Assembly: GCA_022822785.1 (NCBI GenBank)
Contig: JAJEAL010000048.1
Coordinates: 1-64,000 of the forward strand
Direction of reading: 5' to 3'
Source of the DNA: Candidatus Poribacteria bacterium
Lineage (GTDB): Bacteria > Poribacteria > WGA-4E > PCPOR2b
Length of the DNA stretch: 64,000 bases
This document shows positions 1-64,000 of the stretch, one piece after another. Numbering within the stretch: the first letter of the stretch is position 1; each line of letters begins with the position of its first letter. Below the pieces are notes generated by a model, which worked only from the letters and a program-made list of their open reading frames with translations, was not told the DNA's origin and ran no database searches. A program made the position numbers and the translations under genes.

Positions 1-233
1 CCCTCGGTTTCGATCCCGATTTATCGGGTCCGGTAGGTGCGGTTTCATGAAGTTTCAGAAAATAATCGGGTAACTCTATATTTCCCCAAGACCCGGTAGG
101 CGCGGTTTGCAACCGCGCTGGTGTCAATAGCAAATTACCCAATTAATAAATTAATCTTCATCCAACCGCACCGGTTTGGAGTGTCTAAGTAATTCTAAAA
201 TCTACCAATATTTCACTAGCCACGTCACTTATC

Positions 234-1076
234 TTATGCGCTTTGCGCGAGTTCATCTAGGTAACGCCGGGCGCGGTTAATCTCAACCGTCACCGCTGTA
301 GTCGTATCCAGGATCGGGATACCTCGCGGAACGGGGTGCATGAAGATCTCCGTCCAGCCGGTGTAGTTAATATTTTTTAATGCAGCCAAAATCGGCGCGA
401 AATCTAGAGTACCTCGTCCCGGCAGCTGCATCAATTCCTGTGCTTTGGGGAGTTTCTCGTGGCAGCCCATGCCGTGTTGCCATGCGTAGAATAGGGCTAA
501 CCCCGATCCCAAATCCTCAATCAGCTGTGCCACCAATTCAGCGTCGTCTGGGAGGTGGTACGGTGCCAAGGCGATGCCGAGGTGCGGGGAATCGGTGAAC
601 TCAATCAACCATTTCATCGAGTCCGGACTTTCGATCAGCGCGCTGCTGTGGTTCTCGATGCTGATGGTGATGCCGTGCTTCTCGGCAGCGGCGATGTGAG
701 GTTTCAACGCTTCGGCAAAGTCGACGACCGCAACACGAAGCTCCTCGCCTGTTAAATCCTTGGGCCCTTTGCTGCCCGTCACGATGAGGGAAGCCCCAAA
801 TTCTTGGCAGAAGGCCATCTCTTCCGCTAACCCGAAAGGACCCAGATCGAAACGGGTCGATATTCCCAGCCCCACCCCGTGAAACTCAAGTAACGCTGCA
901 AAAGCGTCATTCCCCATGGACTCAACCTGTTCCCGCTGGTCCCCGTGCACGCGTGGCCAGATATCGATTCGCTCGCTCCCTGTCTTCGCCACTTCGGGGA
1001 CAATTTCAGCCAAGGCGGTTGTGCCGTACATACATGAAGCGAGGATATAGTTTAGTTCAAACGGTTTCTCATTCAT
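234..1076 (-). CDS. Sugar phosphate isomerase/epimerase (xylose isomerase-like TIM barrel)
   Basis: 280-aa ORF; SIENHSS, EIFMHPVPRG-type motifs; overlaps stop/start with upstream Gfo/Idh/MocA gene. Confidence 0.8.
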   Translation of the reverse strand: MNEKPFELNYILASCMYGTTALAEIVPEVAKTGSERIDIWPRVHGDQREQVESMGNDAFAALLEFHGVGLGISTRFDLGPFGLAEEMAFCQEFGASLIVTGSKGPKDLTGEELRVAVVDFAEALKPHIAAAEKHGITISIENHSSALIESPDSMKWLIEFTDSPHLGIALAPYHLPDDAELVAQLIEDLGSGLALFYAWQHGMGCHEKLPKAQELMQLPGRGTLDFAPILAALKNINYTGWTEIFMHPVPRGIPILDTTTAVTVEINRARRYLDELAQSA

Positions 1077-2098
1077 AGCGTGTCCACCTCCACCACTTCT
1101 TTGCTCTCACCGGACCGGTATGCTGCCAAGACGATAGCCAAGACATGACGACCTTCCGCAGCAGTGACCGGCACCGCTCCATCGTTTTCTATCGCGTCCA
1201 CGAAACGTCGTACCGCGACCGGCAAACCAAGCTCGTCCGGTCCTTCACTGTCCACTGATGGCTTCGTCCACTCCCCGGTCGCCTTGCGCCATACCGATAC
1301 CGGCGCATCGCCCCCGCCAAACCGGATCTGTCCCTCCGTACCCAGAATCTCATTTACACCGGTTGCTCCCGCCAACGCCGACCAGCCGACCTGTAGCGAG
1401 GTTGTCGCGCCGTTGGCGTGTTCAATCAGGACCAGTGCCGTGTCTTCCACCTCAATATCCTGCACATAGCGACCAATCCGGGCGTAGACGCGGACCGCCG
1501 GTGAACTGACGTAGTTCAGGGCGGTGTAGACTTGGTGATAGCCGTTGTCGATCAGCGGTCCGCCGCCGCCGGCTTTCGCTTCGGTGCGCCACCCCCGAGA
1601 GATACCCCGGCCCACCACATGGGATCCGCCGAGGCCCTCGGTGCGTACCAGAAATACAGAGCCGATTGCGCCAGCCTGTATCTGTTTCATCGCCGCGCGA
1701 TGCCCTGCGGAAAAGAGTTGATTGTGTCCGACCGTCATCTTCCGTCCGGTACGCGCTGACGTTGCGATCATCCTATCCACCTCTTCCAAACAGGTGGCAA
1801 TGGGCTTTTCGAGGAACACATGGGCACCACTCTCCATCGCAGCGATAGCCTGCGGCTCGTGCAGGTGATGGGGGGTGCAGATATGGACCAAGTCCAGCTC
1901 CTCGTTGGTAAGCATCTGCTCCCAATCAGCATAGAGGGATTCAGACGTAACGCCAAGTTTCCCACCCATTAGCTCAAGACGCTCTTCGGCAAGATCTGCT
2001 AGTGCTACAACCGTCACACGTCCTGCCAAACTTGCCAACACGGGTCCATGCCGCCGCTCAGTAATACCGCCACAACCGATAATTCCTGCTCTTAACAT
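1073..2098 (-). CDS. Gfo/Idh/MocA family oxidoreductase
   Basis: N-terminal GIIGCGGITERRHGP Rossmann motif, CTPHHLHEPQAIAAMESGAHVFLEKPIA. Confidence 0.92.
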   Translation of the reverse strand: MLRAGIIGCGGITERRHGPVLASLAGRVTVVALADLAEERLELMGGKLGVTSESLYADWEQMLTNEELDLVHICTPHHLHEPQAIAAMESGAHVFLEKPIATCLEEVDRMIATSARTGRKMTVGHNQLFSAGHRAAMKQIQAGAIGSVFLVRTEGLGGSHVVGRGISRGWRTEAKAGGGGPLIDNGYHQVYTALNYVSSPAVRVYARIGRYVQDIEVEDTALVLIEHANGATTSLQVGWSALAGATGVNEILGTEGQIRFGGGDAPVSVWRKATGEWTKPSVDSEGPDELGLPVAVRRFVDAIENDGAVPVTAAEGRHVLAIVLAAYRSGESKEVVEVDTL

Positions 2099-2539
2099 AA
2101 ATCGTCCTCCTGAATCCCATTATAATCAAAGGGGTCGTCGCTGTCAATTGTCTTTATCGGTTAATAAAATTAGTTCATTGGTATAGTAGTTCACTAATTC
2201 GCTGTTGATTGGGCGCTTGGACGTTATACACATGTCGTCCCGCTAAAGCTTAGGATTGTAGAGCTTCAATCTTTCCATATACATGTCGCCCCCTGTAAAA
2301 AAAAGAATTTATGAATCCCTCAATTTTTACCCCCAAACTAACTCTTGAAATTCTACTTCATGAAAGTTATAATGCTATCCAACTCGGAAATCCTGCAAAC
2401 AGTGGGTTCAAGGAATGGCTCTATAAATTCCCCTTGCTGCCTGCGACTATGCGACTGAGTGAGAATGTCCAATCATAGTGAGGCCCAACCCAATTTTGTA
2501 ACTTAACCGAATATCGCCGAACAATACAGGAGAAGATGA

Positions 2540-3490
2540 ATGAAATATGTGGAACTTGGCACAACCGGAGAACAGGTTTCCCTTGTCGCTTTGGGGTGTA
2601 TGAGCCTTACCCCCAGCGCGAAGGAGCGCAGTATCGCAACCGTCCATCGTGCATATGAACTGGGCATCAACCTATATGATACCGCAGACATCTACGGGGA
2701 GGGTGAATCCGAAAAGCTGCTCGGCGAAGCTATCCGTGCCGGCAACATCCCGCGGGACAAGGTGATTATCGCCTCTAAGTGCGCCGCTTTACGCTATGAG
2801 AATGTGTATACATGGAATCTGTCCGCCGACTATATCAAGGAGTGCTGTGAAGGGTCGCTGAAGCGGTTGGGTATGGAGTATATTGACCTGTACCAACCCC
2901 ATCGCATCGACTATCTCGCGCACCCGGAGGAAACCGCCCGTGCACTCGAAGATCTAAAGGCGCAAGGGAAGATTCGGCATGTCGGTGTGAGTAACTATTC
3001 ACCAGATGAGATTCGCGCTATCTCCGCTTATACCCGCGTGGAGGCGTTGCAGACGCTGTTTCACCTTCTCATCCAAGAACCGTTGGAGATCGGTCTAGCC
3101 GCTGTCTGTCTAGAGAAAAAGATGAATATGCTTTGCTATAGCCCACTCGCCGGTGGACTGCTCACCGGGAATAAACCGCTGCCACACACCTTCGATCAGG
3201 GGTTCGGCGATTGGCAGGAGCAGCGAGAGCAAGGTGTCGTGGCGCAGGTGAAGATAGTCGCTGAGCGGTACGGCGTAACGGCGGGACAAATTGCGTTGGC
3301 GTGGCTGATGACGCTCCCCGGTGGAGTAATCCCGCTTGTGGGCACGGGCAATCCCGACCACATTGCGGAAGGCGCAAAAGCTGCTGACATTGACTTAGCT
3401 CGCGATGATTGGTACGAACTCACAATCATCGGACGTGGGCGTCGGATGCGGTGGCGCGGAAGACCTTATGTTTATCTGAAGGATCGATAG
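2540..3490 (+). CDS. Aldo/keto reductase
   Basis: MKYVELGTTGEQVSLVALGCMSL; YDTADIYGEGESEKLLGEAI; IRHVGVSNYS. Confidence 0.93.
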   Translation: MKYVELGTTGEQVSLVALGCMSLTPSAKERSIATVHRAYELGINLYDTADIYGEGESEKLLGEAIRAGNIPRDKVIIASKCAALRYENVYTWNLSADYIKECCEGSLKRLGMEYIDLYQPHRIDYLAHPEETARALEDLKAQGKIRHVGVSNYSPDEIRAISAYTRVEALQTLFHLLIQEPLEIGLAAVCLEKKMNMLCYSPLAGGLLTGNKPLPHTFDQGFGDWQEQREQGVVAQVKIVAERYGVTAGQIALAWLMTLPGGVIPLVGTGNPDHIAEGAKAADIDLARDDWYELTIIGRGRRMRWRGRPYVYLKDR

Positions 3491-3639
3491 TGTTGGTTCA
3501 TAAGTCCCCTGACAAGGGTTTCCCCCCTGATAAGGGGGAGTTGGGGGTTAAAAAAAATATCGGGCCGCGTACTAAATTTGCCTAAGTCGTGTAGCTCATT
3601 GGTACATTGGATTGGTAAACCCTTGAAAGGAGATATTCT

Positions 3640-4491
3640 GTGATTGATTTTTCACGCTCGACATTTACTTGGCACAACCATCCGTGGACACCGGATCCGT
3701 ACTATCGGTATGCCGGCGGTTTCGTGGGAGAGCCGGGTCAAGTGTATCATGTCCGATTCGGTCTCGAAGCCAGCTGTGAAGTACGAGACGAAGCGAGTGG
3801 GCATGTTACAAAGATGTTTCTCGGCGCACCGTGTCGGAGCGAGTACACGATTGCGTCCCGAAACATGTTCCAGATTCCCAGCGGTGAGTGGCGCATGGCT
3901 TTCAGTGATGAATCGCAGTTAAGCATCGCGAGAAGACCCAGCAACGAATCCGAGGAAGCCTCAACGAGAAAACTTAGCGAGATTTATCAAAGTTATAGGG
4001 TTGATGTGCGTTCTCATGCTAACTTTTCTGAGCTAACCGATATCGGTGAAATCTGTGAGGCAACCCTGAACGGTGACCTACTAAACGCCAGGTCAACCTA
4101 TCGCGATGCCGAGCGTGGACTCGCAATCTCGGTCGAATATCCTGTGAATGTCATGAACCTCAATGTGGAGGATAAGCAGTTCCAAGTCTGTACAGGTCCC
4201 ATTATGCTGCCAGACCTCCGCACTTGGGACGGTAACGACGTTAAACGGGTGTTTCAGGCGCAGGTTGCTATCTCTGGGTTTGACTGGGTCGAGTTTATCT
4301 TGCTACGGGAGATCGACGCATCGGAGGCGGATCGGGAATGGTTAGATAAACCGCGCGGCCGTGATCGACTGGAGTTGCGCGATCCAAACAATCCACCGCC
4401 GAACTACCCACCCGCTCGACCACGCCCAACAGTTTATAACGAGGTCTGGGAGTTTGAAGCGAGTAATGTTGTGCTGCGGGCAGAAAATTGA
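3640..4491 (+). CDS. Hypothetical protein
   Basis: 283-aa ORF with plausible RBS (gaaaggagat) upstream; no recognised family. Confidence 0.65.
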   Translation: MIDFSRSTFTWHNHPWTPDPYYRYAGGFVGEPGQVYHVRFGLEASCEVRDEASGHVTKMFLGAPCRSEYTIASRNMFQIPSGEWRMAFSDESQLSIARRPSNESEEASTRKLSEIYQSYRVDVRSHANFSELTDIGEICEATLNGDLLNARSTYRDAERGLAISVEYPVNVMNLNVEDKQFQVCTGPIMLPDLRTWDGNDVKRVFQAQVAISGFDWVEFILLREIDASEADREWLDKPRGRDRLELRDPNNPPPNYPPARPRPTVYNEVWEFEASNVVLRAEN

Positions 4492-4505
4492 TTAGTTCGT
4501 TGTTC

Positions 4506-4533
4506 GTAGGGAACGCAGATCTGCGTTCCTTAC
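4506..4533. repeat. Palindromic element GTAGGGAACGCAGATCTGCGTTCCTTAC
   Basis: 20-bp perfect palindrome core GGAACGCAGATCTGCGTTCC; related copies at 14637 and 14942. Confidence 0.75.
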
Positions 4534-4563
4534 ACAATTGACATGTACCAACTCCAGAGAATA

Positions 4564-4596
4564 AGAAACCGAGTTTTTGACAAAAACTCGGTTTCT
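4564..4596. repeat. Perfect hairpin AGAAACCGAGTTTTTG-A-CAAAAACTCGGTTTCT
   Basis: 16-nt perfect arms with 1-nt centre; related hairpin near 57700-57734. Confidence 0.8.
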
Positions 4597-4627
4597 CCGC
4601 ACGAATTCTTAACATAAGAGGCATTTC

Positions 4628-5860
4628 ATGCACGCAGAAATTGTTATGATTGGAACCGAGCTACTGCTCGGGGAGATTGTTGATACAAACGCCAACAGAT
4701 TGGCGCTTGCGCTCAGGGATATTGGGCTAGACCTATACTACAAAACGACTGTCGGCGATAATCTCGACCGGATGACCGAGGTCCTCAACTTGGCACTCGA
4801 TCGGTCGGATGTCATCATCACCTCCGGCGGTATCGGGCCCACAGTGGACGATGTCACACGCCAAGCCGTTGCCAACGCAACCGGGCGTAGACTAGTCTAC
4901 AGTACGGAATTGGAGGCAGAGATAGCAGCACGTTTCAACCGGTTCGGTCGATCGATGGCTGACAACAACAAACGCCAAGCTTACATCCCCGAAGGGGCGA
5001 CGCCACTAACAAATCCGGTGGGGACGGCACCGTGCTATTTGAGCGAAGACGTGAATGGACGAGGCTGCATCATTTCGCTGCCGGGCGTTCCGAGGGAGCT
5101 GGATCACATGATGGAGAACACCGTCATCCCACTGCTAATTGAACGTATGGGCGGGATAAAGGTGACGCGGGTCCGTGTGCTGCGCACATGTGCGGTGGGT
5201 GAGAGTAACATTGATCGGGGGATCGGTGATCTGATGACGACGGGAAATCCGACCGTTGGACTGGCAGCGCATATCGGTCAGACTGATGTGCGGATCACCG
5301 CAAAGGCGGATACGGAGGAAGAAGCCGATACGCTCGTCGCCGGGATGGAGGAAAAACTCCGCGAGCGGTTAGGAATCGCCGTTTACGGTATAGGCAAAGT
5401 AACAGTGGCGGAGGTCGTTGGCGATCTGATGCAAGAAAAATCGCTCAAGTTGGGCGTCGTTGACACGCTCACCGGCGGTCAACTTGCACGAGATCTGGTT
5501 GAGTCCGGTTATGCTGACTTGGTTACGACCGATTTGGCTCCCGATAACCTAACGGACGCGTCGAAAAATTCTGACACGGCTATCGCGAATCCTACGGATG
5601 TTAAAGAGGCGCGTACCCTCGCTGTTTCCCTTGCTGAGCGTGTGACACCCGCCGATGGCATAGGACTTGCCATGATTGGACCCTATGAAGATGCTTCCAC
5701 TTTTGTTGCCCTGAACGGACCGGGGGAAACCCGTCTCTTTGAACGTGGTCGCAATTATCAGGACACCGATCACATGCGTCGATGGTTGGTGGTCCAATCC
5801 TTGGATTGGGTGCGCCGCACGCTGCTCGGACAGATGAAGTCGCCGGTGGATTGGAATTGA
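4628..5860 (+). CDS. cinA: CinA-like competence/damage-inducible protein with degenerate C-terminal NMN-deamidase domain
   Basis: MHAEIVMIGTELLLGEIVDTNA; SGGIGPTVDDVT; LPGVPRELDHMM. Confidence 0.88.
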   Translation: MHAEIVMIGTELLLGEIVDTNANRLALALRDIGLDLYYKTTVGDNLDRMTEVLNLALDRSDVIITSGGIGPTVDDVTRQAVANATGRRLVYSTELEAEIAARFNRFGRSMADNNKRQAYIPEGATPLTNPVGTAPCYLSEDVNGRGCIISLPGVPRELDHMMENTVIPLLIERMGGIKVTRVRVLRTCAVGESNIDRGIGDLMTTGNPTVGLAAHIGQTDVRITAKADTEEEADTLVAGMEEKLRERLGIAVYGIGKVTVAEVVGDLMQEKSLKLGVVDTLTGGQLARDLVESGYADLVTTDLAPDNLTDASKNSDTAIANPTDVKEARTLAVSLAERVTPADGIGLAMIGPYEDASTFVALNGPGETRLFERGRNYQDTDHMRRWLVVQSLDWVRRTLLGQMKSPVDWN

Positions 5861-5879
5861 CATAGAGGAGGTAGAGATA

Positions 5880-6875
5880 ATGGAAGAAGAACTTGGACGC
5901 TTAATCAGGGTGCCGCTCAGGGAGTTTTGGGAAGAGGAAGCGGGTGATTTTACCCCTTGGTTGGCGCGCGACGAAAGCATAAGTCTACTAGGTGAGGTCA
6001 TTGGGGTTGAGCTTGAGGTCGAGGCACAGGAGAGAAATGTTGGTCCGTTCCAAGCCGATATTCTATGTAAGGATATATCGACTGACAATTGGGTGCTGAT
6101 TGAAAATCAGCTTGAGCCGACGGACCACACCCATCTTGGTCAATTGTTAACCTATGCCGCTGGGTTGAACGCCGTAACAGTTGTCTGGATTGCTGAACGT
6201 TTCACAGATGAGCACCGCGCTGCACTCGATTGGCTCAACGAGATTACTGCGGAGAGTTTTAGCTTCTTCGGTTTGGAGATTGAATTGTGGCGAATTGACG
6301 ATTCACGGAAGGCACCGAAGTTTAACGTGGTATCACACCCCAACGACTGGACAAGAACCGTTTCGAGAATATCACGAGCCGAATTGACCCCCGCAAAGCA
6401 GTTGTATCTTGAATACTGGACAGAACCACGAAATCTTCTAGAGCAACACGATGGCGTAATTAATCCTGTAACAGCTGGAGCACAACATTGGTTGTATTTT
6501 TATCCTTTTCCTAATTTGAGTTCGGATTTCTGGCTCAGCGCATCTGCCAGCGTGAGAGGCAACTGGATTCGTGTTACCCTCGTGCTGTCAGGTGAGGATG
6601 GAAAAGCTCACTTTTATCTCTTGAAAAGGGACGAGGAAGACATCGAAGAAGAGATTGGTTCCGAACTGGAGTGGAGCGAAAATCCTACACGAAAGGAGAA
6701 GCACATAAGACTCTTTCTGTATGATGCCGATCCCGAAGACCGCTCAGACTGGGATAGACAGCACGAATGGTTATGTAATAAGCTCGAAATCTTTCACAAG
6801 GTTTTCTCGCCACGAGTTGAGGCGCTTGTTGATGCCAGCGATTATATCCCCGAAGAAGACGAAACCACCGAGTAA
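5880..6875 (+). CDS. DUF4268-like protein with PD-(D/E)XK nuclease-like N-terminus
   Basis: QADILCKDISTDNWVLIENQLEPTDHTHLGQLLTYAAGL (D...ExQ core) and DUF4268-like C-terminus. Confidence 0.75.
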   Translation: MEEELGRLIRVPLREFWEEEAGDFTPWLARDESISLLGEVIGVELEVEAQERNVGPFQADILCKDISTDNWVLIENQLEPTDHTHLGQLLTYAAGLNAVTVVWIAERFTDEHRAALDWLNEITAESFSFFGLEIELWRIDDSRKAPKFNVVSHPNDWTRTVSRISRAELTPAKQLYLEYWTEPRNLLEQHDGVINPVTAGAQHWLYFYPFPNLSSDFWLSASASVRGNWIRVTLVLSGEDGKAHFYLLKRDEEDIEEEIGSELEWSENPTRKEKHIRLFLYDADPEDRSDWDRQHEWLCNKLEIFHKVFSPRVEALVDASDYIPEEDETTE

Positions 6876-6897
6876 ACCGAAAAAGCCTTGACCGTAA

Positions 6898-8547
6898 ATG
6901 GAAAATGGAATTGATACCGCCACAGCCACAGCCTCCGAAGACCAGCAGCGAGTCACCCGATCGGCGAGCATCGTGAGTATCGCCGTGATGGCGTCGCGGC
7001 TGCTGGGTTTGGTGCGCGAGAAGGTAATTGCCTACTACTTTGCCGCCGGTGTTGGCGGCGATGCGTTCTATGCGGCGTTCCGGATCCCAAATCTGATGCG
7101 AGATCTGTTCGGCGAAGGTGCGTTGAGCAAAGCGTTTGTCACAACGTTTACGGCGACTGAGTTGGAGGACGGCGAGAAAGCGGCGTGGTGTCTGGCGAGT
7201 CGAGTTTTTAACGCAACCTTCCTTCTGCTTACGCTGATAGCGGTTTTCGGGATTTTCGCTGCCCCTGCCATCGTCGATCTGATATTCACCGGCAAAGGGT
7301 TTCAGGATGTACCGCTCGATCCGTCGGAACACTTCGGCTTTGAGTCCAAGCGTGATTTGACCGTCTATCTGACGCGGATCATGTTTCCGTACCTGATACT
7401 GGTGTCGCTGGCTGCAGTGACGATGGGGCTACTCAACAGCAAGGGCAAGTTTGGGTTGCCCGCCTCGGCGTCCTCTTTTTTCAACATCGGGTCGCTCATC
7501 GTTGGAGTGACGGGTTACTATGTCGCACCCGACCTCGGTCTACACCGGACAACGGGGATGGCGGTTGGCGTGCTGGTCGGGGGAGCGTTGCAATTCCTGA
7601 TTCAGGCACCTTCGATGCGGCGCGTTGGATTCCATTATCAGCCGCTTCTCAGTTTTCGTGATGAACGGGTGCGGCAAGTGATGCGGCTTATCGGTCCCGC
7701 GATCCTTGGGGTTGCTGCGTTGCAGATCAACGTATTGGTCAACTCGATCTTTGCATCGGAGGGTGAGGGCTGGCTGACGTGGATTAACCGTGCTTTTCGA
7801 TTAATGCACCTGCCGATCGGTGTCTTTGGTGTTGCGATCTCGACCGTTGCCTTGCCGAACCTTGCGAAATTGGTAGCGGAAGGCGACATGGCGGGGTTTC
7901 GGCGCGCTTTTTCGTATGCGCTGCGGCTGACCTTTCTGCTGACGGTGCCCGCCTCGATTGGACTGATGGTACTCGCTGAACCGATCTGTCGGCTAATTTT
8001 TGAGGGTGGGCAGGCGACCCCCTTAGACACGCAACAGACGGCGGTCGCGCTATTTTATTACGCCTTTGGTCTATGCGGTTTTTCGGCGGTCAAGATTGCG
8101 ACAGATGGATTTTATACCTTCAACGACACACGCACTCCTGCTATAATTAGTTTGTGCACCGTTGGACTCAATATCCTGCTGAATTACCTCTTTATCTACC
8201 GGATCGGATTCGACCACCGATCCCTTGCGCTGTCCACCGCCTGCACAATTACGCTGAATTTCATCGCGCTGCTGCTGCTTTTACGACGGACGGTTGGCGG
8301 CTTAGGGTTAAGCGGTATCTGGTTGCTGCTGATTAAACTCCTACTTGCCTCTGCTGTTATGGGGTATGCCTGTCTGTGGAGCTACGCACAAATCGAGGGT
8401 TGGCTCGGCGTCGAAAGCATTATCGCTCGACTCATCGGTGTATTTGTTCCGATTGGGTTGGGAATCGCTGTCGTGATGGGGAGCGCCAAGTTGATGAACG
8501 TCCGGGAGTTGGATCAGCTGTTGGGGATAATTTCTCGACGGCTGTAA
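6898..8547 (+). CDS. murJ: Lipid II flippase MurJ
   Basis: 549 aa polytopic; ASRLLGLVREKVIAYYFAAGVGGDAFYAAFRIPNLMRDLFGEGALSKAFV. Confidence 0.95.
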   Translation: MENGIDTATATASEDQQRVTRSASIVSIAVMASRLLGLVREKVIAYYFAAGVGGDAFYAAFRIPNLMRDLFGEGALSKAFVTTFTATELEDGEKAAWCLASRVFNATFLLLTLIAVFGIFAAPAIVDLIFTGKGFQDVPLDPSEHFGFESKRDLTVYLTRIMFPYLILVSLAAVTMGLLNSKGKFGLPASASSFFNIGSLIVGVTGYYVAPDLGLHRTTGMAVGVLVGGALQFLIQAPSMRRVGFHYQPLLSFRDERVRQVMRLIGPAILGVAALQINVLVNSIFASEGEGWLTWINRAFRLMHLPIGVFGVAISTVALPNLAKLVAEGDMAGFRRAFSYALRLTFLLTVPASIGLMVLAEPICRLIFEGGQATPLDTQQTAVALFYYAFGLCGFSAVKIATDGFYTFNDTRTPAIISLCTVGLNILLNYLFIYRIGFDHRSLALSTACTITLNFIALLLLLRRTVGGLGLSGIWLLLIKLLLASAVMGYACLWSYAQIEGWLGVESIIARLIGVFVPIGLGIAVVMGSAKLMNVRELDQLLGIISRRL

Positions 8548-8697
8548 TGGTGCATTAGTTCATTGATTCATTTGTTCATTGGTGTGATTAATGAATTTTG
8601 AACTAATGAACTGATGCCCTCGATTTGCTCAACAGTTACGGCATATTGCTTTGAATCCCGATTCATCGGGGTGGCGTATGCCTACTACTTTTTTGGG

Positions 8698-9462
8698 TTA
8701 GTAACTTTCACGTCGTATTACTGTTGTGGAGGGCAAACGGACGGATTTACCGTGCGACGCGTCAAGGTAACCGAGCCGCAATAGCGTGATAATCTCGTGG
8801 GAGTCGGGGATGTTAAAGCCGTCCTGAATCCGGTCTCGGTCGTCCTGACGTTCCAACGGTGCACTGACAAACTGTGTACCGATGCCCAGTCCCGTTGCGG
8901 TCAGGAGCAAATTCTGGATGGCAGCACCCATGCCCAGCCACATCCACCGCTCTCCGCCGTCGCCGGGCGGTCGTCTGGTGTTGTCCATTAGGATGAGGAT
9001 GAGCAGCGGCGAGGTGCGGACAAGCTCGGAAATCTCTTTGGCGGGCAGCTTGCCGGCGCCGAGATGGCCTAGAATGCTGAGATGTTTCGCATGTTTCAGC
9101 AGCGGCTTGAGTTTAGTTGGATCTTTACGGAACATCGGCGGAAGGTCAACGTGATCGGTCAGCAGCACACCGTCGCCGCGTTCTTCCCATTCCGCTTCTG
9201 TCAGGCGCATCCAGCGACTATTGTCGTCTAAGAAGGTACTGTCTTTGAATTGGCCGACAACGCACTCTGCGGTCAGTTCGGCGAGGGCATTTTTTCCCGC
9301 GGGTTCCCGGATAATCAGAAACTCCCACGGCTGTGTGTTGAACGGGGAGGGTGCCCACTGGGCTGCTTCTATTAATCGATCTAGATGTTCTTGAGAAATC
9401 GTGTCCGCCCGAAATTCGCCACGATGGGTCCGGCGTTGGGTGATGGCATCGAAAAGTTCCAT
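8698..9462 (-). CDS. Nitroreductase family protein
   Basis: MELFDAITQRRTHRGEF...EAAQWAPSPFNTQPWEFLII; start moved from 9504 to 9462 to relieve overlap with divergent gene. Confidence 0.88.
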   Translation of the reverse strand: MELFDAITQRRTHRGEFRADTISQEHLDRLIEAAQWAPSPFNTQPWEFLIIREPAGKNALAELTAECVVGQFKDSTFLDDNSRWMRLTEAEWEERGDGVLLTDHVDLPPMFRKDPTKLKPLLKHAKHLSILGHLGAGKLPAKEISELVRTSPLLILILMDNTRRPPGDGGERWMWLGMGAAIQNLLLTATGLGIGTQFVSAPLERQDDRDRIQDGFNIPDSHEIITLLRLGYLDASHGKSVRLPSTTVIRRESY

Positions 9463-9492
9463 AGGGATCTCCTGATATATTTGAGGAAAAAA

Positions 9493-10722
9493 ATGACACA
9501 ACAAACAGAAGTTTTAATCGTCGGCGGCGGGATATGGGGACTGAGCGCCGCTTATCATCTATCAAAGTTCGGGCAAAAGGACGTGCTCGTTCTAGAACGC
9601 AACGACGACATCGCTGCGGAGACGACACCCCAAGCGGCGGGACTCGTCGGTCAGATTCGACCGTCGGTTACCATGTTACAAGCGATCCGATACGCGCTTG
9701 ACCTGTTCTCTCAGTTTCCGAGGGAAACCGGACATGACCCCGGCCTACGCCGAACCGGCAGCTTGATGGTGGCACTCACCCCTGAGCGGATGGACGCCTA
9801 CGCCCGTCAAATTGAACGGTCTCACCGAAACGGCATTGAGGCAGATTTTGTCTCCCACGCGGAGATGGCTCGTCTTGCGCCTGCGTTAGATGTTACCCAG
9901 ATTGAGGGCGGCTATTTTGTCCCCAACGATGGATATCTCGATCCCCACCAATGCGCCCTCGCTTATGCGGCGGCAGCGAAAGATTTGGGGGTTCAGATCC
10001 AACTGAATACACCCGTAACCGGCTTCCGGCAGCGCAATGGGGAAATCCTTGGAGTAGAAACGGAAAACGGCTTTATCGGGGCAAATCACCTTGTCATCAC
10101 CGCAGGACCGTGGGGCGCAGGACTTGCCAAGAAAGTTGGTGCAACTGTGGCTGCCCAGCCGATTCGCCATCAACGCGCTCGTACAGTGCCCACCCCCGGC
10201 ATCCCCGATTACCATCCAGCCGTGCGTGTTACCGATGTTAGTTGTTATCTGAGACCTGACAAAGGGGGTTACCTCTACGGGTTCTTTGAACCGACGCCGG
10301 TCAGCATTGACTTAGAAGCGATGCCCCCTAACTTCAGGACAGGAGATATCGAACCACCTGTGGCGGTTATGGCGGAGGCGCAGAGACGGCTTGCCCCAAC
10401 GTTTCCGATTCTGAAAGATCTTGAAATCGCCGAGTATCGACGCGGTATAACTACATTCGCGCCTGACGGGGCGTACCTGATCGGTCCTGTACCGGGAATT
10501 GATCGGCTCTACTTAGCCACCGGTTGTGCCGCGCTAGGGATCGCCGGTTCCGCGGCGGTCGGTCGATGGCTCGCGAACTGGATAATCGACGGAGATTCCG
10601 GCGAAGATTTAACGATGTTTTCGCCCGAACGGTTCGGGTCGCAAGCCGCTGATCAGGGATGGCTGCGTCGAGAGAGCGAACAGTTTTACGCGAACTACTA
10701 CGGCATCCGCACTGATGAATGA
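9493..10722 (+). CDS. FAD-dependent oxidoreductase (DAO family)
   Basis: MTQQTEVLIVGGGIWGLSAAYHLSKFG; start moved from 9385. Confidence 0.92.
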   Translation: MTQQTEVLIVGGGIWGLSAAYHLSKFGQKDVLVLERNDDIAAETTPQAAGLVGQIRPSVTMLQAIRYALDLFSQFPRETGHDPGLRRTGSLMVALTPERMDAYARQIERSHRNGIEADFVSHAEMARLAPALDVTQIEGGYFVPNDGYLDPHQCALAYAAAAKDLGVQIQLNTPVTGFRQRNGEILGVETENGFIGANHLVITAGPWGAGLAKKVGATVAAQPIRHQRARTVPTPGIPDYHPAVRVTDVSCYLRPDKGGYLYGFFEPTPVSIDLEAMPPNFRTGDIEPPVAVMAEAQRRLAPTFPILKDLEIAEYRRGITTFAPDGAYLIGPVPGIDRLYLATGCAALGIAGSAAVGRWLANWIIDGDSGEDLTMFSPERFGSQAADQGWLRRESEQFYANYYGIRTDE

Positions 10723-10749
10723 AACGTAAAACGTGACGCGTAAGTTAGT

Positions 10750-11667
10750 TTGGACGCGCACAATACAGTGACGAAAAGGTCAACGATGACGAAACAGCAG
10801 AGCTATACAGACGAAACAACTTCCACCCCTGAACCCATTGGACGTCAGCGAGCGATACGGGTTGATGTACCGACGAATCTAGACAACATCCGGGTCATCC
10901 TGTTCGAGCCGCGTGAGCCGGGCAACATCGGGTCCGCGGCACGTGCGTTAAAGGGGATGGGACTCTCCCAGCTCTACCTGGTCAGTCCTGTCCCGTTTCT
11001 TGAGGAGAAACCGACATGGTATATGGCGCACGGTGCAACCGACGTTATTGAGAACTGCTGCGTCGTAGATACCTTAGAAGAAGCACTCGAAGATATTCAG
11101 TTTCTGGTCGGCACGACCCATCGGCGACGTGACCCAAGGCTGCCACCTTCTGTCTCGGCGAGGGAAGCGGCACAGGAGATCGCTTCCATTTCGCAGAATC
11201 AGCGGGTTGGACTGATGTTTGGGCGCGAGGATTTTGGGCTATCCACCTCCCAAATTAGTCGCTGCCAACTGATAGCGAGCGTTCCGATGGCGGCGAAGAA
11301 CCCTTCCCTAAATCTAGCGCAGGCGGTACAGGTCTTTGCCTACGAAGTCTTCCTCGCCAGCACAGGCGACCTCCCGCCGACGGAATTGGAGCACGCCGAT
11401 GTCAATGAGATTGAGGCGTTTTATGGTCGGATTACAGCGTTGTTGCAACGGATCGGCGTTACCCCCTACAATTACGATTGGGAGACCTATCTGAAATCGT
11501 TGCGGCGTGTGTTTTCGCGGACACGGTTGGAAGAGCGTGACATCGCCACGTTAGACATGATCTTCTCGACAACACTTCGTTACATCACCCGACTCAACCG
11601 CCAACTTGAAGACCGATCAGACACACTTCCCGCCGAACCCTCAAACGAGGACGACCTCAGCACTTAA
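10750..11667 (+). CDS. SpoU/TrmJ-type RNA 2'-O-methyltransferase
   Basis: VILFEPREPGNIGSAARALKGMGLSQLYLVSP; MFGREDFGLS. Confidence 0.9.
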   Translation: MDAHNTVTKRSTMTKQQSYTDETTSTPEPIGRQRAIRVDVPTNLDNIRVILFEPREPGNIGSAARALKGMGLSQLYLVSPVPFLEEKPTWYMAHGATDVIENCCVVDTLEEALEDIQFLVGTTHRRRDPRLPPSVSAREAAQEIASISQNQRVGLMFGREDFGLSTSQISRCQLIASVPMAAKNPSLNLAQAVQVFAYEVFLASTGDLPPTELEHADVNEIEAFYGRITALLQRIGVTPYNYDWETYLKSLRRVFSRTRLEERDIATLDMIFSTTLRYITRLNRQLEDRSDTLPAEPSNEDDLST

Positions 11668-11986
11668 CCTTAATCTCATCATTCTCAACGACGACTTCGT
11701 AAGATCTGACGCGAAGCCGCTCGTCCGTCAGACAGCTCCCATCTGTGACATTGTAGGCGTAACTGTGAACCGGGCAGATGACCGCGCCGTTCCTGACCCG
11801 CCCCCTACCGAGCGGACCTAGCGCATGGGCACACGCATTGTCTAGCGCGTAGAAATTCTCATCGTCAACGTTGAAAACCGCAATTCGTTTCCCTCTGACG
11901 GTGAACGCTTTACCCCGTCCCTGCCGAATATCAGATGTTTTTGCAACTGCTACAAAAGACAACATAAAACTCTCCTTTCGTATCAA
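11657..11986 (-). CDS. Rieske [2Fe-2S] domain protein (nitrite reductase small-subunit-like ferredoxin)
   Basis: CAHALGPLGRGRVRNGAVICPVHSYAYNV; real start may be 11965. Confidence 0.88.
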   Translation of the reverse strand: MIRKESFMLSFVAVAKTSDIRQGRGKAFTVRGKRIAVFNVDDENFYALDNACAHALGPLGRGRVRNGAVICPVHSYAYNVTDGSCLTDERLRVRSYEVVVENDEIKVKC

Positions 11987-12005
11987 ATGTTGATATCGCG
12001 TTCAT

Positions 12006-13073
12006 TCACTTTCGACGTTGATCCAAGAGCATCCGATAGATATCTTCAAATAGCCGCACATCGGTTAGGGTATCCTCGCTAGATGATCTGAACGGTGTGT
12101 CATTCCGAATGTTTTCGATAAAATGTTCTGCCTCGCGTCGGTACGCCCATGTCCAGTTCGGTTTCGGGATTGGGCGTGAAATCTCCTGTGTTTCGCCAGC
12201 CCGGTAGACCTCGACCTCTGCGGGGGTGTTTTTCAGCAGAAGCGGCGGTGCCCATGTATGCACCCAGCCATCCTCAAAGTAGATCTGCGTATGCTCATCC
12301 CATCGATAGTGCGAAACTCTCCCCGTTTCGAGGATTACGCGCACACCTACCATGTCGAAGATGATGACGCCGCTGTAACCGTTGTCGTCGAGATCCACGT
12401 GCTTGACCTGCACCTGATCGCCGGCGTCCAAGAACCAGCGCAGCAAGTTGAGGTTGTGGGTGTATTGCTGCAGGTAGCTCAAGTAAGGGCGCACCCATTC
12501 CGCCGGCAGCCAGTCAGGCGTTTGTGCGGGTGCTTCCGGCTTTGGTGCATCACTCGTCACCATCGGTGTGTCGAGGTTACAGATCCACTCCCCGCAGAAA
12601 CCGTGATTCCGGACGTAGGTCAACCCTCCCAACTCGCCGGTCGCTCGAAACTCGTCCACCTTAGCCCTGACCAGTTCGTTGCCGGCGTCGTACCGTTTCA
12701 TATAGCCGACCATAAGTTTTGTGCCGGCAGCTTTCCCGGCGGCAACAATTGACTCCGCTTGCTGGATGGAGACCGCCATCGGTTTCTCCATGAAAACCTG
12801 CTTTCCCGCGCTGAGCAGGTCTTTCGCAATCTCTCCTTGCAGGGCAAAGTCGGCGGACACCGCCACCGCTTCGATGTCGGTGTCCGCTGCCAGTTCGGTG
12901 TGGTCGGCGTAGAGACGGGGGATTCCCCATCGCTGCTGCACCTGTTGGCCAAGTTCCGGACGCACTTCCGCCAAACTGATTAGCTCACAGTTGGGGAGGC
13001 TGGTGAAGTTCGGGATATGTACCTTCTGCGCCATGAAGCCGCAGCCGACATAACCCAGTTTGATAGGTTCCAT
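12006..13073 (-). CDS. Gfo/Idh/MocA family oxidoreductase
   Basis: KLGYVGCGFMAQKVHIPNF; GKQVFMEKPMAVSIQQAE. Confidence 0.92.
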   Translation of the reverse strand: MEPIKLGYVGCGFMAQKVHIPNFTSLPNCELISLAEVRPELGQQVQQRWGIPRLYADHTELAADTDIEAVAVSADFALQGEIAKDLLSAGKQVFMEKPMAVSIQQAESIVAAGKAAGTKLMVGYMKRYDAGNELVRAKVDEFRATGELGGLTYVRNHGFCGEWICNLDTPMVTSDAPKPEAPAQTPDWLPAEWVRPYLSYLQQYTHNLNLLRWFLDAGDQVQVKHVDLDDNGYSGVIIFDMVGVRVILETGRVSHYRWDEHTQIYFEDGWVHTWAPPLLLKNTPAEVEVYRAGETQEISRPIPKPNWTWAYRREAEHFIENIRNDTPFRSSSEDTLTDVRLFEDIYRMLLDQRRK

Positions 13074-13137
13074 TGTATCTGTTTTCTCCCAAAGTAAAGT
13101 CTCCGCGAATCTTCACGAATGATTTATTATAGAGAGG

Positions 13138-14610
13138 TTACGGCATACGGCGTATGCCTACTGCTTTTGAAACGAGACCAACGGTTAGGAAATTTGCGGC
13201 TAATCCCCACACACCGGCGTGGATCCCCATCGGTTTCGTTGCGACCCCCAGTCCAGCGAGGTTGGCGAACATTATCCCCAACGCGATACAGGTGCCGACA
13301 AGCAGTCCCGACAGAACGGCATCGGTGCGGAGCGATTTCAGGTGGACGCCGAGGAAGATGGCGGGCGCCACTTGGCACAACAGTTCGAGTTTTATCTCAG
13401 TCAACCGCCAGAGCGTTTGTGGGAGTTGGATCGCCAGAAAAATCAGTATCGCCATCAATCCCCACGAGAAAACTTTTCCTGTAACCGTCAGATGATGCTG
13501 GGATACATCGGGACGGATGCGTTTATATAGGTCCTGCGTAAAGACGGAGGAGACGGCAAGCAGCGCGGAATCAACGGTGGACATAATTGCAGCCACGGCA
13601 GCGCACAGAAAGAGGATTAGCAAAATTCGGACGCTAGGGAGTCGTTCCGCCATGTCATTTAACAGGAACAGTGCGACCTGTTCACTGCCGAGTCGATCAA
13701 GCCCCGGAAACTGTGCCGCGCCGACGAGACCGACGACGAACATGAAGAAGGTGGTGAATATCGGCATGAAGACCATAATCTGGAAGGAACGCCGCAGCGT
13801 CTGTTCGTCTTTCGCCGCATAAATGCGTTGTGCGGCGTGTGGATAGATCGACGGTCCGAAAAAGACGATTGTCAATGTGCTCAACCATGTGAGTTTGAGC
13901 TTCAGCGGCGGTGGCTGCCAGAAGGTGGGTTGGGTTGCCATCAATTTCTCGGCGGTGGCGGGTAGTCCACCGTATTGGTAGCTGATTACGCCAAAGATGA
14001 AGATACACCCCGCCAACAGGAGTACCCCTTGGATGGCGTCGGTCCATGCGACGCTTCGCAAGCCGCCGAGTGTTTCGTAGATCAGCATGATTATTGACAA
14101 GACAATCACGCCTTGGACAAATGTTACGTACCCGCCCGTTGATGCCTCAACGATGTAGCCAATCGCTTTCAGGTTGCTGAGGATATAATTGCCGAGCGCG
14201 ATAATGAAGATAACGGTTGAAAGTGCCGTTAGTGTCGTAGATCCGAACCGTTGCTGGATGTAGTCGCCGATGGTGATATAGCCGTGTTGGCGGGAGAGAC
14301 GATGGAATTTCGGTGCATACACTAGATACGCGGCGAGGATTGACATCGAAAAGGTGACACTCACTAAAAAGAAATACCCGGTTCGATATACGTTGCCCAC
14401 GAAACCGATAAATGTGAGGCCACTATATTGTGTAGCATAGAGAGTGAGGAACAGAACAAACAGACCGAGTCCCCTGTTGCCGAGGTAGAAGTCTGCCATC
14501 GAATTCTCTCGTCGTGCAAATCGACCGGCAAGCCCGACGAGGATGAGGGACGCTAAGTAGATCCCCATAAAGATGACGCCACCGGGACCGAGTAGCGCTG
14601 TTGTGTTCAT
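13138..14610 (-). CDS. Sodium:solute symporter family protein
   Basis: 490 aa polytopic; TLGGLRSVAWTDAIQGVLLL; AAIMSTVDSALLAVSSVFTQDLY. Confidence 0.93.
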   Translation of the reverse strand: MNTTALLGPGGVIFMGIYLASLILVGLAGRFARRENSMADFYLGNRGLGLFVLFLTLYATQYSGLTFIGFVGNVYRTGYFFLVSVTFSMSILAAYLVYAPKFHRLSRQHGYITIGDYIQQRFGSTTLTALSTVIFIIALGNYILSNLKAIGYIVEASTGGYVTFVQGVIVLSIIMLIYETLGGLRSVAWTDAIQGVLLLAGCIFIFGVISYQYGGLPATAEKLMATQPTFWQPPPLKLKLTWLSTLTIVFFGPSIYPHAAQRIYAAKDEQTLRRSFQIMVFMPIFTTFFMFVVGLVGAAQFPGLDRLGSEQVALFLLNDMAERLPSVRILLILFLCAAVAAIMSTVDSALLAVSSVFTQDLYKRIRPDVSQHHLTVTGKVFSWGLMAILIFLAIQLPQTLWRLTEIKLELLCQVAPAIFLGVHLKSLRTDAVLSGLLVGTCIALGIMFANLAGLGVATKPMGIHAGVWGLAANFLTVGLVSKAVGIRRMP

Positions 14611-14636
14611 ATTGGGCGTTTCCAGAGCTTAGAGTT

Positions 14637-14664
14637 GTGGGGAACAACGATTGTTGTTCCCTAC
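14637..14664. repeat. Palindromic element GTGGGGAACAACGATTGTTGTTCCCTAC
   Basis: Near-perfect palindrome; same family as 4506 and 14942. Confidence 0.7.
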
Positions 14665-14677
14665 GATGCTTAGGTTT

Positions 14678-14929
14678 TTATGATTCAGAGTCATCGTCAT
14701 CTTTGGCGGACACAGACCAGTAGCGGCGGAGACAGAACGCAACGATAACGGCGTACAGGATTGTCATACAGAAGCTGTAGAACGCCCAAGGCGGGAACCC
14801 GTGAATCTGTGTCGCCTGGGATTCTATGAAAAACCAAGGGACGGTCGATACAAGGAAGAATGTCAGTACGAAGTATAGTTTTGCTCGTGTCATTTTTTTA
14901 TCCGCTGCGAATTTAGGCCCTGTTGACAT
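14678..14929 (-). CDS. Small two-TM membrane protein, possible partner of the adjacent symporter
   Basis: Hydrophobic segments plus position immediately upstream of the symporter gene. Confidence 0.65.
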   Translation of the reverse strand: MSTGPKFAADKKMTRAKLYFVLTFFLVSTVPWFFIESQATQIHGFPPWAFYSFCMTILYAVIVAFCLRRYWSVSAKDDDDSES

Positions 14930-14941
14930 TTTGCAGTAGTT

Positions 14942-14990
14942 GTAGGGAACAACGATCCTCCGTTCCGAGAGCCCCGGAGTTGTCCCCTAC
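14942..14990. repeat. Palindromic element GTAGGGAACAACG...GTTGTCCCCTAC
   Basis: Inverted termini GTAGGGAACAAC / GTTGTCCCCTAC. Confidence 0.6.
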
Positions 14991-15246
14991 GACCCCCCCT
15001 ACCGGGACACAGAATCGAGTTATTTTTAACCAGCCGCAATATTGATCAAATTGTTCCAGATCTGCCGGATTTATGACGACTCGCGCCTCTTTGCGATCAA
15101 TCGTCTCGACATAATTTAATAGGTGACCGAAAACCGTCTATCGTGGAAGTGGGTAAAGTGACTTCGGTATGTTGCCGGTAACTTCACGAGCCCATGTTCC
15201 TTTTCCTGTGCACAAAATAATGACAACCACTGTTTCTCGTTTCAAT

Positions 15247-17244
15247 CTATCGTGTAAACTGTTGCACCACAAGCATCAAATCAAGAATGTTCGTTTGCCC
15301 ATCCCCATTCATATCGGCCTCTGACGTGCCAAAGCGATTCGACACAAACACCAAATCAAGGACATTTATAACGCCATCCTGATTGAGATCAGCAGATCGC
15401 TCTAAGAGAACTGTGTATCCCTCTGAGGTTTGCTGATAAATTACTGTCTCACCATCCTCGGTTACATACTGAAACAGCGTATCATCCTCCCAGTCAGATT
15501 CAAAGTCAGGACGCAAACCGAGTTCCTGCCATTGGCGAGCGACAGCAAGGACCTGCTGAGTGAGAGGGTAATAAAATTCTCTTTTTAAATCTGAAGCCCA
15601 AAGCGTTGGCAATACGCCCCAGCTTTCGTAAGAATCAAGGAACGCTTGGTAGCCCGAAGGATCGTCCCACGAGTGCGAAAGTCCAAGATAACCATAGGGA
15701 CGGGTATAAGGAGCAAAAAGAAACGCGCTGATAGGATGTGGTGTTGATTCCTGTGGGAGCTTCCAGCGTTGAGCAAAACTTTCACGGAAGAATGTGACCT
15801 CGTGGAGATGCTCACCACTGAACACCACGCCGGGCATCGCTTCTGCCAACTGCTTGTGCATCAACACATTGCCTTGTGCAGAGTTTAAACCTTCAATCAA
15901 ACCATTGGCGTCGTTTATAACATAGTGACTGCCGTCGAGATGGAGGGCATCAATGGGGTATTCTTCCCAAACTTGCTTTAGTTGTGAAACAAGGACATCT
16001 CTGAACTTAGAACTCGCGTTATTGATCCAAGCATGACGGTACGTATTATCCGGTTCTTTCCACTTCCAGCCCTTAAGCTCTCCAGTCCACGTATCTCTGA
16101 ACTGATACTGCCGTAATTCTGGGTAGAGTGGGTGATCAACCGATACCCCTAGAAGGTTGGCATGAAGCATAACACGATATCCTAAATCACGAACCGTTTT
16201 AATAAAATCACCGAAAACTTCTTTCGCAGTATAATCAGGCAAATTCTGATCGTATCCATCTTTACGCCAAGTCACTGCATAGACCAATGTTTTGCTCGAA
16301 TCTATCTGTTCGGCGAGTCGAGATAGCCAGTCAAGGTCTTCGCCCCAAACCCCTGCCATTATCACCAAACCAATGTCTTCAACCCACTGCGGCATATCTG
16401 ATAATCGCCACGGTTCAAAGGCTTCTTCTATCCAGTGCCGATAGATAGATGCAGGGACACGGTAATCGCCGGCGTATGTGTTAAATCGCCATACCGTAGA
16501 TTGCATAGTGGTGTGCATATCCCAGGGTGCTTGGTTGAAAGTTTGAAACTCCGCTACGATCTCCTCGTTATTCTTTTCGCATTTGAACGTTTTGGACTGA
16601 AATGTCTTATCCGTTCCACGAACAAAGAATCCGCCCTGTTTGCCCTGGAAGATCGCAAGTTGTGCCTCCCAAAGTCCAGGGTAAATATATCGTTTCACTT
16701 CAAAAGGAGACGAGGCGGTGATAACCTGTCCCCCGTGTGCAGGGAGGATTAGATCCACACTGTTGATGTCGATATTGTCACAACCCCACTGGAATTGGTA
16801 AACGCCGCCGGTATCGAATTCCCCACTCCCTTCAATCAGCAGATCACCGGTCATTGGCTCAACTTCAATGTTAAGAATGATTTTGTTGATGTTATTTATC
16901 CACGGCTGGCTAAACACAAGTGTTGCGCTATCCTGCCCTGTTTTTATTGCCTCTACCTCGCTGTGCCGCGCCCGGATAGGACTATTGCCTATTCTATAAA
17001 GATTAGTGCCCGCGTGTATCCTGTCGGACTTAGGGATGGTGTAGGTTTCGCCGGTGCGTTTGTTGTGGATATAGCTTATCACACCGTGCTGGAACTGCAC
17101 GCTGTAGACATCCGTTTCCACATAGACCTTTTCACCGTCTATCGTAATCTCAGCAGACGCTGCCCCTAAACAAACGCTAAAAACCAATATTACTAAACTA
17201 TGGTGGATGATAGAATTACTGATACATTTGAATAATATCCTCAA
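15247..17244 (-). CDS. Secreted TIM-barrel glycosidase-like protein (DUF6259/GH31-like) with C-terminal type I dockerin
   Basis: HLDGSHYV, YAVTWRKDGYDQNLPDY; C-terminal ADLNQDGVINVLDLVFVSNRFGTSEADMNGDGQTNILDLMLVVQQF (duplicated DxNxDGxxNxxD); N-terminus partly encoded by IS630 end. Confidence 0.8.
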   Translation of the reverse strand: MRILFKCISNSIIHHSLVILVFSVCLGAASAEITIDGEKVYVETDVYSVQFQHGVISYIHNKRTGETYTIPKSDRIHAGTNLYRIGNSPIRARHSEVEAIKTGQDSATLVFSQPWINNINKIILNIEVEPMTGDLLIEGSGEFDTGGVYQFQWGCDNIDINSVDLILPAHGGQVITASSPFEVKRYIYPGLWEAQLAIFQGKQGGFFVRGTDKTFQSKTFKCEKNNEEIVAEFQTFNQAPWDMHTTMQSTVWRFNTYAGDYRVPASIYRHWIEEAFEPWRLSDMPQWVEDIGLVIMAGVWGEDLDWLSRLAEQIDSSKTLVYAVTWRKDGYDQNLPDYTAKEVFGDFIKTVRDLGYRVMLHANLLGVSVDHPLYPELRQYQFRDTWTGELKGWKWKEPDNTYRHAWINNASSKFRDVLVSQLKQVWEEYPIDALHLDGSHYVINDANGLIEGLNSAQGNVLMHKQLAEAMPGVVFSGEHLHEVTFFRESFAQRWKLPQESTPHPISAFLFAPYTRPYGYLGLSHSWDDPSGYQAFLDSYESWGVLPTLWASDLKREFYYPLTQQVLAVARQWQELGLRPDFESDWEDDTLFQYVTEDGETVIYQQTSEGYTVLLERSADLNQDGVINVLDLVFVSNRFGTSEADMNGDGQTNILDLMLVVQQFTR

Positions 17245-18104
17245 TAGACATTTGAGTTTGATATTGTTGGATTCGCTTTATATTCGCAAAATCATGTTCA
17301 ATCGGATTGTAATCTGGGGAATAAGGGGGTAAAAACATCAGACTCGCTCCCGAAGCCTCTATTAACTGTCGGGTCTTTAGCGTTTTGTGAAGTCGTGCAT
17401 TATCAAGGATTACTACGTGTTTTGAAGTCAAGCGTGGACATAGCTGCTTGGCTAACCAATCATTGAAATCGTCGGCTTTGCAACTCCCTTCAAATAACCG
17501 TGCCGCAGTGAAGGTATCTTCAAGACGTGCGGCAATAAGTGTGGTAGTTCGAGTGCGTTGGCTGGATATAAGGTCAAACACGGGTGTGCCTAAAGGCGCA
17601 TAGCCATACCGTCTATAACCGTCGTCCCTAAAGCCACTCTCATCGGCATAAACTACAGATTTACCAGCGACTTTGACTTGTTCGAGTTGTTGACGATAGG
17701 CGTGTCGTTTTTCATCACACCGCTCCTTATAACCGAGCGTTTTTTTTTCGCGTGTACCCCAAACGTTTGAGGCTATACCCTATACAGAAGGTTGACACCC
17801 CGAAATGAACAGCGCGTTCTTTGAGGGTCTGGTCTGGAAAATCAGCAATATGTTGTCTAAGCGCATCATAATCAATAGACCGGGGGCCTCGGGGTCCGGG
17901 TCTTTGATAAGCGAATGGATCTGGGGCGTTTAACCACTTATAGATAGTGGTCCGTCCGACGTTAAACCGTTGAGCGGCTTCTGTTTTGCTGCCGCCGGCT
18001 TGTATGAAATCAAGGACACGTTTGCGTAAATCGGGTGAATATCTCATAATACTTATATCGTAACACATGTCTAAATAATGTTCACTTATTTATATTATCT
18101 ACCA
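17201..18104 (-). mobile_element. IS630-family insertion sequence (approximate ends), TA target duplicates at 17199-17200 and 18105-18106
   Basis: Two-frame transposase plus inverted tips TATGGTGGATGATA / TATGGTAGATAATA bounded by TA; left boundary uncertain by about 8 bp. Confidence 0.82.
17216..18068 (-). CDS. IS630 transposase made from two overlapping frames (17727-18068 and the frame ending 17216) joined by a -1 frameshift at A9
   Basis: OrfA HTH SPDLRKRVLDFIQAGGSKTEAAQRFNVGRTTIYKWL...LGYTRKK; shifted frame continues KTLGYKERCDEKRHAYRQQLEQVKVAGKSVVYADESGFRDDGYRRYGYAPLGTPVFDLISSQRT...VVILDNARLHK...LPPYSPDYNPIEHDFANIK. Confidence 0.85.
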
Positions 18105-18213
18105 TATAATATAATTCAGAGGGCTCGACACAGTCTTTGCCATGTTGCATCGAATATTATAAACCACAAGGAACGCATTCTCAAGAGGTTTCTGGCTTCG
18201 ATGGAAACCCTCT

Positions 18214-20208
18214 ATGAGAAGCGCGAAAGAAATCGCATTGAACTCCCAAGCCCAATATTCGACACCCCAATCCCAACAACCGCAGATCCGTTGGAACGCG
18301 ATCTGGTTAGGTCTAGGGCTCATTTTTCTCAATAACTACTGGCTGTTTGCGATGTTACGTTGGGAACAGGGGCTCCCAACCACCATGTCGCTCTTCTTCA
18401 ATGTGATTTTCATCTTCGCGTTTGTGGTGGTGCTTAACTTCTGGCTCGCTCGTTTTGCTCCTCACCTAGCATTGACCCAAGGCGAGTTGCTGACCCTTTA
18501 CGCGATGCTTTCTGTTGCCTCCGCAATCGGTGGGCACGATCTGTTCCAAGTCGTTGTCACCAATATCGCGGTCGTTGGCTGGCTGTCAAACGAAGAGAAC
18601 GAATGGGCGGCACTGTTTCACCACTACCTTCCTGATTGGCTAGCATTGACCGACAAAAAAAGCATCACCCCCTATTTCATTGGGGAATCCAGCCTTTACC
18701 TCCCTGAAAATCTTGGATTATGGTGGCAACCCGTGCTTGCGTGGTCCGGATTTATTATCGTTCTCCTTTTCACCGCTTTCTTCATCAATGCCATCCTGCG
18801 AAAACAGTGGATTGAAGCAGAACGACTCAGTTATCCGATTATAGAACTTCCGCAGCAGATGACCACAACAACCTTCTTTCGGGATCGATTGATGTGGGTA
18901 GGATTCATTCTCGCTGGCGGTATGGATCTCATCAACGGACTGCACTTCCTGTTTCCCATTATTCCCGGGCTGGGCGGCGAATTTTTTGATCTGCGCCCTT
19001 TCTTTACCACGAAACCGTGGAACGCCATTGGTTGGACACCAATTGTTATCTTCCCTTTCGCCATTGGGATGGGATATTTTATCCCACTCGATCTCTCCTT
19101 TACGTTCTGGTTTTTCTACGTGTTCTGGAAATTTGAGATGATTATGGGGAGCGTCTTCGGTCTTCAGCATATCCCCGGTTTTCCCTTCATCTTCGATCAA
19201 TCATTCGGTGTCTGTGTTGGTGTATTGATTATCACACTATGGGGAGCGCGGCGTCACTTGCGAACCGTGCTTGTAAGCGCATGGGGAGGTCCCTCAACCC
19301 ATAGTCTTTCTAATACTCAAAATGGACAATCTGGACAGGGCGATCTATCAGAGAACGGAGGCGAAGCCAACGAACCAATCTCCTATCGCACTGCCGTACT
19401 TGGACTGATTATTGGCTTCATGTTGTTGGTCGGCTTTTGGGCGGTAGCAGGACTACCCCTTTGGGTTGCACTTCTCGTTCTGGTCATCCATTTCACAACA
19501 GTAACCGTTATCACCCGTATCCGTGCGGAGTTAGGCCCGCCCATCCACGATCTGCGTGCAATGGGACCGGATGTACTACTGCCAAAGATGTTCGGTATGC
19601 GGCGGTTAGGGGCAAGAAGCCTCACCCTATTTTCGCTTGTGTACTGCTTCAATCGCGCTTATCGGGGCAATGCCATGCCGCACCAGCTGGAAGCACTGAA
19701 ACTCGCAGAGCGTACGGGGGTGTCATCACGTCGTGTCGGATACGCTATACTACTCGCAGTCGTTCTCAGTCCATTGACCTCGTTCTGGTTTTCGCTGCAC
19801 ATCGGCTACAAGTCTGGGGCGTGGGAGGTGTGGTACGGTTCGATCTTTCGCCGTACCCAAAGCTGGCTTACCAACCCGGCACCCGTCGATGTTCTGTCAA
19901 TCTTGGCGATGTGCTTCGGGGCGGTCTTCACGTTTCTGCTCACCGCTGTGCGCACACGTTTCATTTGGTGGCCCCTATATCCGGTCGGATACGGCATTTC
20001 CGGCACATGGGCTGTCAATTTTTTCTGGTTTTCGGTGTTCATCAGTTGGGTGATTAAGTGGTGTATTCTGCGCTTTGGCGGCTTAAAGACATTTCGTAGC
20101 CTGGCTCCCTTCTTTCTTGGATTGATACTAGGTGAATTTCTCGTCGGTGGCATATGGGCACTAATTGGTGTATTGTTAGAGAAGCCGATGTATCGGTTCA
20201 TATGGTAA
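18214..20208 (+). CDS. Large polytopic membrane protein (DUF6785/DUF6784-like)
   Basis: 664 aa, many TM helices; pattern resembles DUF6785/6784 proteins. Confidence 0.7.
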   Translation: MRSAKEIALNSQAQYSTPQSQQPQIRWNAIWLGLGLIFLNNYWLFAMLRWEQGLPTTMSLFFNVIFIFAFVVVLNFWLARFAPHLALTQGELLTLYAMLSVASAIGGHDLFQVVVTNIAVVGWLSNEENEWAALFHHYLPDWLALTDKKSITPYFIGESSLYLPENLGLWWQPVLAWSGFIIVLLFTAFFINAILRKQWIEAERLSYPIIELPQQMTTTTFFRDRLMWVGFILAGGMDLINGLHFLFPIIPGLGGEFFDLRPFFTTKPWNAIGWTPIVIFPFAIGMGYFIPLDLSFTFWFFYVFWKFEMIMGSVFGLQHIPGFPFIFDQSFGVCVGVLIITLWGARRHLRTVLVSAWGGPSTHSLSNTQNGQSGQGDLSENGGEANEPISYRTAVLGLIIGFMLLVGFWAVAGLPLWVALLVLVIHFTTVTVITRIRAELGPPIHDLRAMGPDVLLPKMFGMRRLGARSLTLFSLVYCFNRAYRGNAMPHQLEALKLAERTGVSSRRVGYAILLAVVLSPLTSFWFSLHIGYKSGAWEVWYGSIFRRTQSWLTNPAPVDVLSILAMCFGAVFTFLLTAVRTRFIWWPLYPVGYGISGTWAVNFFWFSVFISWVIKWCILRFGGLKTFRSLAPFFLGLILGEFLVGGIWALIGVLLEKPMYRFIW

Positions 20209-20404
20209 ATGGGCTGCCCTGCATCTACTTCCGTTGGATTCGGAAGCCCAGATCAAGCGGGGCAGAAACTTCTATCATCCATGACAAAACGATTGCAATT
20301 CCGAAAAGCATACAGTATAATATCAATGTTTTAGGTCAGAGCAGCTGAGAATATTGAGTACAGACCTTCAGCGTCATCATCTTCACTTTTTGGGAGGAAT
20401 CATC

Positions 20405-20611
20405 ATGCCAATTGGCCCATGGGAACTGATTGTTATCCTTATTATTGCACTTCTGGTTTTCGGTCCGAAGCGTTTACCGGATATGGGCCGTTCACTTGGA
20501 AAGGCAATTCGGGAATTTAGGAACGCTGGCAAAGAAATTCAGAACGACATTGTCGAATCAATAGATAAAGATGACCGAGATTCGACCAAATCCGCGAATA
20601 AGACGGTTTAG
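20405..20611 (+). CDS. tatA: Twin-arginine translocase TatA/TatE subunit
   Basis: MPIGPWELIVILIIALLVFGPKRLPDMGRSLGKAIREF. Confidence 0.93.
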   Translation: MPIGPWELIVILIIALLVFGPKRLPDMGRSLGKAIREFRNAGKEIQNDIVESIDKDDRDSTKSANKTV

Positions 20612-20619
20612 TTATTAGC

Positions 20620-21447
20620 ATGGCCTCTGATGCGTCGATGTCCTTTTTGGACCATCTTGAAGAACTTCGTCGCCGGATTATTATCTCCCTGATTGCGATT
20701 GTGATATGTATTCTTATCAGTCTGTGGTTCAGGGACCAAGCGGTCGAAATTATAAGGCGCCCCGCTGACATACCACTCAACGCGCAATTGGCGAATTGGA
20801 TAGATCGGAGTGTTGGTTCAGATGGTTCATTCATGGCGTTTTTGTCAATCGTCCTGAGAGCAAGGGCGGTGAGCACGGTTCAACTGAATAAACCCGGTCC
20901 TAGCGAAGCCATCATGGCTTTTCTCAAAATTGCCGTCACTTTTGGGGTATTGCTCGCATCGCCTATTGTGCTCTATCAGGTGTGGGCGTTTGTTTTCCCT
21001 GCACTAACACAGCAGGAGAGGAAGTTCGCCCTCCCACTATTTCTAACTATCGTCTTCTTCTTCCTTGTTGGGGCAGTTTTTGCGTACTTTATTGTCCTAC
21101 CTGTTGTCGTTCAATTTGCTGCGGGTCTCTTCGCTAATGTGGGCGTTGGGAACCTATGGAGTATTGATAGGTATGTAGGTTTTGCAACCGGCATGATCCT
21201 AGCTTTCGGTGTTGCGTTTGAACTCCCAATTGTTATGGCATTTCTGTCACGTATCGGCATCATTAACGCCCACGGCTTCCGGGAACGACAGCGATATGCT
21301 GTCATGTTTATCTTTGTTGCAGCCGCACTGTTGACACCGGCGGATCTATTATCTATGTTATTGATGGCGATTCCACTTATCTTGTTATATCAGTTGGGAA
21401 TCTTCCTCGCCTTTCTTGCAGAACAGGAGCCTGAAAGTTATGCCTAA
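20620..21447 (+). CDS. tatC: Twin-arginine translocase subunit TatC
   Basis: SFLDHLEELRRRIIISL; YQVWAFVFPALTQQERKF; FGVAFELPIVMAFLSRIGII. Confidence 0.95.
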   Translation: MASDASMSFLDHLEELRRRIIISLIAIVICILISLWFRDQAVEIIRRPADIPLNAQLANWIDRSVGSDGSFMAFLSIVLRARAVSTVQLNKPGPSEAIMAFLKIAVTFGVLLASPIVLYQVWAFVFPALTQQERKFALPLFLTIVFFFLVGAVFAYFIVLPVVVQFAAGLFANVGVGNLWSIDRYVGFATGMILAFGVAFELPIVMAFLSRIGIINAHGFRERQRYAVMFIFVAAALLTPADLLSMLLMAIPLILLYQLGIFLAFLAEQEPESYA

Positions 21448-22210
21448 TATGGATCTACAGGAGCAGTTACGACTGTTGTATGAACTTCAGCAGATTGACG
21501 CCGAAATATTGACCCTCAATAATAAACTCAAGTCAGTACCGCTCAAGATCAAGAGGGCAGAGGAGCAGCTGCAGGTCCATCAACAAAAGCTACAGGCGAA
21601 ACAGTCACAACTCGCTGATACCGAAAAAGTGCAACGGTCCAAAACCGCGGAACTTGAAATGGAGGGTGAGCAGCGTATCAAATATGAAACGCAGTTGCGG
21701 GAGGTGAAGAGTAACAAAGAATATCAAGCGCTGGACAAAGAGATTAGTTTTATCCAAGAGAAAGAAGTGGAAATCGAAGATGAAATTCTATCCGCAATGC
21801 TGCAAATAGATCAACTCAATGAAGAGCTTACTCAACAACAAACGGAACTTGATGCCGAGAAGGAAAAACATAACGTACAAATCGCCGGATACGAGCAGGA
21901 AACAAAAGACCTCAAAGCAGAAATTGTGACGTGGAGTGGAAAACGAAAGGGTTTTTCCCATCAAATCGATTCGGGGTTGATGGAGCAATATCAAGCCCAA
22001 TTCAAACGTTACCGCAAGGGACTAGTTGCACTTGTTGTTGAAAATGCGTGCGGCAATTGCCATCTTACGATTCCGCCCCAAACGTTACAGGAAGCTCGTA
22101 GGTATGGGCAATTCATCCGTTGCGGAAGTTGTAGACTCATTCTTTACATTCCGCCTCCCTCTCCTGACGATGCTTCCGTCGAAGTCCCCACTTCCGGTTC
22201 ACAATCCTAA
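21440..22210 (+). CDS. Coiled-coil protein with C4-type zinc ribbon
   Basis: Heptad-rich N-terminus; VVENACGNCHLTIPPQTLQEARRYGQFIRCGSCRLILY. Confidence 0.85.
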   Translation: MPNMDLQEQLRLLYELQQIDAEILTLNNKLKSVPLKIKRAEEQLQVHQQKLQAKQSQLADTEKVQRSKTAELEMEGEQRIKYETQLREVKSNKEYQALDKEISFIQEKEVEIEDEILSAMLQIDQLNEELTQQQTELDAEKEKHNVQIAGYEQETKDLKAEIVTWSGKRKGFSHQIDSGLMEQYQAQFKRYRKGLVALVVENACGNCHLTIPPQTLQEARRYGQFIRCGSCRLILYIPPPSPDDASVEVPTSGSQS

Positions 22211-22443
22211 ATTTCCACCGCTGCAGAGATCTCACACATCCCTACCCACCAGCGAACAGAACTCCATATCAGTACCACACGACTTGATTTTCTTGATCAA
22301 CTATCTGTATCTATGGAATCGTTATATTTATAGTTACCAGTAGTATTTTTTTTGGCAAATGCAATTTTCATGAAACCTATTCAAAAATCTGACGTATGGG
22401 CACGGCATAACGATCTAGTACAGGTACAGCTTGGAGAAGACCA

Positions 22444-23292
22444 ATGACTGTGATAGAAAAATCGCTAATCCTCGCGGCGATGCTACTTTTGACGGCACCC
22501 GTGTCTGTATCGACTACGGAGAAATCAACAAGCGCATCTAAGTCCGCCGAATCCCCAACGAACGTAAAAGCTCCATTCCGTTTAACCGCTGTTGTGCTTG
22601 ATGCCGGGCACGGCGGCAGAGACCCCGGCAATGTCGGTCCAGGACGTAAAAAGGAAAAAGACATCAACTTGGCAATTACGCACAAACTGGCAGCACTGAT
22701 TCGAAAAAAAACAGCGTATGAGGTTCATCTTACCCGATCAACAGATCGCTGGATTTCATTAACGGAACGTGCCCGTATTGCCAACGAGCTTCCACCACGT
22801 CAGACGTTATTTATTAGCATCCACTGTAACTCACATCCGGATTCCCGTGTTCACGGTCTAGAGAGTTATATCTTTAACTTACAAGCGACTGATAAATTTG
22901 CGGCAGACTTAGCGAAATGGGAGAACGACGAAGAAGTCGTCAGTCCTGTCGACTTTATCATCAACAATCTCCATAAAAGAGGGGTCGACAAATATAGCTG
23001 GGAAGCCGCTCGTATCGTGCAATCTGTGCTTGTGTCCCAACTTGGAACGCGAAATCGAAATCGGATCGCCCCGGACAGAATGGTTAGGCAAGCACCTTTT
23101 CGCGTCCTCGTCGATACTAGGATGCCAGCCCTTTTGGTCGAATTGGGCTATCTAACAAACAAGGCAGAATACAACAAACTGAGCTCAGCGAGGTACCAAG
23201 ATAAGGTGGCGAATGCGTTACTGGAGGCGATTCAGCAGTTTGATCAAGCCACACAGGAGGTGGACAAACGCATTGAAGCCCGGTTACCTTAA
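22444..23292 (+). CDS. N-acetylmuramoyl-L-alanine amidase (Amidase_3)
   Basis: VVLDAGHGGRDPGNVGPGRKKEKDINLAI; LFISIHCNSHPD; ALLVELGYLTNKAEYNKL. Confidence 0.92.
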   Translation: MTVIEKSLILAAMLLLTAPVSVSTTEKSTSASKSAESPTNVKAPFRLTAVVLDAGHGGRDPGNVGPGRKKEKDINLAITHKLAALIRKKTAYEVHLTRSTDRWISLTERARIANELPPRQTLFISIHCNSHPDSRVHGLESYIFNLQATDKFAADLAKWENDEEVVSPVDFIINNLHKRGVDKYSWEAARIVQSVLVSQLGTRNRNRIAPDRMVRQAPFRVLVDTRMPALLVELGYLTNKAEYNKLSSARYQDKVANALLEAIQQFDQATQEVDKRIEARLP

Positions 23293-23367
23293 CCTCCGTC
23301 TCGACCGTGTGAAGGTTTGTAAGCGTCGCACGTTTTTTAATGTTAGCAGATTGGAAATTGGAGTTAA

Positions 23368-23502
23368 ATGGCAGGCACCATATTTTGGGCAATCCAAGGT
23401 CGGTGGGCAAAGGATTTCGTGAAGACAAATTGGGAAGCCGTGTTGAAACATCAGCAGAAAAACGATGGGAAGGATACTACGCTAGTCTTCGATCGGTTTT
23501 AG
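23368..23502 (+). CDS. Possible 44-aa small protein (below ORF-track length cutoff)
   Basis: ATG preceded by ggag; MAGTIFWAIQGRWAKDFVKTNWEAVLKHQQKNDGKDTTLVFDRF; converges on the purM stop. Confidence 0.3.
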   Translation: MAGTIFWAIQGRWAKDFVKTNWEAVLKHQQKNDGKDTTLVFDRF

Positions 23503-24530
23503 ATAATTCGGACCCCCTTCTCGTCATGGTTAATTTCACCAATCAGCGAAGGGGATTCACCGGACGCTTGAAGCGCTGCAATCGCTGCCTCGATTTGGTT
23601 CGGTGGCAGCACGAGTACCATGCCAATACCCATGTTAAAAACATGGTACATCTCGGCTTCATCTACACTGCCTCTTTCCTGCAGGAAGGAAAAGATTGGC
23701 GGTATTTCCCAACTGCCCCTCTGAATCTTCGCACAGCAATGCGGGGGAAGAATACGGATGATGTTATCTGACAATCCGCCGCCTGTGATGTGGGCAATCC
23801 CTTTAATATCGCAATGCTCCCGCAAGGCAAGGACACTTTTGACATAGCTCTTATGTTGCGCGAGCAGCTCTGCAGCAACCGTTTTGCCGAGTTCGGGAAC
23901 ATACTGATTCACTTCGTAGCCACAAACCTCAAACACAATCCGCCGGGCAAGCGAAAAGCCGTTTGTATGTAAACCGAGCGAACCCAAACCAATTAAGCCA
24001 TCCCCCGGGGCAATCCTGCTTCCCGTGATTAATTGTGACTCCTCAACGACCCCGACAATTGTACCCACGAGGTCATACTCCCCCATCGTGTAGAGTTCCG
24101 ATAGTTCGGCAATTTCCCCGCCGATTAGCGCGCAACCGATTTCCCGGCAACCCGTCGCCACGCCACTCACAATCTGCTCAATAACTTCAGGTTGCAGCTG
24201 ACTTATGCCAATGTAATCGAGAAAAAAAAGCGGTTCCGCCCCTTGAACAAGAATATCATTCCCACAATGCGCCACAATATCAAAGCCAACTGTATCGTGT
24301 CGTCCCGTCATAAAAGCAACTTTGAGCTTTGTGCCAACGCTGTCGGTGCTCGACACTAAGACCGGCTTTTCGTACTTGCCAAGCGCAAATAACCCTCCAA
24401 AATTGCCAACTTCGCTTAAGACTTCCGGGCGGCGGGTCGATTGCAGGAGCGGTTTTAACCGTTTCAGCGCATCTTCTTGTGCGTCGATGGAAACGCCTGC
24501 GCTAGCGTATGTTAATCCTTGCTCAGCCAT
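23499..24530 (-). CDS. purM: Phosphoribosylformylglycinamidine cyclo-ligase
   Basis: LTYASAGVSIDAQEDALKRLKPL; DSVGTKLKVAF; IAHITGGGLSDNIIRILP; start chosen at MAEQGL. Confidence 0.95.
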   Translation of the reverse strand: MAEQGLTYASAGVSIDAQEDALKRLKPLLQSTRRPEVLSEVGNFGGLFALGKYEKPVLVSSTDSVGTKLKVAFMTGRHDTVGFDIVAHCGNDILVQGAEPLFFLDYIGISQLQPEVIEQIVSGVATGCREIGCALIGGEIAELSELYTMGEYDLVGTIVGVVEESQLITGSRIAPGDGLIGLGSLGLHTNGFSLARRIVFEVCGYEVNQYVPELGKTVAAELLAQHKSYVKSVLALREHCDIKGIAHITGGGLSDNIIRILPPHCCAKIQRGSWEIPPIFSFLQERGSVDEAEMYHVFNMGIGMVLVLPPNQIEAAIAALQASGESPSLIGEINHDEKGVRII

Positions 24531-24879
24531 CGGCGTTGTCAGATTCCTTTCGTTTCTCCATCCGTCGATTGAAGGATTCCATCCGTCGGTCATCAATAAC
24601 CGCCATTATCTTATCCATCTTTAATAGGGAAGTAACTAATATCACAATACATAACCCAACAGTGATTAGCATTGCATTTTCTGCGACGGTCTGTGGGGAC
24701 GCGGTTGGGCTCAGTTTCTGAACCAACAAAATTGCCGGTTGGTACACGACCATACCGAGAATCGCGCATAAGAGAATGGCGTAAAAGGTGAATCGCCCTT
24801 GTGATGTGGATAGCCCTCGTCGCACGTTTTGAAAGGGGTGGGAAGATTGAGGGCGCTCTCTTCTTAATCTATTCTGCAT
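24523..24879 (-). CDS. Small membrane protein between purF and purM
   Basis: 118 aa, two hydrophobic segments; overlaps purM start. Confidence 0.65.
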   Translation of the reverse strand: MQNRLRRERPQSSHPFQNVRRGLSTSQGRFTFYAILLCAILGMVVYQPAILLVQKLSPTASPQTVAENAMLITVGLCIVILVTSLLKMDKIMAVIDDRRMESFNRRMEKRKESDNADG

Positions 24880-24927
24880 CGGATTTCTCCTTTGAATTAT
24901 ATAATCGAGTAGGCTCCTCCGCGATCA

Positions 24928-26361
24928 TCAATCCTCTTCATTCACAAAGCTAATGGGGAGTTGAGCAGTCGATTGTCCACTAAATTCAACAGGATAGTCT
25001 CCATCAAAGCAAGCTGTACAAAAATCTTTGGGTGACTTCATACATTTGAGCATGCCGTTGATACTGAGGTATCCCAAACTATCTGCGCGGATGTATTTAC
25101 GGGTCTCTTCGATGGTGTGTGAGCTAGCGATTAGCTCTTTGCGGGTAGGGGTATCAATACCGTAAAAACAGGGATATTTATTGGGCGGAGAAGCAACACG
25201 GACATGAACCTGGGTCGCCCCACCTTGACGTAACATTTTCACAAACTTTCGGCTTTCAGTGCCCCGCATAATGGAGTCATCTATCACCACAACGCGCTTG
25301 CCCTCTAGCACATCACGCATCGGGTTTAATTTTACCTTGACCATCAGTTCGCGCACCTCCTGCGAAGGATTCATGAAAGCGCGCCCCACGTAAGAGTTTC
25401 GGTAAAGCCCTACATCGTATGGAATCCCCGATTCCTCCGCATACCCCAGTGCAGAAAGTGTCGCCGAATCTGGCACGGGAATGACAATATCTGCCGCTGC
25501 GGGACACTCACGTGCCAGTTGGCGGCCAAGTTCACGTCTTGGCCGGTTAACAAACTCACCAAATACAACACTATCTGGCCGGGAGAGGTAAATATATTCA
25601 AAAATACATTGTGATAGATGAGGAAGTGTCTGCCCAAACATAAATGATTCGGGCTCTTTATCCGTCCCAGTAATAATAACCATTTCGCCAGGGCTAATTT
25701 CACGGATGGGCTCCGCCTCAATTACATTAAAGGCGCACGTTTCGGAAGCAAGAACATAGGAATCGTCAGCACGTCCTAGCCAGAGCGGCCGAAAGCCGTA
25801 AATATCCCGTACGCCGATTAGGATGGATTTCCCCATGAAGACCAGTGAATATGCGCCGCGAATCTCTTTAAGGGCATCCAAGATACGATCTTCCAACAGC
25901 GTCTGCCGGGAACGCGCAATGAGATGAGCGATCACCTCTGTATCGGAAGTTGTGCTAAAAATTGAACCACTATCCTCAAGATCGCTGCGGATACGCTGGG
26001 CGTTCACGAGGTTTCCATTATGTGCGATTGCGAGGGGTCCCCGCTTGTATTCCCGCACCAGCGGTTGTGCATTCTGCAAGGCGCTTTGCCCAGTTGTGGA
26101 ATAGCGGTTATGTCCCAAGGCAAGGTCACCCTCCAGCTTTGACAAGACCTCCGAATCAAAGATAGTTGCGACAAGCCCCATACCGTGATGGTATGTGAAT
26201 GAATCGTTGTCTGCAGCGGCAATTCCTGCGCTTTCCTGACCACGGTGTTGAAGGGCACGTAGCCCCAAGTAGGTGAATTCGACGGCCCGAGGGTGTCCTA
26301 AAATGCCGAATACCCCACACTCACATCTTGGTTTGTCATCAAACGCATCGAAGTATTCCAT
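24928..26361 (-). CDS. purF: Amidophosphoribosyltransferase
   Basis: ECGVFGILGHPRAVEFTYLGLRALQHRGQESAGI; VVVIDDSIMRGTES; ORF extends to 26424. Confidence 0.95.
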   Translation of the reverse strand: MEYFDAFDDKPRCECGVFGILGHPRAVEFTYLGLRALQHRGQESAGIAAADNDSFTYHHGMGLVATIFDSEVLSKLEGDLALGHNRYSTTGQSALQNAQPLVREYKRGPLAIAHNGNLVNAQRIRSDLEDSGSIFSTTSDTEVIAHLIARSRQTLLEDRILDALKEIRGAYSLVFMGKSILIGVRDIYGFRPLWLGRADDSYVLASETCAFNVIEAEPIREISPGEMVIITGTDKEPESFMFGQTLPHLSQCIFEYIYLSRPDSVVFGEFVNRPRRELGRQLARECPAAADIVIPVPDSATLSALGYAEESGIPYDVGLYRNSYVGRAFMNPSQEVRELMVKVKLNPMRDVLEGKRVVVIDDSIMRGTESRKFVKMLRQGGATQVHVRVASPPNKYPCFYGIDTPTRKELIASSHTIEETRKYIRADSLGYLSINGMLKCMKSPKDFCTACFDGDYPVEFSGQSTAQLPISFVNEED

Positions 26362-26452
26362 ATTTGGGTGATTCTCCAATCCATCGGATGTTCCATCACA
26401 CACTGGCACGCTATTGCGTGGCATCTAAAAGTTTGGAACGCCTAGATTTGGG

Positions 26453-26995
26453 TTAGGGTTCAACTGCCGCTGTTTGCCTTCGTTCCATACTCAGTCGGTA
26501 GCCAAGGATGGCGCCAATCGGTGCAGAAACAATGTATAAAAGTTCGGGAGGACATTTTATCGCTAGTAAAATACGAAGGGGTAAAGATATGATAAGGGCA
26601 AGGACTTGCGCTATGTTGAGCAGTATGTAGAACAGCAAATTCGAGGCAACCAATGTTTCCCAGTGGATATTCAGCAGCGACATCAACGCAACTACTGCAG
26701 GTGCTCCCAGAAAGGCGCCCTGGTATGTGCGCTTGCGGTCTATATCAACACCGAAACGCTGTCCAGCAAATATAACGCCTTCAGCCACACCGGCGAGCGC
26801 ACTCCCATATGTTAGAGCAAACGAGATTAGCAGAAGTAAGCTCACCCAAAAACCGTGTTGTATGCGGTCACCGATTAAGCCTTTCCACAACAGTAGTTCA
26901 ACAATCAAGAAGCACAGCCATCCGCTCGCTAAACCGATAGCACCACCTAAAACAATTTGACTCGCTGTTAACGCAATGGTTTTCTTTCGAGGCAT
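26453..26995 (-). CDS. Hypothetical polytopic membrane protein
   Basis: 180 aa, several TM segments. Confidence 0.65.
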   Translation of the reverse strand: MPRKKTIALTASQIVLGGAIGLASGWLCFLIVELLLWKGLIGDRIQHGFWVSLLLLISFALTYGSALAGVAEGVIFAGQRFGVDIDRKRTYQGAFLGAPAVVALMSLLNIHWETLVASNLLFYILLNIAQVLALIISLPLRILLAIKCPPELLYIVSAPIGAILGYRLSMERRQTAAVEP

Positions 26996-27112
26996 ACGAT
27001 GCTCCCAAAAATCAGATTGAATACGGAGATTATATCACGGCGTTGCATCCATGTCAACCGGAATGAAGCGTGAGGCGCCCCAACAATTCTTCCCAATCAT
27101 ATTCTACTAAAC

Positions 27113-27175
27113 TATGGTGAACTTTAGAATTACTTGGACACTCTGTACCGGCGCAGTTAGAAACAGCGCCTACCA
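27113..27175 (+). repeat. IS630-like MITE tip followed by GCGCAGTTAGAAACAGCGC palindrome (far end not defined)
   Basis: TATGGTGAACTTTAGAATTACTTGGACACTC resembles the IS630 tip at 17199; then GGCGCAGTTAGAAACAGCGCCTACC. Confidence 0.6.
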
Positions 27176-27352
27176 AACATGGGGATTGAGATTTAACAGA
27201 TTGAGGATTCGGTTTAATCTTGACAGCGCGCCCACTATTCCCTACAATTGTATAATATCAGTAAATAAGCCTAGGCACACAGCTGCGGGAGTTGCGCTGC
27301 TACAATCATAGTTGCAACCACAGACGGATTAAACCATGGTGAGGGGAAATCT

Positions 27353-27988
27353 ATGAGTAATCTACTGTTTCAGTCGGGTGAGAAGGTGCTTTTTATCGGC
27401 GATAGTATCACCGATTGTGGACGCCGCGGCGACCACGCACCACTTGGGAGCGGTTACGTAAAAAAAGTAACTGAGTTAATCACCGCAAAGTATCCAGAGC
27501 GGCAAATCGAGTATGTCAATAAAGGCATCGGTGGCGACGTCGTTGAAGGGCTCGAAGGACGATGGGATACAGACGTCATCGCTGAGAAGCCGACTTGGCT
27601 GTCGGTGAAGATTGGCATCAATAATGCGTCGCGCCAGCTTGGAGCGGGTCTCCCAAACGAAACATATCTACCTGAATGGGAAGCGTGTTATCGGCGTATC
27701 CTCACTCGCGCGAGAGATGAATTGGGCGTGGGACTTTTCATGTTTGAGACCTTTTATATTGAAGAAGACGTTCCCGAACCGCGTCCGCTAGATGTCGATG
27801 CCTATAATGAGATTATCCATCGACTCGCCGACGAGTTCAACGCCCGATTGATACAAACAAACGAGGCGTTTGACCGAGCGGTCGCTGCGCGTCCGGGAGC
27901 GTTGTGGACAACCCAAGATGGTGTCCATCCGAATCCGGAAGGACATACACTAATGGCGCTGGAATTTCTGAAACAGACAGGCTGGTAG
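27353..27988 (+). CDS. SGNH/GDSL hydrolase family esterase
   Basis: VLFIGDSITDCGRR; SVKIGINNASR; DGVHPNPEGHTLMA. Confidence 0.92.
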   Translation: MSNLLFQSGEKVLFIGDSITDCGRRGDHAPLGSGYVKKVTELITAKYPERQIEYVNKGIGGDVVEGLEGRWDTDVIAEKPTWLSVKIGINNASRQLGAGLPNETYLPEWEACYRRILTRARDELGVGLFMFETFYIEEDVPEPRPLDVDAYNEIIHRLADEFNARLIQTNEAFDRAVAARPGALWTTQDGVHPNPEGHTLMALEFLKQTGW

Positions 27989-28026
27989 AAACTTCTCATT
28001 TGTATATCGTTGCTGGAGGCTTAATC

Positions 28027-28950
28027 ATGGGCAGAGCTGCACAAGTCTTGGAACGTATGAAAGGGCCGGTGGTCCCCATTAATGTTTGTTTCAACGTAGA
28101 CGGCACAATCAATTATGATGCGGTGGGGGCGTATGTCAACTGGCTATGTGAAGAGGAGATACCGGTGCTACTGCTAACCTATGGAAGCAGTGAATTTGCG
28201 AGTATTAGCGATGAAGAACTTTGGACATTAACAGCCGCTGTCGCTTCTGCCACCGCCGGACGCTCGCTCTGTATTGCATCCACCAGCTACTGGAAACCGG
28301 CGAAGACTCGGGATTTCCTCGAACACGCTAACGCTGTTGGCGTTGACGCTGTCAAGGTACAAATTAATCCTTGGTTGCCTAAAACGCGAGAGGTGTTGGT
28401 CCGATACTTTGACCAGATTGAAGACGTATCTGATATACCGTTACTGCTCTGGGGTGTTGCCCCGCCCCCCTTTCCCGTAGAGGTGGTAGCGGAATTGGCA
28501 CAACGTCCTTATATCGTTGGTATGAAGAATGACGCACACCCCTTCTATGACTACTACGACCTCATTCGCGCCACAAAGGATGACGGGTTTGGCGTGGTCA
28601 GCGGCGGACAAATGCGCAACTTCGTGTTCGGGCACCAGATTGGTTCGCCCGCCTACTTGTGCCCCATCGCGCCTTTTCGTCCCGATATCGCCTTAGACTT
28701 TCATCAACTGCTAGTTGAAAAGAGCTACGCTCAAGCATGGGAAATGGTTTTTCGTTATGAAGAACCGTGGCTCACATGGGCAATAGATAAAAACTGGCTA
28801 GCGGTCATGAAATCAACAGTACAGCTGCAAGGACTGTATCCCAACAATCTGCTTGGACCACCGAATCCGCCGCCGAGTCCGAGCCTGCTAGCTGAAGTAC
28901 AGGCGAAATTAGAAGCGCTCTTCGGTGCATCGCGTACACGTCCAGCGTAG
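28027..28950 (+). CDS. Dihydrodipicolinate synthase/DapA family protein
   Basis: GPVVPINVCFNVDGTINYDAVGAYVNWLCEEEIPVLLLTYGSSEFASISDEE; start moved from 27904. Confidence 0.87.
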   Translation: MGRAAQVLERMKGPVVPINVCFNVDGTINYDAVGAYVNWLCEEEIPVLLLTYGSSEFASISDEELWTLTAAVASATAGRSLCIASTSYWKPAKTRDFLEHANAVGVDAVKVQINPWLPKTREVLVRYFDQIEDVSDIPLLLWGVAPPPFPVEVVAELAQRPYIVGMKNDAHPFYDYYDLIRATKDDGFGVVSGGQMRNFVFGHQIGSPAYLCPIAPFRPDIALDFHQLLVEKSYAQAWEMVFRYEEPWLTWAIDKNWLAVMKSTVQLQGLYPNNLLGPPNPPPSPSLLAEVQAKLEALFGASRTRPA

Positions 28951-29062
28951 TTACTTCCCCCAACTCTTGAAACCGCTACGTGATAGTTAGTATGCCTTAC
29001 CCTCTAGCCTCTAGCGCTCAGGGAAACGGGAGGGGAAGGGTTACCCAGATGGAAGGAATAGA

Positions 29063-30478
29063 ATGAGTAGCTACGCAACCGCACAATACCCTGAGGATAT
29101 TGCTGTAAATGCTGATGCGTTAAACGAATTGCACCACTTACTCGGCGATCGCCTGGCCACAGGGCAGGAGGTTCGCGAGTGTCATGCGAAGGATGTTTCT
29201 CATCACCGCCCTCATCTGCCGCATGCTGTCGCATTCCCCCACAGCAACACAGAAGTTGCCCAGATTGTGAAAATCTGTGCCCGGTATGCTATGCCAATTG
29301 TTCCCTTCGGTACAGGGACCGGCGTAGAGGGTGCGGTTGTCGCTATCTACGGAGGGATTTGCGTTGACCTGACCCAAATGGGCGCAATTCTCCGGGTCAG
29401 TCAGAAGGACATGGATGCGACAGTGCAAGCGGGGGTTACACGGAAGCAGCTTAACAACCATCTCGCTGAGACCCAGACAGGGCTCTACTTCCCGGTTGAT
29501 CCGGGAGCTGATGCGTCGTTGGGCGGTATGGCAGCGACACGCGCATCGGGCAACGCTGCAGTACGTTACGGTACCATGCGAGAAAACGTGCTCGGATTGA
29601 CGGTAGTAACCGCTGATGGAAGTATTATCCGCACCGGAGGCCGCGCACGCAAGTCTTCTGCGGGCTATGATTTGACCCGATTATTTGTAGGTTCAGAGGG
29701 AACGTTAGGAATTATCACAGAGGTAACGTTGAAGTTGGCAAAGACACCGGCGGCTGTTTCGGCAGCGGTCTGCGCTTTTTCAGACGTTGTAGCAGCGGCA
29801 AGCACAGCCATCCAAGTAATCGGTGCTGGCATCCCTGTGGCTCGATTGGAGTTACTCGATGAAATCCAGATAGGTGCGGTTAATGCCTACTCGGGCTTAG
29901 ATTATAAAGTTGCTCCAACACTTCTCTTTGAGTTTCACGGCTCAGAATCAGCAGTAACCGAGCAAGCACAAACCGCAGGCAGCATTGTCCGCGAACATGG
30001 CGGCGAAGACTTTCACTGGGCAGCCGGGGAGGAAGAACGTAACCGGCTCTGGCAAGCACGATATGATAGCTATTATGCCTCGCTAGCACTTCGCCCCGGA
30101 TCAGTTGGGTATGTCACGGATGTTTGTGTCCCCATCTCACGTTTGGCGGATTGCATCCTGAAAACCAAACAGGAGCTGCAAGCTTCTAGCTTAATCGCCC
30201 CCCTGCTAGGGCACGTAGGGGACGGGAATTTTCATGTGGTGTTCCCTCTCGATCCTGAGCGTCCTGAAGAACTAAAAGAGGCGCAACAGCTCAGTCAGCG
30301 TTTCGTTGAATACGCCCTTCAGATGGAGGGCACCTGCACAGGTGAGCACGGTATCGGCTTGGGCAAGATTGAGGCGCTCAAGCAGGAACATGGACAAGGA
30401 GTTGCCGTAATGCACATGATTAAAAAATCCCTAGACCCACAAAATATCATGAATCCTGGCAAGGTTATACTGCTCTAA
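29063..30478 (+). CDS. FAD-binding glycolate/D-lactate oxidase GlcD-like
   Basis: VPFGTGTGVEGAVVAIYGGICVDL; TRLFVGSEGTLGIITEVTLKL; EGTCTGEHGIGLGK. Confidence 0.93.
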   Translation: MSSYATAQYPEDIAVNADALNELHHLLGDRLATGQEVRECHAKDVSHHRPHLPHAVAFPHSNTEVAQIVKICARYAMPIVPFGTGTGVEGAVVAIYGGICVDLTQMGAILRVSQKDMDATVQAGVTRKQLNNHLAETQTGLYFPVDPGADASLGGMAATRASGNAAVRYGTMRENVLGLTVVTADGSIIRTGGRARKSSAGYDLTRLFVGSEGTLGIITEVTLKLAKTPAAVSAAVCAFSDVVAAASTAIQVIGAGIPVARLELLDEIQIGAVNAYSGLDYKVAPTLLFEFHGSESAVTEQAQTAGSIVREHGGEDFHWAAGEEERNRLWQARYDSYYASLALRPGSVGYVTDVCVPISRLADCILKTKQELQASSLIAPLLGHVGDGNFHVVFPLDPERPEELKEAQQLSQRFVEYALQMEGTCTGEHGIGLGKIEALKQEHGQGVAVMHMIKKSLDPQNIMNPGKVILL

Positions 30479-30487
30479 CTACGTGAT

Positions 30488-30844
30488 ATGAAAACAGCAT
30501 TCAAAAAAGCGCTAATCGCTTTTTTAATTTTCATTTTAAGCCTCATTGGGATTCTAATCGCTGTTATTAGACGCTGGTCACAGAGCGGTTCTTTGATCGA
30601 AAGCATGATGATGGTTGACTTCACAGGACTTCTGCTCGCCGTCTTGGGGTCATCAATCTTAATCCTTATCAGCATTGCCCTGACCTTCTGGCTGGCGTAT
30701 GCGTGGTCGGTTGAGCAACCTGTATTGGGAGAACGGATTATCAGACTGGCAACGGTCGTGAGCATTCTACTCATCCTTGTCTTCGGCGGTATGGGCATCG
30801 GCTTAATCGTTTTGCGGACCCTCTGGACAGTTAACTATTTTTAG
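30488..30844 (+). CDS. Small polytopic membrane protein
   Basis: 118 aa with three hydrophobic segments. Confidence 0.6.
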   Translation: MKTAFKKALIAFLIFILSLIGILIAVIRRWSQSGSLIESMMMVDFTGLLLAVLGSSILILISIALTFWLAYAWSVEQPVLGERIIRLATVVSILLILVFGGMGIGLIVLRTLWTVNYF

Positions 30845-31131
30845 ATTGGAAACGGTGAACAGATTGTTCTCACGTTTCGTGCTAGGCTTTGACCGGCGAA
30901 GGTATCAACAGTTGCAAGCTAGCATCACCACTGGTTAAATACTCCTACGTCCGCAGATTTTCGCTTGCATTCAGAGATCTGGATGTGCTAAAATAAATTG
31001 TGAATGTCTCATATTGCATGACAAGACTTCAACAGTTAGGTTGATTTTATCAAAGTCACGGTTAGCAAATGGAATTCACTGTATACTGTAGAAATTGATT
31101 TCTACAATATGCACTAACAAATTGAGAAGGG

Positions 31132-31695
31132 GTGTCAACGATTCAAAGCAGAGGCCGCCGCTATCAACAAAAAGCACCACAGCAGCAGAACAGAGTTAAT
31201 CGACAGATTCGGGCAAGACAGGTTTTGTTAATCTCCACCGAGAACGAGAAACTTGGGCCCATGCCCGTTTACGAAGCGCTGGACCGAGCACAGGCAGAAG
31301 GACTTGATTTGGTAGAAGTTTCTCCAAATTCTAATCCGCCGGTTTGCAAAATTATGGACTACGGTAAGTTCCAGTATGAGAAAAGCAAACGGGCGAAAGA
31401 AGCAAAAAAGAAACAAGCCAAAGTTGTCCTGAAAGAGATAAAGTTCAAATCTGTAAGGACCGGAGATCACGACTTTCAATTTAGGCTTCGCCACGCCCAC
31501 GATTTTTTATCGAACGGTTGGAAGGTTAAAGTGAGTGTTAGATTCAGTGGGCGTGAAATGTTGCACACAGATCTGGGGAGAGAAATGCTGCGACGGTTTG
31601 CAGCAGAGGTCGCGGATATCGGCGAGATAGAGTCGCCCCCACGGATGGAGAGTCGCTCCATGTTTATGGTCTTGGCGCCACAATTAGATAAGTAG
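31132..31695 (+). CDS. infC: Translation initiation factor IF-3; probable true start AUU at 31141
   Basis: RVNRQIRARQVLLISTENEKLGPMPVYEALDRAQAEGLDLVEVSPNSNPPVCKIMDYGKFQYE; followed by rpmI and rplT. Confidence 0.96.
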   Translation: MSTIQSRGRRYQQKAPQQQNRVNRQIRARQVLLISTENEKLGPMPVYEALDRAQAEGLDLVEVSPNSNPPVCKIMDYGKFQYEKSKRAKEAKKKQAKVVLKEIKFKSVRTGDHDFQFRLRHAHDFLSNGWKVKVSVRFSGREMLHTDLGREMLRRFAAEVADIGEIESPPRMESRSMFMVLAPQLDK

Positions 31696-31710
31696 AGGAG
31701 CATCAGTCAT

Positions 31711-31905
31711 ATGCCGAAAATTAAGACACATAAAGGTTCAGCCAAGCGTTTCAAATTCACAGGAAATGGGAAGATTCGTAGGCAGAAAGCTTATTCTAAC
31801 CACCTGTTTGCCTCAAAAACGTCGAAGCGGAAGCGAAATCTCAGAAAAAGTGCGCTTGCAGATAAATCGAACGAGAAGAGGCTGCGTCGCTTGCTTCCCA
31901 ACTAG
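31711..31905 (+). CDS. rpmI: 50S ribosomal protein L35
   Basis: [33 protein letters not shown]. Confidence 0.96.
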
Positions 31906-31938
31906 GTTGCTGTCAAAATTGCTTTTAAGGAGAGCGTA

Positions 31939-32289
31939 ATGTCAAAAGTAAAAACAGGTAGCGTTCGTCGTCGTCGCCGTCAAAGAGTGATGAAGCACTC
32001 AAAGGGTTATCGTGGTGGTCGCAATAACCTAAAACGGTCCGCGATGGAGGCTGTTGAGAAAGGTTGGAATTATGCCTATGCCCACCGCCGGGCGCGCAAA
32101 AGGGAATTCAGGCAATTGTGGATTGCCCGCATCAATGCTGCGGCCCGGATGCACGGCTTATCCTACAGCCGGTTTATGCACGGCTTAAAAAAGGCGGGAA
32201 TTGACCTCAATCGCAAGGTTCTCGCTGACCTTGCTATTCATGATGAGGAAGGATTTGCTCGTATCGCTGCACTTGCGAAAGGTTCATAA
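31939..32289 (+). CDS. rplT: 50S ribosomal protein L20
   Basis: [45 protein letters not shown]-type sequence. Confidence 0.96.
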
Positions 32290-32309
32290 AACTGAGTTTG
32301 CGTAAAGGC

Positions 32310-32580
32310 TATGAAAGGACAAAGTAAGCGGGTCGAGTATTCTAATCAGAGAGGCTGCGTCACCGGCTGAAAGCGCATCTTTAGAATGGGTCGCCGAATT
32401 TCATCCTGGAGCCGCCGAGTTGAACGCTAATTTAGGCAAGTAGGCTCGTGCCGGGAATTTCACCGTTACTGAAATAGTTAATGAAGTGGGCAGATGTAAT
32501 ATCTGCCAATAAGGGTGGTACCGCGGAAGGTTTTGACGCCTGTCACTTTCGTCCCTTGGACGGAGTGATAGGCGTTTTTT
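32310..32580 (+). promoter_or_regulatory. T-box leader for pheST, specifier UUC (Phe) at 32400-32402, T-box motif AAGGGTGGTACCGCGG at 32511-32526
   Basis: Canonical GGGTGGTACCGCGG antiterminator sequence, Stem I-like AGAGAG region, GAATTTCATCCTGGAG specifier region, then a terminator directly before pheS. Confidence 0.88.
32536..32580 (+). terminator. Rho-independent terminator of the pheS T-box leader
   Basis: CGCCTGTCACTTTCGTCC-CTTG-GACGGAGTGATAGGCG followed by TTTTTT. Confidence 0.88.
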
Positions 32581-32604
32581 ATTGCCATGTTATAGGAGAT
32601 AGAT

Positions 32605-33621
32605 ATGCAGGAAGAGTTGAAACGAATCGAGGCTGAAGGGTTGACAGAACTGAAAGCAGTGGACGATCTGCGCGAATTAGAATCCCTACGGATTAAGTAC
32701 TTCGGCCGCAGAGGTTCGCTCTCCGCGGTGATGCGAGGAATGGGGAAACTCTCTAAAGCGGAGCGACCGATTGTGGGCAAGCTCGCGAACGAAGTACGCG
32801 CCAATCTTACAGAAGCTTTTGATCAGGCAGAAGAAGCTTTGAACCAACGTGCGCGAGAACAACAGCTTGAAGCCGAGTCTGTAGATATTACCCTCCCTGG
32901 TCGCCTGCCACAGTTTGGAAAAAAGCATCCGGTGACACAAACTTTTGACCGCATCCAAGAAATTTTCCGGGGCATGGGATTCCAAGTGGCTGAAGGTCCC
33001 GAAGTTGAGCATGAATATTACAATTTTGATGCGTTAAACACGCCCGCAGAGCATCCCGCTCGAGATGCACACGATACATTTTATATCACCGATAGCTTAC
33101 TGTTGCGGACACACACTTCACCGGTTCAAATCCGCTACATGGAACAACAGCCCCCCCCTATACGGATTATCGTCCCGGGGCGCGTATATCGCTGCGATTC
33201 CGATGCCTCTCACACACCGATGTTTCATCAGGTCGAAGGTTTACTAGTTGCCGAACAGGTCACTTTTAGTGAATTGAAGGGAGTATTATACGCTTTTGTG
33301 CAGCAGATGTTCGGGGAGGGAACCCGGACTCGTTTCCGTCCACATTTCTTCCCGTTCACAGAGCCGAGTGCGGAGGTGGATATCTCCTGTACAACATGTC
33401 ACGGCGAAGGCTGTCGTCTCTGCTCAGGCACCGGTTGGCTTGAGATTTTGGGCGCAGGATCGGTGCATCCAAATGTTTTTCGTTACGTGAATTACGATCC
33501 GGAACAGGTGACGGGCTTTGCGTTTGGCATGGGGGTCGATCGGATTGCGACATTGAAATACGGTATCCCAGACCTCCGGTTGATGTTTGACAATGATATG
33601 CGATTCGCCCGACAGTTTTGA
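32605..33621 (+). CDS. pheS: Phenylalanine-tRNA ligase alpha subunit
   Basis: HPVTQTFDRIQEIFRGMGFQVAEGPEVEHEYYNFDALNTPAEHPARD; GMGVDRIATLKYGIPDLRLMFDND. Confidence 0.96.
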   Translation: MQEELKRIEAEGLTELKAVDDLRELESLRIKYFGRRGSLSAVMRGMGKLSKAERPIVGKLANEVRANLTEAFDQAEEALNQRAREQQLEAESVDITLPGRLPQFGKKHPVTQTFDRIQEIFRGMGFQVAEGPEVEHEYYNFDALNTPAEHPARDAHDTFYITDSLLLRTHTSPVQIRYMEQQPPPIRIIVPGRVYRCDSDASHTPMFHQVEGLLVAEQVTFSELKGVLYAFVQQMFGEGTRTRFRPHFFPFTEPSAEVDISCTTCHGEGCRLCSGTGWLEILGAGSVHPNVFRYVNYDPEQVTGFAFGMGVDRIATLKYGIPDLRLMFDNDMRFARQF

Positions 33622-33643
33622 AACTAACAGAGGAAAATGAATC

Positions 33644-36040
33644 ATGAACGTAAGTATCAAGTGGTTAAAAGAATATGTTGATTTCGATCTGTCCCCTGAA
33701 ACTCTAGCGGAACGTTTGCTGATGCTGGGCATGGAAATCGAGTCGATAAAACAGCTTGGAGAAGGTCTAGATCAGGTGATCGTTGGCAAGATCAAAGCCG
33801 TAGAAAAACACCCAAAGGCGGACAGACTAGTGCTATGCACGGTTGATGTCGGGTCGGGTACAGACGCCCAAATCGTCTGCGGTGCTCCGAATGCCCGTGA
33901 AGGGCTAGTTGCTCCCGTTGCGGTCGTCGGTGCACAATTGCCCAACGGGTTGACAATCAAACGAGCGAAAATCCGAGGCGTGGAATCTCAAGGGATGCTC
34001 TGCTCAGAGCAAGAGTTAGCGATTTCAGATGAAGCCTCCGGCTTGATGGCGCTTCCCGACGATTTGCAAATTGGCGCCCCGCTTGTTGAGGCTTTCGGTT
34101 TAGACGATGTTGTGTTAGCGCTTGAAATTACGCCCAATCGCCCGGATTGCCTCAGCATGATTGGGGTCGCTAGAGAGATTAGTGTAGCCACGGGCAATCC
34201 ACTCAGGTTGCCGGAAGTAAATCTCCAATCGGGGACAACAGATATTCATGAGCTCACTAGTGTAACGATTGACGCTGCAGATCTCTGTCCCCGCTACGCA
34301 GCGCGAATTATTCGAGGGGTCAAAATCGCGCCTTCGCCCGCTTGGTTACAGCGTCAGCTCGAAGCTGTCGGTGTCGGAACAATTAACAATATCGTCGATA
34401 TTACCAACTATGTCCTTATGGAATACGGCCATCCCTTGCACGCTTTCGATTACCACCGACTAACTGAGAACCGGATTGTTGTTCGTCGCGCCAAGCCGGA
34501 CGAGACCCTGAAAACAATCGATGAAGAAAAGCGGGAGTTGACACCCGATATGCTTATCATTGCTGATGCGGAGAATCCGGTCGCGTTGGCGGGTGTGATG
34601 GGTGGCTTCGATTCGGAGATTACCGACCGGACGGCTGACGTGCTGCTTGAAAGTGCATATTTCTATCCGCCAAGCATTCGGAAAACGTCAAAGGCGTTGG
34701 GGATGCACACCGAAGCGTCACATCGATTTGAACGCGGGGCAGATCCCGAAGGCGTGATTCCAGCCCTTAACCGTGCGACCCAACTCATTGCGGACATCGC
34801 CGGCGGAGAAGTCTGTTCAGGAATTATTGATGTTTATCCGGGCAAGCGAGAAGCTATCAATATTCAGCTTCGTCCTGAACGCGTCAACTTTATCCTGGGA
34901 ACGGACATTGTCCGTGACGACATGCGTGACATCCTAACCCGCCTCGGCTTTAGTGTGTCCGATACGTTTGAAGTTACGGTCCCCACCTTCCGCCCCGATG
35001 TGACACAGGAAATCGATTTGGTTGAAGAAATTGCGCGTGTCTACGGATTCGATAACATTCCAACTACGCTACCCAGAGGTGATATCCCTATCCCAAAACC
35101 GGACCCGAAGGAGAACCTACGCGAGGGTGTAAAAACATATCTGTTGCAATGTGGTATGATGGAAGCAATGAACTACGCATTCTATCATCCGGCCGCTTTT
35201 GACCGTATCCGTCTTGCCCCCGCAGATCCGCTCCGTCAAGCGATTCCAATCATGAATCCGTTAAGCGAAGATCAGTCGATCATGCGAACAACCTTACTTC
35301 CTAGCTTGCTTGCAAATGCCCAACGGAATCGGAACCATCAAATCAATGATGTACAATTTTTTGAGTTCAGCAAAGTTTTCCTCCGAACCGAAGGGGATGA
35401 ATACCCAAATGAACCTGAGCGTGTCGCAGGCATTATTGCCGGTCGCCTCGGCGCAGGTGTATACGGCGATCCACTGCGTCCGGGGGACTTCTTTGATATC
35501 AAAGGGATCGTCGAGGGCCTGCTCAACCGATGCGGACTTTCAGATTATACCGTCGCCCACACCGACCATCCAGCTTTCCATCCCGGACGCCGGGCGGAAA
35601 TCCGAATCGAAGATAGTACACTGTGCGTCTTCGGTGAAGCCCATCCGGAGGTGTTAGAAAACTACGACTTGCCCCATAAGGCGTATCTGTTTGAACTCGA
35701 TTTTGAAAGATTGGTCGCCGTCGTAGAACCGACGAAACAGTTTGAACCTATCCCAATTTACCCCAGCGTCAATCGGGATCTCGCCATTGTGCTAGACGTC
35801 GATACGCCCGCCAGTCGTCCGGCTGAAATTATTAAATCTGCCGGCGGTAAGCTAGTCTCTTCACTGCATATCTTCGATGTGTACACAGGTGAACAGGTCC
35901 CCGAAGGGAAGAAGAGCTTAGCATTCGCAATAGAATACCGTTCGGCAGCGGAAACGCTCACGGATGAGATTGTGGATCGGGTTCACGATGGGATTCTAGA
36001 TCGGTTGGAACAGCAGTTAGGGGCAACCCTGCGAAGTTGA
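33644..36040 (+). CDS. pheT: Phenylalanine-tRNA ligase beta subunit
   Basis: MNVSIKWLKEYVDFDLSPETLAERL; VCGAPNAREGLVAPVAVVGA; EITPNRPDCLSMIGVAREI; immediately follows pheS. Confidence 0.96.
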   Translation: MNVSIKWLKEYVDFDLSPETLAERLLMLGMEIESIKQLGEGLDQVIVGKIKAVEKHPKADRLVLCTVDVGSGTDAQIVCGAPNAREGLVAPVAVVGAQLPNGLTIKRAKIRGVESQGMLCSEQELAISDEASGLMALPDDLQIGAPLVEAFGLDDVVLALEITPNRPDCLSMIGVAREISVATGNPLRLPEVNLQSGTTDIHELTSVTIDAADLCPRYAARIIRGVKIAPSPAWLQRQLEAVGVGTINNIVDITNYVLMEYGHPLHAFDYHRLTENRIVVRRAKPDETLKTIDEEKRELTPDMLIIADAENPVALAGVMGGFDSEITDRTADVLLESAYFYPPSIRKTSKALGMHTEASHRFERGADPEGVIPALNRATQLIADIAGGEVCSGIIDVYPGKREAINIQLRPERVNFILGTDIVRDDMRDILTRLGFSVSDTFEVTVPTFRPDVTQEIDLVEEIARVYGFDNIPTTLPRGDIPIPKPDPKENLREGVKTYLLQCGMMEAMNYAFYHPAAFDRIRLAPADPLRQAIPIMNPLSEDQSIMRTTLLPSLLANAQRNRNHQINDVQFFEFSKVFLRTEGDEYPNEPERVAGIIAGRLGAGVYGDPLRPGDFFDIKGIVEGLLNRCGLSDYTVAHTDHPAFHPGRRAEIRIEDSTLCVFGEAHPEVLENYDLPHKAYLFELDFERLVAVVEPTKQFEPIPIYPSVNRDLAIVLDVDTPASRPAEIIKSAGGKLVSSLHIFDVYTGEQVPEGKKSLAFAIEYRSAAETLTDEIVDRVHDGILDRLEQQLGATLRS

Positions 36041-36055
36041 GTGGTGCCGTAGCAC

Positions 36056-37126
36056 TTAGCGGTGCCACCACCTTCTCTTAGGTTTGGTTTCCGGCAGGTG
36101 AGGTTGGAGGGATTTTTCGGATCGTAGAGATTTGAGTAGGTTCGATATTTCCTTATTTTTTCTGTCGGTTTCTAAGACGGTTTCGCATATTGCCACAGCA
36201 CGTCTTCCAATCGCTGAATCTTGTGTCTCTTGATAGGCAAGGCTACAGATTGTTGCAGCGGCACTATTGTAATCTACCGGCTCAATCTCGCTCGGCGGTT
36301 TATCGGGCAGCCAGTCGAGAAGCGCAAGTCCAACATTCCACGCCTGAGACTTTGCGTCGCACATCAGCTTGTGATACAGCGGATTCGCCGATGAATCATC
36401 GAGCCAATACGCTTGTTCGTAACAGTCAGCGGCTTCCTCATAGGCTTCATTAGTAACATGGAGTTTCGCCAATTCCATATAAAACGCATACAGTCCTGAA
36501 TCGGTAATGTCGTACACCTCGTGCTGTGTGCTTGTCAACCACTCCCCATCCTCCAGAAATTGGATCGCCGAATTTTTTTCATCTTCCGTAATAATGATGC
36601 CGGTGAGGAGGTGCTTGGCCACCGCTGCATTGGGATAAATTTTGGTACGACTCTTCATCAAGGGATACGCTTGCACCGGTTTGTCCATCTGCAGCAGCTT
36701 AAGTCCGGTTGCAATTCGGAAAAGCGAGATGATTGAATCGCTGTTTTTTCGCGCTCGCTCATCAAAAACCGTCGCTTGATTGTCTGCAATATAGCGATTG
36801 AGTGTCTCCAATTCCGATCGGACTGTTGAATCAGCAGGATTTATTTCGTGCGCCCTCGCAAAAAATCTTTGAGCAGCAAACAGCTCATCCCACCCCCGAT
36901 AGATTCGTCCAAGCGACAAATTCGCCTGTGCGAGAAGCGGTGTCGCAACGGCAACAGACGCAATAGTATCCCACGCTTGAATTGCTGTTGAAAGCTCCTT
37001 CGGTGCCGTCAACGTTTGGGCATAAGCCACAAACCGATCTAGCTCTGATTGGATTTTCGCTCTGTCGAATATGAAAATAGGGGCCATTGGTAATCTCTCA
37101 GATCTTAGGCGTCTGCCGATACCCAA
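36056..37126 (-). CDS. TPR-containing hypothetical protein
   Basis: Helical TPR-like repeats (AAQRFFARAHEINPADSTV; AADCYEQAYWLDDSSANPLYH); start may be 37087. Confidence 0.7.
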   Translation of the reverse strand: MGIGRRLRSERLPMAPIFIFDRAKIQSELDRFVAYAQTLTAPKELSTAIQAWDTIASVAVATPLLAQANLSLGRIYRGWDELFAAQRFFARAHEINPADSTVRSELETLNRYIADNQATVFDERARKNSDSIISLFRIATGLKLLQMDKPVQAYPLMKSRTKIYPNAAVAKHLLTGIIITEDEKNSAIQFLEDGEWLTSTQHEVYDITDSGLYAFYMELAKLHVTNEAYEEAADCYEQAYWLDDSSANPLYHKLMCDAKSQAWNVGLALLDWLPDKPPSEIEPVDYNSAAATICSLAYQETQDSAIGRRAVAICETVLETDRKNKEISNLLKSLRSEKSLQPHLPETKPKRRWWHR

Positions 37127-37329
37127 TCCTGTGTGTTCCTCTCAAATTCCTCCGCGAGCTCATCAGAGATAGTATCTTTGATAACCGCAACTAGGTGAGT
37201 CCGGAACGCTCCCCAATCGGTGCCGCGCCCGGTGAAACGGTGTCGGTTATCAATTTCGACAAACATGGTGTCATTCGCTTCATGATGTGATTCAAAATAG
37301 CGATTGATTTTCATAGATTCCTCCAACAA
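37105..37329 (-). CDS. Small hypothetical protein
   Basis: 74-aa ORF, same strand as the adjacent TPR gene. Confidence 0.45.
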   Translation of the reverse strand: MLEESMKINRYFESHHEANDTMFVEIDNRHRFTGRGTDWGAFRTHLVAVIKDTISDELAEEFERNTQDWVSADA

Positions 37330-37490
37330 TTAAACACTACCCGTATCGTTATATTCTGTGGTTGGACTTTAGTCCATGTTCCGAGACAGTGAAAGTCCTA
37401 GCTTATTTGAAACAAGGCATACATCCAACGTTTCGCCTTTTCGTGTTCGCGTATCCCCGTTTTCTGGTTCTCCTGTCATCAGCTTTACCC

Positions 37491-38219
37491 CTATCTCGTT
37501 CCAACCGTCCACTCACTAATTTCCCAGCCCGATTCTATTGCAACCTGTCGTAACCCTTTGCTCGGATTGACGACAATTGGGTTGCCAACGCATTCTAGCA
37601 TTGGTAGATCTGCACGGCTATCGCCATAGGCATAGCTTTCAGCGAGGTCAACATTATGCTGTTCGACAAAAGCTTGGATTGCGCGAACTTTTTCCGTCTC
37701 GCTAAGCGGCAGCGTGGTCAACTCTCCTGTAAATTTTCCAGCTGCCTCCTCAAGTTGCACAGTTAACGCGGCATCGGCTTGAAGATAGTCGGCGAGAGGT
37801 TGTACGATAAAATCAAGAGATCCGGTCACAAGCACAATTAGATCTCCTCGGTTTTGGTGTTCACGAATACACTCTAACGCGGCGGGGAATAACTTTGAGT
37901 GTACATACGTCTCGAACTGCTCGCCGGCAAGCTGTTTGACTGCTTCCGATTTCAGTCCTTGATAGTTGCGATAGAAAACTTGGTTGAATCTTGTACGACT
38001 CACTTTATCTAGGAAAAAGTAGTAGACAACCTTCAACGCAAACCAAGCGAGCCAAAAGGGACGAAAAAAGGTAGGAAGCAGGCAGGAACGGAATTGGACG
38101 TAATAGTGGACGATGGTTGTGCTCACGATGGTGCCATCAACATCGAAGAAAGCAGCCGTTTTTTTCTTTTCGGGGTGAACATCTCTTAACTCGTTTACCA
38201 CGTGAACCCCTCCGGTCAC
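37491..38219 (-). CDS. HAD-IB family phosphatase (SerB-like)
   Basis: AAFFDVDGTIVSTTIVHYYVQF; LVTGSLDFIVQPLADYL; YGDSRADLPMLECVGNPIVVNP. Confidence 0.92.
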   Translation of the reverse strand: MTGGVHVVNELRDVHPEKKKTAAFFDVDGTIVSTTIVHYYVQFRSCLLPTFFRPFWLAWFALKVVYYFFLDKVSRTRFNQVFYRNYQGLKSEAVKQLAGEQFETYVHSKLFPAALECIREHQNRGDLIVLVTGSLDFIVQPLADYLQADAALTVQLEEAAGKFTGELTTLPLSETEKVRAIQAFVEQHNVDLAESYAYGDSRADLPMLECVGNPIVVNPSKGLRQVAIESGWEISEWTVGTR

Positions 38220-38259
38220 ACCTTACACCATGCGATTCATGTAATCTGCCCGTCGCGAT

Positions 38260-41200
38260 TTATTGAGGATCTGCGCTCCGCGTAACGGAACGGGACAATG
38301 CTTCAATCTCAGATTTGACAGTGTCCGTAAGCTTTCTGTAAGTTTCCTGTTCCAACCCTGAAACGGCCTCCGTCTCTCCTACTTCATGTCCGCTAGGCGG
38401 CGCAATAGGTTTACCGAAAATCACCTGAACGCGGCTCTTACGTGGTAGATTTCTGCCTTTAGGCAGCGCGTGATAGGTGCCGTTAATGTAAACAGGAATA
38501 ATCGGGGATCCAGTTTCATAAGCCAACAAGCCGAGTCCGGGTTTGAACGGTTGCAGCTCCCCGGTGACGGAACGGGTGCCTTCGGGATAGATTAGCAAGC
38601 ATTCGTTCTGTTTCAGTACCTCCTGCGAAATTCGGAGTCCCTGCAAAAAATTAGCATGTCGATCAAACGGTACGAATTTAAGTAGTTCGCCGGAGAACCA
38701 TGATTTGAAGCGGGTGCTAAACCAATAGTCTTTTGCGGCGAGAACCCGTAGGCGTTTGGATTCGCTGCCCAAGACAGTCATGACCGCAAGGGTATCAAGA
38801 TGACTTGAATGATTGGCAGCAATGATATACGGTTGATCTCGCGGTAGGTTCTCCAGTCCGGTGCATTTAATCGAGAAGTAACACCGATAGATAGCCCACA
38901 CACTGAATCGGAATAGCCCAGCAAGTGCCGCCGATAGCAGCGAGGATTCAGATCGCTGAATATGGGCAAGTACTTCTTTATCAATGGGGTCGGGGGTAGA
39001 CTCAGATTGCAGTGTTTTAACGGTTTCCGTCACGTCGCCCACCGTCTGAATTTTAGCAATCAGCTCGTCAGGAATCGAGCGTTGTAGTCTCGATTCTAGC
39101 AGGAGCAGTAATTCTACGCGCGCCATTGAATCCAGTCCAAGTTCTGTTCCTAAGTTGCTGTTCAAACGAATCTGGTCTGCCGGCAGCCGCGCCAAACGAC
39201 TGAGCTCAGAAATAATAACCTCCTCAACGCCCGAAGGCGTATCGACTGGCATCGTTGGCTTCAAAGCGTCCTTATGTCCATCGGTCTTCAGCGCGTCCCT
39301 TGCGGAATCAGGTTGGGGAACCGCCTCCGCTTGTTGAGAGAGTTCTGCTCCCAAAACCGCCTTAACACGTTGGCGATCTATTCCCACATCTGAGGTCTTG
39401 GGCAGTTCAGTCTCCCAAAAGTGAACGGTCTGAATATGCTGATAGGTGGGCAGATTTTGAGCGCGCTCCTGAATGTGTTGGTGGATGGCCTTTTCAACTT
39501 CAGTCCTGTCCCGATCATCACCGCGGACTGGGACGATTACAGCGTGAGCCGCTTCAAACATATTATCCGTACTCATGCCAACGACGCAAATCTCTGAAAT
39601 CAAGGAACTGTGTCGGTAGAGTGTTTCGAGTTCGATCGGGTAGATATTCTTACCGGCGCCGGACACAATTACATCTTTGCTGCGTCCAGTGAGATACAGA
39701 TAACCGTCCTCATCAAAGTAACCCAAATCGCCCGTATAGAGCAGCCCGTCCCGAATCACCTGTTCTGTCACAGCTTGATTCCGATAGTACTCCTGCATCA
39801 AGCTTGGACTGTGTGCGACAATCTCACCGATACCATCCGCGTCGGGGTTGATAATCTGGAGCTTCACCCCCTGAACCGCGGGTCCAACTGAACCCCGCTT
39901 GCTTTTGTGGTGGGGGTTCACACTGAGAACAGGTGAGGCTTCTGTCATCCCGTAACCTTGGTAGATTGTTAATCCGAGCTCCGTAAATCGATCATATATT
40001 TCGTCCGGCAAGGCGGCCCCCCCGCTAACTAGAACGCGGATATGTCCGCCTAATGCAGCTTGAATCTCTTCAATAACCTCTGGGGTAAGCGGCGCTTCCA
40101 TCGCCTCAGGAGATTGTACGACATACCGCTTAATCGCATCATAGAGCAGTTGGAACAAACGTGGCACCCCAATGAGAACGGTGGTTTCGGTTTCCCGCAT
40201 GGTTGCCAAAATCGTGGTCGGTCTCAAACTGTTGGTGTATGTGACGGTTGTACCGGCATAAATCGACATTAAGAAATTGCAACAGAACCCGAGAGCGTGG
40301 TATAACGGGAGTACGGAAAGGAATCGATCCGTATCTTCCGGAGGCAATGCCTGTGAAACCGCCACAACGTTTGCAATAAAACCCCTATGCGAAAGCATCG
40401 CCCCTCGTGGATCTACAGTTGTCCCCATCGTGAAGATAATAGACGCAATCGTATCTGGATCGATGTGTACCTCCGGGAAATTATCAGGAACCGAAGGGAG
40501 TTCCGAGTTCGCGGGAGCGGAGGTCTGTGTTTGTCCGTCGCCAAAAGGCTGGCAAAAACGATTTATGTCCAAAAACACCGGTGATTCGGCCTCCGCATTC
40601 GGTTTTATCTGTGCCTTGTGCAGGCGGGCAACGCAGGTTTCCGATGTCAAAATCGCCTTGGCTTCAGTGTAATTCGCAAGCGCGAAGATTTCGTCTTCAG
40701 CGGTTTGCGGATCAATTGGAACAACCACGACGCCAATCTGCACAGCGGCTAAATAAGCGACACCCCACTCCGGTTGATTCTCTGCAAAAAGGATTACCCG
40801 ATCGCCTTTGCGATAACCGTGTTCCCACAGCACAAAAGCAATCTGACGCGAGGCCTCATAGAGTTGACGGTAAGAATAGCGGACCCACTCTTTATCTCGT
40901 TGCATCTGTAACGCAATTTTATCCGGAATAGATTCGGCCTGTTGAGCGACCAAATCTATCATTGTCAGCTCCCGCAACGGTTTAGAGGGCTCATCAATAG
41001 GTTGCTCATCGCCGGCCTCCACTTCGGTTGAGACAGAATCCGCCGGTAATTCGTCGATTTGCTCGGGTGTGGGTTCGCTGATCCGCTGCCGTCCTGATTC
41101 GTCGCCTAGCTTGAGAAAGTGTCGCTTAATGCCTGGAATGTGTATCTCTTGGAGATAATCCCGCCAATCAATCCGCGATATATCAAAGTTGAAAAGTTGT

Positions 41201-42789
41201 TGATCTGAAGGAGAGAGGGCATGGTAAAGCGCTTCTGTTTTGCCGATTTCAAATTCAAAACTGAGGCGGACATACGGACCGTAAATCTGCACATAATGTA
41301 GCAAGGTCTCAATGGCATTCCTTTTCACGGCGATTCGCCGCTCCTTCCGTTTTGCCCATCTCAACGGAATTCGACCAAGCCAACTGCTAGCGATATCGAG
41401 CAGGCGCATTTTATAGCGGAAATCACTCTGAAATTTCGCCTCATCTGGAAATTTCCAGACAGGAACAGGTATCGGTTTGCCGTTATCCAGCAATGGCTGT
41501 CGCGTAAAGTAGTCGTGCGTGATAGTGACGATATCCCCAAAAGTCAGAGGGTTGCGCGATCCGCTCGCAATGTGATAGACCTCAATGCCCCGCTGGTGAT
41601 AGGTCTGTACCGTCGCTGCTAACATCGCATTGATAACGAAATCAGCCGGGATAATATCAAGGATACTATTTGGGTCGCCGGGAAAGTCGGGTAAACGTCC
41701 CTTGCCAAAGCCAACAATCAGTGGATCTGCCATACGAAGCGCGCCACCGAGCCATCCCGGCTCCGGATCTTCGAGACTACTTTCCATAATCGATTGGCGA
41801 ATAATCGCGGTCGGTAGGTCACCTCGCATCTTGGTAATCATCTGCTCACCAAGTGCTTTCATATAGGTATACGTATCGTTCCATCCTCGCGCATGGGCAC
41901 GTTTCAAACCTTCATCAATTAAACGCTGTTCAACCCATTTCTGCCGCTGGACACTAATCTGTCTGTTTAGCCTTTCTTCTGTAACCGCACCTAAATTTCG
42001 TAGTGCTTCACGACGGAACTGATTCAGTTTCTCAGGTTGATTCGCTTCATTCCGGACCTGCTCACTCAAACACTGGATATCTTCAATTTCAGCGTCAAGG
42101 GTGCATGGGATTGCCTCCCCCTTCTCCGCTTGATACTGTTCGGCATAAGTTTCGTAAGGGGGGTGCAGTTCTTCGGGCACTCTTCCCGGTCGGGCACCAC
42201 GGACATAAGCTGTCGACACGTGCAGAAAAATCGCGTTGTTACAGCGCTTTGCCAGTTCAACTGCGTACTTTGCCCCAAGTACATTGCTCTGCAAGGACGC
42301 ATCGATGGGTGGGTCGAATTTTACGAGGCCGCCACTGTTAATGAAAATTTGTACTTCGCGCTGCAACGTTTCATAATCGGCATCGGAAAGCCCGAGTCGC
42401 TCGTAAGCCAAATCGCCTTCTACCGCGTAAACTTTTTCGCGAACCCATTCATCAAATCGTTCTCCATGAATCTGTTTAAGGTTCGCAAAAGCACTTGAAG
42501 TAAATACATCATTTTCTAGCCGATCCGTCGCGGTACGCGTTTCTCCATTCGTTCCGGTCTGACTGCGGATGAGTAGATAAATCCGCTTCACATCAGGAAG
42601 CGCACTGAGTATTTTCGCAACGAGCGCTTGACCTAGAAATCCAGTCGCACCGGAGATTAATATCACTTTACCACAGAAGAATTCACCTATTGTCTGCATG
42701 CTGTCCTTCGTTTTGAGCCAAATTCGAGAAATGCTGTAATCAGTGTGTGATTCGTCAAAAACTGTAGCGGTTACCTGCAATTGCTTCAA
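38260..42789 (-). CDS. Multidomain fatty-acyl/thioester reductase (SDR/FAR) - AMP-binding-like - ACP - PlsC acyltransferase
   Basis: GKVILISGATGFLGQALVAKIL; YTYMKALGEQM; FAR_C-like FEFEIGKTEALYHALSPSDQQLFNFDISRIDWRDYL; AMP-binding GYGMTEASPVLS, YTGDLGYFDEDGYLYLTGRSKDVI; ACP LGLDSMARVELL; PlsC NHSSHLD, YPEGTRS. Confidence 0.92.
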   Translation of the reverse strand: MKQLQVTATVFDESHTDYSISRIWLKTKDSMQTIGEFFCGKVILISGATGFLGQALVAKILSALPDVKRIYLLIRSQTGTNGETRTATDRLENDVFTSSAFANLKQIHGERFDEWVREKVYAVEGDLAYERLGLSDADYETLQREVQIFINSGGLVKFDPPIDASLQSNVLGAKYAVELAKRCNNAIFLHVSTAYVRGARPGRVPEELHPPYETYAEQYQAEKGEAIPCTLDAEIEDIQCLSEQVRNEANQPEKLNQFRREALRNLGAVTEERLNRQISVQRQKWVEQRLIDEGLKRAHARGWNDTYTYMKALGEQMITKMRGDLPTAIIRQSIMESSLEDPEPGWLGGALRMADPLIVGFGKGRLPDFPGDPNSILDIIPADFVINAMLAATVQTYHQRGIEVYHIASGSRNPLTFGDIVTITHDYFTRQPLLDNGKPIPVPVWKFPDEAKFQSDFRYKMRLLDIASSWLGRIPLRWAKRKERRIAVKRNAIETLLHYVQIYGPYVRLSFEFEIGKTEALYHALSPSDQQLFNFDISRIDWRDYLQEIHIPGIKRHFLKLGDESGRQRISEPTPEQIDELPADSVSTEVEAGDEQPIDEPSKPLRELTMIDLVAQQAESIPDKIALQMQRDKEWVRYSYRQLYEASRQIAFVLWEHGYRKGDRVILFAENQPEWGVAYLAAVQIGVVVVPIDPQTAEDEIFALANYTEAKAILTSETCVARLHKAQIKPNAEAESPVFLDINRFCQPFGDGQTQTSAPANSELPSVPDNFPEVHIDPDTIASIIFTMGTTVDPRGAMLSHRGFIANVVAVSQALPPEDTDRFLSVLPLYHALGFCCNFLMSIYAGTTVTYTNSLRPTTILATMRETETTVLIGVPRLFQLLYDAIKRYVVQSPEAMEAPLTPEVIEEIQAALGGHIRVLVSGGAALPDEIYDRFTELGLTIYQGYGMTEASPVLSVNPHHKSKRGSVGPAVQGVKLQIINPDADGIGEIVAHSPSLMQEYYRNQAVTEQVIRDGLLYTGDLGYFDEDGYLYLTGRSKDVIVSGAGKNIYPIELETLYRHSSLISEICVVGMSTDNMFEAAHAVIVPVRGDDRDRTEVEKAIHQHIQERAQNLPTYQHIQTVHFWETELPKTSDVGIDRQRVKAVLGAELSQQAEAVPQPDSARDALKTDGHKDALKPTMPVDTPSGVEEVIISELSRLARLPADQIRLNSNLGTELGLDSMARVELLLLLESRLQRSIPDELIAKIQTVGDVTETVKTLQSESTPDPIDKEVLAHIQRSESSLLSAALAGLFRFSVWAIYRCYFSIKCTGLENLPRDQPYIIAANHSSHLDTLAVMTVLGSESKRLRVLAAKDYWFSTRFKSWFSGELLKFVPFDRHANFLQGLRISQEVLKQNECLLIYPEGTRSVTGELQPFKPGLGLLAYETGSPIIPVYINGTYHALPKGRNLPRKSRVQVIFGKPIAPPSGHEVGETEAVSGLEQETYRKLTDTVKSEIEALSRSVTRSADPQ

Positions 42790-43222
42790 GCAATATAGGT
42801 TAGGTTAAACAGGAACCGTGACACCCTACATCACACCGGCCATTTGTGTTAGTATAAGCAATTAAATGGCATTCTGTCAATAGCAAAACGCGATATGAAT
42901 AGGGCAATTGCATCCGTTTATTATTGTCTGAATCGCGGATTAAACGGACTCATCGGAGGGCATGGAATGTCACTGGATTGCCGATTGTCTATACATCTAT
43001 CGCATTGGATGAATGCACCCAAATAGAGGAGATCACCGCTTATTGCTTAACCCTACCTTTTTGTCTGAATCAGGATTTTCAGGATGAAAGGATTTACAGG
43101 ATAATAAGGCGATGTGTAGCATGCGGTTCCAACCGCCTTCACATGTGATTGCCCTAGTGATACAAAAACGCTTAATTCGGTTCGGATTCATCTGTCTCTA
43201 AATATAATTCTCTAATACCTAA

Positions 43223-43376
43223 TAGGAGTTACGCACTTAAGATTGGAGTTACCCGCCTGTCCCCCTGGTCACGATTTATCGGACGACAAGTCGGGGAGAC
43301 CAGGATTGGGGATAGGGGCCGGCGGCGATAAATCGCCGAACTACAAGGTTTAGGGCATTCAACTGCGTAAGTCCTA
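43223..43376. mobile_element. MITE-like element with TAGGAGTTACGCA...TGCGTAAGTCCTA inverted ends
   Basis: Inverted termini; inner end shares TAGGACTTACGC(A/T)GTTGAATGC with the element at 46661. Confidence 0.7.
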
Positions 43377-43574
43377 TTAGAATTGTGTAGACACCTATTC
43401 TTTACAAATACTCGTTTATAGTAGGGCAATTCATTGCCCGTTGTGCCAAGAAGTGCCCTGATATTTTTAGATTTCACTATAAAATACATTTCTCTGTGTC
43501 TTCGCAGGTTTCACGGTAACACTCATAATCATCAATAAAGGCTTCAGTTTGCCATTTGGCTTGATTTCATCTAC

Positions 43575-45461
43575 TTAATCAACGATGGTGAGCCGAAAGT
43601 ACCGAAGTGCCTCCTCAATTATGGCTTTGAGACTTTCATCACCAGCCTTCTCCGCGAGTCTCAATGCGGTTTGGAAATCCTGCTTCGCCTCCGAAGTGCG
43701 ATTTAACGAAGCCTTCGCAGCTCCCCGACTGATGTAAGCATCGGCATAATCAGGTTCAAATTGTATCGCCTTATCGAAATCGCTTATCGCAGCAACGTAT
43801 TGCCTGAGGTGGTACTTCGCAAGTCCTCGATTGTTGTATGCCTCGGCATAATTTGGTTTGAGTTGTATCGCCTTATCGTAATCGCTTATCGCAGCAACGT
43901 ATTGTCCCAAGTCTGTCTTCGCAAGTCCTCGATTGCTGTATGCTATGGCATCATCGGGTTCGAGTTGTATTGCCTTGTCGTAATCCTTTATCGCAGCAAC
44001 GTATTGTCCCAAGTCTGCCTTCGCATTGCCCCGATTGCTGTATGCCTCGGCAAGATCGGGTTTGAGTTGTATTGCCTTATCAAAATCACTTATCGCATCA
44101 ACATATTGCCTGAGATGGTACTTCACATCGCCCCGATTGTTGTATGCCTCAGCAAAATCGGGGTCAAGTTGTATCGCCTTATCGTAATCGCTTATTGCAG
44201 CAAGGCGTTGTCCCAACTCTGCCTTCACATTGCCGCTATTGATATAAAGTTGTATCGCCTTATCGTAATCGCTTATCGCAGCAAGGTGTTGACCAAGGTG
44301 GTCCTTAGCAACTCCCCGATTGCTGTATGCTATGGCAAGATCGGGTTCAAGTTGTATCGCTTTATCGAAATCGCTTATCGCAGCAACATATTGTCCCAAA
44401 TCTACCTTCGCAGCCCCTCGATTGCTGTATGCGTTGGCATAATCTGGTTTAAGTTGTATTGCCTTATCGAAATCACTTATCGCAGCGGAGTATAGACCTA
44501 GTTTCGCCTTTACTACACCGCGATTGTAGTAAGCATCGGGATAATCTGGTTTAAGTTGTATTGCCTTATCGAAATCACTTATCGCAGCAACGTATTCCTC
44601 CAAGTCTGCCTTCGCAACTCCCCGACTGACGTAAGCATCAGCAAGGTCGGGTTCAAGTTGTATCGCTTTATCGAAATCGCTTATCGCAGCAACGTATTCC
44701 TTCAAGTCTAATTTAGCATTACCCCGATTGTAGTATGCGTTGGCATAATCTGGTTTAAGTTGTATTGCCTTATCGTAATCCTTTATCGCAGCAACGTATT
44801 CCCCCAAGTCTGCCTTCGCAGCTCCCCGATTGCTGTATACTTCGGCAAGATCGGGTTTAAGTTGTATTGCCTTGTCGTAATCGCTTATCGCAGCAACGTA
44901 TTGACCAAGGGATGCCTTCGCAGCCCCCCGATTGCCGTATGCCTCGGCATAATCAGATTTGAGTTGTATCGCCTTATCGAAATCCTTTATCGCAGCAAGG
45001 TGTTGCCCAAGGGATGCCTTCGCAGCCCCCCGATTGTTGTATGCCTTGACATCATCAGGTTCAAGTTGTATCGCCTTATTGAAGTCGCTTATCGCAGCTA
45101 AGTGTTGCCCTAGGTCTGCCTTCGCAGCTCCCCGATTGATATATGCATTGGCATCATCAGGTTTGAGTTGTATTGCCTTATTGTAATCACTTATCGCAGC
45201 AACGTATTGCTCCAAGTCGTCTTTCGCAAGTCCTCGATTGATATATGCATTGGCATAATCAGGTTTAAGTTGTATCGCTTTATCGAAGTCGCTTATCGCA
45301 GCAACGTATTGTCCAAGTTTTCTCTTCGCAGCTCCCCGATTGCTGTATGCCTTGGCAGCCATGGCATAATCAGGTTTAAGTTGTATCGCTTTATCGAAGT
45401 CGCTTATCGCAGCAACGTATTGTCCCTCGATTGTTGTATGCCTTGACATCATCAGGTTCAA
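43575..45461 (-). pseudogene. C-terminal TPR array of the protease-TPR gene, in a shifted frame relative to the upstream half
   Basis: About 18 near-identical 34-aa TPR units (AISDFDKAIQLKPDYAxAYxNRGxAKxxLGQYVA); apparent N-terminus MNLMMSRHTTIEGQ arises out of frame at the junction. Confidence 0.75.
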
Positions 45462-45930
45462 GTTGTATCGCCTTATTGAAGTCGCTTATCGCAGCGGAGT
45501 ATCGCCCCAAGTCTGCCTTCGCCTCTCCCCGATTACTGTATGCCTTGGCATAATCAGGTTTGAGTTGTATCGCTTTATCGAAGTCGCTTATCGCAGCAAG
45601 GTGTTGCCCAAGGGATGCCTTCGCAGCCCCCCGATTGTTGTATGCCTTGACATCATCAGGTTCAAGTTGTATCGCCTTATTGAAGTCGCTTATCGCAGCT
45701 AAGTGTTGCCCTAGATCTGCTTTCGCAGCTCCCCGATTGATATATGCCTTGGCAGCATCAGGTTTGAGTTGTATCGCTTTATCGAAGTCGCTTATCGCAG
45801 CAACGTATTGACCAAGGTAGTACTTTGCAAAGCCCCGATTGATATATACATTGGCATCATTGGGTTTGAGTTGTATCACCTTGTTATAATCACTAATGGC
45901 GGCAAAGTATTGTCCAAGGGCTGCCTTTGT
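43590..45930. repeat. Tandem array of 102-bp TPR-coding units
   Basis: Repeated (caa)gttgtatcgcctttatcgaaatcgcttatcgcagcaacgtattgtcccaag... every ~102 bp. Confidence 0.92.
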
Positions 45931-46644
45931 ATTTCCCTGCATGAAGTATGTCTCCGCAGATGTAGAGCGATTATCTTGAGGTAAAGGGGTCACTGTCCCA
46001 GATCGAGCAAGTAGGGTCTTAAGATAGAGAGAAGGAATTGCAAAATTGAGATTCTGTCCACCTTCAACAACCGTGTAGGAGACACCGATGACTTCGCCTT
46101 TCTTATTCAGCACGGGTCCACCACTACTTCCCGGTGGGATCGGTGCCGTCATCTGAATCCGTCCTTTCGCCTGTCCACCGTGGCGACTGCTAATGATGCC
46201 ATCCGAGAAAGCCCCTTCTAAGCCCTTTGGGTTACCGGCAACATAAACCGTCTCACCAATTTTGACAGCATCGCTGTTGCCAAGGGGCAGCGGGTTGATA
46301 CCGGGGACCGAGACTTTTAGGAGGACAAGATCGTCGTACGTGCTGTGTGCGGTAGAGCCTTCAATTTCATAGGTATTATGCTTGCCGACTAATTTTGCAG
46401 TGCCGCTGGCTGCACCGGCAATCACATGGTAATTGGTGGCGATGAGGTTGGATTTGACAAAGAAACCGCTGCCAAAACCGAGGATTTTGCCGTTGCTATC
46501 CTGCATCTCTAAATAGACGGTGGCGGCTAACGCTTTTTCAGCGATATCTGGAACAGTCTGTGCGGATGTGATGCTTGTTGCGCAGAAGAGCAACACCATA
46601 AAGGTAACCAAAGGCAACCACAATGATTTGTTCTGATGTGTCAT
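45391..46644 (-). CDS. Secreted trypsin-like (HtrA/DegP-type) serine protease with C-terminal TPRs, truncated by frameshift
   Basis: Signal peptide MTHQNKSLWLPLVTFMVLLFCATSITSAQT; GSGFFVKSNLIATNYHVIAG; TYDDLVLLKV; IPPGSSGGPVLNKKGEVIGV; ORF extends to 46797. Confidence 0.85.
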   Translation of the reverse strand: MTHQNKSLWLPLVTFMVLLFCATSITSAQTVPDIAEKALAATVYLEMQDSNGKILGFGSGFFVKSNLIATNYHVIAGAASGTAKLVGKHNTYEIEGSTAHSTYDDLVLLKVSVPGINPLPLGNSDAVKIGETVYVAGNPKGLEGAFSDGIISSRHGGQAKGRIQMTAPIPPGSSGGPVLNKKGEVIGVSYTVVEGGQNLNFAIPSLYLKTLLARSGTVTPLPQDNRSTSAETYFMQGNTKAALGQYFAAISDYNKVIQLKPNDANVYINRGFAKYYLGQYVAAISDFDKAIQLKPDAAKAYINRGAAKADLGQHLAAISDFNKAIQLEPDDVKAYNNRGAAKASLGQHLAAISDFDKAIQLKPDYAKAYSNRGEAKADLGRYSAAISDFNKAIQLEPDDVKAYNNRGTIRCCDKRLR

Positions 46645-46660
46645 TGAAAGAATTCCTTTA

Positions 46661-46881
46661 TAGGACTTACGCTGTTGAATGCTCAAAGCCAACCCCCTTA
46701 GCCCCCCGCAAGTTGAGCGTAGCGAAATCCCGATTTTATCGGGGCGGAGGAAAAGGCACATCGCAACGCCAGATGAATCGAACAAAACTCCAGCCAATCG
46801 GTAAGTTTATAGTAGGGCGATTTATCGCCCGTGGTCACGCGCAATGAATTGCGCTACTACAAACCGAAGGGCGTAAGTCCT
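46661..46881. mobile_element. MITE-like element with TAGGACTTACGC...GCGTAAGTCCT inverted ends
   Basis: Inverted termini, internal palindromes (GGGCGATTTATCGCCC; CCCGATTTTATCGGG); tip shared with 43223-43376 element. Confidence 0.72.
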
Positions 46882-46926
46882 GTTGTCAGCAAATGTAGTT
46901 TAACATTGTCAAAATGGTAGGGGCAA

Positions 46927-47727
46927 TCAGAAGCTGACATATCCACCGCAAACAGGAATGCATTGCCCCGTTACATAATCCGAGAGATCTGTGACAAGAA
47001 ACTCGACAACCTTCGCGCAATCCTCTGGCACCCCCAAACGACGGAGTGGGATCTGCGGCAACAGTCTTTCCCGCGTTTCGGGACTATTCCTGCCGCCGGC
47101 AATACCACGGGATGAAAGGATGTAGCCCGGCGCGATACAGTTCACATTAATTCCGTGTGGTCCCAGTTCAGCTGCGAGGAGGCGAGTGTACTGCACAACC
47201 CCCGCTTTTGAAACGCTGTACGCCATACCTGCCCCGCTCCAACGGCTCCATAACCCCGCCTGCGAGCTGACGTTGACAATCCGTCCGTAACCCGCTTCTT
47301 TCATTGGAGTGCTCACCGCCTGGCAGCAGAAAATCGCGCTGGTGAGGTTTATCTCCATAATGTAATTGTAATACTCCTCCTCAGTGTCAGATGCCATCGA
47401 CGATTTAGGTCGGCCTAACGCACCACCGGTGTTGTTGACGAGGATATCAATTCGTCCCAGTTTGTCTACAACCTCGCCAACCATCGCAAAAACGGCATCG
47501 CGCTGCGTAACATCAACCTCAAAACCCAGCGACCGACGCCCAAAATTCTCGACCTCTGCCATGACTGTCTCCGCCGTCAACGCTTCGTCATACTCTTGCG
47601 CTGCGTCGAGATCTATGTCGTTAATCACAACGTCCGCTCCCAATTGAGCGAGGTGAAGCGCGTAAGCCCGACCCAATCCACGCGCCGCGCCGGTAACAAG
47701 CGCAACCTGTCCATCTAATTTACCCAT
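46927..47727 (-). CDS. SDR family oxidoreductase
   Basis: VALVTGAARGLGRAYALHLAQLGADVVIND; YSVSKAGVVQYTRLLAAELGPHGINVNCIAPGYI. Confidence 0.93.
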   Translation of the reverse strand: MGKLDGQVALVTGAARGLGRAYALHLAQLGADVVINDIDLDAAQEYDEALTAETVMAEVENFGRRSLGFEVDVTQRDAVFAMVGEVVDKLGRIDILVNNTGGALGRPKSSMASDTEEEYYNYIMEINLTSAIFCCQAVSTPMKEAGYGRIVNVSSQAGLWSRWSGAGMAYSVSKAGVVQYTRLLAAELGPHGINVNCIAPGYILSSRGIAGGRNSPETRERLLPQIPLRRLGVPEDCAKVVEFLVTDLSDYVTGQCIPVCGGYVSF

Positions 47728-47818
47728 TGAAACCTCCTTTATACGTGAAGACGAAGCGTGAACGTCTCACGACTTCAACATCTGAATTATCAATAATCTA
47801 AGTCGCCAGACCTGCTTG

Positions 47819-47933
47819 GCTTGGATAGACATATCCAAGCCATAACCGCTTTTGCTATACACATTGCGCTCCTCTGGAGCGCGAGGACTGGACATATCCG
47901 CATTGCTATAGACATATCGCTCCGCTGGAGCGA
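47819..47933. repeat. Cluster of three perfect hairpins
   Basis: GCTTGGATA-GACA-TATCCAAGC (47819-47840); GCGCTCC-TCT-GGAGCGC (47866-47882); TCGCTCC-GCT-GGAGCGA (47917-47933). Confidence 0.75.
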
Positions 47934-48014
47934 AAGACCAAACCTATTACCCTAAACCGAAAATCAATGGATTTTCAACGACTAGCAACTTGCGCTATTA
48001 TTGACACAACTTGG

Positions 48015-50762
48015 CTATCGAAGGACCGCAACCTTCCCCAACCTACGGACTATCTCCCCATCCCGCTCGGCTTCCAAGACATAGATATAAATCCCACCAG
48101 CAACGGGTTCGCCTCCCTGATTTTTGCCCTCCCAGACGAAGGCTTCGTCGAGCGATGCCGATTGCTGACCAACGACATTGTGCAATATATCTGTATAGAG
48201 TAAATCCCCGGTGACATCATAAATCTCCAGCATCACATCGGCAGATTTGGTGAGCCGGAATGTAATGGTGGCACTGTGCGAAGTGGGATTTGGATAGACA
48301 ATAACCCGATCGGCAAAATCGAAGATGTCCTGAGTAAAAAATTCTACCGTTCGGTGGGCTTCGTTGCCAGCGCGATCTGTCGCGGTAATTTCAAGGGTAT
48401 GCCTGCCCGCCTCCAAATTACTTGGAAGATAGGTCAACTCTCCTGTTTTATCCTCGTAAAAAAATTCTACCGATCGATGGTCAACCCACAATTGGATGGC
48501 ATCAACGCCCGACCCTGCGTCGGTAATCTCATACAGTATGAGAAAGCGTTCGGGCTGAACTTCGGTGGAATCTTCAGGAAAAACAGCACTTATAATAGGC
48601 GGCACCCAATCCATAAGCAGGGCATAGCTTCCGAAGCGATCGACAGTAGCTTCAAACATGCCGAACCGGTTTCTGATGGCATCTAGTGGCAGCCACTGCT
48701 GAAACAAGCTGTCCCACTGAAACATCGCAATCCCCTTCTCCTCTCGCTCTCGTCCTAGAGGAAGCGGCAGCGCTAGCTGAAATGAAACCCCTTGCGTCTC
48801 CACAGGGGACTCAACGACATAGACGGGGTAAAGTATCGTAAGTTCACGTTCCTCGGCGTTTTGTTGTTGAGCGTGAATGGCATCTCGATCCAGTCCGCCC
48901 TGACTTCGCAAGGTAACTTGAGGCACGGCTTCACCCTCACGTAGTAGAACGCTGGGCCCACTATCAATAGAGAGCAGAATTGTCTCCACTGGAGAAGCGT
49001 CTCCTCGAATAAATTGTGGAAATTGAATATCTTCGGGAAGCCGGTTCTGATCGGTGAAGTAGCCGCGGACAGATAGCGCTTCCCCGTTGAGCGAACGAAC
49101 TTGGGTAGAAAAGGTGAAACCGGTTTGTGAAGAAGAAATTGGAAAGTCAACGGTATATTGAAAGATGGGTTGCTGATCATCCGTAACGCTGAAACGGTCG
49201 AGGGTAGGTGTATACCCCAACGTTGCGCTAGATGGCAACACTTCAAGGATGGGTGCTGTCGCTAATCGCTTCGTTGCAGTTAATGTGATTCTGAGTGTAC
49301 GATTTTCCCCTTCAATCCGTTCCGCCGAAATTGATGCTTGGAACGGGCGGGTGTCGATGACAAACGTAAAATCAATGGGCGTCGCCGAGTTGCCAGCAGT
49401 ATCTTGTACCTCTAATTTGAAGCGATAGACGCCGTCGCCGAGTTCAGTCGGTGGGGTGTAGGTGAATCGACCTGTTCTAGGTTGAAAATCAAATATCCTT
49501 CCATCAAGCTTAGCTGCGTCCGAACTCCCATCAAAAGTAAACGTCTCTTCATCAAAGGTGAACCGGATTGTTTGTGGATCGATATCCACGTCATCGATTA
49601 AGACACCCGTGATTTTTACGTCCGAGCGGTCAAGGGACGTACCATCGGGAGGCAACACTTCAGTGATCGCTGGCGGGTTAAGATCTATTCCAAGGAGTCG
49701 ATCTCTCTTCCTATAGCGAATGCGTCGCTGCACGGTTGTCTTGCGCCCTAACCGGTCGATGGCGACCACACGGACGAGATTGGGCACCTCCTCACCCGCA
49801 ACGCCAACGGCACCGCCCTCCTTCAGCGACAGTGTACGCTCAAAGCTACCATCCACGTTAAGCGGCACGGCGGTGTCGTTAATTGAAAGGTCCGCATCCA
49901 AATCATCAATCTGACCGGATACGGTGACGTAAGGCACCTCACGCACAGCAGCATCGGGTGGAGTCGTCAGCGTAATCTCCGGCGCTTGGCTATCACGCAC
50001 GACGGTTCGGGTTATACTTGTCTCTAGACCAATTGGGTTTGTTGCATGGATCTGGATGAGGTTTGGGCCTTCGCTCAACGGCAACTGTGCGACAAAACGT
50101 CCCTCTATATCAAGGGATAAGGGGGTTTCGATCTGCCCGGATTTAAGAATAACCGCGTTCGATTTTTCTGTTACGCCTTGCACCGTTATTTGTGTCTTTA
50201 ATGTCAACAGACCTTCACGCGGGTCGGAGACCTCTAGGCGTGGATGTTCGTTTTCAATAAAAATATGGATTTGATCCTGTATCTCATCGCCCTGCGTCGA
50301 AACGACAACAAGCCGTATAAGGTATTCTCCACGCAGCCGTTGTGCGTCCCACTGCCCAAGAAAGCCGGTCTCCGGCACTGGGGCAGTCGCTCGACCACCA
50401 ATCTGACGCCAGCCGGTCAAGGCATTCGTCCCCTGAGCTGTAGGAACAGCTGCATACTCCAGACGATATTCCTTGAACATTGTGCCATGAGCCACTCCAA
50501 AAAGGTCAACCTTGCCGTTCAATTGATCCCCTGTATGAGGACGAACAATTTTCGCTTGGATAGGCGAGGCGTCAAGCGCAGTGGTGAAGCTAAATAAGCA
50601 GAGTACAAGACTAGCGGAAATAGACAGAATTAAAGCATAGAAGGATGAAAGGGTGGAGCAAAAGGTAGGATTCGTTTGACGTTTCACAACTCCATCCCGA
50701 CTCAGGAATCGGACCTGCACCCTAATCCAATGTCTGGACGGGCAGATTGATCGGGGGTCCAT
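48015..50762 (-). CDS. Large surface protein with Ig-like repeats and FlgD-like/T9SS-type C-terminal domain
   Basis: Ig-like repeats (DSQAPEITLTTPPDAAVREVPYVTVSGQIDD); C-terminus VYPNPTSHSATITFRLTKSADVMLEIYDVTGDLL...FVWEGKNQGGEPVAGGIYIYVLEA. Confidence 0.78.
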   Translation of the reverse strand: MDPRSICPSRHWIRVQVRFLSRDGVVKRQTNPTFCSTLSSFYALILSISASLVLCLFSFTTALDASPIQAKIVRPHTGDQLNGKVDLFGVAHGTMFKEYRLEYAAVPTAQGTNALTGWRQIGGRATAPVPETGFLGQWDAQRLRGEYLIRLVVVSTQGDEIQDQIHIFIENEHPRLEVSDPREGLLTLKTQITVQGVTEKSNAVILKSGQIETPLSLDIEGRFVAQLPLSEGPNLIQIHATNPIGLETSITRTVVRDSQAPEITLTTPPDAAVREVPYVTVSGQIDDLDADLSINDTAVPLNVDGSFERTLSLKEGGAVGVAGEEVPNLVRVVAIDRLGRKTTVQRRIRYRKRDRLLGIDLNPPAITEVLPPDGTSLDRSDVKITGVLIDDVDIDPQTIRFTFDEETFTFDGSSDAAKLDGRIFDFQPRTGRFTYTPPTELGDGVYRFKLEVQDTAGNSATPIDFTFVIDTRPFQASISAERIEGENRTLRITLTATKRLATAPILEVLPSSATLGYTPTLDRFSVTDDQQPIFQYTVDFPISSSQTGFTFSTQVRSLNGEALSVRGYFTDQNRLPEDIQFPQFIRGDASPVETILLSIDSGPSVLLREGEAVPQVTLRSQGGLDRDAIHAQQQNAEERELTILYPVYVVESPVETQGVSFQLALPLPLGREREEKGIAMFQWDSLFQQWLPLDAIRNRFGMFEATVDRFGSYALLMDWVPPIISAVFPEDSTEVQPERFLILYEITDAGSGVDAIQLWVDHRSVEFFYEDKTGELTYLPSNLEAGRHTLEITATDRAGNEAHRTVEFFTQDIFDFADRVIVYPNPTSHSATITFRLTKSADVMLEIYDVTGDLLYTDILHNVVGQQSASLDEAFVWEGKNQGGEPVAGGIYIYVLEAERDGEIVRRLGKVAVLR

Positions 50763-50779
50763 ATTTTACGTTTCACGCT

Positions 50780-51388
50780 CTACAGCTTACGGAAAAGTCC
50801 GACGACCTTTCCCAAAATCTGTGCATCATCAACAATAATCGGGGACATCACTGCATTTTCAGGCTGCAGGCGAATCCTGTTCCCATCACGGAAAAATCGT
50901 TTCACCGTTGCTTCTTCATCAAGCAGGGCGACAACAATATCTCCGGCGTCCGCGTAATTTTGTGCTCGCACAATTACAACGTCACCTTCAAAAATTCCAG
51001 CCTCAATCATGCTCTGCCCATTGATACGCAGCGCGAAACAGGTATCTTCCTTGACAACCTCCCGTGGCACAGGTAACGTGCCCTCAATATTTTCAGAGGC
51101 AAGTATGGGTTCGCCCGCAGCAACCCGTCCCACGATTGGCAGCTCGACTGCTGTCTGTGGCAGTTTTTGTGGTACAAATTCCAAAATTTCGATAGCACGC
51201 GGCTTCTTGGGGATACGCCGTATGTACCCTTTCTTTTGGATCGCATTGAGATGGTCATGGGCACCCTTTTCGGAGATACCAAAGGCTGTCCCAATTTCAC
51301 GAACAGTTGGTGGATAACCTGTATCTTGCACATGCTTCCTTACAAATTCAAAAATCCGGTCCTGTTTTTTGGTGAGCGATTTTCGCAC
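50780..51388 (-). CDS. lexA: LexA repressor (GTG start)
   Basis: LTKKQDRIFEFVRKHVQDTGYPPTVREIGTAFGISEKGAHDHLNAIQKKGYI; VAAGEPILA; FALRINGQSMIEAGIFEGDVVIVR. Confidence 0.95.
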   Translation of the reverse strand: MRKSLTKKQDRIFEFVRKHVQDTGYPPTVREIGTAFGISEKGAHDHLNAIQKKGYIRRIPKKPRAIEILEFVPQKLPQTAVELPIVGRVAAGEPILASENIEGTLPVPREVVKEDTCFALRINGQSMIEAGIFEGDVVIVRAQNYADAGDIVVALLDEEATVKRFFRDGNRIRLQPENAVMSPIIVDDAQILGKVVGLFRKL

Positions 51389-51405
51389 AATTGCCTCCTC
51401 GCATC

Positions 51406-51433
51406 TGTATAGATTCCTTTAATATACTATACA
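51406..51433. promoter_or_regulatory. Inverted repeat TGTATAG-N14-CTATACA upstream of lexA (candidate operator)
   Basis: Perfect 7-nt arms, 14-nt AT-rich spacer, 17 bp upstream of the lexA GTG. Confidence 0.5.
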
Positions 51434-51540
51434 TAGGTTAAGCCGTCAAGGAAAAAGCGTTGCATTTATACCGGTCTTCTCTGTTTTCACGTCTCACACA
51501 TTTTGTGCTTTGCACCTTCTTTTGACATGAGCTTTTTCTG

Positions 51541-52416
51541 TCATCCACTCATTTTCTCCGCGTTATCCTCGTGATAATCGTAGGGCTGATTCCGAAAAAT
51601 ATAGTCAATCGGTTCATCGGTAAACTCTACATTTGGATCCATCTGGCAATTTTCAAAAGCTGCCTCACATCCCTTGTTGAAACGCACCCGTCGATTCCGT
51701 CGGAACCAGTGGATATGGTGAACCATCGCTATCATCTGTCTCGGTCGATCCGAATGGTTAGGCATTCCGCGGTGCCACAGGCGCATATCTCTGATGAGGA
51801 CACTCCCCTTTTTCGTATTGCCACGCACCGGCGGCACAATCTCTCGACGCGCTTCCACAAGCCGGTCCTCAACCTTAATGGTTGCGTCAGCCATAGCGAC
51901 GCTTGTGTCTAGGTGCGATCCGGGCCAAAGTTCAATGCTACCGTTATGTTCGGTGACCTCCATCGGTGCAACGTTAATCACCAAAGATACTGCCGGGTGT
52001 GCAGTTTCCAACCCTGGCCATAATTGTCCATAATCTACATGCACTGGTTGTGTGCCGCTGCCGGGACAGTTTGTGTTGCCGGTGTAACAGCTGTTAAATC
52101 CCCCCTCACCGAGAACTTGTCGGCTTATCTGCATCACCCATGGATTGGCGACAACATCGCGAAAAACATAAGGCGCAAAGGGTGGTGGATCTTGCTGAAG
52201 ATGTCCCTTGACGAAATTCACAGGAAGGACAGATGCCGTCATCAATGTGTGCAAATCCGCGTTCATCTTTTCGTGGAGCAGATTCAAATGCGTATGTGAT
52301 ATAACATCTGACAAGATGAGATACCCCTCCTCGCGGATGGCTCGAACCGCTTGATTGAGATGGGTTTCGGACATCTCACCGTTGACCCGCTCTTCCGGAC
52401 TAATTGTAATCTCCAT
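51541..52416 (-). CDS. Phytanoyl-CoA dioxygenase family protein
   Basis: Fe-binding-like VHVDYGQLWPG...; IELWPGSHLDT; LIRDMRLWHRGMPNHSDRPRQMIAM. Confidence 0.88.
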   Translation of the reverse strand: MEITISPEERVNGEMSETHLNQAVRAIREEGYLILSDVISHTHLNLLHEKMNADLHTLMTASVLPVNFVKGHLQQDPPPFAPYVFRDVVANPWVMQISRQVLGEGGFNSCYTGNTNCPGSGTQPVHVDYGQLWPGLETAHPAVSLVINVAPMEVTEHNGSIELWPGSHLDTSVAMADATIKVEDRLVEARREIVPPVRGNTKKGSVLIRDMRLWHRGMPNHSDRPRQMIAMVHHIHWFRRNRRVRFNKGCEAAFENCQMDPNVEFTDEPIDYIFRNQPYDYHEDNAEKMSG

Positions 52417-52697
52417 CGGTTATCCCTCGTGCGTTAATTGGGTAGTCAAGATGGTATCAGACACCCACCGAACGGTCAAGCGAAATATTCATCGGGTATT
52501 TGGCACTTTCAATCGGTGAGCAGATGTGGGAATTTAGGTCTTCGGCGGATCTTTCCAATGTGCACCGTAATCTTTTGACACGACCCTAAATGAATGCTAT
52601 AATTTTATTAATTATCGGACACTTTTTCGGAGGGATGACGCTAACGGCATAACAACAGAAAGGGCGCGGCTGTGAGAGCCTTCGCCGCAAAAAAATA

Positions 52698-52955
52698 ATG
52701 AAACCAGAGCAAGTGATAAATCAAGACCCCGATATTCACGGAGGGACGCCGGTGTTTACCGGCACCCGTGTTCCTATACAATCACTGATTGATCATCTAA
52801 AAGCAGGAGATAGTCTTGATTACTTTCTTGAAGGATTCCCTTCGGTTTCTCGCGAACAAGCAATTGCCTTTTTAGAATTCGCATTGATGACTGCACTCGG
52901 ATCTCACCCCCAATCAGATCGGTTCCGTTCCCCCGATACATCGGGACAGACGTGA
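52698..52955 (+). CDS. DUF433 family protein (putative antitoxin); C-terminus altered by palindromic repeat
   Basis: INQDPDIHGGTPVFTGTRVPIQSLIDHLKAGDSLDYFLEGFPSVSREQAIAFLEFA. Confidence 0.88.
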   Translation: MKPEQVINQDPDIHGGTPVFTGTRVPIQSLIDHLKAGDSLDYFLEGFPSVSREQAIAFLEFALMTALGSHPQSDRFRSPDTSGQT

Positions 52956-52971
52956 CCCCCGATGTATCGGG
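52932..52971. repeat. Paired CCCGATACATCGGG / CCCGATGTATCGGG palindromes at the antitoxin-toxin junction
   Basis: Copies at 52932-52945 and 52958-52971. Confidence 0.8.
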
Positions 52972-53315
52972 AGGTTCAAAGCAACGTGTGCGTACTGCTT
53001 GACGAAAACCTAGACTGGCGATTGGTACGATATTTCGACGCTGATTTTCAAGTCGCGACGGTTTCTCGGCTTGGTTGGCAAGGAAAGCGAAACGGCGAAC
53101 TACTTCAGCAAGCCGCGGCAACGTTTGACGCACTTGTAACAATAGATAAGGGCATCGAACATCAACAGAGCCTCAGCAAATATGCTATCGGTGTCATTCT
53201 AATCTCTGCCAGAAGTAACCGTATTCAGGATATTCAACCCGCTATGTTAAAAGTAAATCAAGTGCTAAGGGAAGTTCGACCCGGACGAGTCATCTACGTG
53301 ACTGCGCTCAGTTAG
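52962..53315 (+). CDS. DUF5615 PIN-like protein (putative toxin); likely native start GTG 52986
   Basis: VCVLLDENLDWRLVRYFDADFQVATVSRLGWQGKRNGELLQQAAATFDALVTIDKGIEHQQ. Confidence 0.87.
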   Translation: MYREVQSNVCVLLDENLDWRLVRYFDADFQVATVSRLGWQGKRNGELLQQAAATFDALVTIDKGIEHQQSLSKYAIGVILISARSNRIQDIQPAMLKVNQVLREVRPGRVIYVTALS

Positions 53316-53567
53316 TCTGTGCCGATGCTGGCTATCGCGGCGACTTAGGCGACTGGTTATATGCAACGCATCAGTGTCGATTGGATATCACCACTCCTGT
53401 GGGTCAATCGGGATTTGTGGTTGTCCCCTTTCGATGGATTGTGAAACGTACTTTTTCTTGATTCGGTTGTTCGCCGATTGACTTTGGACTATGAACGATT
53501 GGCTGAGACCGCTGAGGCGATAGTGTACATTGCTTCCATTTACTTGATGCGAAACCGTATCAAATGA
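53315..53567 (+). pseudogene. Degraded IS5-family transposase C-terminus
   Basis: VCADAGYRGDLGDWLYATHQCRLDITTPVGQSGFVVVPFRWIVKRTFS* then, frameshifted, SVVRRLTLDYERLAETAEAIVYIASIYLMRNRIK*. Confidence 0.78.
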
Positions 53568-53652
53568 TTTTTCAAACAGGTTCTAAAGAGGTAGTTGAAT
53601 ATGAGTTCAGAGTTTACTATATTTTGTATCCCACACTTAGAGAGGTGCATAA

Positions 53653-54522
53653 ATGGCAAGAGTGAATCGGGCAATTGAACTACTAGAACAGGGTCAACCA
53701 ATCTATTATTCCGGTGCAGGAGAACTGAGCTACGAAGGGGGCGTGAAAGCGTCTCAGACGTGGGCGGATTATCTCGTGGTTGAACTGGAACACGGGCTTT
53801 TTAACCTTCCGGCATTGGACGCATTTATGAAAGGACTGGCAGCAAGCGGTCCCACGAAAAGTGGACATCACACGCCGGCAATCATTACCACCTTGCCAAC
53901 GGACGGCACCGACGAACATGTCATGCGCGCAAATGCGTGGATGGTCAAACAGGTACTGGCGAGAGGTGTTCACGGTATCCTGCTTTGTCATGCGGAAACG
54001 CCCGGTGCGGTGAAGGCGTTCGTTGAAGCAGCCCGCTATCCGTTCCACACGGTCGGCGTCGGAGAAGGGGTCGATGTAGGGCGGCGTGGCGCTGGGGGAC
54101 AGGGCGGCGCGGCATCAATTTGGGGCATATCAACCGCGGAATATTTGGAGTGCGCCGATGTTTGGCCCCTAAACCCCAAAGGTGAAATCTTTCTCGGCTT
54201 GAAGATTGAAAACAAACGGGCACTGAGCAATGTTGAGGCGACGGTACGGGTTCCTGGTATTGCCTTTGCTGAATGGGGGCCGGGGGATATGGGCATGTCG
54301 CACGGTTATAGCAACGCGCACGATCCACCCTACGCGGAAGATATGGCGAATGCACGAACCCGTGTTAAGGCTGCCTGCGACGCTGAAAATATCGCGTTCC
54401 TAGACGGTGTAACGCCGGACAATGTAGCTGAGAAAATCGACAGCGGTGTTCGCGTCGGTTCAGGTGGTGAAGAAGCTGCGAATGCCGGTCGCACATATAC
54501 CAACCGCACAATGCCTTGGTAG
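53653..54522 (+). CDS. HpcH/HpaI aldolase family protein
   Basis: ADYLVVELEHGLFNLPALDAFM; GVHGILLCHAETPGAVKAFVEAARYP; EWGPGDMGMSHGY. Confidence 0.87.
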   Translation: MARVNRAIELLEQGQPIYYSGAGELSYEGGVKASQTWADYLVVELEHGLFNLPALDAFMKGLAASGPTKSGHHTPAIITTLPTDGTDEHVMRANAWMVKQVLARGVHGILLCHAETPGAVKAFVEAARYPFHTVGVGEGVDVGRRGAGGQGGAASIWGISTAEYLECADVWPLNPKGEIFLGLKIENKRALSNVEATVRVPGIAFAEWGPGDMGMSHGYSNAHDPPYAEDMANARTRVKAACDAENIAFLDGVTPDNVAEKIDSGVRVGSGGEEAANAGRTYTNRTMPW

Positions 54523-54531
54523 GAAAATTGA

Positions 54532-55623
54532 TTAATCCTTGAGTAGCTGCCTGACGGCTGTTGCGGCACGTTGTGTATCCTTTAACGGTGTAACGGGACT
54601 TTCATCCGTCAAGGCAGTCTCAAGGGTTGTCTCCAGATTTTCAATGCTAGACCGCATCACTGAGGCGTGACGCATAATTTCCGAATAAGCTTGTTCCCGT
54701 TTCGGACGACGATAGGTTTTGCGATCGACCTCCAAGATAATCACTCGCTTACCGCTGCTTGCGGCTTCGCATACCATTGAGAAGCTGTCTTCGGTAACGA
54801 CAATCACATCCGACAGCGCGAAAATTGTCCCTACCGGATCCGCGAGTGCCCGTTCACCATGTGCTAAGACAAGAATTGGACAGTATTGGGCATTTGAAAG
54901 TTGGTTGCTAATCAGATTTTCGACGGGGGGTGGGGTACGACGGGAGGTAGTCAACAAAAGCTGATTATCCCACCTCGTTGCGAACCGTTGCAAGGTTTCG
55001 ATGAAACGGGCGGCGGTTGTTTCTGTAATTGTATTGTGTTGGTCTTCACCACCAATCAGGATTCCAATCCGTCTCTGATCGGAAAGCTCTAAATCTGTGC
55101 GGAGCGCTTTGCGCTGCGCGTTCAATTTTTCGGGACAGACGCGATTGGGGACTCCAAGCGTCTTGCAAATGTTGCCTCTATTACGGCGGGGCCAATACAT
55201 CTGGGGAAGGATAGCGAGATCGAAGTGGTGAACACCGACCGGCGAAGGACGGCGGCAGGTAACTGTCTTTGCGTTTAGGAGCTGTCCGAGGAGGAGATTA
55301 GGTGCGGCAACGGCTGAACCGGTTGAAAGAATAAAATCAGGCTCAAGGACATCAATTTCCTTCAATATGTCTCGCCGGAGTGCCATGCGTAAGCACGTTC
55401 TGATAAGTCGGCGCGGCAGTCTAAATCCGCCCAATAAACGTATTAACACCCGTAGCAGATTATCCCGCCGTTTACTACGAAACATGACATCAATCCAGTG
55501 ATACTCGCATTCTGGCATCCGCTCAACCACACCTAAAGACTGATTATAATGACCGGGCTTCCCGTCACTTAAGAGAATAGCTTGCATAGAAGTGATTAAA
55601 TTACGAAAAGGGCGACAGCGCAT
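54532..55623 (-). CDS. ELM1/DUF1022 family protein
   Basis: MQAILLSDGKPGHYNQSLGVVERM; RIGILIGGEDQHNTIT; VTEDSFSMVCEAASSGKRVIIL; ORF extends to 55773. Confidence 0.85.
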   Translation of the reverse strand: MRCRPFRNLITSMQAILLSDGKPGHYNQSLGVVERMPECEYHWIDVMFRSKRRDNLLRVLIRLLGGFRLPRRLIRTCLRMALRRDILKEIDVLEPDFILSTGSAVAAPNLLLGQLLNAKTVTCRRPSPVGVHHFDLAILPQMYWPRRNRGNICKTLGVPNRVCPEKLNAQRKALRTDLELSDQRRIGILIGGEDQHNTITETTAARFIETLQRFATRWDNQLLLTTSRRTPPPVENLISNQLSNAQYCPILVLAHGERALADPVGTIFALSDVIVVTEDSFSMVCEAASSGKRVIILEVDRKTYRRPKREQAYSEIMRHASVMRSSIENLETTLETALTDESPVTPLKDTQRAATAVRQLLKD

Positions 55624-55634
55624 CAGTAGCACGC

Positions 55635-55973
55635 CTAGAAATCCACCAACGCCGTCTCCTCCGAAGCAAAGATTTCGATGGTTTGGGATAGACCAATAAC
55701 ATCGAAAATATGTCGCATCTGATCTGATGGATGGGCAACACGTAAGACCTGTCCTTTGCTGCGCATCTTCCAAATCAGCTTGACAATAACACCAAACCCG
55801 CTGCTTGTGATAAAGCTTTGCCGGTCAAAACGAAGCAAAATTTTCGTCGAATTGGTGCTTTGGTCATAAGCCGCGTTTATTCCTTCTGCTGAGTCTTCGG
55901 TAAAATAACCAGCAATGTCAAAAATCGAGATTTCTCCAATGCATCTGACTGTTATTTGAGGTACTGACCGCAT
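55635..55973 (-). CDS. STAS-domain anti-sigma factor antagonist-like protein
   Basis: KILLRFDRQSFITSSGFGVIVKLIWKMRSKGQVLRVAHPSDQMRHIFDVIGLSQTIEIF. Confidence 0.87.
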   Translation of the reverse strand: MRSVPQITVRCIGEISIFDIAGYFTEDSAEGINAAYDQSTNSTKILLRFDRQSFITSSGFGVIVKLIWKMRSKGQVLRVAHPSDQMRHIFDVIGLSQTIEIFASEETALVDF

Positions 55974-56186
55974 ATACTGTAATCCGCTCTCCTTTCAGGT
56001 TTCAAGGCAGACAAGCCCATCTGTAGTGAAGATTTTAACCGATTAGAAAAACAGTGTCAATAGAGTAGATGGACGTTTGTCATTGAGGAGATGAGCGGAT
56101 CAACGGATTTTACGTCGAAATTGTGTTACATTTCTGTAAGGAGCCGGTATTTCGCGACATTTCGTTACTGTTTAAGGAGAGCACCA

Positions 56187-56993
56187 ATGACCAGCACCAT
56201 TCAGCAGGGCAAACCGTTTTCTGAGGAAGAAACACAACGGATTGTCGAACAGTTCAACCGTGACGGATACTATTTCTTGGGCGAGGTATTTACTCAAGCA
56301 GAAGCAGCTACCCTTAAAGCGTTAATGGAGCAAAAGTATAACGACCCGCGTATGCACGATGAGGCAGGAGATCACATCCGTGGTATCAGCCTGATGCGCA
56401 TGTTCGAATACCACGAGGCTTACCGAGATCTCATCGTGCGAGAGCCTTATGTTAGCCTTGCCGAGGCAATTTTGGGGGAGGACTGCCACATGATGTCCCA
56501 AAATGCCTTACGCTACGCCCCCGGACAAGGGGGTGGCTGGCATAGTGATGATAAACTCCATTTTCCACTGCCGGACGATTTGCCTCGACACGACCCACGT
56601 ATCACGCTGCCCTGCTTTGTTATCAACGTGCTCATCCCGCTCATCGATATTGAGACTATAGACGATGGTCCAACGCAGGTTGTCCCCGGCAGCCATTATT
56701 CAGGCCGCAGACCACCGGCTGAAGAGAACCCGACATTTGAGGGGAAGGGCCCCATCAGCTTCTTCACAAAGGCAGGCGGTGCCTATATGTTTAATAGCCA
56801 AGTTTGGCATCGTGGGGCCCCTAATAACCGCAATCAGATCCGGTACGTTGCAGCCGTTACATACAGCCAGCGCATCATTGCACAGCGGCTCTATCCGTTT
56901 ATCGACTACCGGATGCCTGAACATGTCTTTGACGGAGGGGATGAACGGCTCCAAAGACTGTTGGGAAGGCATAAGAAGGGAGCCTTCGGCTAA
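56187..56993 (+). CDS. Phytanoyl-CoA dioxygenase family protein
   Basis: GGGWHSDDKLHFPL; PTQVVPGSHYSGR; FNSQVWHRGAPNNRNQIRYVAAV; start moved from 56091. Confidence 0.9.
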   Translation: MTSTIQQGKPFSEEETQRIVEQFNRDGYYFLGEVFTQAEAATLKALMEQKYNDPRMHDEAGDHIRGISLMRMFEYHEAYRDLIVREPYVSLAEAILGEDCHMMSQNALRYAPGQGGGWHSDDKLHFPLPDDLPRHDPRITLPCFVINVLIPLIDIETIDDGPTQVVPGSHYSGRRPPAEENPTFEGKGPISFFTKAGGAYMFNSQVWHRGAPNNRNQIRYVAAVTYSQRIIAQRLYPFIDYRMPEHVFDGGDERLQRLLGRHKKGAFG

Positions 56994-56997
56994 GTAT

Positions 56998-57675
56998 ATG
57001 CACGAATTGCGCTACCGAAAGTTCTTTGAGCTCATGGCGGGACGGTCCGCTCTAATCGATCTCAGGAAAGATAAACAGACCAGTCTGACCGAAATCGCTC
57101 GCCCGATTGATTGGCAGGCACTCTTTGGGAACGAGAACCCCGTGGAGATAGAAATCGGATGCGGTAAGGGACGTTTTCTGCTCGAAGCTTCAAGACAACA
57201 CCCAGAAACTAACTACGTTGGCATCGAGCGAGCACTAAAATACGTTCAGCGCACAAAAGAGCGGTTGCTAAAAGGAAAAACTACGGGGGTTTTCCTTATT
57301 TGGAGCGATGCCGCTTACCTCGTCGATCAGTACATCGGGGAAGACACTGTCGAAGCGTATCATGTGTACTTTCCTGATCCGTGGCCCAAGAAACGGCATC
57401 GCAAGCGTCGGCTGTTTCGGAACGAAGTTTGGCTGCGTGGATTGGTTCGGACCCTGCATCCGAGCAGCGGACGTATTCATATCGCTACCGACTACGCAGC
57501 GTATTTCTATGAAATCCACGCCTGTCTCACAAATACGCCGCCGTTGGTCTACCTCCCACCAGACTCACTTGAGATAGAACATATCCCAACCAGTTTCGAG
57601 ATAAAGTATCAAGCGGAAGGGCGGAAAATTTACCGCGCGGTCTATCAGATGGATTCAGCTTCCCACAAAGCGTAA
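56998..57675 (+). CDS. trmB: tRNA (guanine-N7-)-methyltransferase
   Basis: EIEIGCGKGRFLLEASRQHPETNYVGIE; VYFPDPWPKKRHRKRRLF; ATDYAAYFYEI; ORF extends upstream to 56665. Confidence 0.93.
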   Translation: MHELRYRKFFELMAGRSALIDLRKDKQTSLTEIARPIDWQALFGNENPVEIEIGCGKGRFLLEASRQHPETNYVGIERALKYVQRTKERLLKGKTTGVFLIWSDAAYLVDQYIGEDTVEAYHVYFPDPWPKKRHRKRRLFRNEVWLRGLVRTLHPSSGRIHIATDYAAYFYEIHACLTNTPPLVYLPPDSLEIEHIPTSFEIKYQAEGRKIYRAVYQMDSASHKA

Positions 57676-57699
57676 AATTCATGTTTAGAAACTGTGCAC

Positions 57700-57734
57700 G
57701 AAAACCTGAGTTTCTGGCAAAAACTCAGTTTCTC
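57700..57734. repeat. Hairpin related to the 4564 element (ACCTGAGTTTCTGGCAAAAACTCAGTTTCTCC)
   Basis: Imperfect inverted repeat with same layout as AGAAACCGAGTTTTTGACAAAAACTCGGTTTCT. Confidence 0.6.
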
Positions 57735-57783
57735 CTCGTGTACGATTTTTAACGTTTCACGCGCTTTTGACATGAATCTGCTT

Positions 57784-59262
57784 CTATACCTCATCAAACG
57801 GGTACAGCTTCCGACCCAGATTGTGGAACGGTAACTCTTTCCCTACCGGATCATGCACGCTCGGCTCGGATACCACGTGGATTGCTCCTGCCCACGACTC
57901 AAACCCCGCCCGAAAATGTGCTGAAGATTTGACTCCAATGTAACGCATCTGACGCGGATCTAATCCCATGCTTCTTGAAAAAGCGGTGTCGAACGGTTGC
58001 TCCCGCTGCGTCACCAACAGCACATGAATCCCGTCCTGCCGGATATATGCCGAGGGCCCCATGCTGCTTTCCAAACCGGCATTCCGCGGTCCATCGTAAC
58101 GGAAGTGCCCATCTGAAAGCGCGATGACCTCCGCCGTCATACGCACCGGTTGCCCCTGAAGCGGCGTTGATTTCGCGCCTACATCTAAGGTTAGTGTCGC
58201 TCCTGCGCCTGCCTCTTGACATGCCTCTACCGCTTCCGGATCGACAATATACAAGATACATGCATCCTCCAACCCCGCTTCGATGAATGTCTGCAATACA
58301 CCGGTACTATCGCCCGGCGAACCACCGCCGGTATTGTCATTTCTATCAGCAAAGATCGCTGGAAATTTCCCGTCCGCCGTCGCTTGGGCTAGGGCTTCGC
58401 GGGTCGGTGGCATCGGCGCTTGCCAGTCCTCGCGACGCTCCCAGATCCATGCCGCCAGTTCATCCGCATACTGCTGTGCCAAATCCAGATCATTGTCAGT
58501 CACAATATAAACCGACGCCCCCATATCCGGGATGTCAGCTAACGGATAGCAGGTCGCAATCGAACCGCAAATCACGCCCGGTTGTGCTTCAATTCTATGT
58601 AATTCAGCAATTGCCTCCCGCATCGGCGGGTGTGCCGTGACCTGATTCAATCCCCAAACCATCGGAATCTGGTGTAGTGCCATGGTAGGACATAACCCCT
58701 CCCGGTGAATCCCAGCTAGCACATCGGCGCATTCACGGGCGCGTTCCGCCTGATCAATCTCCGGGTAGGTCTCCCTTCCAATTAACACATCGGCCATCTC
58801 GATCATTCGACGGGAAACGTTGGAATGGATGTCCAACTCCGCCAAGATAGGCACCTGCGGACCAACCAATTCTCGCACAGCTGTCAGGATATGCCCTTCG
58901 CCATCGTTAATTCCCTCCGCGACCATCGCGCCGTGCAGATTGAGCAGTACACCATCAACAGGCCCTGCTTCAGCCATTCTGTCCAGCATATCTTTTAAGA
59001 TGGCATCAAAAATAGATCGAGGCGTGGGGCCACTCGGATGCGCGTTGGCAAAAATCGTGGGAATCAGCTCAAATCCGTGCGTTTCTGCCCCATCAATGAA
59101 TCCACCGATGGTCGAGTTAGTTCCACGAAATTTGTTGATGATTTCGTTTCCAACTAGATAACCAAAACGCTGATTACGGTAACTCTCCCAAGTAGTGGCA
59201 ACGGTAGTAAAAGTGCTCGTCTCATGACCAATCCCGCCGGTAATGACTCTCATTCGTTTCAT
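57784..59262 (-). CDS. M81 family metallopeptidase (MlrC-like)
   Basis: RVITGGIGHETSTFTTVATTWESY; LLNLHGAMVAEG; DRNDNTGGGSPGDSTGVLQTF. Confidence 0.92.
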   Translation of the reverse strand: MKRMRVITGGIGHETSTFTTVATTWESYRNQRFGYLVGNEIINKFRGTNSTIGGFIDGAETHGFELIPTIFANAHPSGPTPRSIFDAILKDMLDRMAEAGPVDGVLLNLHGAMVAEGINDGEGHILTAVRELVGPQVPILAELDIHSNVSRRMIEMADVLIGRETYPEIDQAERARECADVLAGIHREGLCPTMALHQIPMVWGLNQVTAHPPMREAIAELHRIEAQPGVICGSIATCYPLADIPDMGASVYIVTDNDLDLAQQYADELAAWIWERREDWQAPMPPTREALAQATADGKFPAIFADRNDNTGGGSPGDSTGVLQTFIEAGLEDACILYIVDPEAVEACQEAGAGATLTLDVGAKSTPLQGQPVRMTAEVIALSDGHFRYDGPRNAGLESSMGPSAYIRQDGIHVLLVTQREQPFDTAFSRSMGLDPRQMRYIGVKSSAHFRAGFESWAGAIHVVSEPSVHDPVGKELPFHNLGRKLYPFDEV

Positions 59263-59343
59263 ACTCCTTTTCTAAAAAGAGGGTTATTTTTACCACACAG
59301 TTTTTACAAATGCAGATGCTTGGATTATCGAATCGTTGGTAAT

Positions 59344-59454
59344 TATAGTAGATTTTAGAATTACTTAGACACTTTCAATGCACAATCAACCCCCTAAATC
59401 CCCCTTATCAGGGGGACTTTGGGAAATGTTCACTTATTTGTCCAATTCACCATA
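59344..59454. mobile_element. IS630-derived MITE (~111 bp)
   Basis: Left tip TATAGTAGATTTTAGAATTACTTAGACACTTT resembles IS630 left end; right tip AAATGTTCACTTATTTGTCCAATTCACCATA resembles IS630 right end (shared AATGTTCACTTATTT). Confidence 0.75.
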
Positions 59455-59604
59455 ATTAGACACTCCAAACCGGTGCGGTTAGGAAAACGAAACTACCGTT
59501 TTCCCGTTTGGTAGGCGCAGTTTCTAACTGCGCCGATGCGGTGCGGTTGGAAACCGCACCTACCGGGGGGCGAAAGTGTCCATTTATTTTTAGAATCCAC
59601 TATA
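59453..59604. mobile_element. Second MITE-like element carrying nested palindromes
   Basis: ATTAGACACTCC...GAAAGTGTCCATTTATTTTTAGAATCCACTATA; inner GGTAGGCGCAGTTTCTAACTGCGCC and GGTGCGGTTGGAAACCGCACC. Confidence 0.7.
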
Positions 59605-59704
59605 GTTCCCGATCGAGGTGTGATGCTGTAGCAGCAATTAAACGATGACAAAGGGTTAGTAATTCGCGCCAGATCAAATTGCTGTGTTATGGCAGCAATT
59701 GAAA

Positions 59705-60205
59705 TCATTTTTCAATCCGACTTAACGGCATGATAAACGCCAAACTCGGTTCTTCACGCTCCATCGGCTCAACGGCAAAACCCATAGACAGCTTGAGCTG
59801 ATGGTTTTCGGAGTGATCCATGTCGCTGACCGATCGAACTTGATAACAACCAAGCGCCTTCGCTCGGTTCAACGTATATTCTTGCAATGCCCTGCCGATA
59901 CCTTGCCGCCTAAAAGCTGCCTTCACACCGAACGCAATAATCTTTGCTTCTCGCAGATTCTTGCCGTGCAGCTGAATAGGTGGCTGGTCGCGGTCATGGG
60001 GGCCGATGTCCCAAACCACAAACATGAGAAATCCAACAATATCCCCATCCCGTTTGGCAGCTAAGAAGTAACGGGCGAACCGTTCAAAATACGAATTAAA
60101 CGCCCAACCTGTTTGGTTTTCATGCGCGATGATATCAACCAATTCCGCCCACTCCGGATGATCGGGGGTCATCTCTTCGATGGAGACGTTCGGTAATGTG
60201 TGCAT
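59705..60205 (-). CDS. GNAT family N-acetyltransferase
   Basis: IIAFGVKAAFRRQGIGRALQEYTLNRAKALGCYQVRSVSDMDHSENHQLKLSMGFAVEPM. Confidence 0.9.
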   Translation of the reverse strand: MHTLPNVSIEEMTPDHPEWAELVDIIAHENQTGWAFNSYFERFARYFLAAKRDGDIVGFLMFVVWDIGPHDRDQPPIQLHGKNLREAKIIAFGVKAAFRRQGIGRALQEYTLNRAKALGCYQVRSVSDMDHSENHQLKLSMGFAVEPMEREEPSLAFIMPLSRIEK

Positions 60206-60315
60206 CCGTTGTTAACCTTTATTTTATCTATAGTAGATTTTAGAATTCACCATAGTTGATTTCTGATTAAACAGTCACCTCCCGCTAGCATGTCGGTCAG
60301 TTGTGAACAAACCTC

Positions 60316-61419
60316 TCATGCTGGCAACCATCGCTCATAAAACCGCTGCCAATTCCGATACATTACATTAGCGATGTCTGCCTCAGCATAGCCGCGTTTA
60401 TCAAGAATAGCGGCAATTTTCTGATAATCTGCCACAGTATCAATTTCATACGGGGCACCGTCTTTGCCCCCTTGACCGTCCGTATCCCCACCGATGGCAG
60501 CGTGCTGCGAATTGCCTGCTAACTGGCAGACGTGGTCAATGTAGTTGACCAGATGTTCTAACGTAACCGCCTCTCTCGGGAAAACGCTGCGACGTGGCGG
60601 AATGTCCCCGCCCCAATCAATGCCCGCTTCTGCGTAAATCATCCACGTATCCATTGACGTCCCGATAACGCCCCCGCGTTCTAGGAGGGCTTTGAGCTGT
60701 TCGTCGGAAAACTGTCGTTCGCCGGGTGTCAACGCGCGGCAGTTCTGGTGGCTTGCCATCACCGGTCCGGCGAATAGGTTCAATGCGCTCCAAAACGCTT
60801 CATCAGCGGTATGGGTGAGGTCAAGAATCATCCCTAGCTCTTCCATTTCGCGCAGCAGCGGTTTGGCGGGAGGCAACAACCCGCCGGGTCTGCCTGTTCC
60901 GTGAGAATAGGTGCTGATGCCGTAATGCGCCAAGTTAATTGTGCACAGTCCGCTTTCCCACCATTCATGGACATGTTGGGGCCAGAGGATGGGGTCTGCC
61001 CCCTCCATACCGAGAACCATGCCAACCGGCAAATCCGCATAGTCCGTAGCTTCTGACCATGTTCGCATATGTTCGCTGAAATCACCACGATTCCTCAAGA
61101 TACGGGCTTCGCCTCTGCACTCTAGAATCCGATAGTAGGCGAGGTGTGCTTGCGCCGCAGCATAGGCGACATCACCGCTCCGGTATCCCCAGATGGGACT
61201 GTTTTCGCGCTGAATTCGTCCCGTTATTTTAACCAGTGCTGCTGCAATTTTTCCGCGTCGCATCTCCGGAAGTGAGGCCATCGTTCCAGCAGCGGGCCAC
61301 CGATCCCCTTCCCGCGATCCCGATTGAACAGCTCTGACCTCTTCAATCGGTAAGGTCAGATCTCGATTGAGGTCAATCGCACCATACGCCATCGGGTAGT
61401 CACCGTCAAAAATTAACAC
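60316..61419 (-). CDS. Membrane dipeptidase (peptidase M19)
   Basis: LFDGDYPMAYG; LGMILDLTHTADEAFWSAL; VMASHQNCRALTPGERQFSDEQLKALLERGGVIG; IGGDTDG. Confidence 0.9.
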   Translation of the reverse strand: MLIFDGDYPMAYGAIDLNRDLTLPIEEVRAVQSGSREGDRWPAAGTMASLPEMRRGKIAAALVKITGRIQRENSPIWGYRSGDVAYAAAQAHLAYYRILECRGEARILRNRGDFSEHMRTWSEATDYADLPVGMVLGMEGADPILWPQHVHEWWESGLCTINLAHYGISTYSHGTGRPGGLLPPAKPLLREMEELGMILDLTHTADEAFWSALNLFAGPVMASHQNCRALTPGERQFSDEQLKALLERGGVIGTSMDTWMIYAEAGIDWGGDIPPRRSVFPREAVTLEHLVNYIDHVCQLAGNSQHAAIGGDTDGQGGKDGAPYEIDTVADYQKIAAILDKRGYAEADIANVMYRNWQRFYERWLPA

Positions 61420-61476
61420 GGTTTACCTCCGTCTTCCGTTGCAATCCACTGTAAAATAAAAAGCTCATGTAAAAAA

Positions 61477-62202
61477 TCAGCTGCGCAACTGATACGCAAT
61501 CGCATACGCACACTTATGAACCCCAGAGTTGTTGGGCTCAGAGCGGTGCCACGTGTAATTGGTAAAGAACGCCGCATCTCCCGGCGCCATGGGCAATAGC
61601 ACTTCCCCAGAAAAATCGATCTCCGCTATCGGAATGCGCCATCGCGTGAACGCTTCGCCACTTCGGGCGGTGTGAAAGCTCGGCTCATCGTAGTAAGCCT
61701 CATGCTCGATCAACCTCCACGATTGGTGCGAGCCGGGCATGATTGCCAACGCGCATCCATCGACCCCCACCTCATCAAGAGCAATCCACGAATTGCACCC
61801 CTGCTCAGGCGCCAAATGCCAATAGAACGAATCTTGGTGGAAAAACGATTGGCCGCTGATGGTGCGATGCTTAATCAATGCCTGATCAGTGAAACGTTTG
61901 ACAGGACCGCCGAGTAGTTGTTCCATTGCGCTCTCCAAGTTTGAGTGGTCGGCTATCTCTTTGAAAATCCGTTCCTGCATCGCGGGACGTTGTACACCAA
62001 TCGGAACGACCCCGCCCTCCTTATTTCGGAACTTTGACGGATTAAGCACCTGAAAATGGGTGTCGGGCCAATCGTGGTCGCCAGCTAGTAACTCCATGAG
62101 ACGATTACGTACTCGACAACCCTCTTCGGGTGAAATTAATCCACGCACGACGGTGTACCCTTCGGTTCTATATTGCTCTAGCTGTTCTTCGGTCAGCTGC
62201 AT
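61477..62202 (-). CDS. Phytanoyl-CoA dioxygenase family protein
   Basis: FFHQDSFYWHLAPEQGCNSWIALDEV; GCALAIMPGSHQSW; DAAFFTNYTWHRSEPNNSGVHKCAYAIAY; ORF extends to 62241. Confidence 0.9.
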   Translation of the reverse strand: MQLTEEQLEQYRTEGYTVVRGLISPEEGCRVRNRLMELLAGDHDWPDTHFQVLNPSKFRNKEGGVVPIGVQRPAMQERIFKEIADHSNLESAMEQLLGGPVKRFTDQALIKHRTISGQSFFHQDSFYWHLAPEQGCNSWIALDEVGVDGCALAIMPGSHQSWRLIEHEAYYDEPSFHTARSGEAFTRWRIPIAEIDFSGEVLLPMAPGDAAFFTNYTWHRSEPNNSGVHKCAYAIAYQLRS

Positions 62203-62255
62203 GTCGTCTCTCCTAATCATACGAGTTGGTATTAGTCCCAATTTTTCTTTGTCTT

Positions 62256-62822
62256 TTACGCATCACATTTTATCTTTGCGAATACGAGTGTATCCCGTAA
62301 TTCCCCTGATGTTGAGAGCGAATTATTTCGCAATGTGCCTTCCAATCTGAATCCAAGCCGGTCAGGGATGCGCCGACTCCTGACATTTTTTGTGTCACAA
62401 CGGATTTCCACCCGTTTGGCTCCAAGGGTCTCAAACGCGAACTTTGTGATTGTCTCCGTTGACTCGGTGATGTAGCCTTGTCCCTGAAAACACTTTCGAC
62501 ACCAATAGCCAATCTCAAACTTAGGAATATCCCAGTCTATTCGATGCAAGCCGCTGCCCCCAACTATTGTGTTTGTGCCTTTGAGAAAAAGGAGCAGTGC
62601 CAAATCCTCCCGTGCTAAAAATTGACACTGCGTCCGGCGGACATAGCCTTCTAACTCCTGCAAGGTAGGCATCTGACGCGCCCACGGCATCCATGGCTTG
62701 AGGTCATCGAAGGTTTCCCGAACGGCAGCGTACATTTCAGTGCCATCCCCCGGACGAGGGGCGCGAATGGTCAATCGTTCTGACTCGAACGATTCTGGAA
62801 AATCAAGCAATAATGCATCCAT
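62256..62822 (-). CDS. GNAT family N-acetyltransferase (RimJ/RimL-like)
   Basis: LTIRAPRPGDGTEMYAAV; FEIGYWCRKCFQGQGYITES; ALGAKRVEIRCDTKNVRSRRIPDRLGFRLEGTLRN; ORF extends to 62846. Confidence 0.9.
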   Translation of the reverse strand: MDALLLDFPESFESERLTIRAPRPGDGTEMYAAVRETFDDLKPWMPWARQMPTLQELEGYVRRTQCQFLAREDLALLLFLKGTNTIVGGSGLHRIDWDIPKFEIGYWCRKCFQGQGYITESTETITKFAFETLGAKRVEIRCDTKNVRSRRIPDRLGFRLEGTLRNNSLSTSGELRDTLVFAKIKCDA

Positions 62823-63011
62823 CAAGTATCCTCCGTTCATCTCCAACTCAAATCAAAATAGCTATAAATGACAGTATAGCAGATTCCGAAGGGTGACAAC
62901 AAACGAAAAAATGTATTGACAGTAATCTAAAATCGGTATAGAGTATTTGGACAAACGGGAAGTCTAGTACGTTGTAAGGCAAAAATAACATAGAGATATT
63001 CGGAGGTAAAA

Positions 63012-64000
63012 ATGAGTGATATGAATGTTGGTATTGTTGGATTGGGCTGGGTTGCCGGGGCGCACATTGAGACCTTTAAGGCGGTTCAGGGTGGAAATGT
63101 TACAGCAATCTGCTCCCGACGTGAGCACGACGAAGCAGCATTGGAAGCAGAATTTGGCACACCGCTGAAAGCCTATACTGACTATGAGGCGATGATAGCG
63201 GATCCAGATATACACATCGTGGACATCTGCACCCCCCATCCGTTTCACGCAGATCAGGCTATCGCCGCCGCGGAAGCGGGGAAACATCTAATTATCGAAA
63301 AACCGATCTGCCTAACGTATGAAGATGCCAAACGGGTGCGTGACGCGATACGAAAAGCAGGTGTGGGGGTATGTGTCTGCTTCGAGTGCCGCTACAGCGC
63401 ACACTTCACGATGATCCGCTCGATTATTGATGAAGGCTTACTCGGCGAATTGCACTACAGCGAAGTGGACTACTACCACGGTATCGGTCCTTGGTACGGT
63501 CAATACGGTTGGAACATCAAAAAAGACTTCGCCGGTAGCAGCCTGTTGACAGCAGGTTGCCACGCGCTTGATGGTCTGCTCTTCTTCATGGATGGACAGG
63601 TCGAGGAGGTCACCAGCTACCACACACAATCGACAGGAAAGGATTTCGTCCCGTATGAATATGAGACCACTAGTGTCACGATTCTCAAGTTTGAGGGTGG
63701 GAACAAAATTGCGAAGGTAGCTTCCTGCGTAGATTGTCTCCAACCTTATTACTTCCATATCCATCTGGTCGGCAGCGAAGGCAGTCTGTTGGACAACCGA
63801 ATCTACTCAGCAAAATTGAAGGGGATGGAAAAGAGCCGGTGGAGTACGCTTGAGACTTCGCTCATCGATTCGGGAGATGTAAGTGACCATCCGTATGAGC
63901 CACAGTTTCAGGCGTTTATTGACAGCATCGGCACAGGCGAGCCGATGCCTCTGACCGATTTCGACACCGCGTTTGAATCGCACCGCGTTGTTTTCGCCGC
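63012..64000 (+). CDS. Gfo/Idh/MocA family oxidoreductase, truncated by window end
   Basis: Manual translation [36 protein letters not shown]...[36 protein letters not shown]; absent from ORF track because no stop codon lies in the window. Confidence 0.9.

Follow-up and report, generated by a model that had tools for sequence, protein, structure and literature searches.

The DNA analyzed here is a stretch of 64,000 nt (the window) in which pheS and pheT, the genes of phenylalanyl-tRNA ligase, lie behind a ribosomal gene cluster. The locus raises the question of whether the region between rplT and pheS is a tRNA-sensing T-box riboswitch in a bacterium outside the Firmicutes, and how such an element came to be there. 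In Escherichia coli, pheST is governed by the pheM leader-peptide attenuator after rplT; attenuation is coupled to translation of the leader peptide, and expression rises when charged tRNA-Phe is short. For T-boxes, the survey of Wels et al. 2008 (PMC2494555) listed Firmicutes, Actinobacteria, Chloroflexi, Deinococcus and two Proteobacteria, including leuA in Geobacter and Pelobacter, ileS and trp in Dehalococcoides, and the Ile and Gly tRNA ligases in Deinococcus. Poribacteria are absent from its table of phyla.

A T-box leader between rplT and pheS

The window was scanned against Rfam via cmscan. The T-box family RF00230 matched positions 32302-32559 (+) with 105.9 bits (E 2.2e-22), above its gathering score of 93. 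The match covered model positions 1-219 of 219, which indicates a full-length class I T-box leader, and no Rfam family besides RF00230 exceeded its threshold in the window. The first matched position lies 13 nt past the rplT stop codon, and Stem I begins 5 nt further on. The identities of infC, rplT, pheS and pheT were assigned by NCBIfam scores over the curated cut-offs, and an rpmI-like reading frame was seen by eye between infC and rplT. The features of the locus are as follows.

31132..31695 (+): infC, translation initiation factor IF-3, upstream in the same cluster (TIGR00168, 213 bits, cut-off 60)
31939..32289 (+): rplT, ribosomal protein L20, immediately upstream of the leader (TIGR01032, 149 bits, cut-off 65.65)
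32302..32559 (+): T-box leader RNA (RF00230, cmscan 105.9 bits, E 2.2e-22)
32605..33621 (+): pheS, Phe-tRNA ligase alpha, putative regulated gene (TIGR00468, 338 bits, cut-off 237)
33644..36040 (+): pheT, Phe-tRNA ligase beta, putative regulated gene (TIGR00472, 854 bits, cut-off 403)

The PheS protein is 91-92% identical to those of Candidatus Poribacteria metagenome-assembled genomes, and Firmicutes were nearly absent from the hits of the PheS search. Judged by this protein comparison, the host of the leader is a member of Candidatus Poribacteria and not a Firmicute.

Leader anatomy and tRNA match

All parts of a class I T-box can be located in the leader, as listed below.

32307..32413 (+): Stem I with K-turn base, specifier loop, AGAGA distal bulge (32348-32352) and GGCUGAAAG-type apical loop (Rfam alignment; covariation across 18 Poribacteria leaders)
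32400..32402 (+): specifier UUC (Phe) in the context GAA-U-UUC-A, complementary to the GAA anticodon of tRNA-Phe
32416..32448 (+): Stem II (98.1% of cells paired; both sides changed in 4 of 6 pairs)
32463..32468 (+): CCGUUA, Stem IIA/B region (matches the Rfam consensus; largely invariant in the alignment)
32489..32507 (+): Stem III hairpin (fold -10.9 kcal/mol; covariation)
32511..32526 (+): T-box sequence AAGGGTGGTACCGCGG (nearly invariant in 18 leaders)
32516..32519 (+): antiterminator bulge UGGU, complementary to ACCA (A73 + CCA) of tRNA-Phe
32512..32556 (+): antiterminator helices A1 (AGGG/CCCU) and A2 (CGGAA/UUUCG) (fold -14.8 kcal/mol; 97-98% of cells paired)
32535..32580 (+): intrinsic terminator, stem 32535-32576 and U-run 32575-32580 (-29.8 kcal/mol, z = -7.8; covariation)

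None of 200 shuffled sequences was as stable as the terminator. The antiterminator value of -14.8 kcal/mol was obtained by folding the leader without the terminator's 3' half. Positions 32547-32554 are common to the 5' arm of the terminator and the 3' arm of the antiterminator; therefore, the two predicted structures are mutually exclusive. The distal motifs of Stem I, which in T-boxes contact the tRNA elbow, are present and conserved among the aligned leaders, with AGGGA in L128 as the one exception.

The genome of the window encodes a tRNA-Phe(GAA) whose gene ends in A73 and does not encode the CCA. The anticodon of this tRNA is complementary to the specifier, and its A73-CCA end is complementary to the UGGU bulge. 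The preliminary description, which had placed a Phe-specific T-box with a strong terminator directly before pheS in a Poribacteria-type host, is borne out by the covariance model, the predicted pair of folds, the tRNA complementarity, the verified flanking genes and the PheS identity. Its limits of 32310-32580 were about right, with Stem I starting at 32307.

Covariation supports the leader structure

Eighteen full-length Poribacteria leaders were aligned and compared with a structure drawn on the sequence of the window. In the drawn structure 90.9% of the cells are paired, a percentage that is favored by drawing the structure in this way, while the compensatory counts are not. Both sides have changed in 32 of the 51 pairs. 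The number of cells changed on both sides of a pair was 137, compared with 41 after column shuffles and 25-36 with slid partners. From the aligned sequences, the leader structure is clearly no chance product.

The covariation backs Stems I, II and III and one pair of A1. Helix A2 of the antiterminator hardly varies and is backed by conservation. The terminator also covaries, more weakly (14 doubly changed cells versus 4.4), and part of it is too invariant for this kind of test.

Distribution of the pheS leader in Poribacteria

RF00230 matches were found in 79 of 85 genomes of the phylum, 61 of them with matches over the cut-off. The matches were fetched and sorted by the downstream gene, which gave 65 leaders before pheS and 68 before ilvB. 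All 65 pheS leaders carry the specifier UUC, and rplT lies upstream of 64; the remaining one is near a contig start. The leader occupies the same locus in most families, including that of one genome outside the class (G002, L128). In 58 of 66 entries (one locus counted twice), a terminator more stable than -10 kcal/mol and a U-run come after the T-box; a simple script found no stable terminator in the other 8. In many genomes of the largest family, the distance from the specifier to the T-box is reduced from about 117 to 60-90 nt, and this shortening suggests that Stem II has been lost there.

Losses were traced by searching genomes with one or no match again at laxer settings and by inspecting the pheS loci of 13. 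In L205 and L206 the terminator alone is left between rplT and pheS, and L213 holds a similar remnant; the aptamer-less terminators of L205, L206 and perhaps L213 look like natural remnants of T-box loss. The pheS leader of L211 is degenerate, and L212 and L215 have short spacers before pheS that hold no T-box. Inspection of the 900 nt ahead of pheS did not reveal rplT in L207-L210, L214 or L218. At another locus, L151 (G039:C15), a UUC T-box lies behind rplT, but pheS is not the long reading frame that comes next in the sequence retrieved.

Tandem T-boxes before pheS were also considered, as a second GGNTGGAACCACG occurs about 400-560 nt upstream in many genomes. This copy is part of the rplT coding sequence, where it specifies the conserved Lys-Gly-Trp-Asn-His-Ala of L20, so the tandem arrangement was rejected.

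The same leader, specifier and locus in most families indicate that the pheS leader predates the radiation of the sampled lineages. The simplest account of these sequences is that the pheST T-box was ancestral to the sampled Poribacteria and was lost several times.

A second, Val-type T-box before ilvB

The genome of the window contains a second T-box before ilvB (G000:C8:64108-64420 (-), L002) with the specifier GUC; its score of 86.8 bits is below the gathering score. A tRNA-Val(GAC) with A73 is also encoded in this genome. All 68 ilvB leaders of the phylum have a UGGU bulge, and the specifier is GUC (Val) wherever the motif listing shows it, apart from a single AUC (Ile) in L096 (G025), possibly a change of specificity. 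Two deep-branching genomes (L103, L116) carry a Val-type T-box before an ilvD-like gene, identified by eye.

T-box-like leaders in Patescibacteria

Ten genomes of other phyla were searched, and one of them, from Paceibacterota (G093), gave a weak RF00230 match before aspS. Sub-threshold matches were then found in 55 of 197 genomes of its order; the candidate short T-boxes L219-L248 come from this order. A scan of 20 downstream proteins identified 6 ileS, 6 aspS, 3 thrS and 1 trpB. The ileS leaders have a UGGU bulge and the three thrS leaders a UGGA bulge. Of the six aspS leaders, four have UGGC, and L227 and L243 have UGGU. The bulge thus tends to follow the gene, as far as these sequences go.

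By eye, Stem I of several of these leaders is a short hairpin with AUC (ileS), GAC (aspS) or ACC (thrS, L240) in its loop. L244 has AAC in the hairpin loop before an aspS-like frame, and no clear specifier was seen by eye in L226, L228 and L234. A literature search found no paper on a T-box in Patescibacteria or the candidate phyla radiation, and these short T-boxes are possibly undescribed.

Inheritance or transfer

The ancestor of Poribacteria may have gained its T-box by ancient transfer and not by inheritance from a deeper bacterial ancestor. The patchy distribution in the published survey (PMC2494555) and the single, sub-threshold match among the ten genomes of other phyla are consistent with this, while the divergent T-box-like leaders in many Patescibacteria genomes point the other way. 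Since such divergent leaders occur, limited sensitivity may be part of the reason why older surveys show no T-boxes in other phyla. Ancient transfer is a serious possibility, though in our judgment somewhat on the weaker side of even. Nearly balanced, and only just short of even, is the broader proposal that T-boxes are older and more widespread than described, with ancestral Phe and Val elements in Poribacteria and with reduced, short-Stem-I forms before several Patescibacteria aminoacyl-tRNA synthetase genes that stay below the threshold of the standard model.

The preliminary description had further suggested that the leader either extends the known distribution of T-boxes or was transferred horizontally without its genes; the first part holds with 79 of 85 Poribacteria genomes, and the second does not in its recent form. 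A recent acquisition from a Firmicute is highly improbable: T-boxes are most abundant in Firmicutes (PMC2494555), and none exceeded the threshold at the tested pheS loci of Planctomycetes, Cyanobacteria and Patescibacteria, but phylum-wide synteny and an invariant UUC, reaching even the genome outside the class, contradict it and place any transfer before the radiation of the sampled lineages. An element ancestral to the sampled Poribacteria thus remains our reading.

Proposed control of pheST

On sequence and predicted structure, the leader is almost certainly a transcription-attenuating, tRNA-Phe-sensing T-box riboswitch that controls pheST. The nascent leader would fold Stem I and offer UUC to the GAA anticodon of tRNA-Phe. 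When the tRNA is uncharged, its free ACCA 3' end would pair with UGGU and stabilize the antiterminator (32512-32556), and pheST would be transcribed. When the tRNA is charged, the more stable terminator (32535-32576) would form, and transcription would stop before pheS.

We infer that transcription arrives from upstream. With so little space between rplT and the leader, a polymerase that reads on from the ribosomal cluster would run into it, and a leader starting 13 nt past the rplT stop probably uncouples pheST from infC-rplT read-through. No sigma-70-like promoter was found at 31700-32700 in a scan for the sigma-70 consensus, which may not be the consensus of this phylum. A decayed relic that no longer switches and leaves pheST constitutive, as the lost aptamers of L205, L206 and perhaps L213 and the degenerate L211 might suggest, is very unlikely here, where no T-box part is missing from the window copy and its relatives have accumulated compensatory changes.

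Comparison with known systems and significance

Compared with the class I transcriptional T-boxes of Firmicute aminoacyl-tRNA synthetase leaders (RF00230), the Poribacteria leader has the same Stem I with K-turn, AGAGA bulge and specifier loop, the same Stem II, CCGUUA region, Stem III and T-box sequence, the same predicted antiterminator/terminator switch, and likewise a matching synthetase gene downstream. It differs in the host phylum, in its location 13 nt behind rplT inside an infC-rplT-pheST cluster, and in the specifier-to-T-box distance, often shortened in the largest Poribacteria family. The non-Firmicute T-boxes of the survey (PMC2494555) belong to the same RNA class but precede other genes with other specificities.

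Poribacteria do not appear in the text of the TBDB paper (PMC7778990), and a literature search, mostly among papers open without subscription, found none describing a T-box in this phylum. The Poribacteria leaders may already be labelled by automatic genome annotation. What is new is the phylum for a well-understood mechanism, and the novelty is limited to the lack of a published description in this search.

Poribacteria are a further candidate phylum for control by tRNA-sensing RNAs, which seems to be ancestral there both for pheST and for branched-chain amino acid synthesis. The position behind rplT, which in E. coli belongs to a leader-peptide attenuator, is taken here by a T-box; the genomic place and the purpose are the same, but the Poribacteria RNA would sense the tRNA directly. 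Lineages with a shortened leader, with the aptamer lost and the terminator kept, or with pheS away from rplT are natural experiments on T-box decay. The short-Stem-I leaders before ileS, aspS and thrS in Patescibacteria may outweigh the Poribacteria finding in importance.

Follow-up and report, generated by a model that had tools for sequence, protein, structure and literature searches.

The window analysed here, a 64,000 nucleotide stretch from Candidatus Poribacteria bacterium (GCA_022822785.1 JAJEAL010000048.1:1-64000), contains a gene coding for a multidomain enzyme of the ElbD type. The best explanation for it, which we favour by slightly better than an even chance, is an ether-lipid enzyme whose AMP-binding domain is most likely past efficient adenylation. 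The features concerned are the following:

37491..38219, minus strand: HAD-IB phosphatase gene, ElbB-like (TIGR01490), 40 bp downstream of the ElbD-type gene.
38260..42699, minus strand: ElbD-type multidomain enzyme gene, 1479 amino acids from the likely ATG, 1509 from an upstream TTG at 42789.
38485..38871, minus strand: PlsC-type acyltransferase (NHSSHLD, YPEGTRS), from Pfam and alignment.
39022..39219, minus strand: ACP, with the phosphopantetheine serine in LGLDS, from Pfam and alignment.
39382..39384, minus strand: A10 position, occupied by a glycine, residue 1136 in the 1509 amino acid frame; acyl-adenylating enzymes are expected to have their catalytic lysine here.
39391..39633, minus strand: AMP-binding C-subdomain (the stretch matched by Pfam).
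39784..40947, minus strand: N-domain of the AMP-binding (ANL) part, with a deviant A3 loop (FTMGTTVDPRG) and conserved A5 and A7.
41110..41313, minus strand: C-terminal (Sterile) domain of the FAR, from Pfam.
41623..42657, minus strand: NAD(P)-binding domain of the FAR (NAD_binding_4, E-value 1.6e-60), with GATGFLG, STAY and YxxxK motifs.
42851..42880, minus strand: promoter-like TTGACA-18-TATACT upstream of the ElbD-type gene, a consensus match only.
46927..47727, minus strand: SDR gene, separated from the ElbD-type gene by two TPR genes, a possible partner only.

The open reading frame at 38260-42789 is real: it lies on the minus strand, it has no internal stops when the 1509 amino acid frame is translated from the TTG, and it is conserved among relatives. 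The length of 1509 amino acids in the original prediction is that of this frame, but the likely start is the ATG at 42699, which would give a protein of 1479 amino acids. This start is favoured because it has an AAGGA ribosome site and because the equivalent methionine is the start in the aligned relatives. Upstream of it, the TTGACA-18-TATACT at 42880-42851 is, by comparison with the consensus, a near-perfect sigma-70-like match. Relatives are 52-83% identical to the protein, and purifying conservation over 11 aligned sequences shows that the gene is functional.

Six Pfam domains are found in the order NAD_binding_4, Sterile, AMP-binding, AMP-binding_C, PP-binding, and Acyltransferase. Every match is above the cut-off, and they are far beyond chance: the E-values are 3.9e-77 for AMP-binding, 1.6e-60 for NAD_binding_4, 4.8e-26 for Acyltransferase, 4.2e-13 for Sterile, 4.2e-08 for PP-binding, and 1.4e-07 for AMP-binding_C. 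The earlier reading of a FAR, AMP-binding, ACP, and PlsC fusion was thus right, with both FAR and PlsC homology found by the domain search, and the motifs quoted for it (YTYMK as YxxxK, LGLDS, NHSSHLD, YPEGTRS) are all found in the protein. By sequence, the closest solved structure for the first part is the fatty acyl-CoA reductase 7eoz (5e-83), while acyl-CoA synthetases are closest to the second part. Catalytic residues are very well conserved in three of the domains. In an alignment of 94 FARs, serine and lysine are present in all 94 and tyrosine in 92; the ACP serine and the histidine, aspartate, and glutamate of PlsC are found in 84 of 84 ElbD-type sequences.

The AMP-binding domain presents a different picture at A10. 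Its motif is V-G-I-D-R, versus the canonical G-K-[IV]-x-R, and the codon at 39384-39382 is that of the glycine. Of the 84 FAR-linked ElbD-type sequences, only 8 have a lysine at this position; by group, it is found in 3 of 61 order-level poribacterial and in 2 of 15 acidobacterial sequences. With an entropy of 3.27 bits over the 84 sequences, the A10 column is at the 98th percentile of 844 columns and so belongs to the 2% that vary most. The domain nevertheless keeps the motifs of the nucleotide site and of the thioester side: the A5 threonine and glutamate, the A7 aspartate, and the A8 lysine are present in all 84 sequences, and the arginine which follows A10 is retained in the window protein. 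On a tree sample of 30 rows, the presence of lysine at A10 requires a minimum of four changes, the fused or split state of the FAR just one. Acyl-CoA synthetase paralogues of the same genome have canonical A3 and A10 motifs with the lysine; in one of them, L004, the lysine is at A10 in one alignment, while another alignment is misaligned there. The four FAR-less AMP-ACP-PlsC proteins compared (from Rubrobacter, Fusobacterium, and two from Ilyobacter) also have a canonical A3 and a lysine at A10.

The A10 lysine serves in adenylation, not in thioesterification. In CysK, the A domain of module 3 naturally has none and failed to load its substrate; the carrier receives its load in trans (PMC7966384). 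From the residues retained and lost, we infer that efficient adenylation by the AMP-binding domain has most likely ceased; with the lysine lost, the ElbD-type machine probably departs from the textbook scheme of loading fatty acids by itself. As modelled by AlphaFold (pLDDT 89.5), the domain fits structures in the thioester conformation better than those in the adenylation conformation, with an rmsd of about 3.7 A to 5x8f (thioester conformation) and 10.5 A to 5bus. We have rejected this fit as proof of a thioester role, as AlphaFold may choose either conformer; the modelled conformer agrees weakly with lost adenylation. A tentative suggestion, which we hold at somewhat less than an even chance, is that the AMP-binding domain of FAR-linked ElbD-type proteins is a former activator which might now exchange thioesters or hold a substrate, or else take part in an ether-forming step independent of AGPS, with the acyl group supplied in trans.

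The gene immediately downstream codes for the HAD-IB phosphatase. Of 90 related loci, 67 (70 if three over-extended starts are included) contain a same-strand HAD gene no more than 2.5 kb downstream, mostly with gaps of less than 15 bp. In six Latescibacterota and Gemmatimonadota loci, FAR, AMP-binding, and HAD form a single protein, which has no C-subdomain, ACP, or PlsC and whose A3 loop is badly degenerate (FTRGMAAESHG). Such a fusion ties the HAD protein to the same pathway. Other genes around the ElbD-type gene code for TPR, trypsin-like, and adh_short SDR proteins, and a YegS-type lipid kinase adjoins it in Acidobacteriota. In five relatives, at 80-92% identity, the SDR gene is the immediate upstream neighbour of the ElbD-type gene. 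As an alkyl-DHAP reductase partner it was rejected: it shares just 22-28% identity with SDRs linked to AGPS, and the adjacency is conserved only in close relatives, for which reasons we keep it as a mere possible partner. No NAD-dependent epimerase gene of the elbE/elbA type is present among the ORFs adjoining the ElbD-type gene. Such a gene does not strictly define ElbD clusters, since elb genes are unlinked in some myxobacteria (PMC9131029).

A link with an ether-bond enzyme is found in relatives. At locus L142, in another genome of the same order (G016), an ElbD-type gene (1475 amino acids) is followed by AGPS and SDR genes, all on one strand. This AGPS is 52% identical to the one at locus L125, which matches a solved AGPS at 2e-152. 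Four loci (L125-L128) contain a stand-alone FAR, a putative divergent acyltransferase, and AGPS, with an SDR on the same strand in three of them and a YegS-type lipid kinase in two. Their FARs are 42-45% identical to the window FAR; in the FAR tree, whose deep branches are weak, they group close to that of the FAR-AMP-HAD fusion (100/98), amid the ElbD FARs. The protein of 650 amino acids between FAR and AGPS has no PDB or PHROG match, and one of its homologues has a sub-threshold Acyltransferase match. With caution, its sequence may be read as that of a divergent acyltransferase.

On the other hand, AGPS was not found in the genome of the window, which only shows partial matches (about 31%) of the D-lactate dehydrogenase/GlcD type. 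Its FAD oxidases were considered as AGPS and rejected, their best matches being D-lactate dehydrogenase and glycolate oxidase. PlsA/Ger (DUF2229) has no match in this genome, in a search whose positive controls matched in four genomes. CarF (Lipid_desat, PF10520) and WS/DGAT have no match either, and in both searches no control genome matched. The proposal of a full route was too strong, as no ether-forming enzyme (AGPS or Ger/PlsA) was found and the adenylation lysine is missing; an ether-lipid machine is still the best guess. The suggestion of a wax-like product is left without support, given the lack of a WS/DGAT match in a search whose control was empty.

We may outline how such an enzyme would work. 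The ACP would hold a fatty acyl thioester, loaded in trans or by an AMP-binding domain active only in the thioester half-reaction. By reduction of an acyl thioester, the FAR domain would yield a fatty alcohol or aldehyde. The PlsC domain would acylate an acceptor of the glycerophosphate type, and the neighbouring HAD-IB protein would strip the phosphate, leaving alkyl- (or alkyl/acyl-) glycerolipids. We infer these substrates and this product, as well as an ether-forming step, from the ElbD architecture, the downstream HAD genes, the HAD fusion, the ElbD-AGPS-SDR tandem, the FAR-AGPS operons, and the YegS neighbour. Against this explanation we count the ACS activity of Myxococcus xanthus ElbD in vitro, the absence of AGPS and PlsA/Ger matches in this genome, and the Pontiella isolates, which carry ElbD homologues and yet have no detected ether-bound lipids (PMC11868695).

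The activity of the M. xanthus enzyme, reported for both ACS and ACP, would fit a fully canonical ElbD, one that in spite of the missing A10 lysine activates free fatty acids by adenylation and charges its own ACP. A5, A7, the A8 lysine, and the arginine after A10 are retained, and a few relatives keep the A10 lysine. The lysine may even be dispensable in the ElbD family: should the M. xanthus enzyme likewise be without it, the reported activity would mean that adenylation can proceed in its absence. Nevertheless, the variability of the A10 column and the scarcity of lysine at order level, the deviant A3 loop, and the fact that both motifs persist in paralogues and in homologues lacking a FAR make a canonical enzyme rather unlikely in our view. 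The absence of AGPS, DUF2229, and Lipid_desat matches (the last with an empty control), together with ElbD carriers without detected ether lipids, could also point to a machine making fatty alcohol or aldehyde for some other product, for instance an alkyl ester or a different lipid, while PlsC would take part in ordinary phospholipid acylation. We consider this doubtful, to a similar degree, because the ElbD-AGPS-SDR tandem and the related FARs in AGPS operons speak against it, and because in M. xanthus most ether lipid is due to ElbD and little to AGPS. An acyl-ACP synthetase-acyltransferase similar to Aas or AasS, which only recycles fatty acids and has a vestigial FAR, is very improbable. 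It would share the AMP-binding, ACP, PlsC order of the FAR-less homologues, and NCBIfam Aas models do match the protein, but their scores are far below the cut-offs (213.9 bits versus 1221, 152.8 versus 1349), and it is the FAR residues which are near-invariant in 94 FARs, whereas the A10 lysine decays.

The gene is not a sporadic feature. The assembly of the window, a sponge-associated Candidatus Poribacteria MAG, has 5.6 Mb in 147 contigs. At a threshold of E<=1e-100, 71 of the 73 genomes from the same order have ElbD-type matches, as do 5 of the 10 from the other orders of the class; neither of two from other classes does. Since 71 of the 73 genomes of the order match, the gene is, judging from this distribution, part of its core, mostly inherited vertically and not recently acquired. 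Plasmid searches only gave FAR-less relatives and other AMP-ligases, and no Myxococcota were among the relatives returned by the scan of genome contigs.

Ether-lipid synthesis by ElbD without AGPS is a standing problem, and predictions of ether-lipid producers in metagenomes draw on homologues of ElbD. Our comparison separates the residues under selection (FAR, ACP, PlsC) from an adenylation lysine which is not kept, and ACS activity should not be assumed from homology alone. The decay of A10, the FAR-AMP-HAD fusion, and the ElbD-AGPS tandem constrain the mechanism of ElbD; the fusion and the tandem, together with residue conservation, make it directly testable.

The best known system of this kind is the elb operon of M. 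xanthus (MIBiG BGC0000871). According to a 2022 review (PMC9131029), its ElbD combines FAR1-like, ACS, ACP, and AGPAT-like domains, and most ether lipids disappear in elbD mutants; the ACS and ACP activities have been confirmed in vitro, those of the FAR and acyltransferase have not. Ether lipid is made mostly via ElbD and largely independently of AGPS (MXAN_1676), which contributes little. Compared by description, the window protein has the same order of domains, so the resemblance to ElbD proposed at first holds at the level of architecture, and a HAD-family phosphohydrolase (elbB) is in the cluster in both cases. The differences are the lack of ElbA/ElbE-like NAD-epimerase genes in the neighbouring ORFs and of AGPS and CarF matches in the genome (CarF with an empty control). 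The A10 lysine missing from the window protein may be a further difference. FAR-less AMP-ACP-PlsC proteins share the order of these three domains, but differ in having no FAR, a canonical A3, and a lysine at A10. The peroxisome-type ether pathway consists of FAR1, GNPAT, AGPS, and alkyl-DHAP reductase. Related FARs in the bacterial FAR-acyltransferase-AGPS-SDR operons and the tandem at L142 resemble it, although AGPS was not found in the window genome.

Homologues of elbD are present in many Black Sea phyla (PMC11868695). Loureiro et al. (2022, PMC9426513) describe the closest published examples, namely elbD-type clusters of sponge Poribacteria and Acidobacteriota. The phyla, the architecture, and the flanking hydrolase and oxidoreductase genes are the same, and an earlier identification of a poribacterial homologue is credited there to Lorenzen et al. 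As these clusters have been published, the window protein is a member of the ElbD kind already described, and its gene belongs with them. Three points, namely the FAR-AMP-HAD fusion, the tandem of ElbD and AGPS, and the decaying A10 lysine of FAR-linked ElbD-type proteins, do not appear in the text of that paper compared here and are, as far as the literature compared goes, new details of a known system.

A separate gene coding for the fatty acyl reductase (FAR) part is found directly 5' of an AMP-ACP-PlsC gene in two sets of related loci (L068, L070, L076, L100, L103, L106, L107, L110 and L117; L115, L118, L119, L121 and L143). Several Poribacteria have this split arrangement, among them family f7, which is in the same class as the window genome. 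Therefore, in the wider set the fusion of FAR to AMP-ACP-PlsC has been lost or gained more than once. Another type of fusion is found in L108, L109, L111, L114, L116 and L120: Their FAR-AMP-HAD proteins, of about 1200 amino acids, contain neither the ANL C-subdomain nor ACP nor PlsC, and their AMP-binding loop motif (A3) is degenerate.

Two TPR-rich genes, one of them with a trypsin-like protease domain, are found between the SDR gene and the ElbD-type gene, the five nearest relatives shown lack them at this position:

Window 43575-46797, - strand: two TPR-rich genes

As for the first acylation of glycerol-3-phosphate, no match to PlsY (PF02660) has been detected in the whole genome containing the window, 8 of the 14 control genomes have matches.

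In this poribacterium a T-box leader is placed between rplT and pheS-pheT, its specifier region GAAUUUCA is compatible with the Phe codon UUC:

Window 32302-32559, + strand: T-box leader (Rfam RF00230, 105.9 bits)

Compact operons, each containing FAR, a divergent acyltransferase and the ether-forming enzyme AGPS, are found in L125, L126, L127 and L128, with records titled Latescibacterota, Gemmatimonadetes and Truepera among them. For example:

L125 7795-15115: compact bacterial operon with FAR, divergent acyltransferase and AGPS

SDR is also present in the operons of L125, L126 and L128, and a YegS-type kinase in those of L125 and L127. These four operons are a predicted peroxisome-like ether-lipid pathway.
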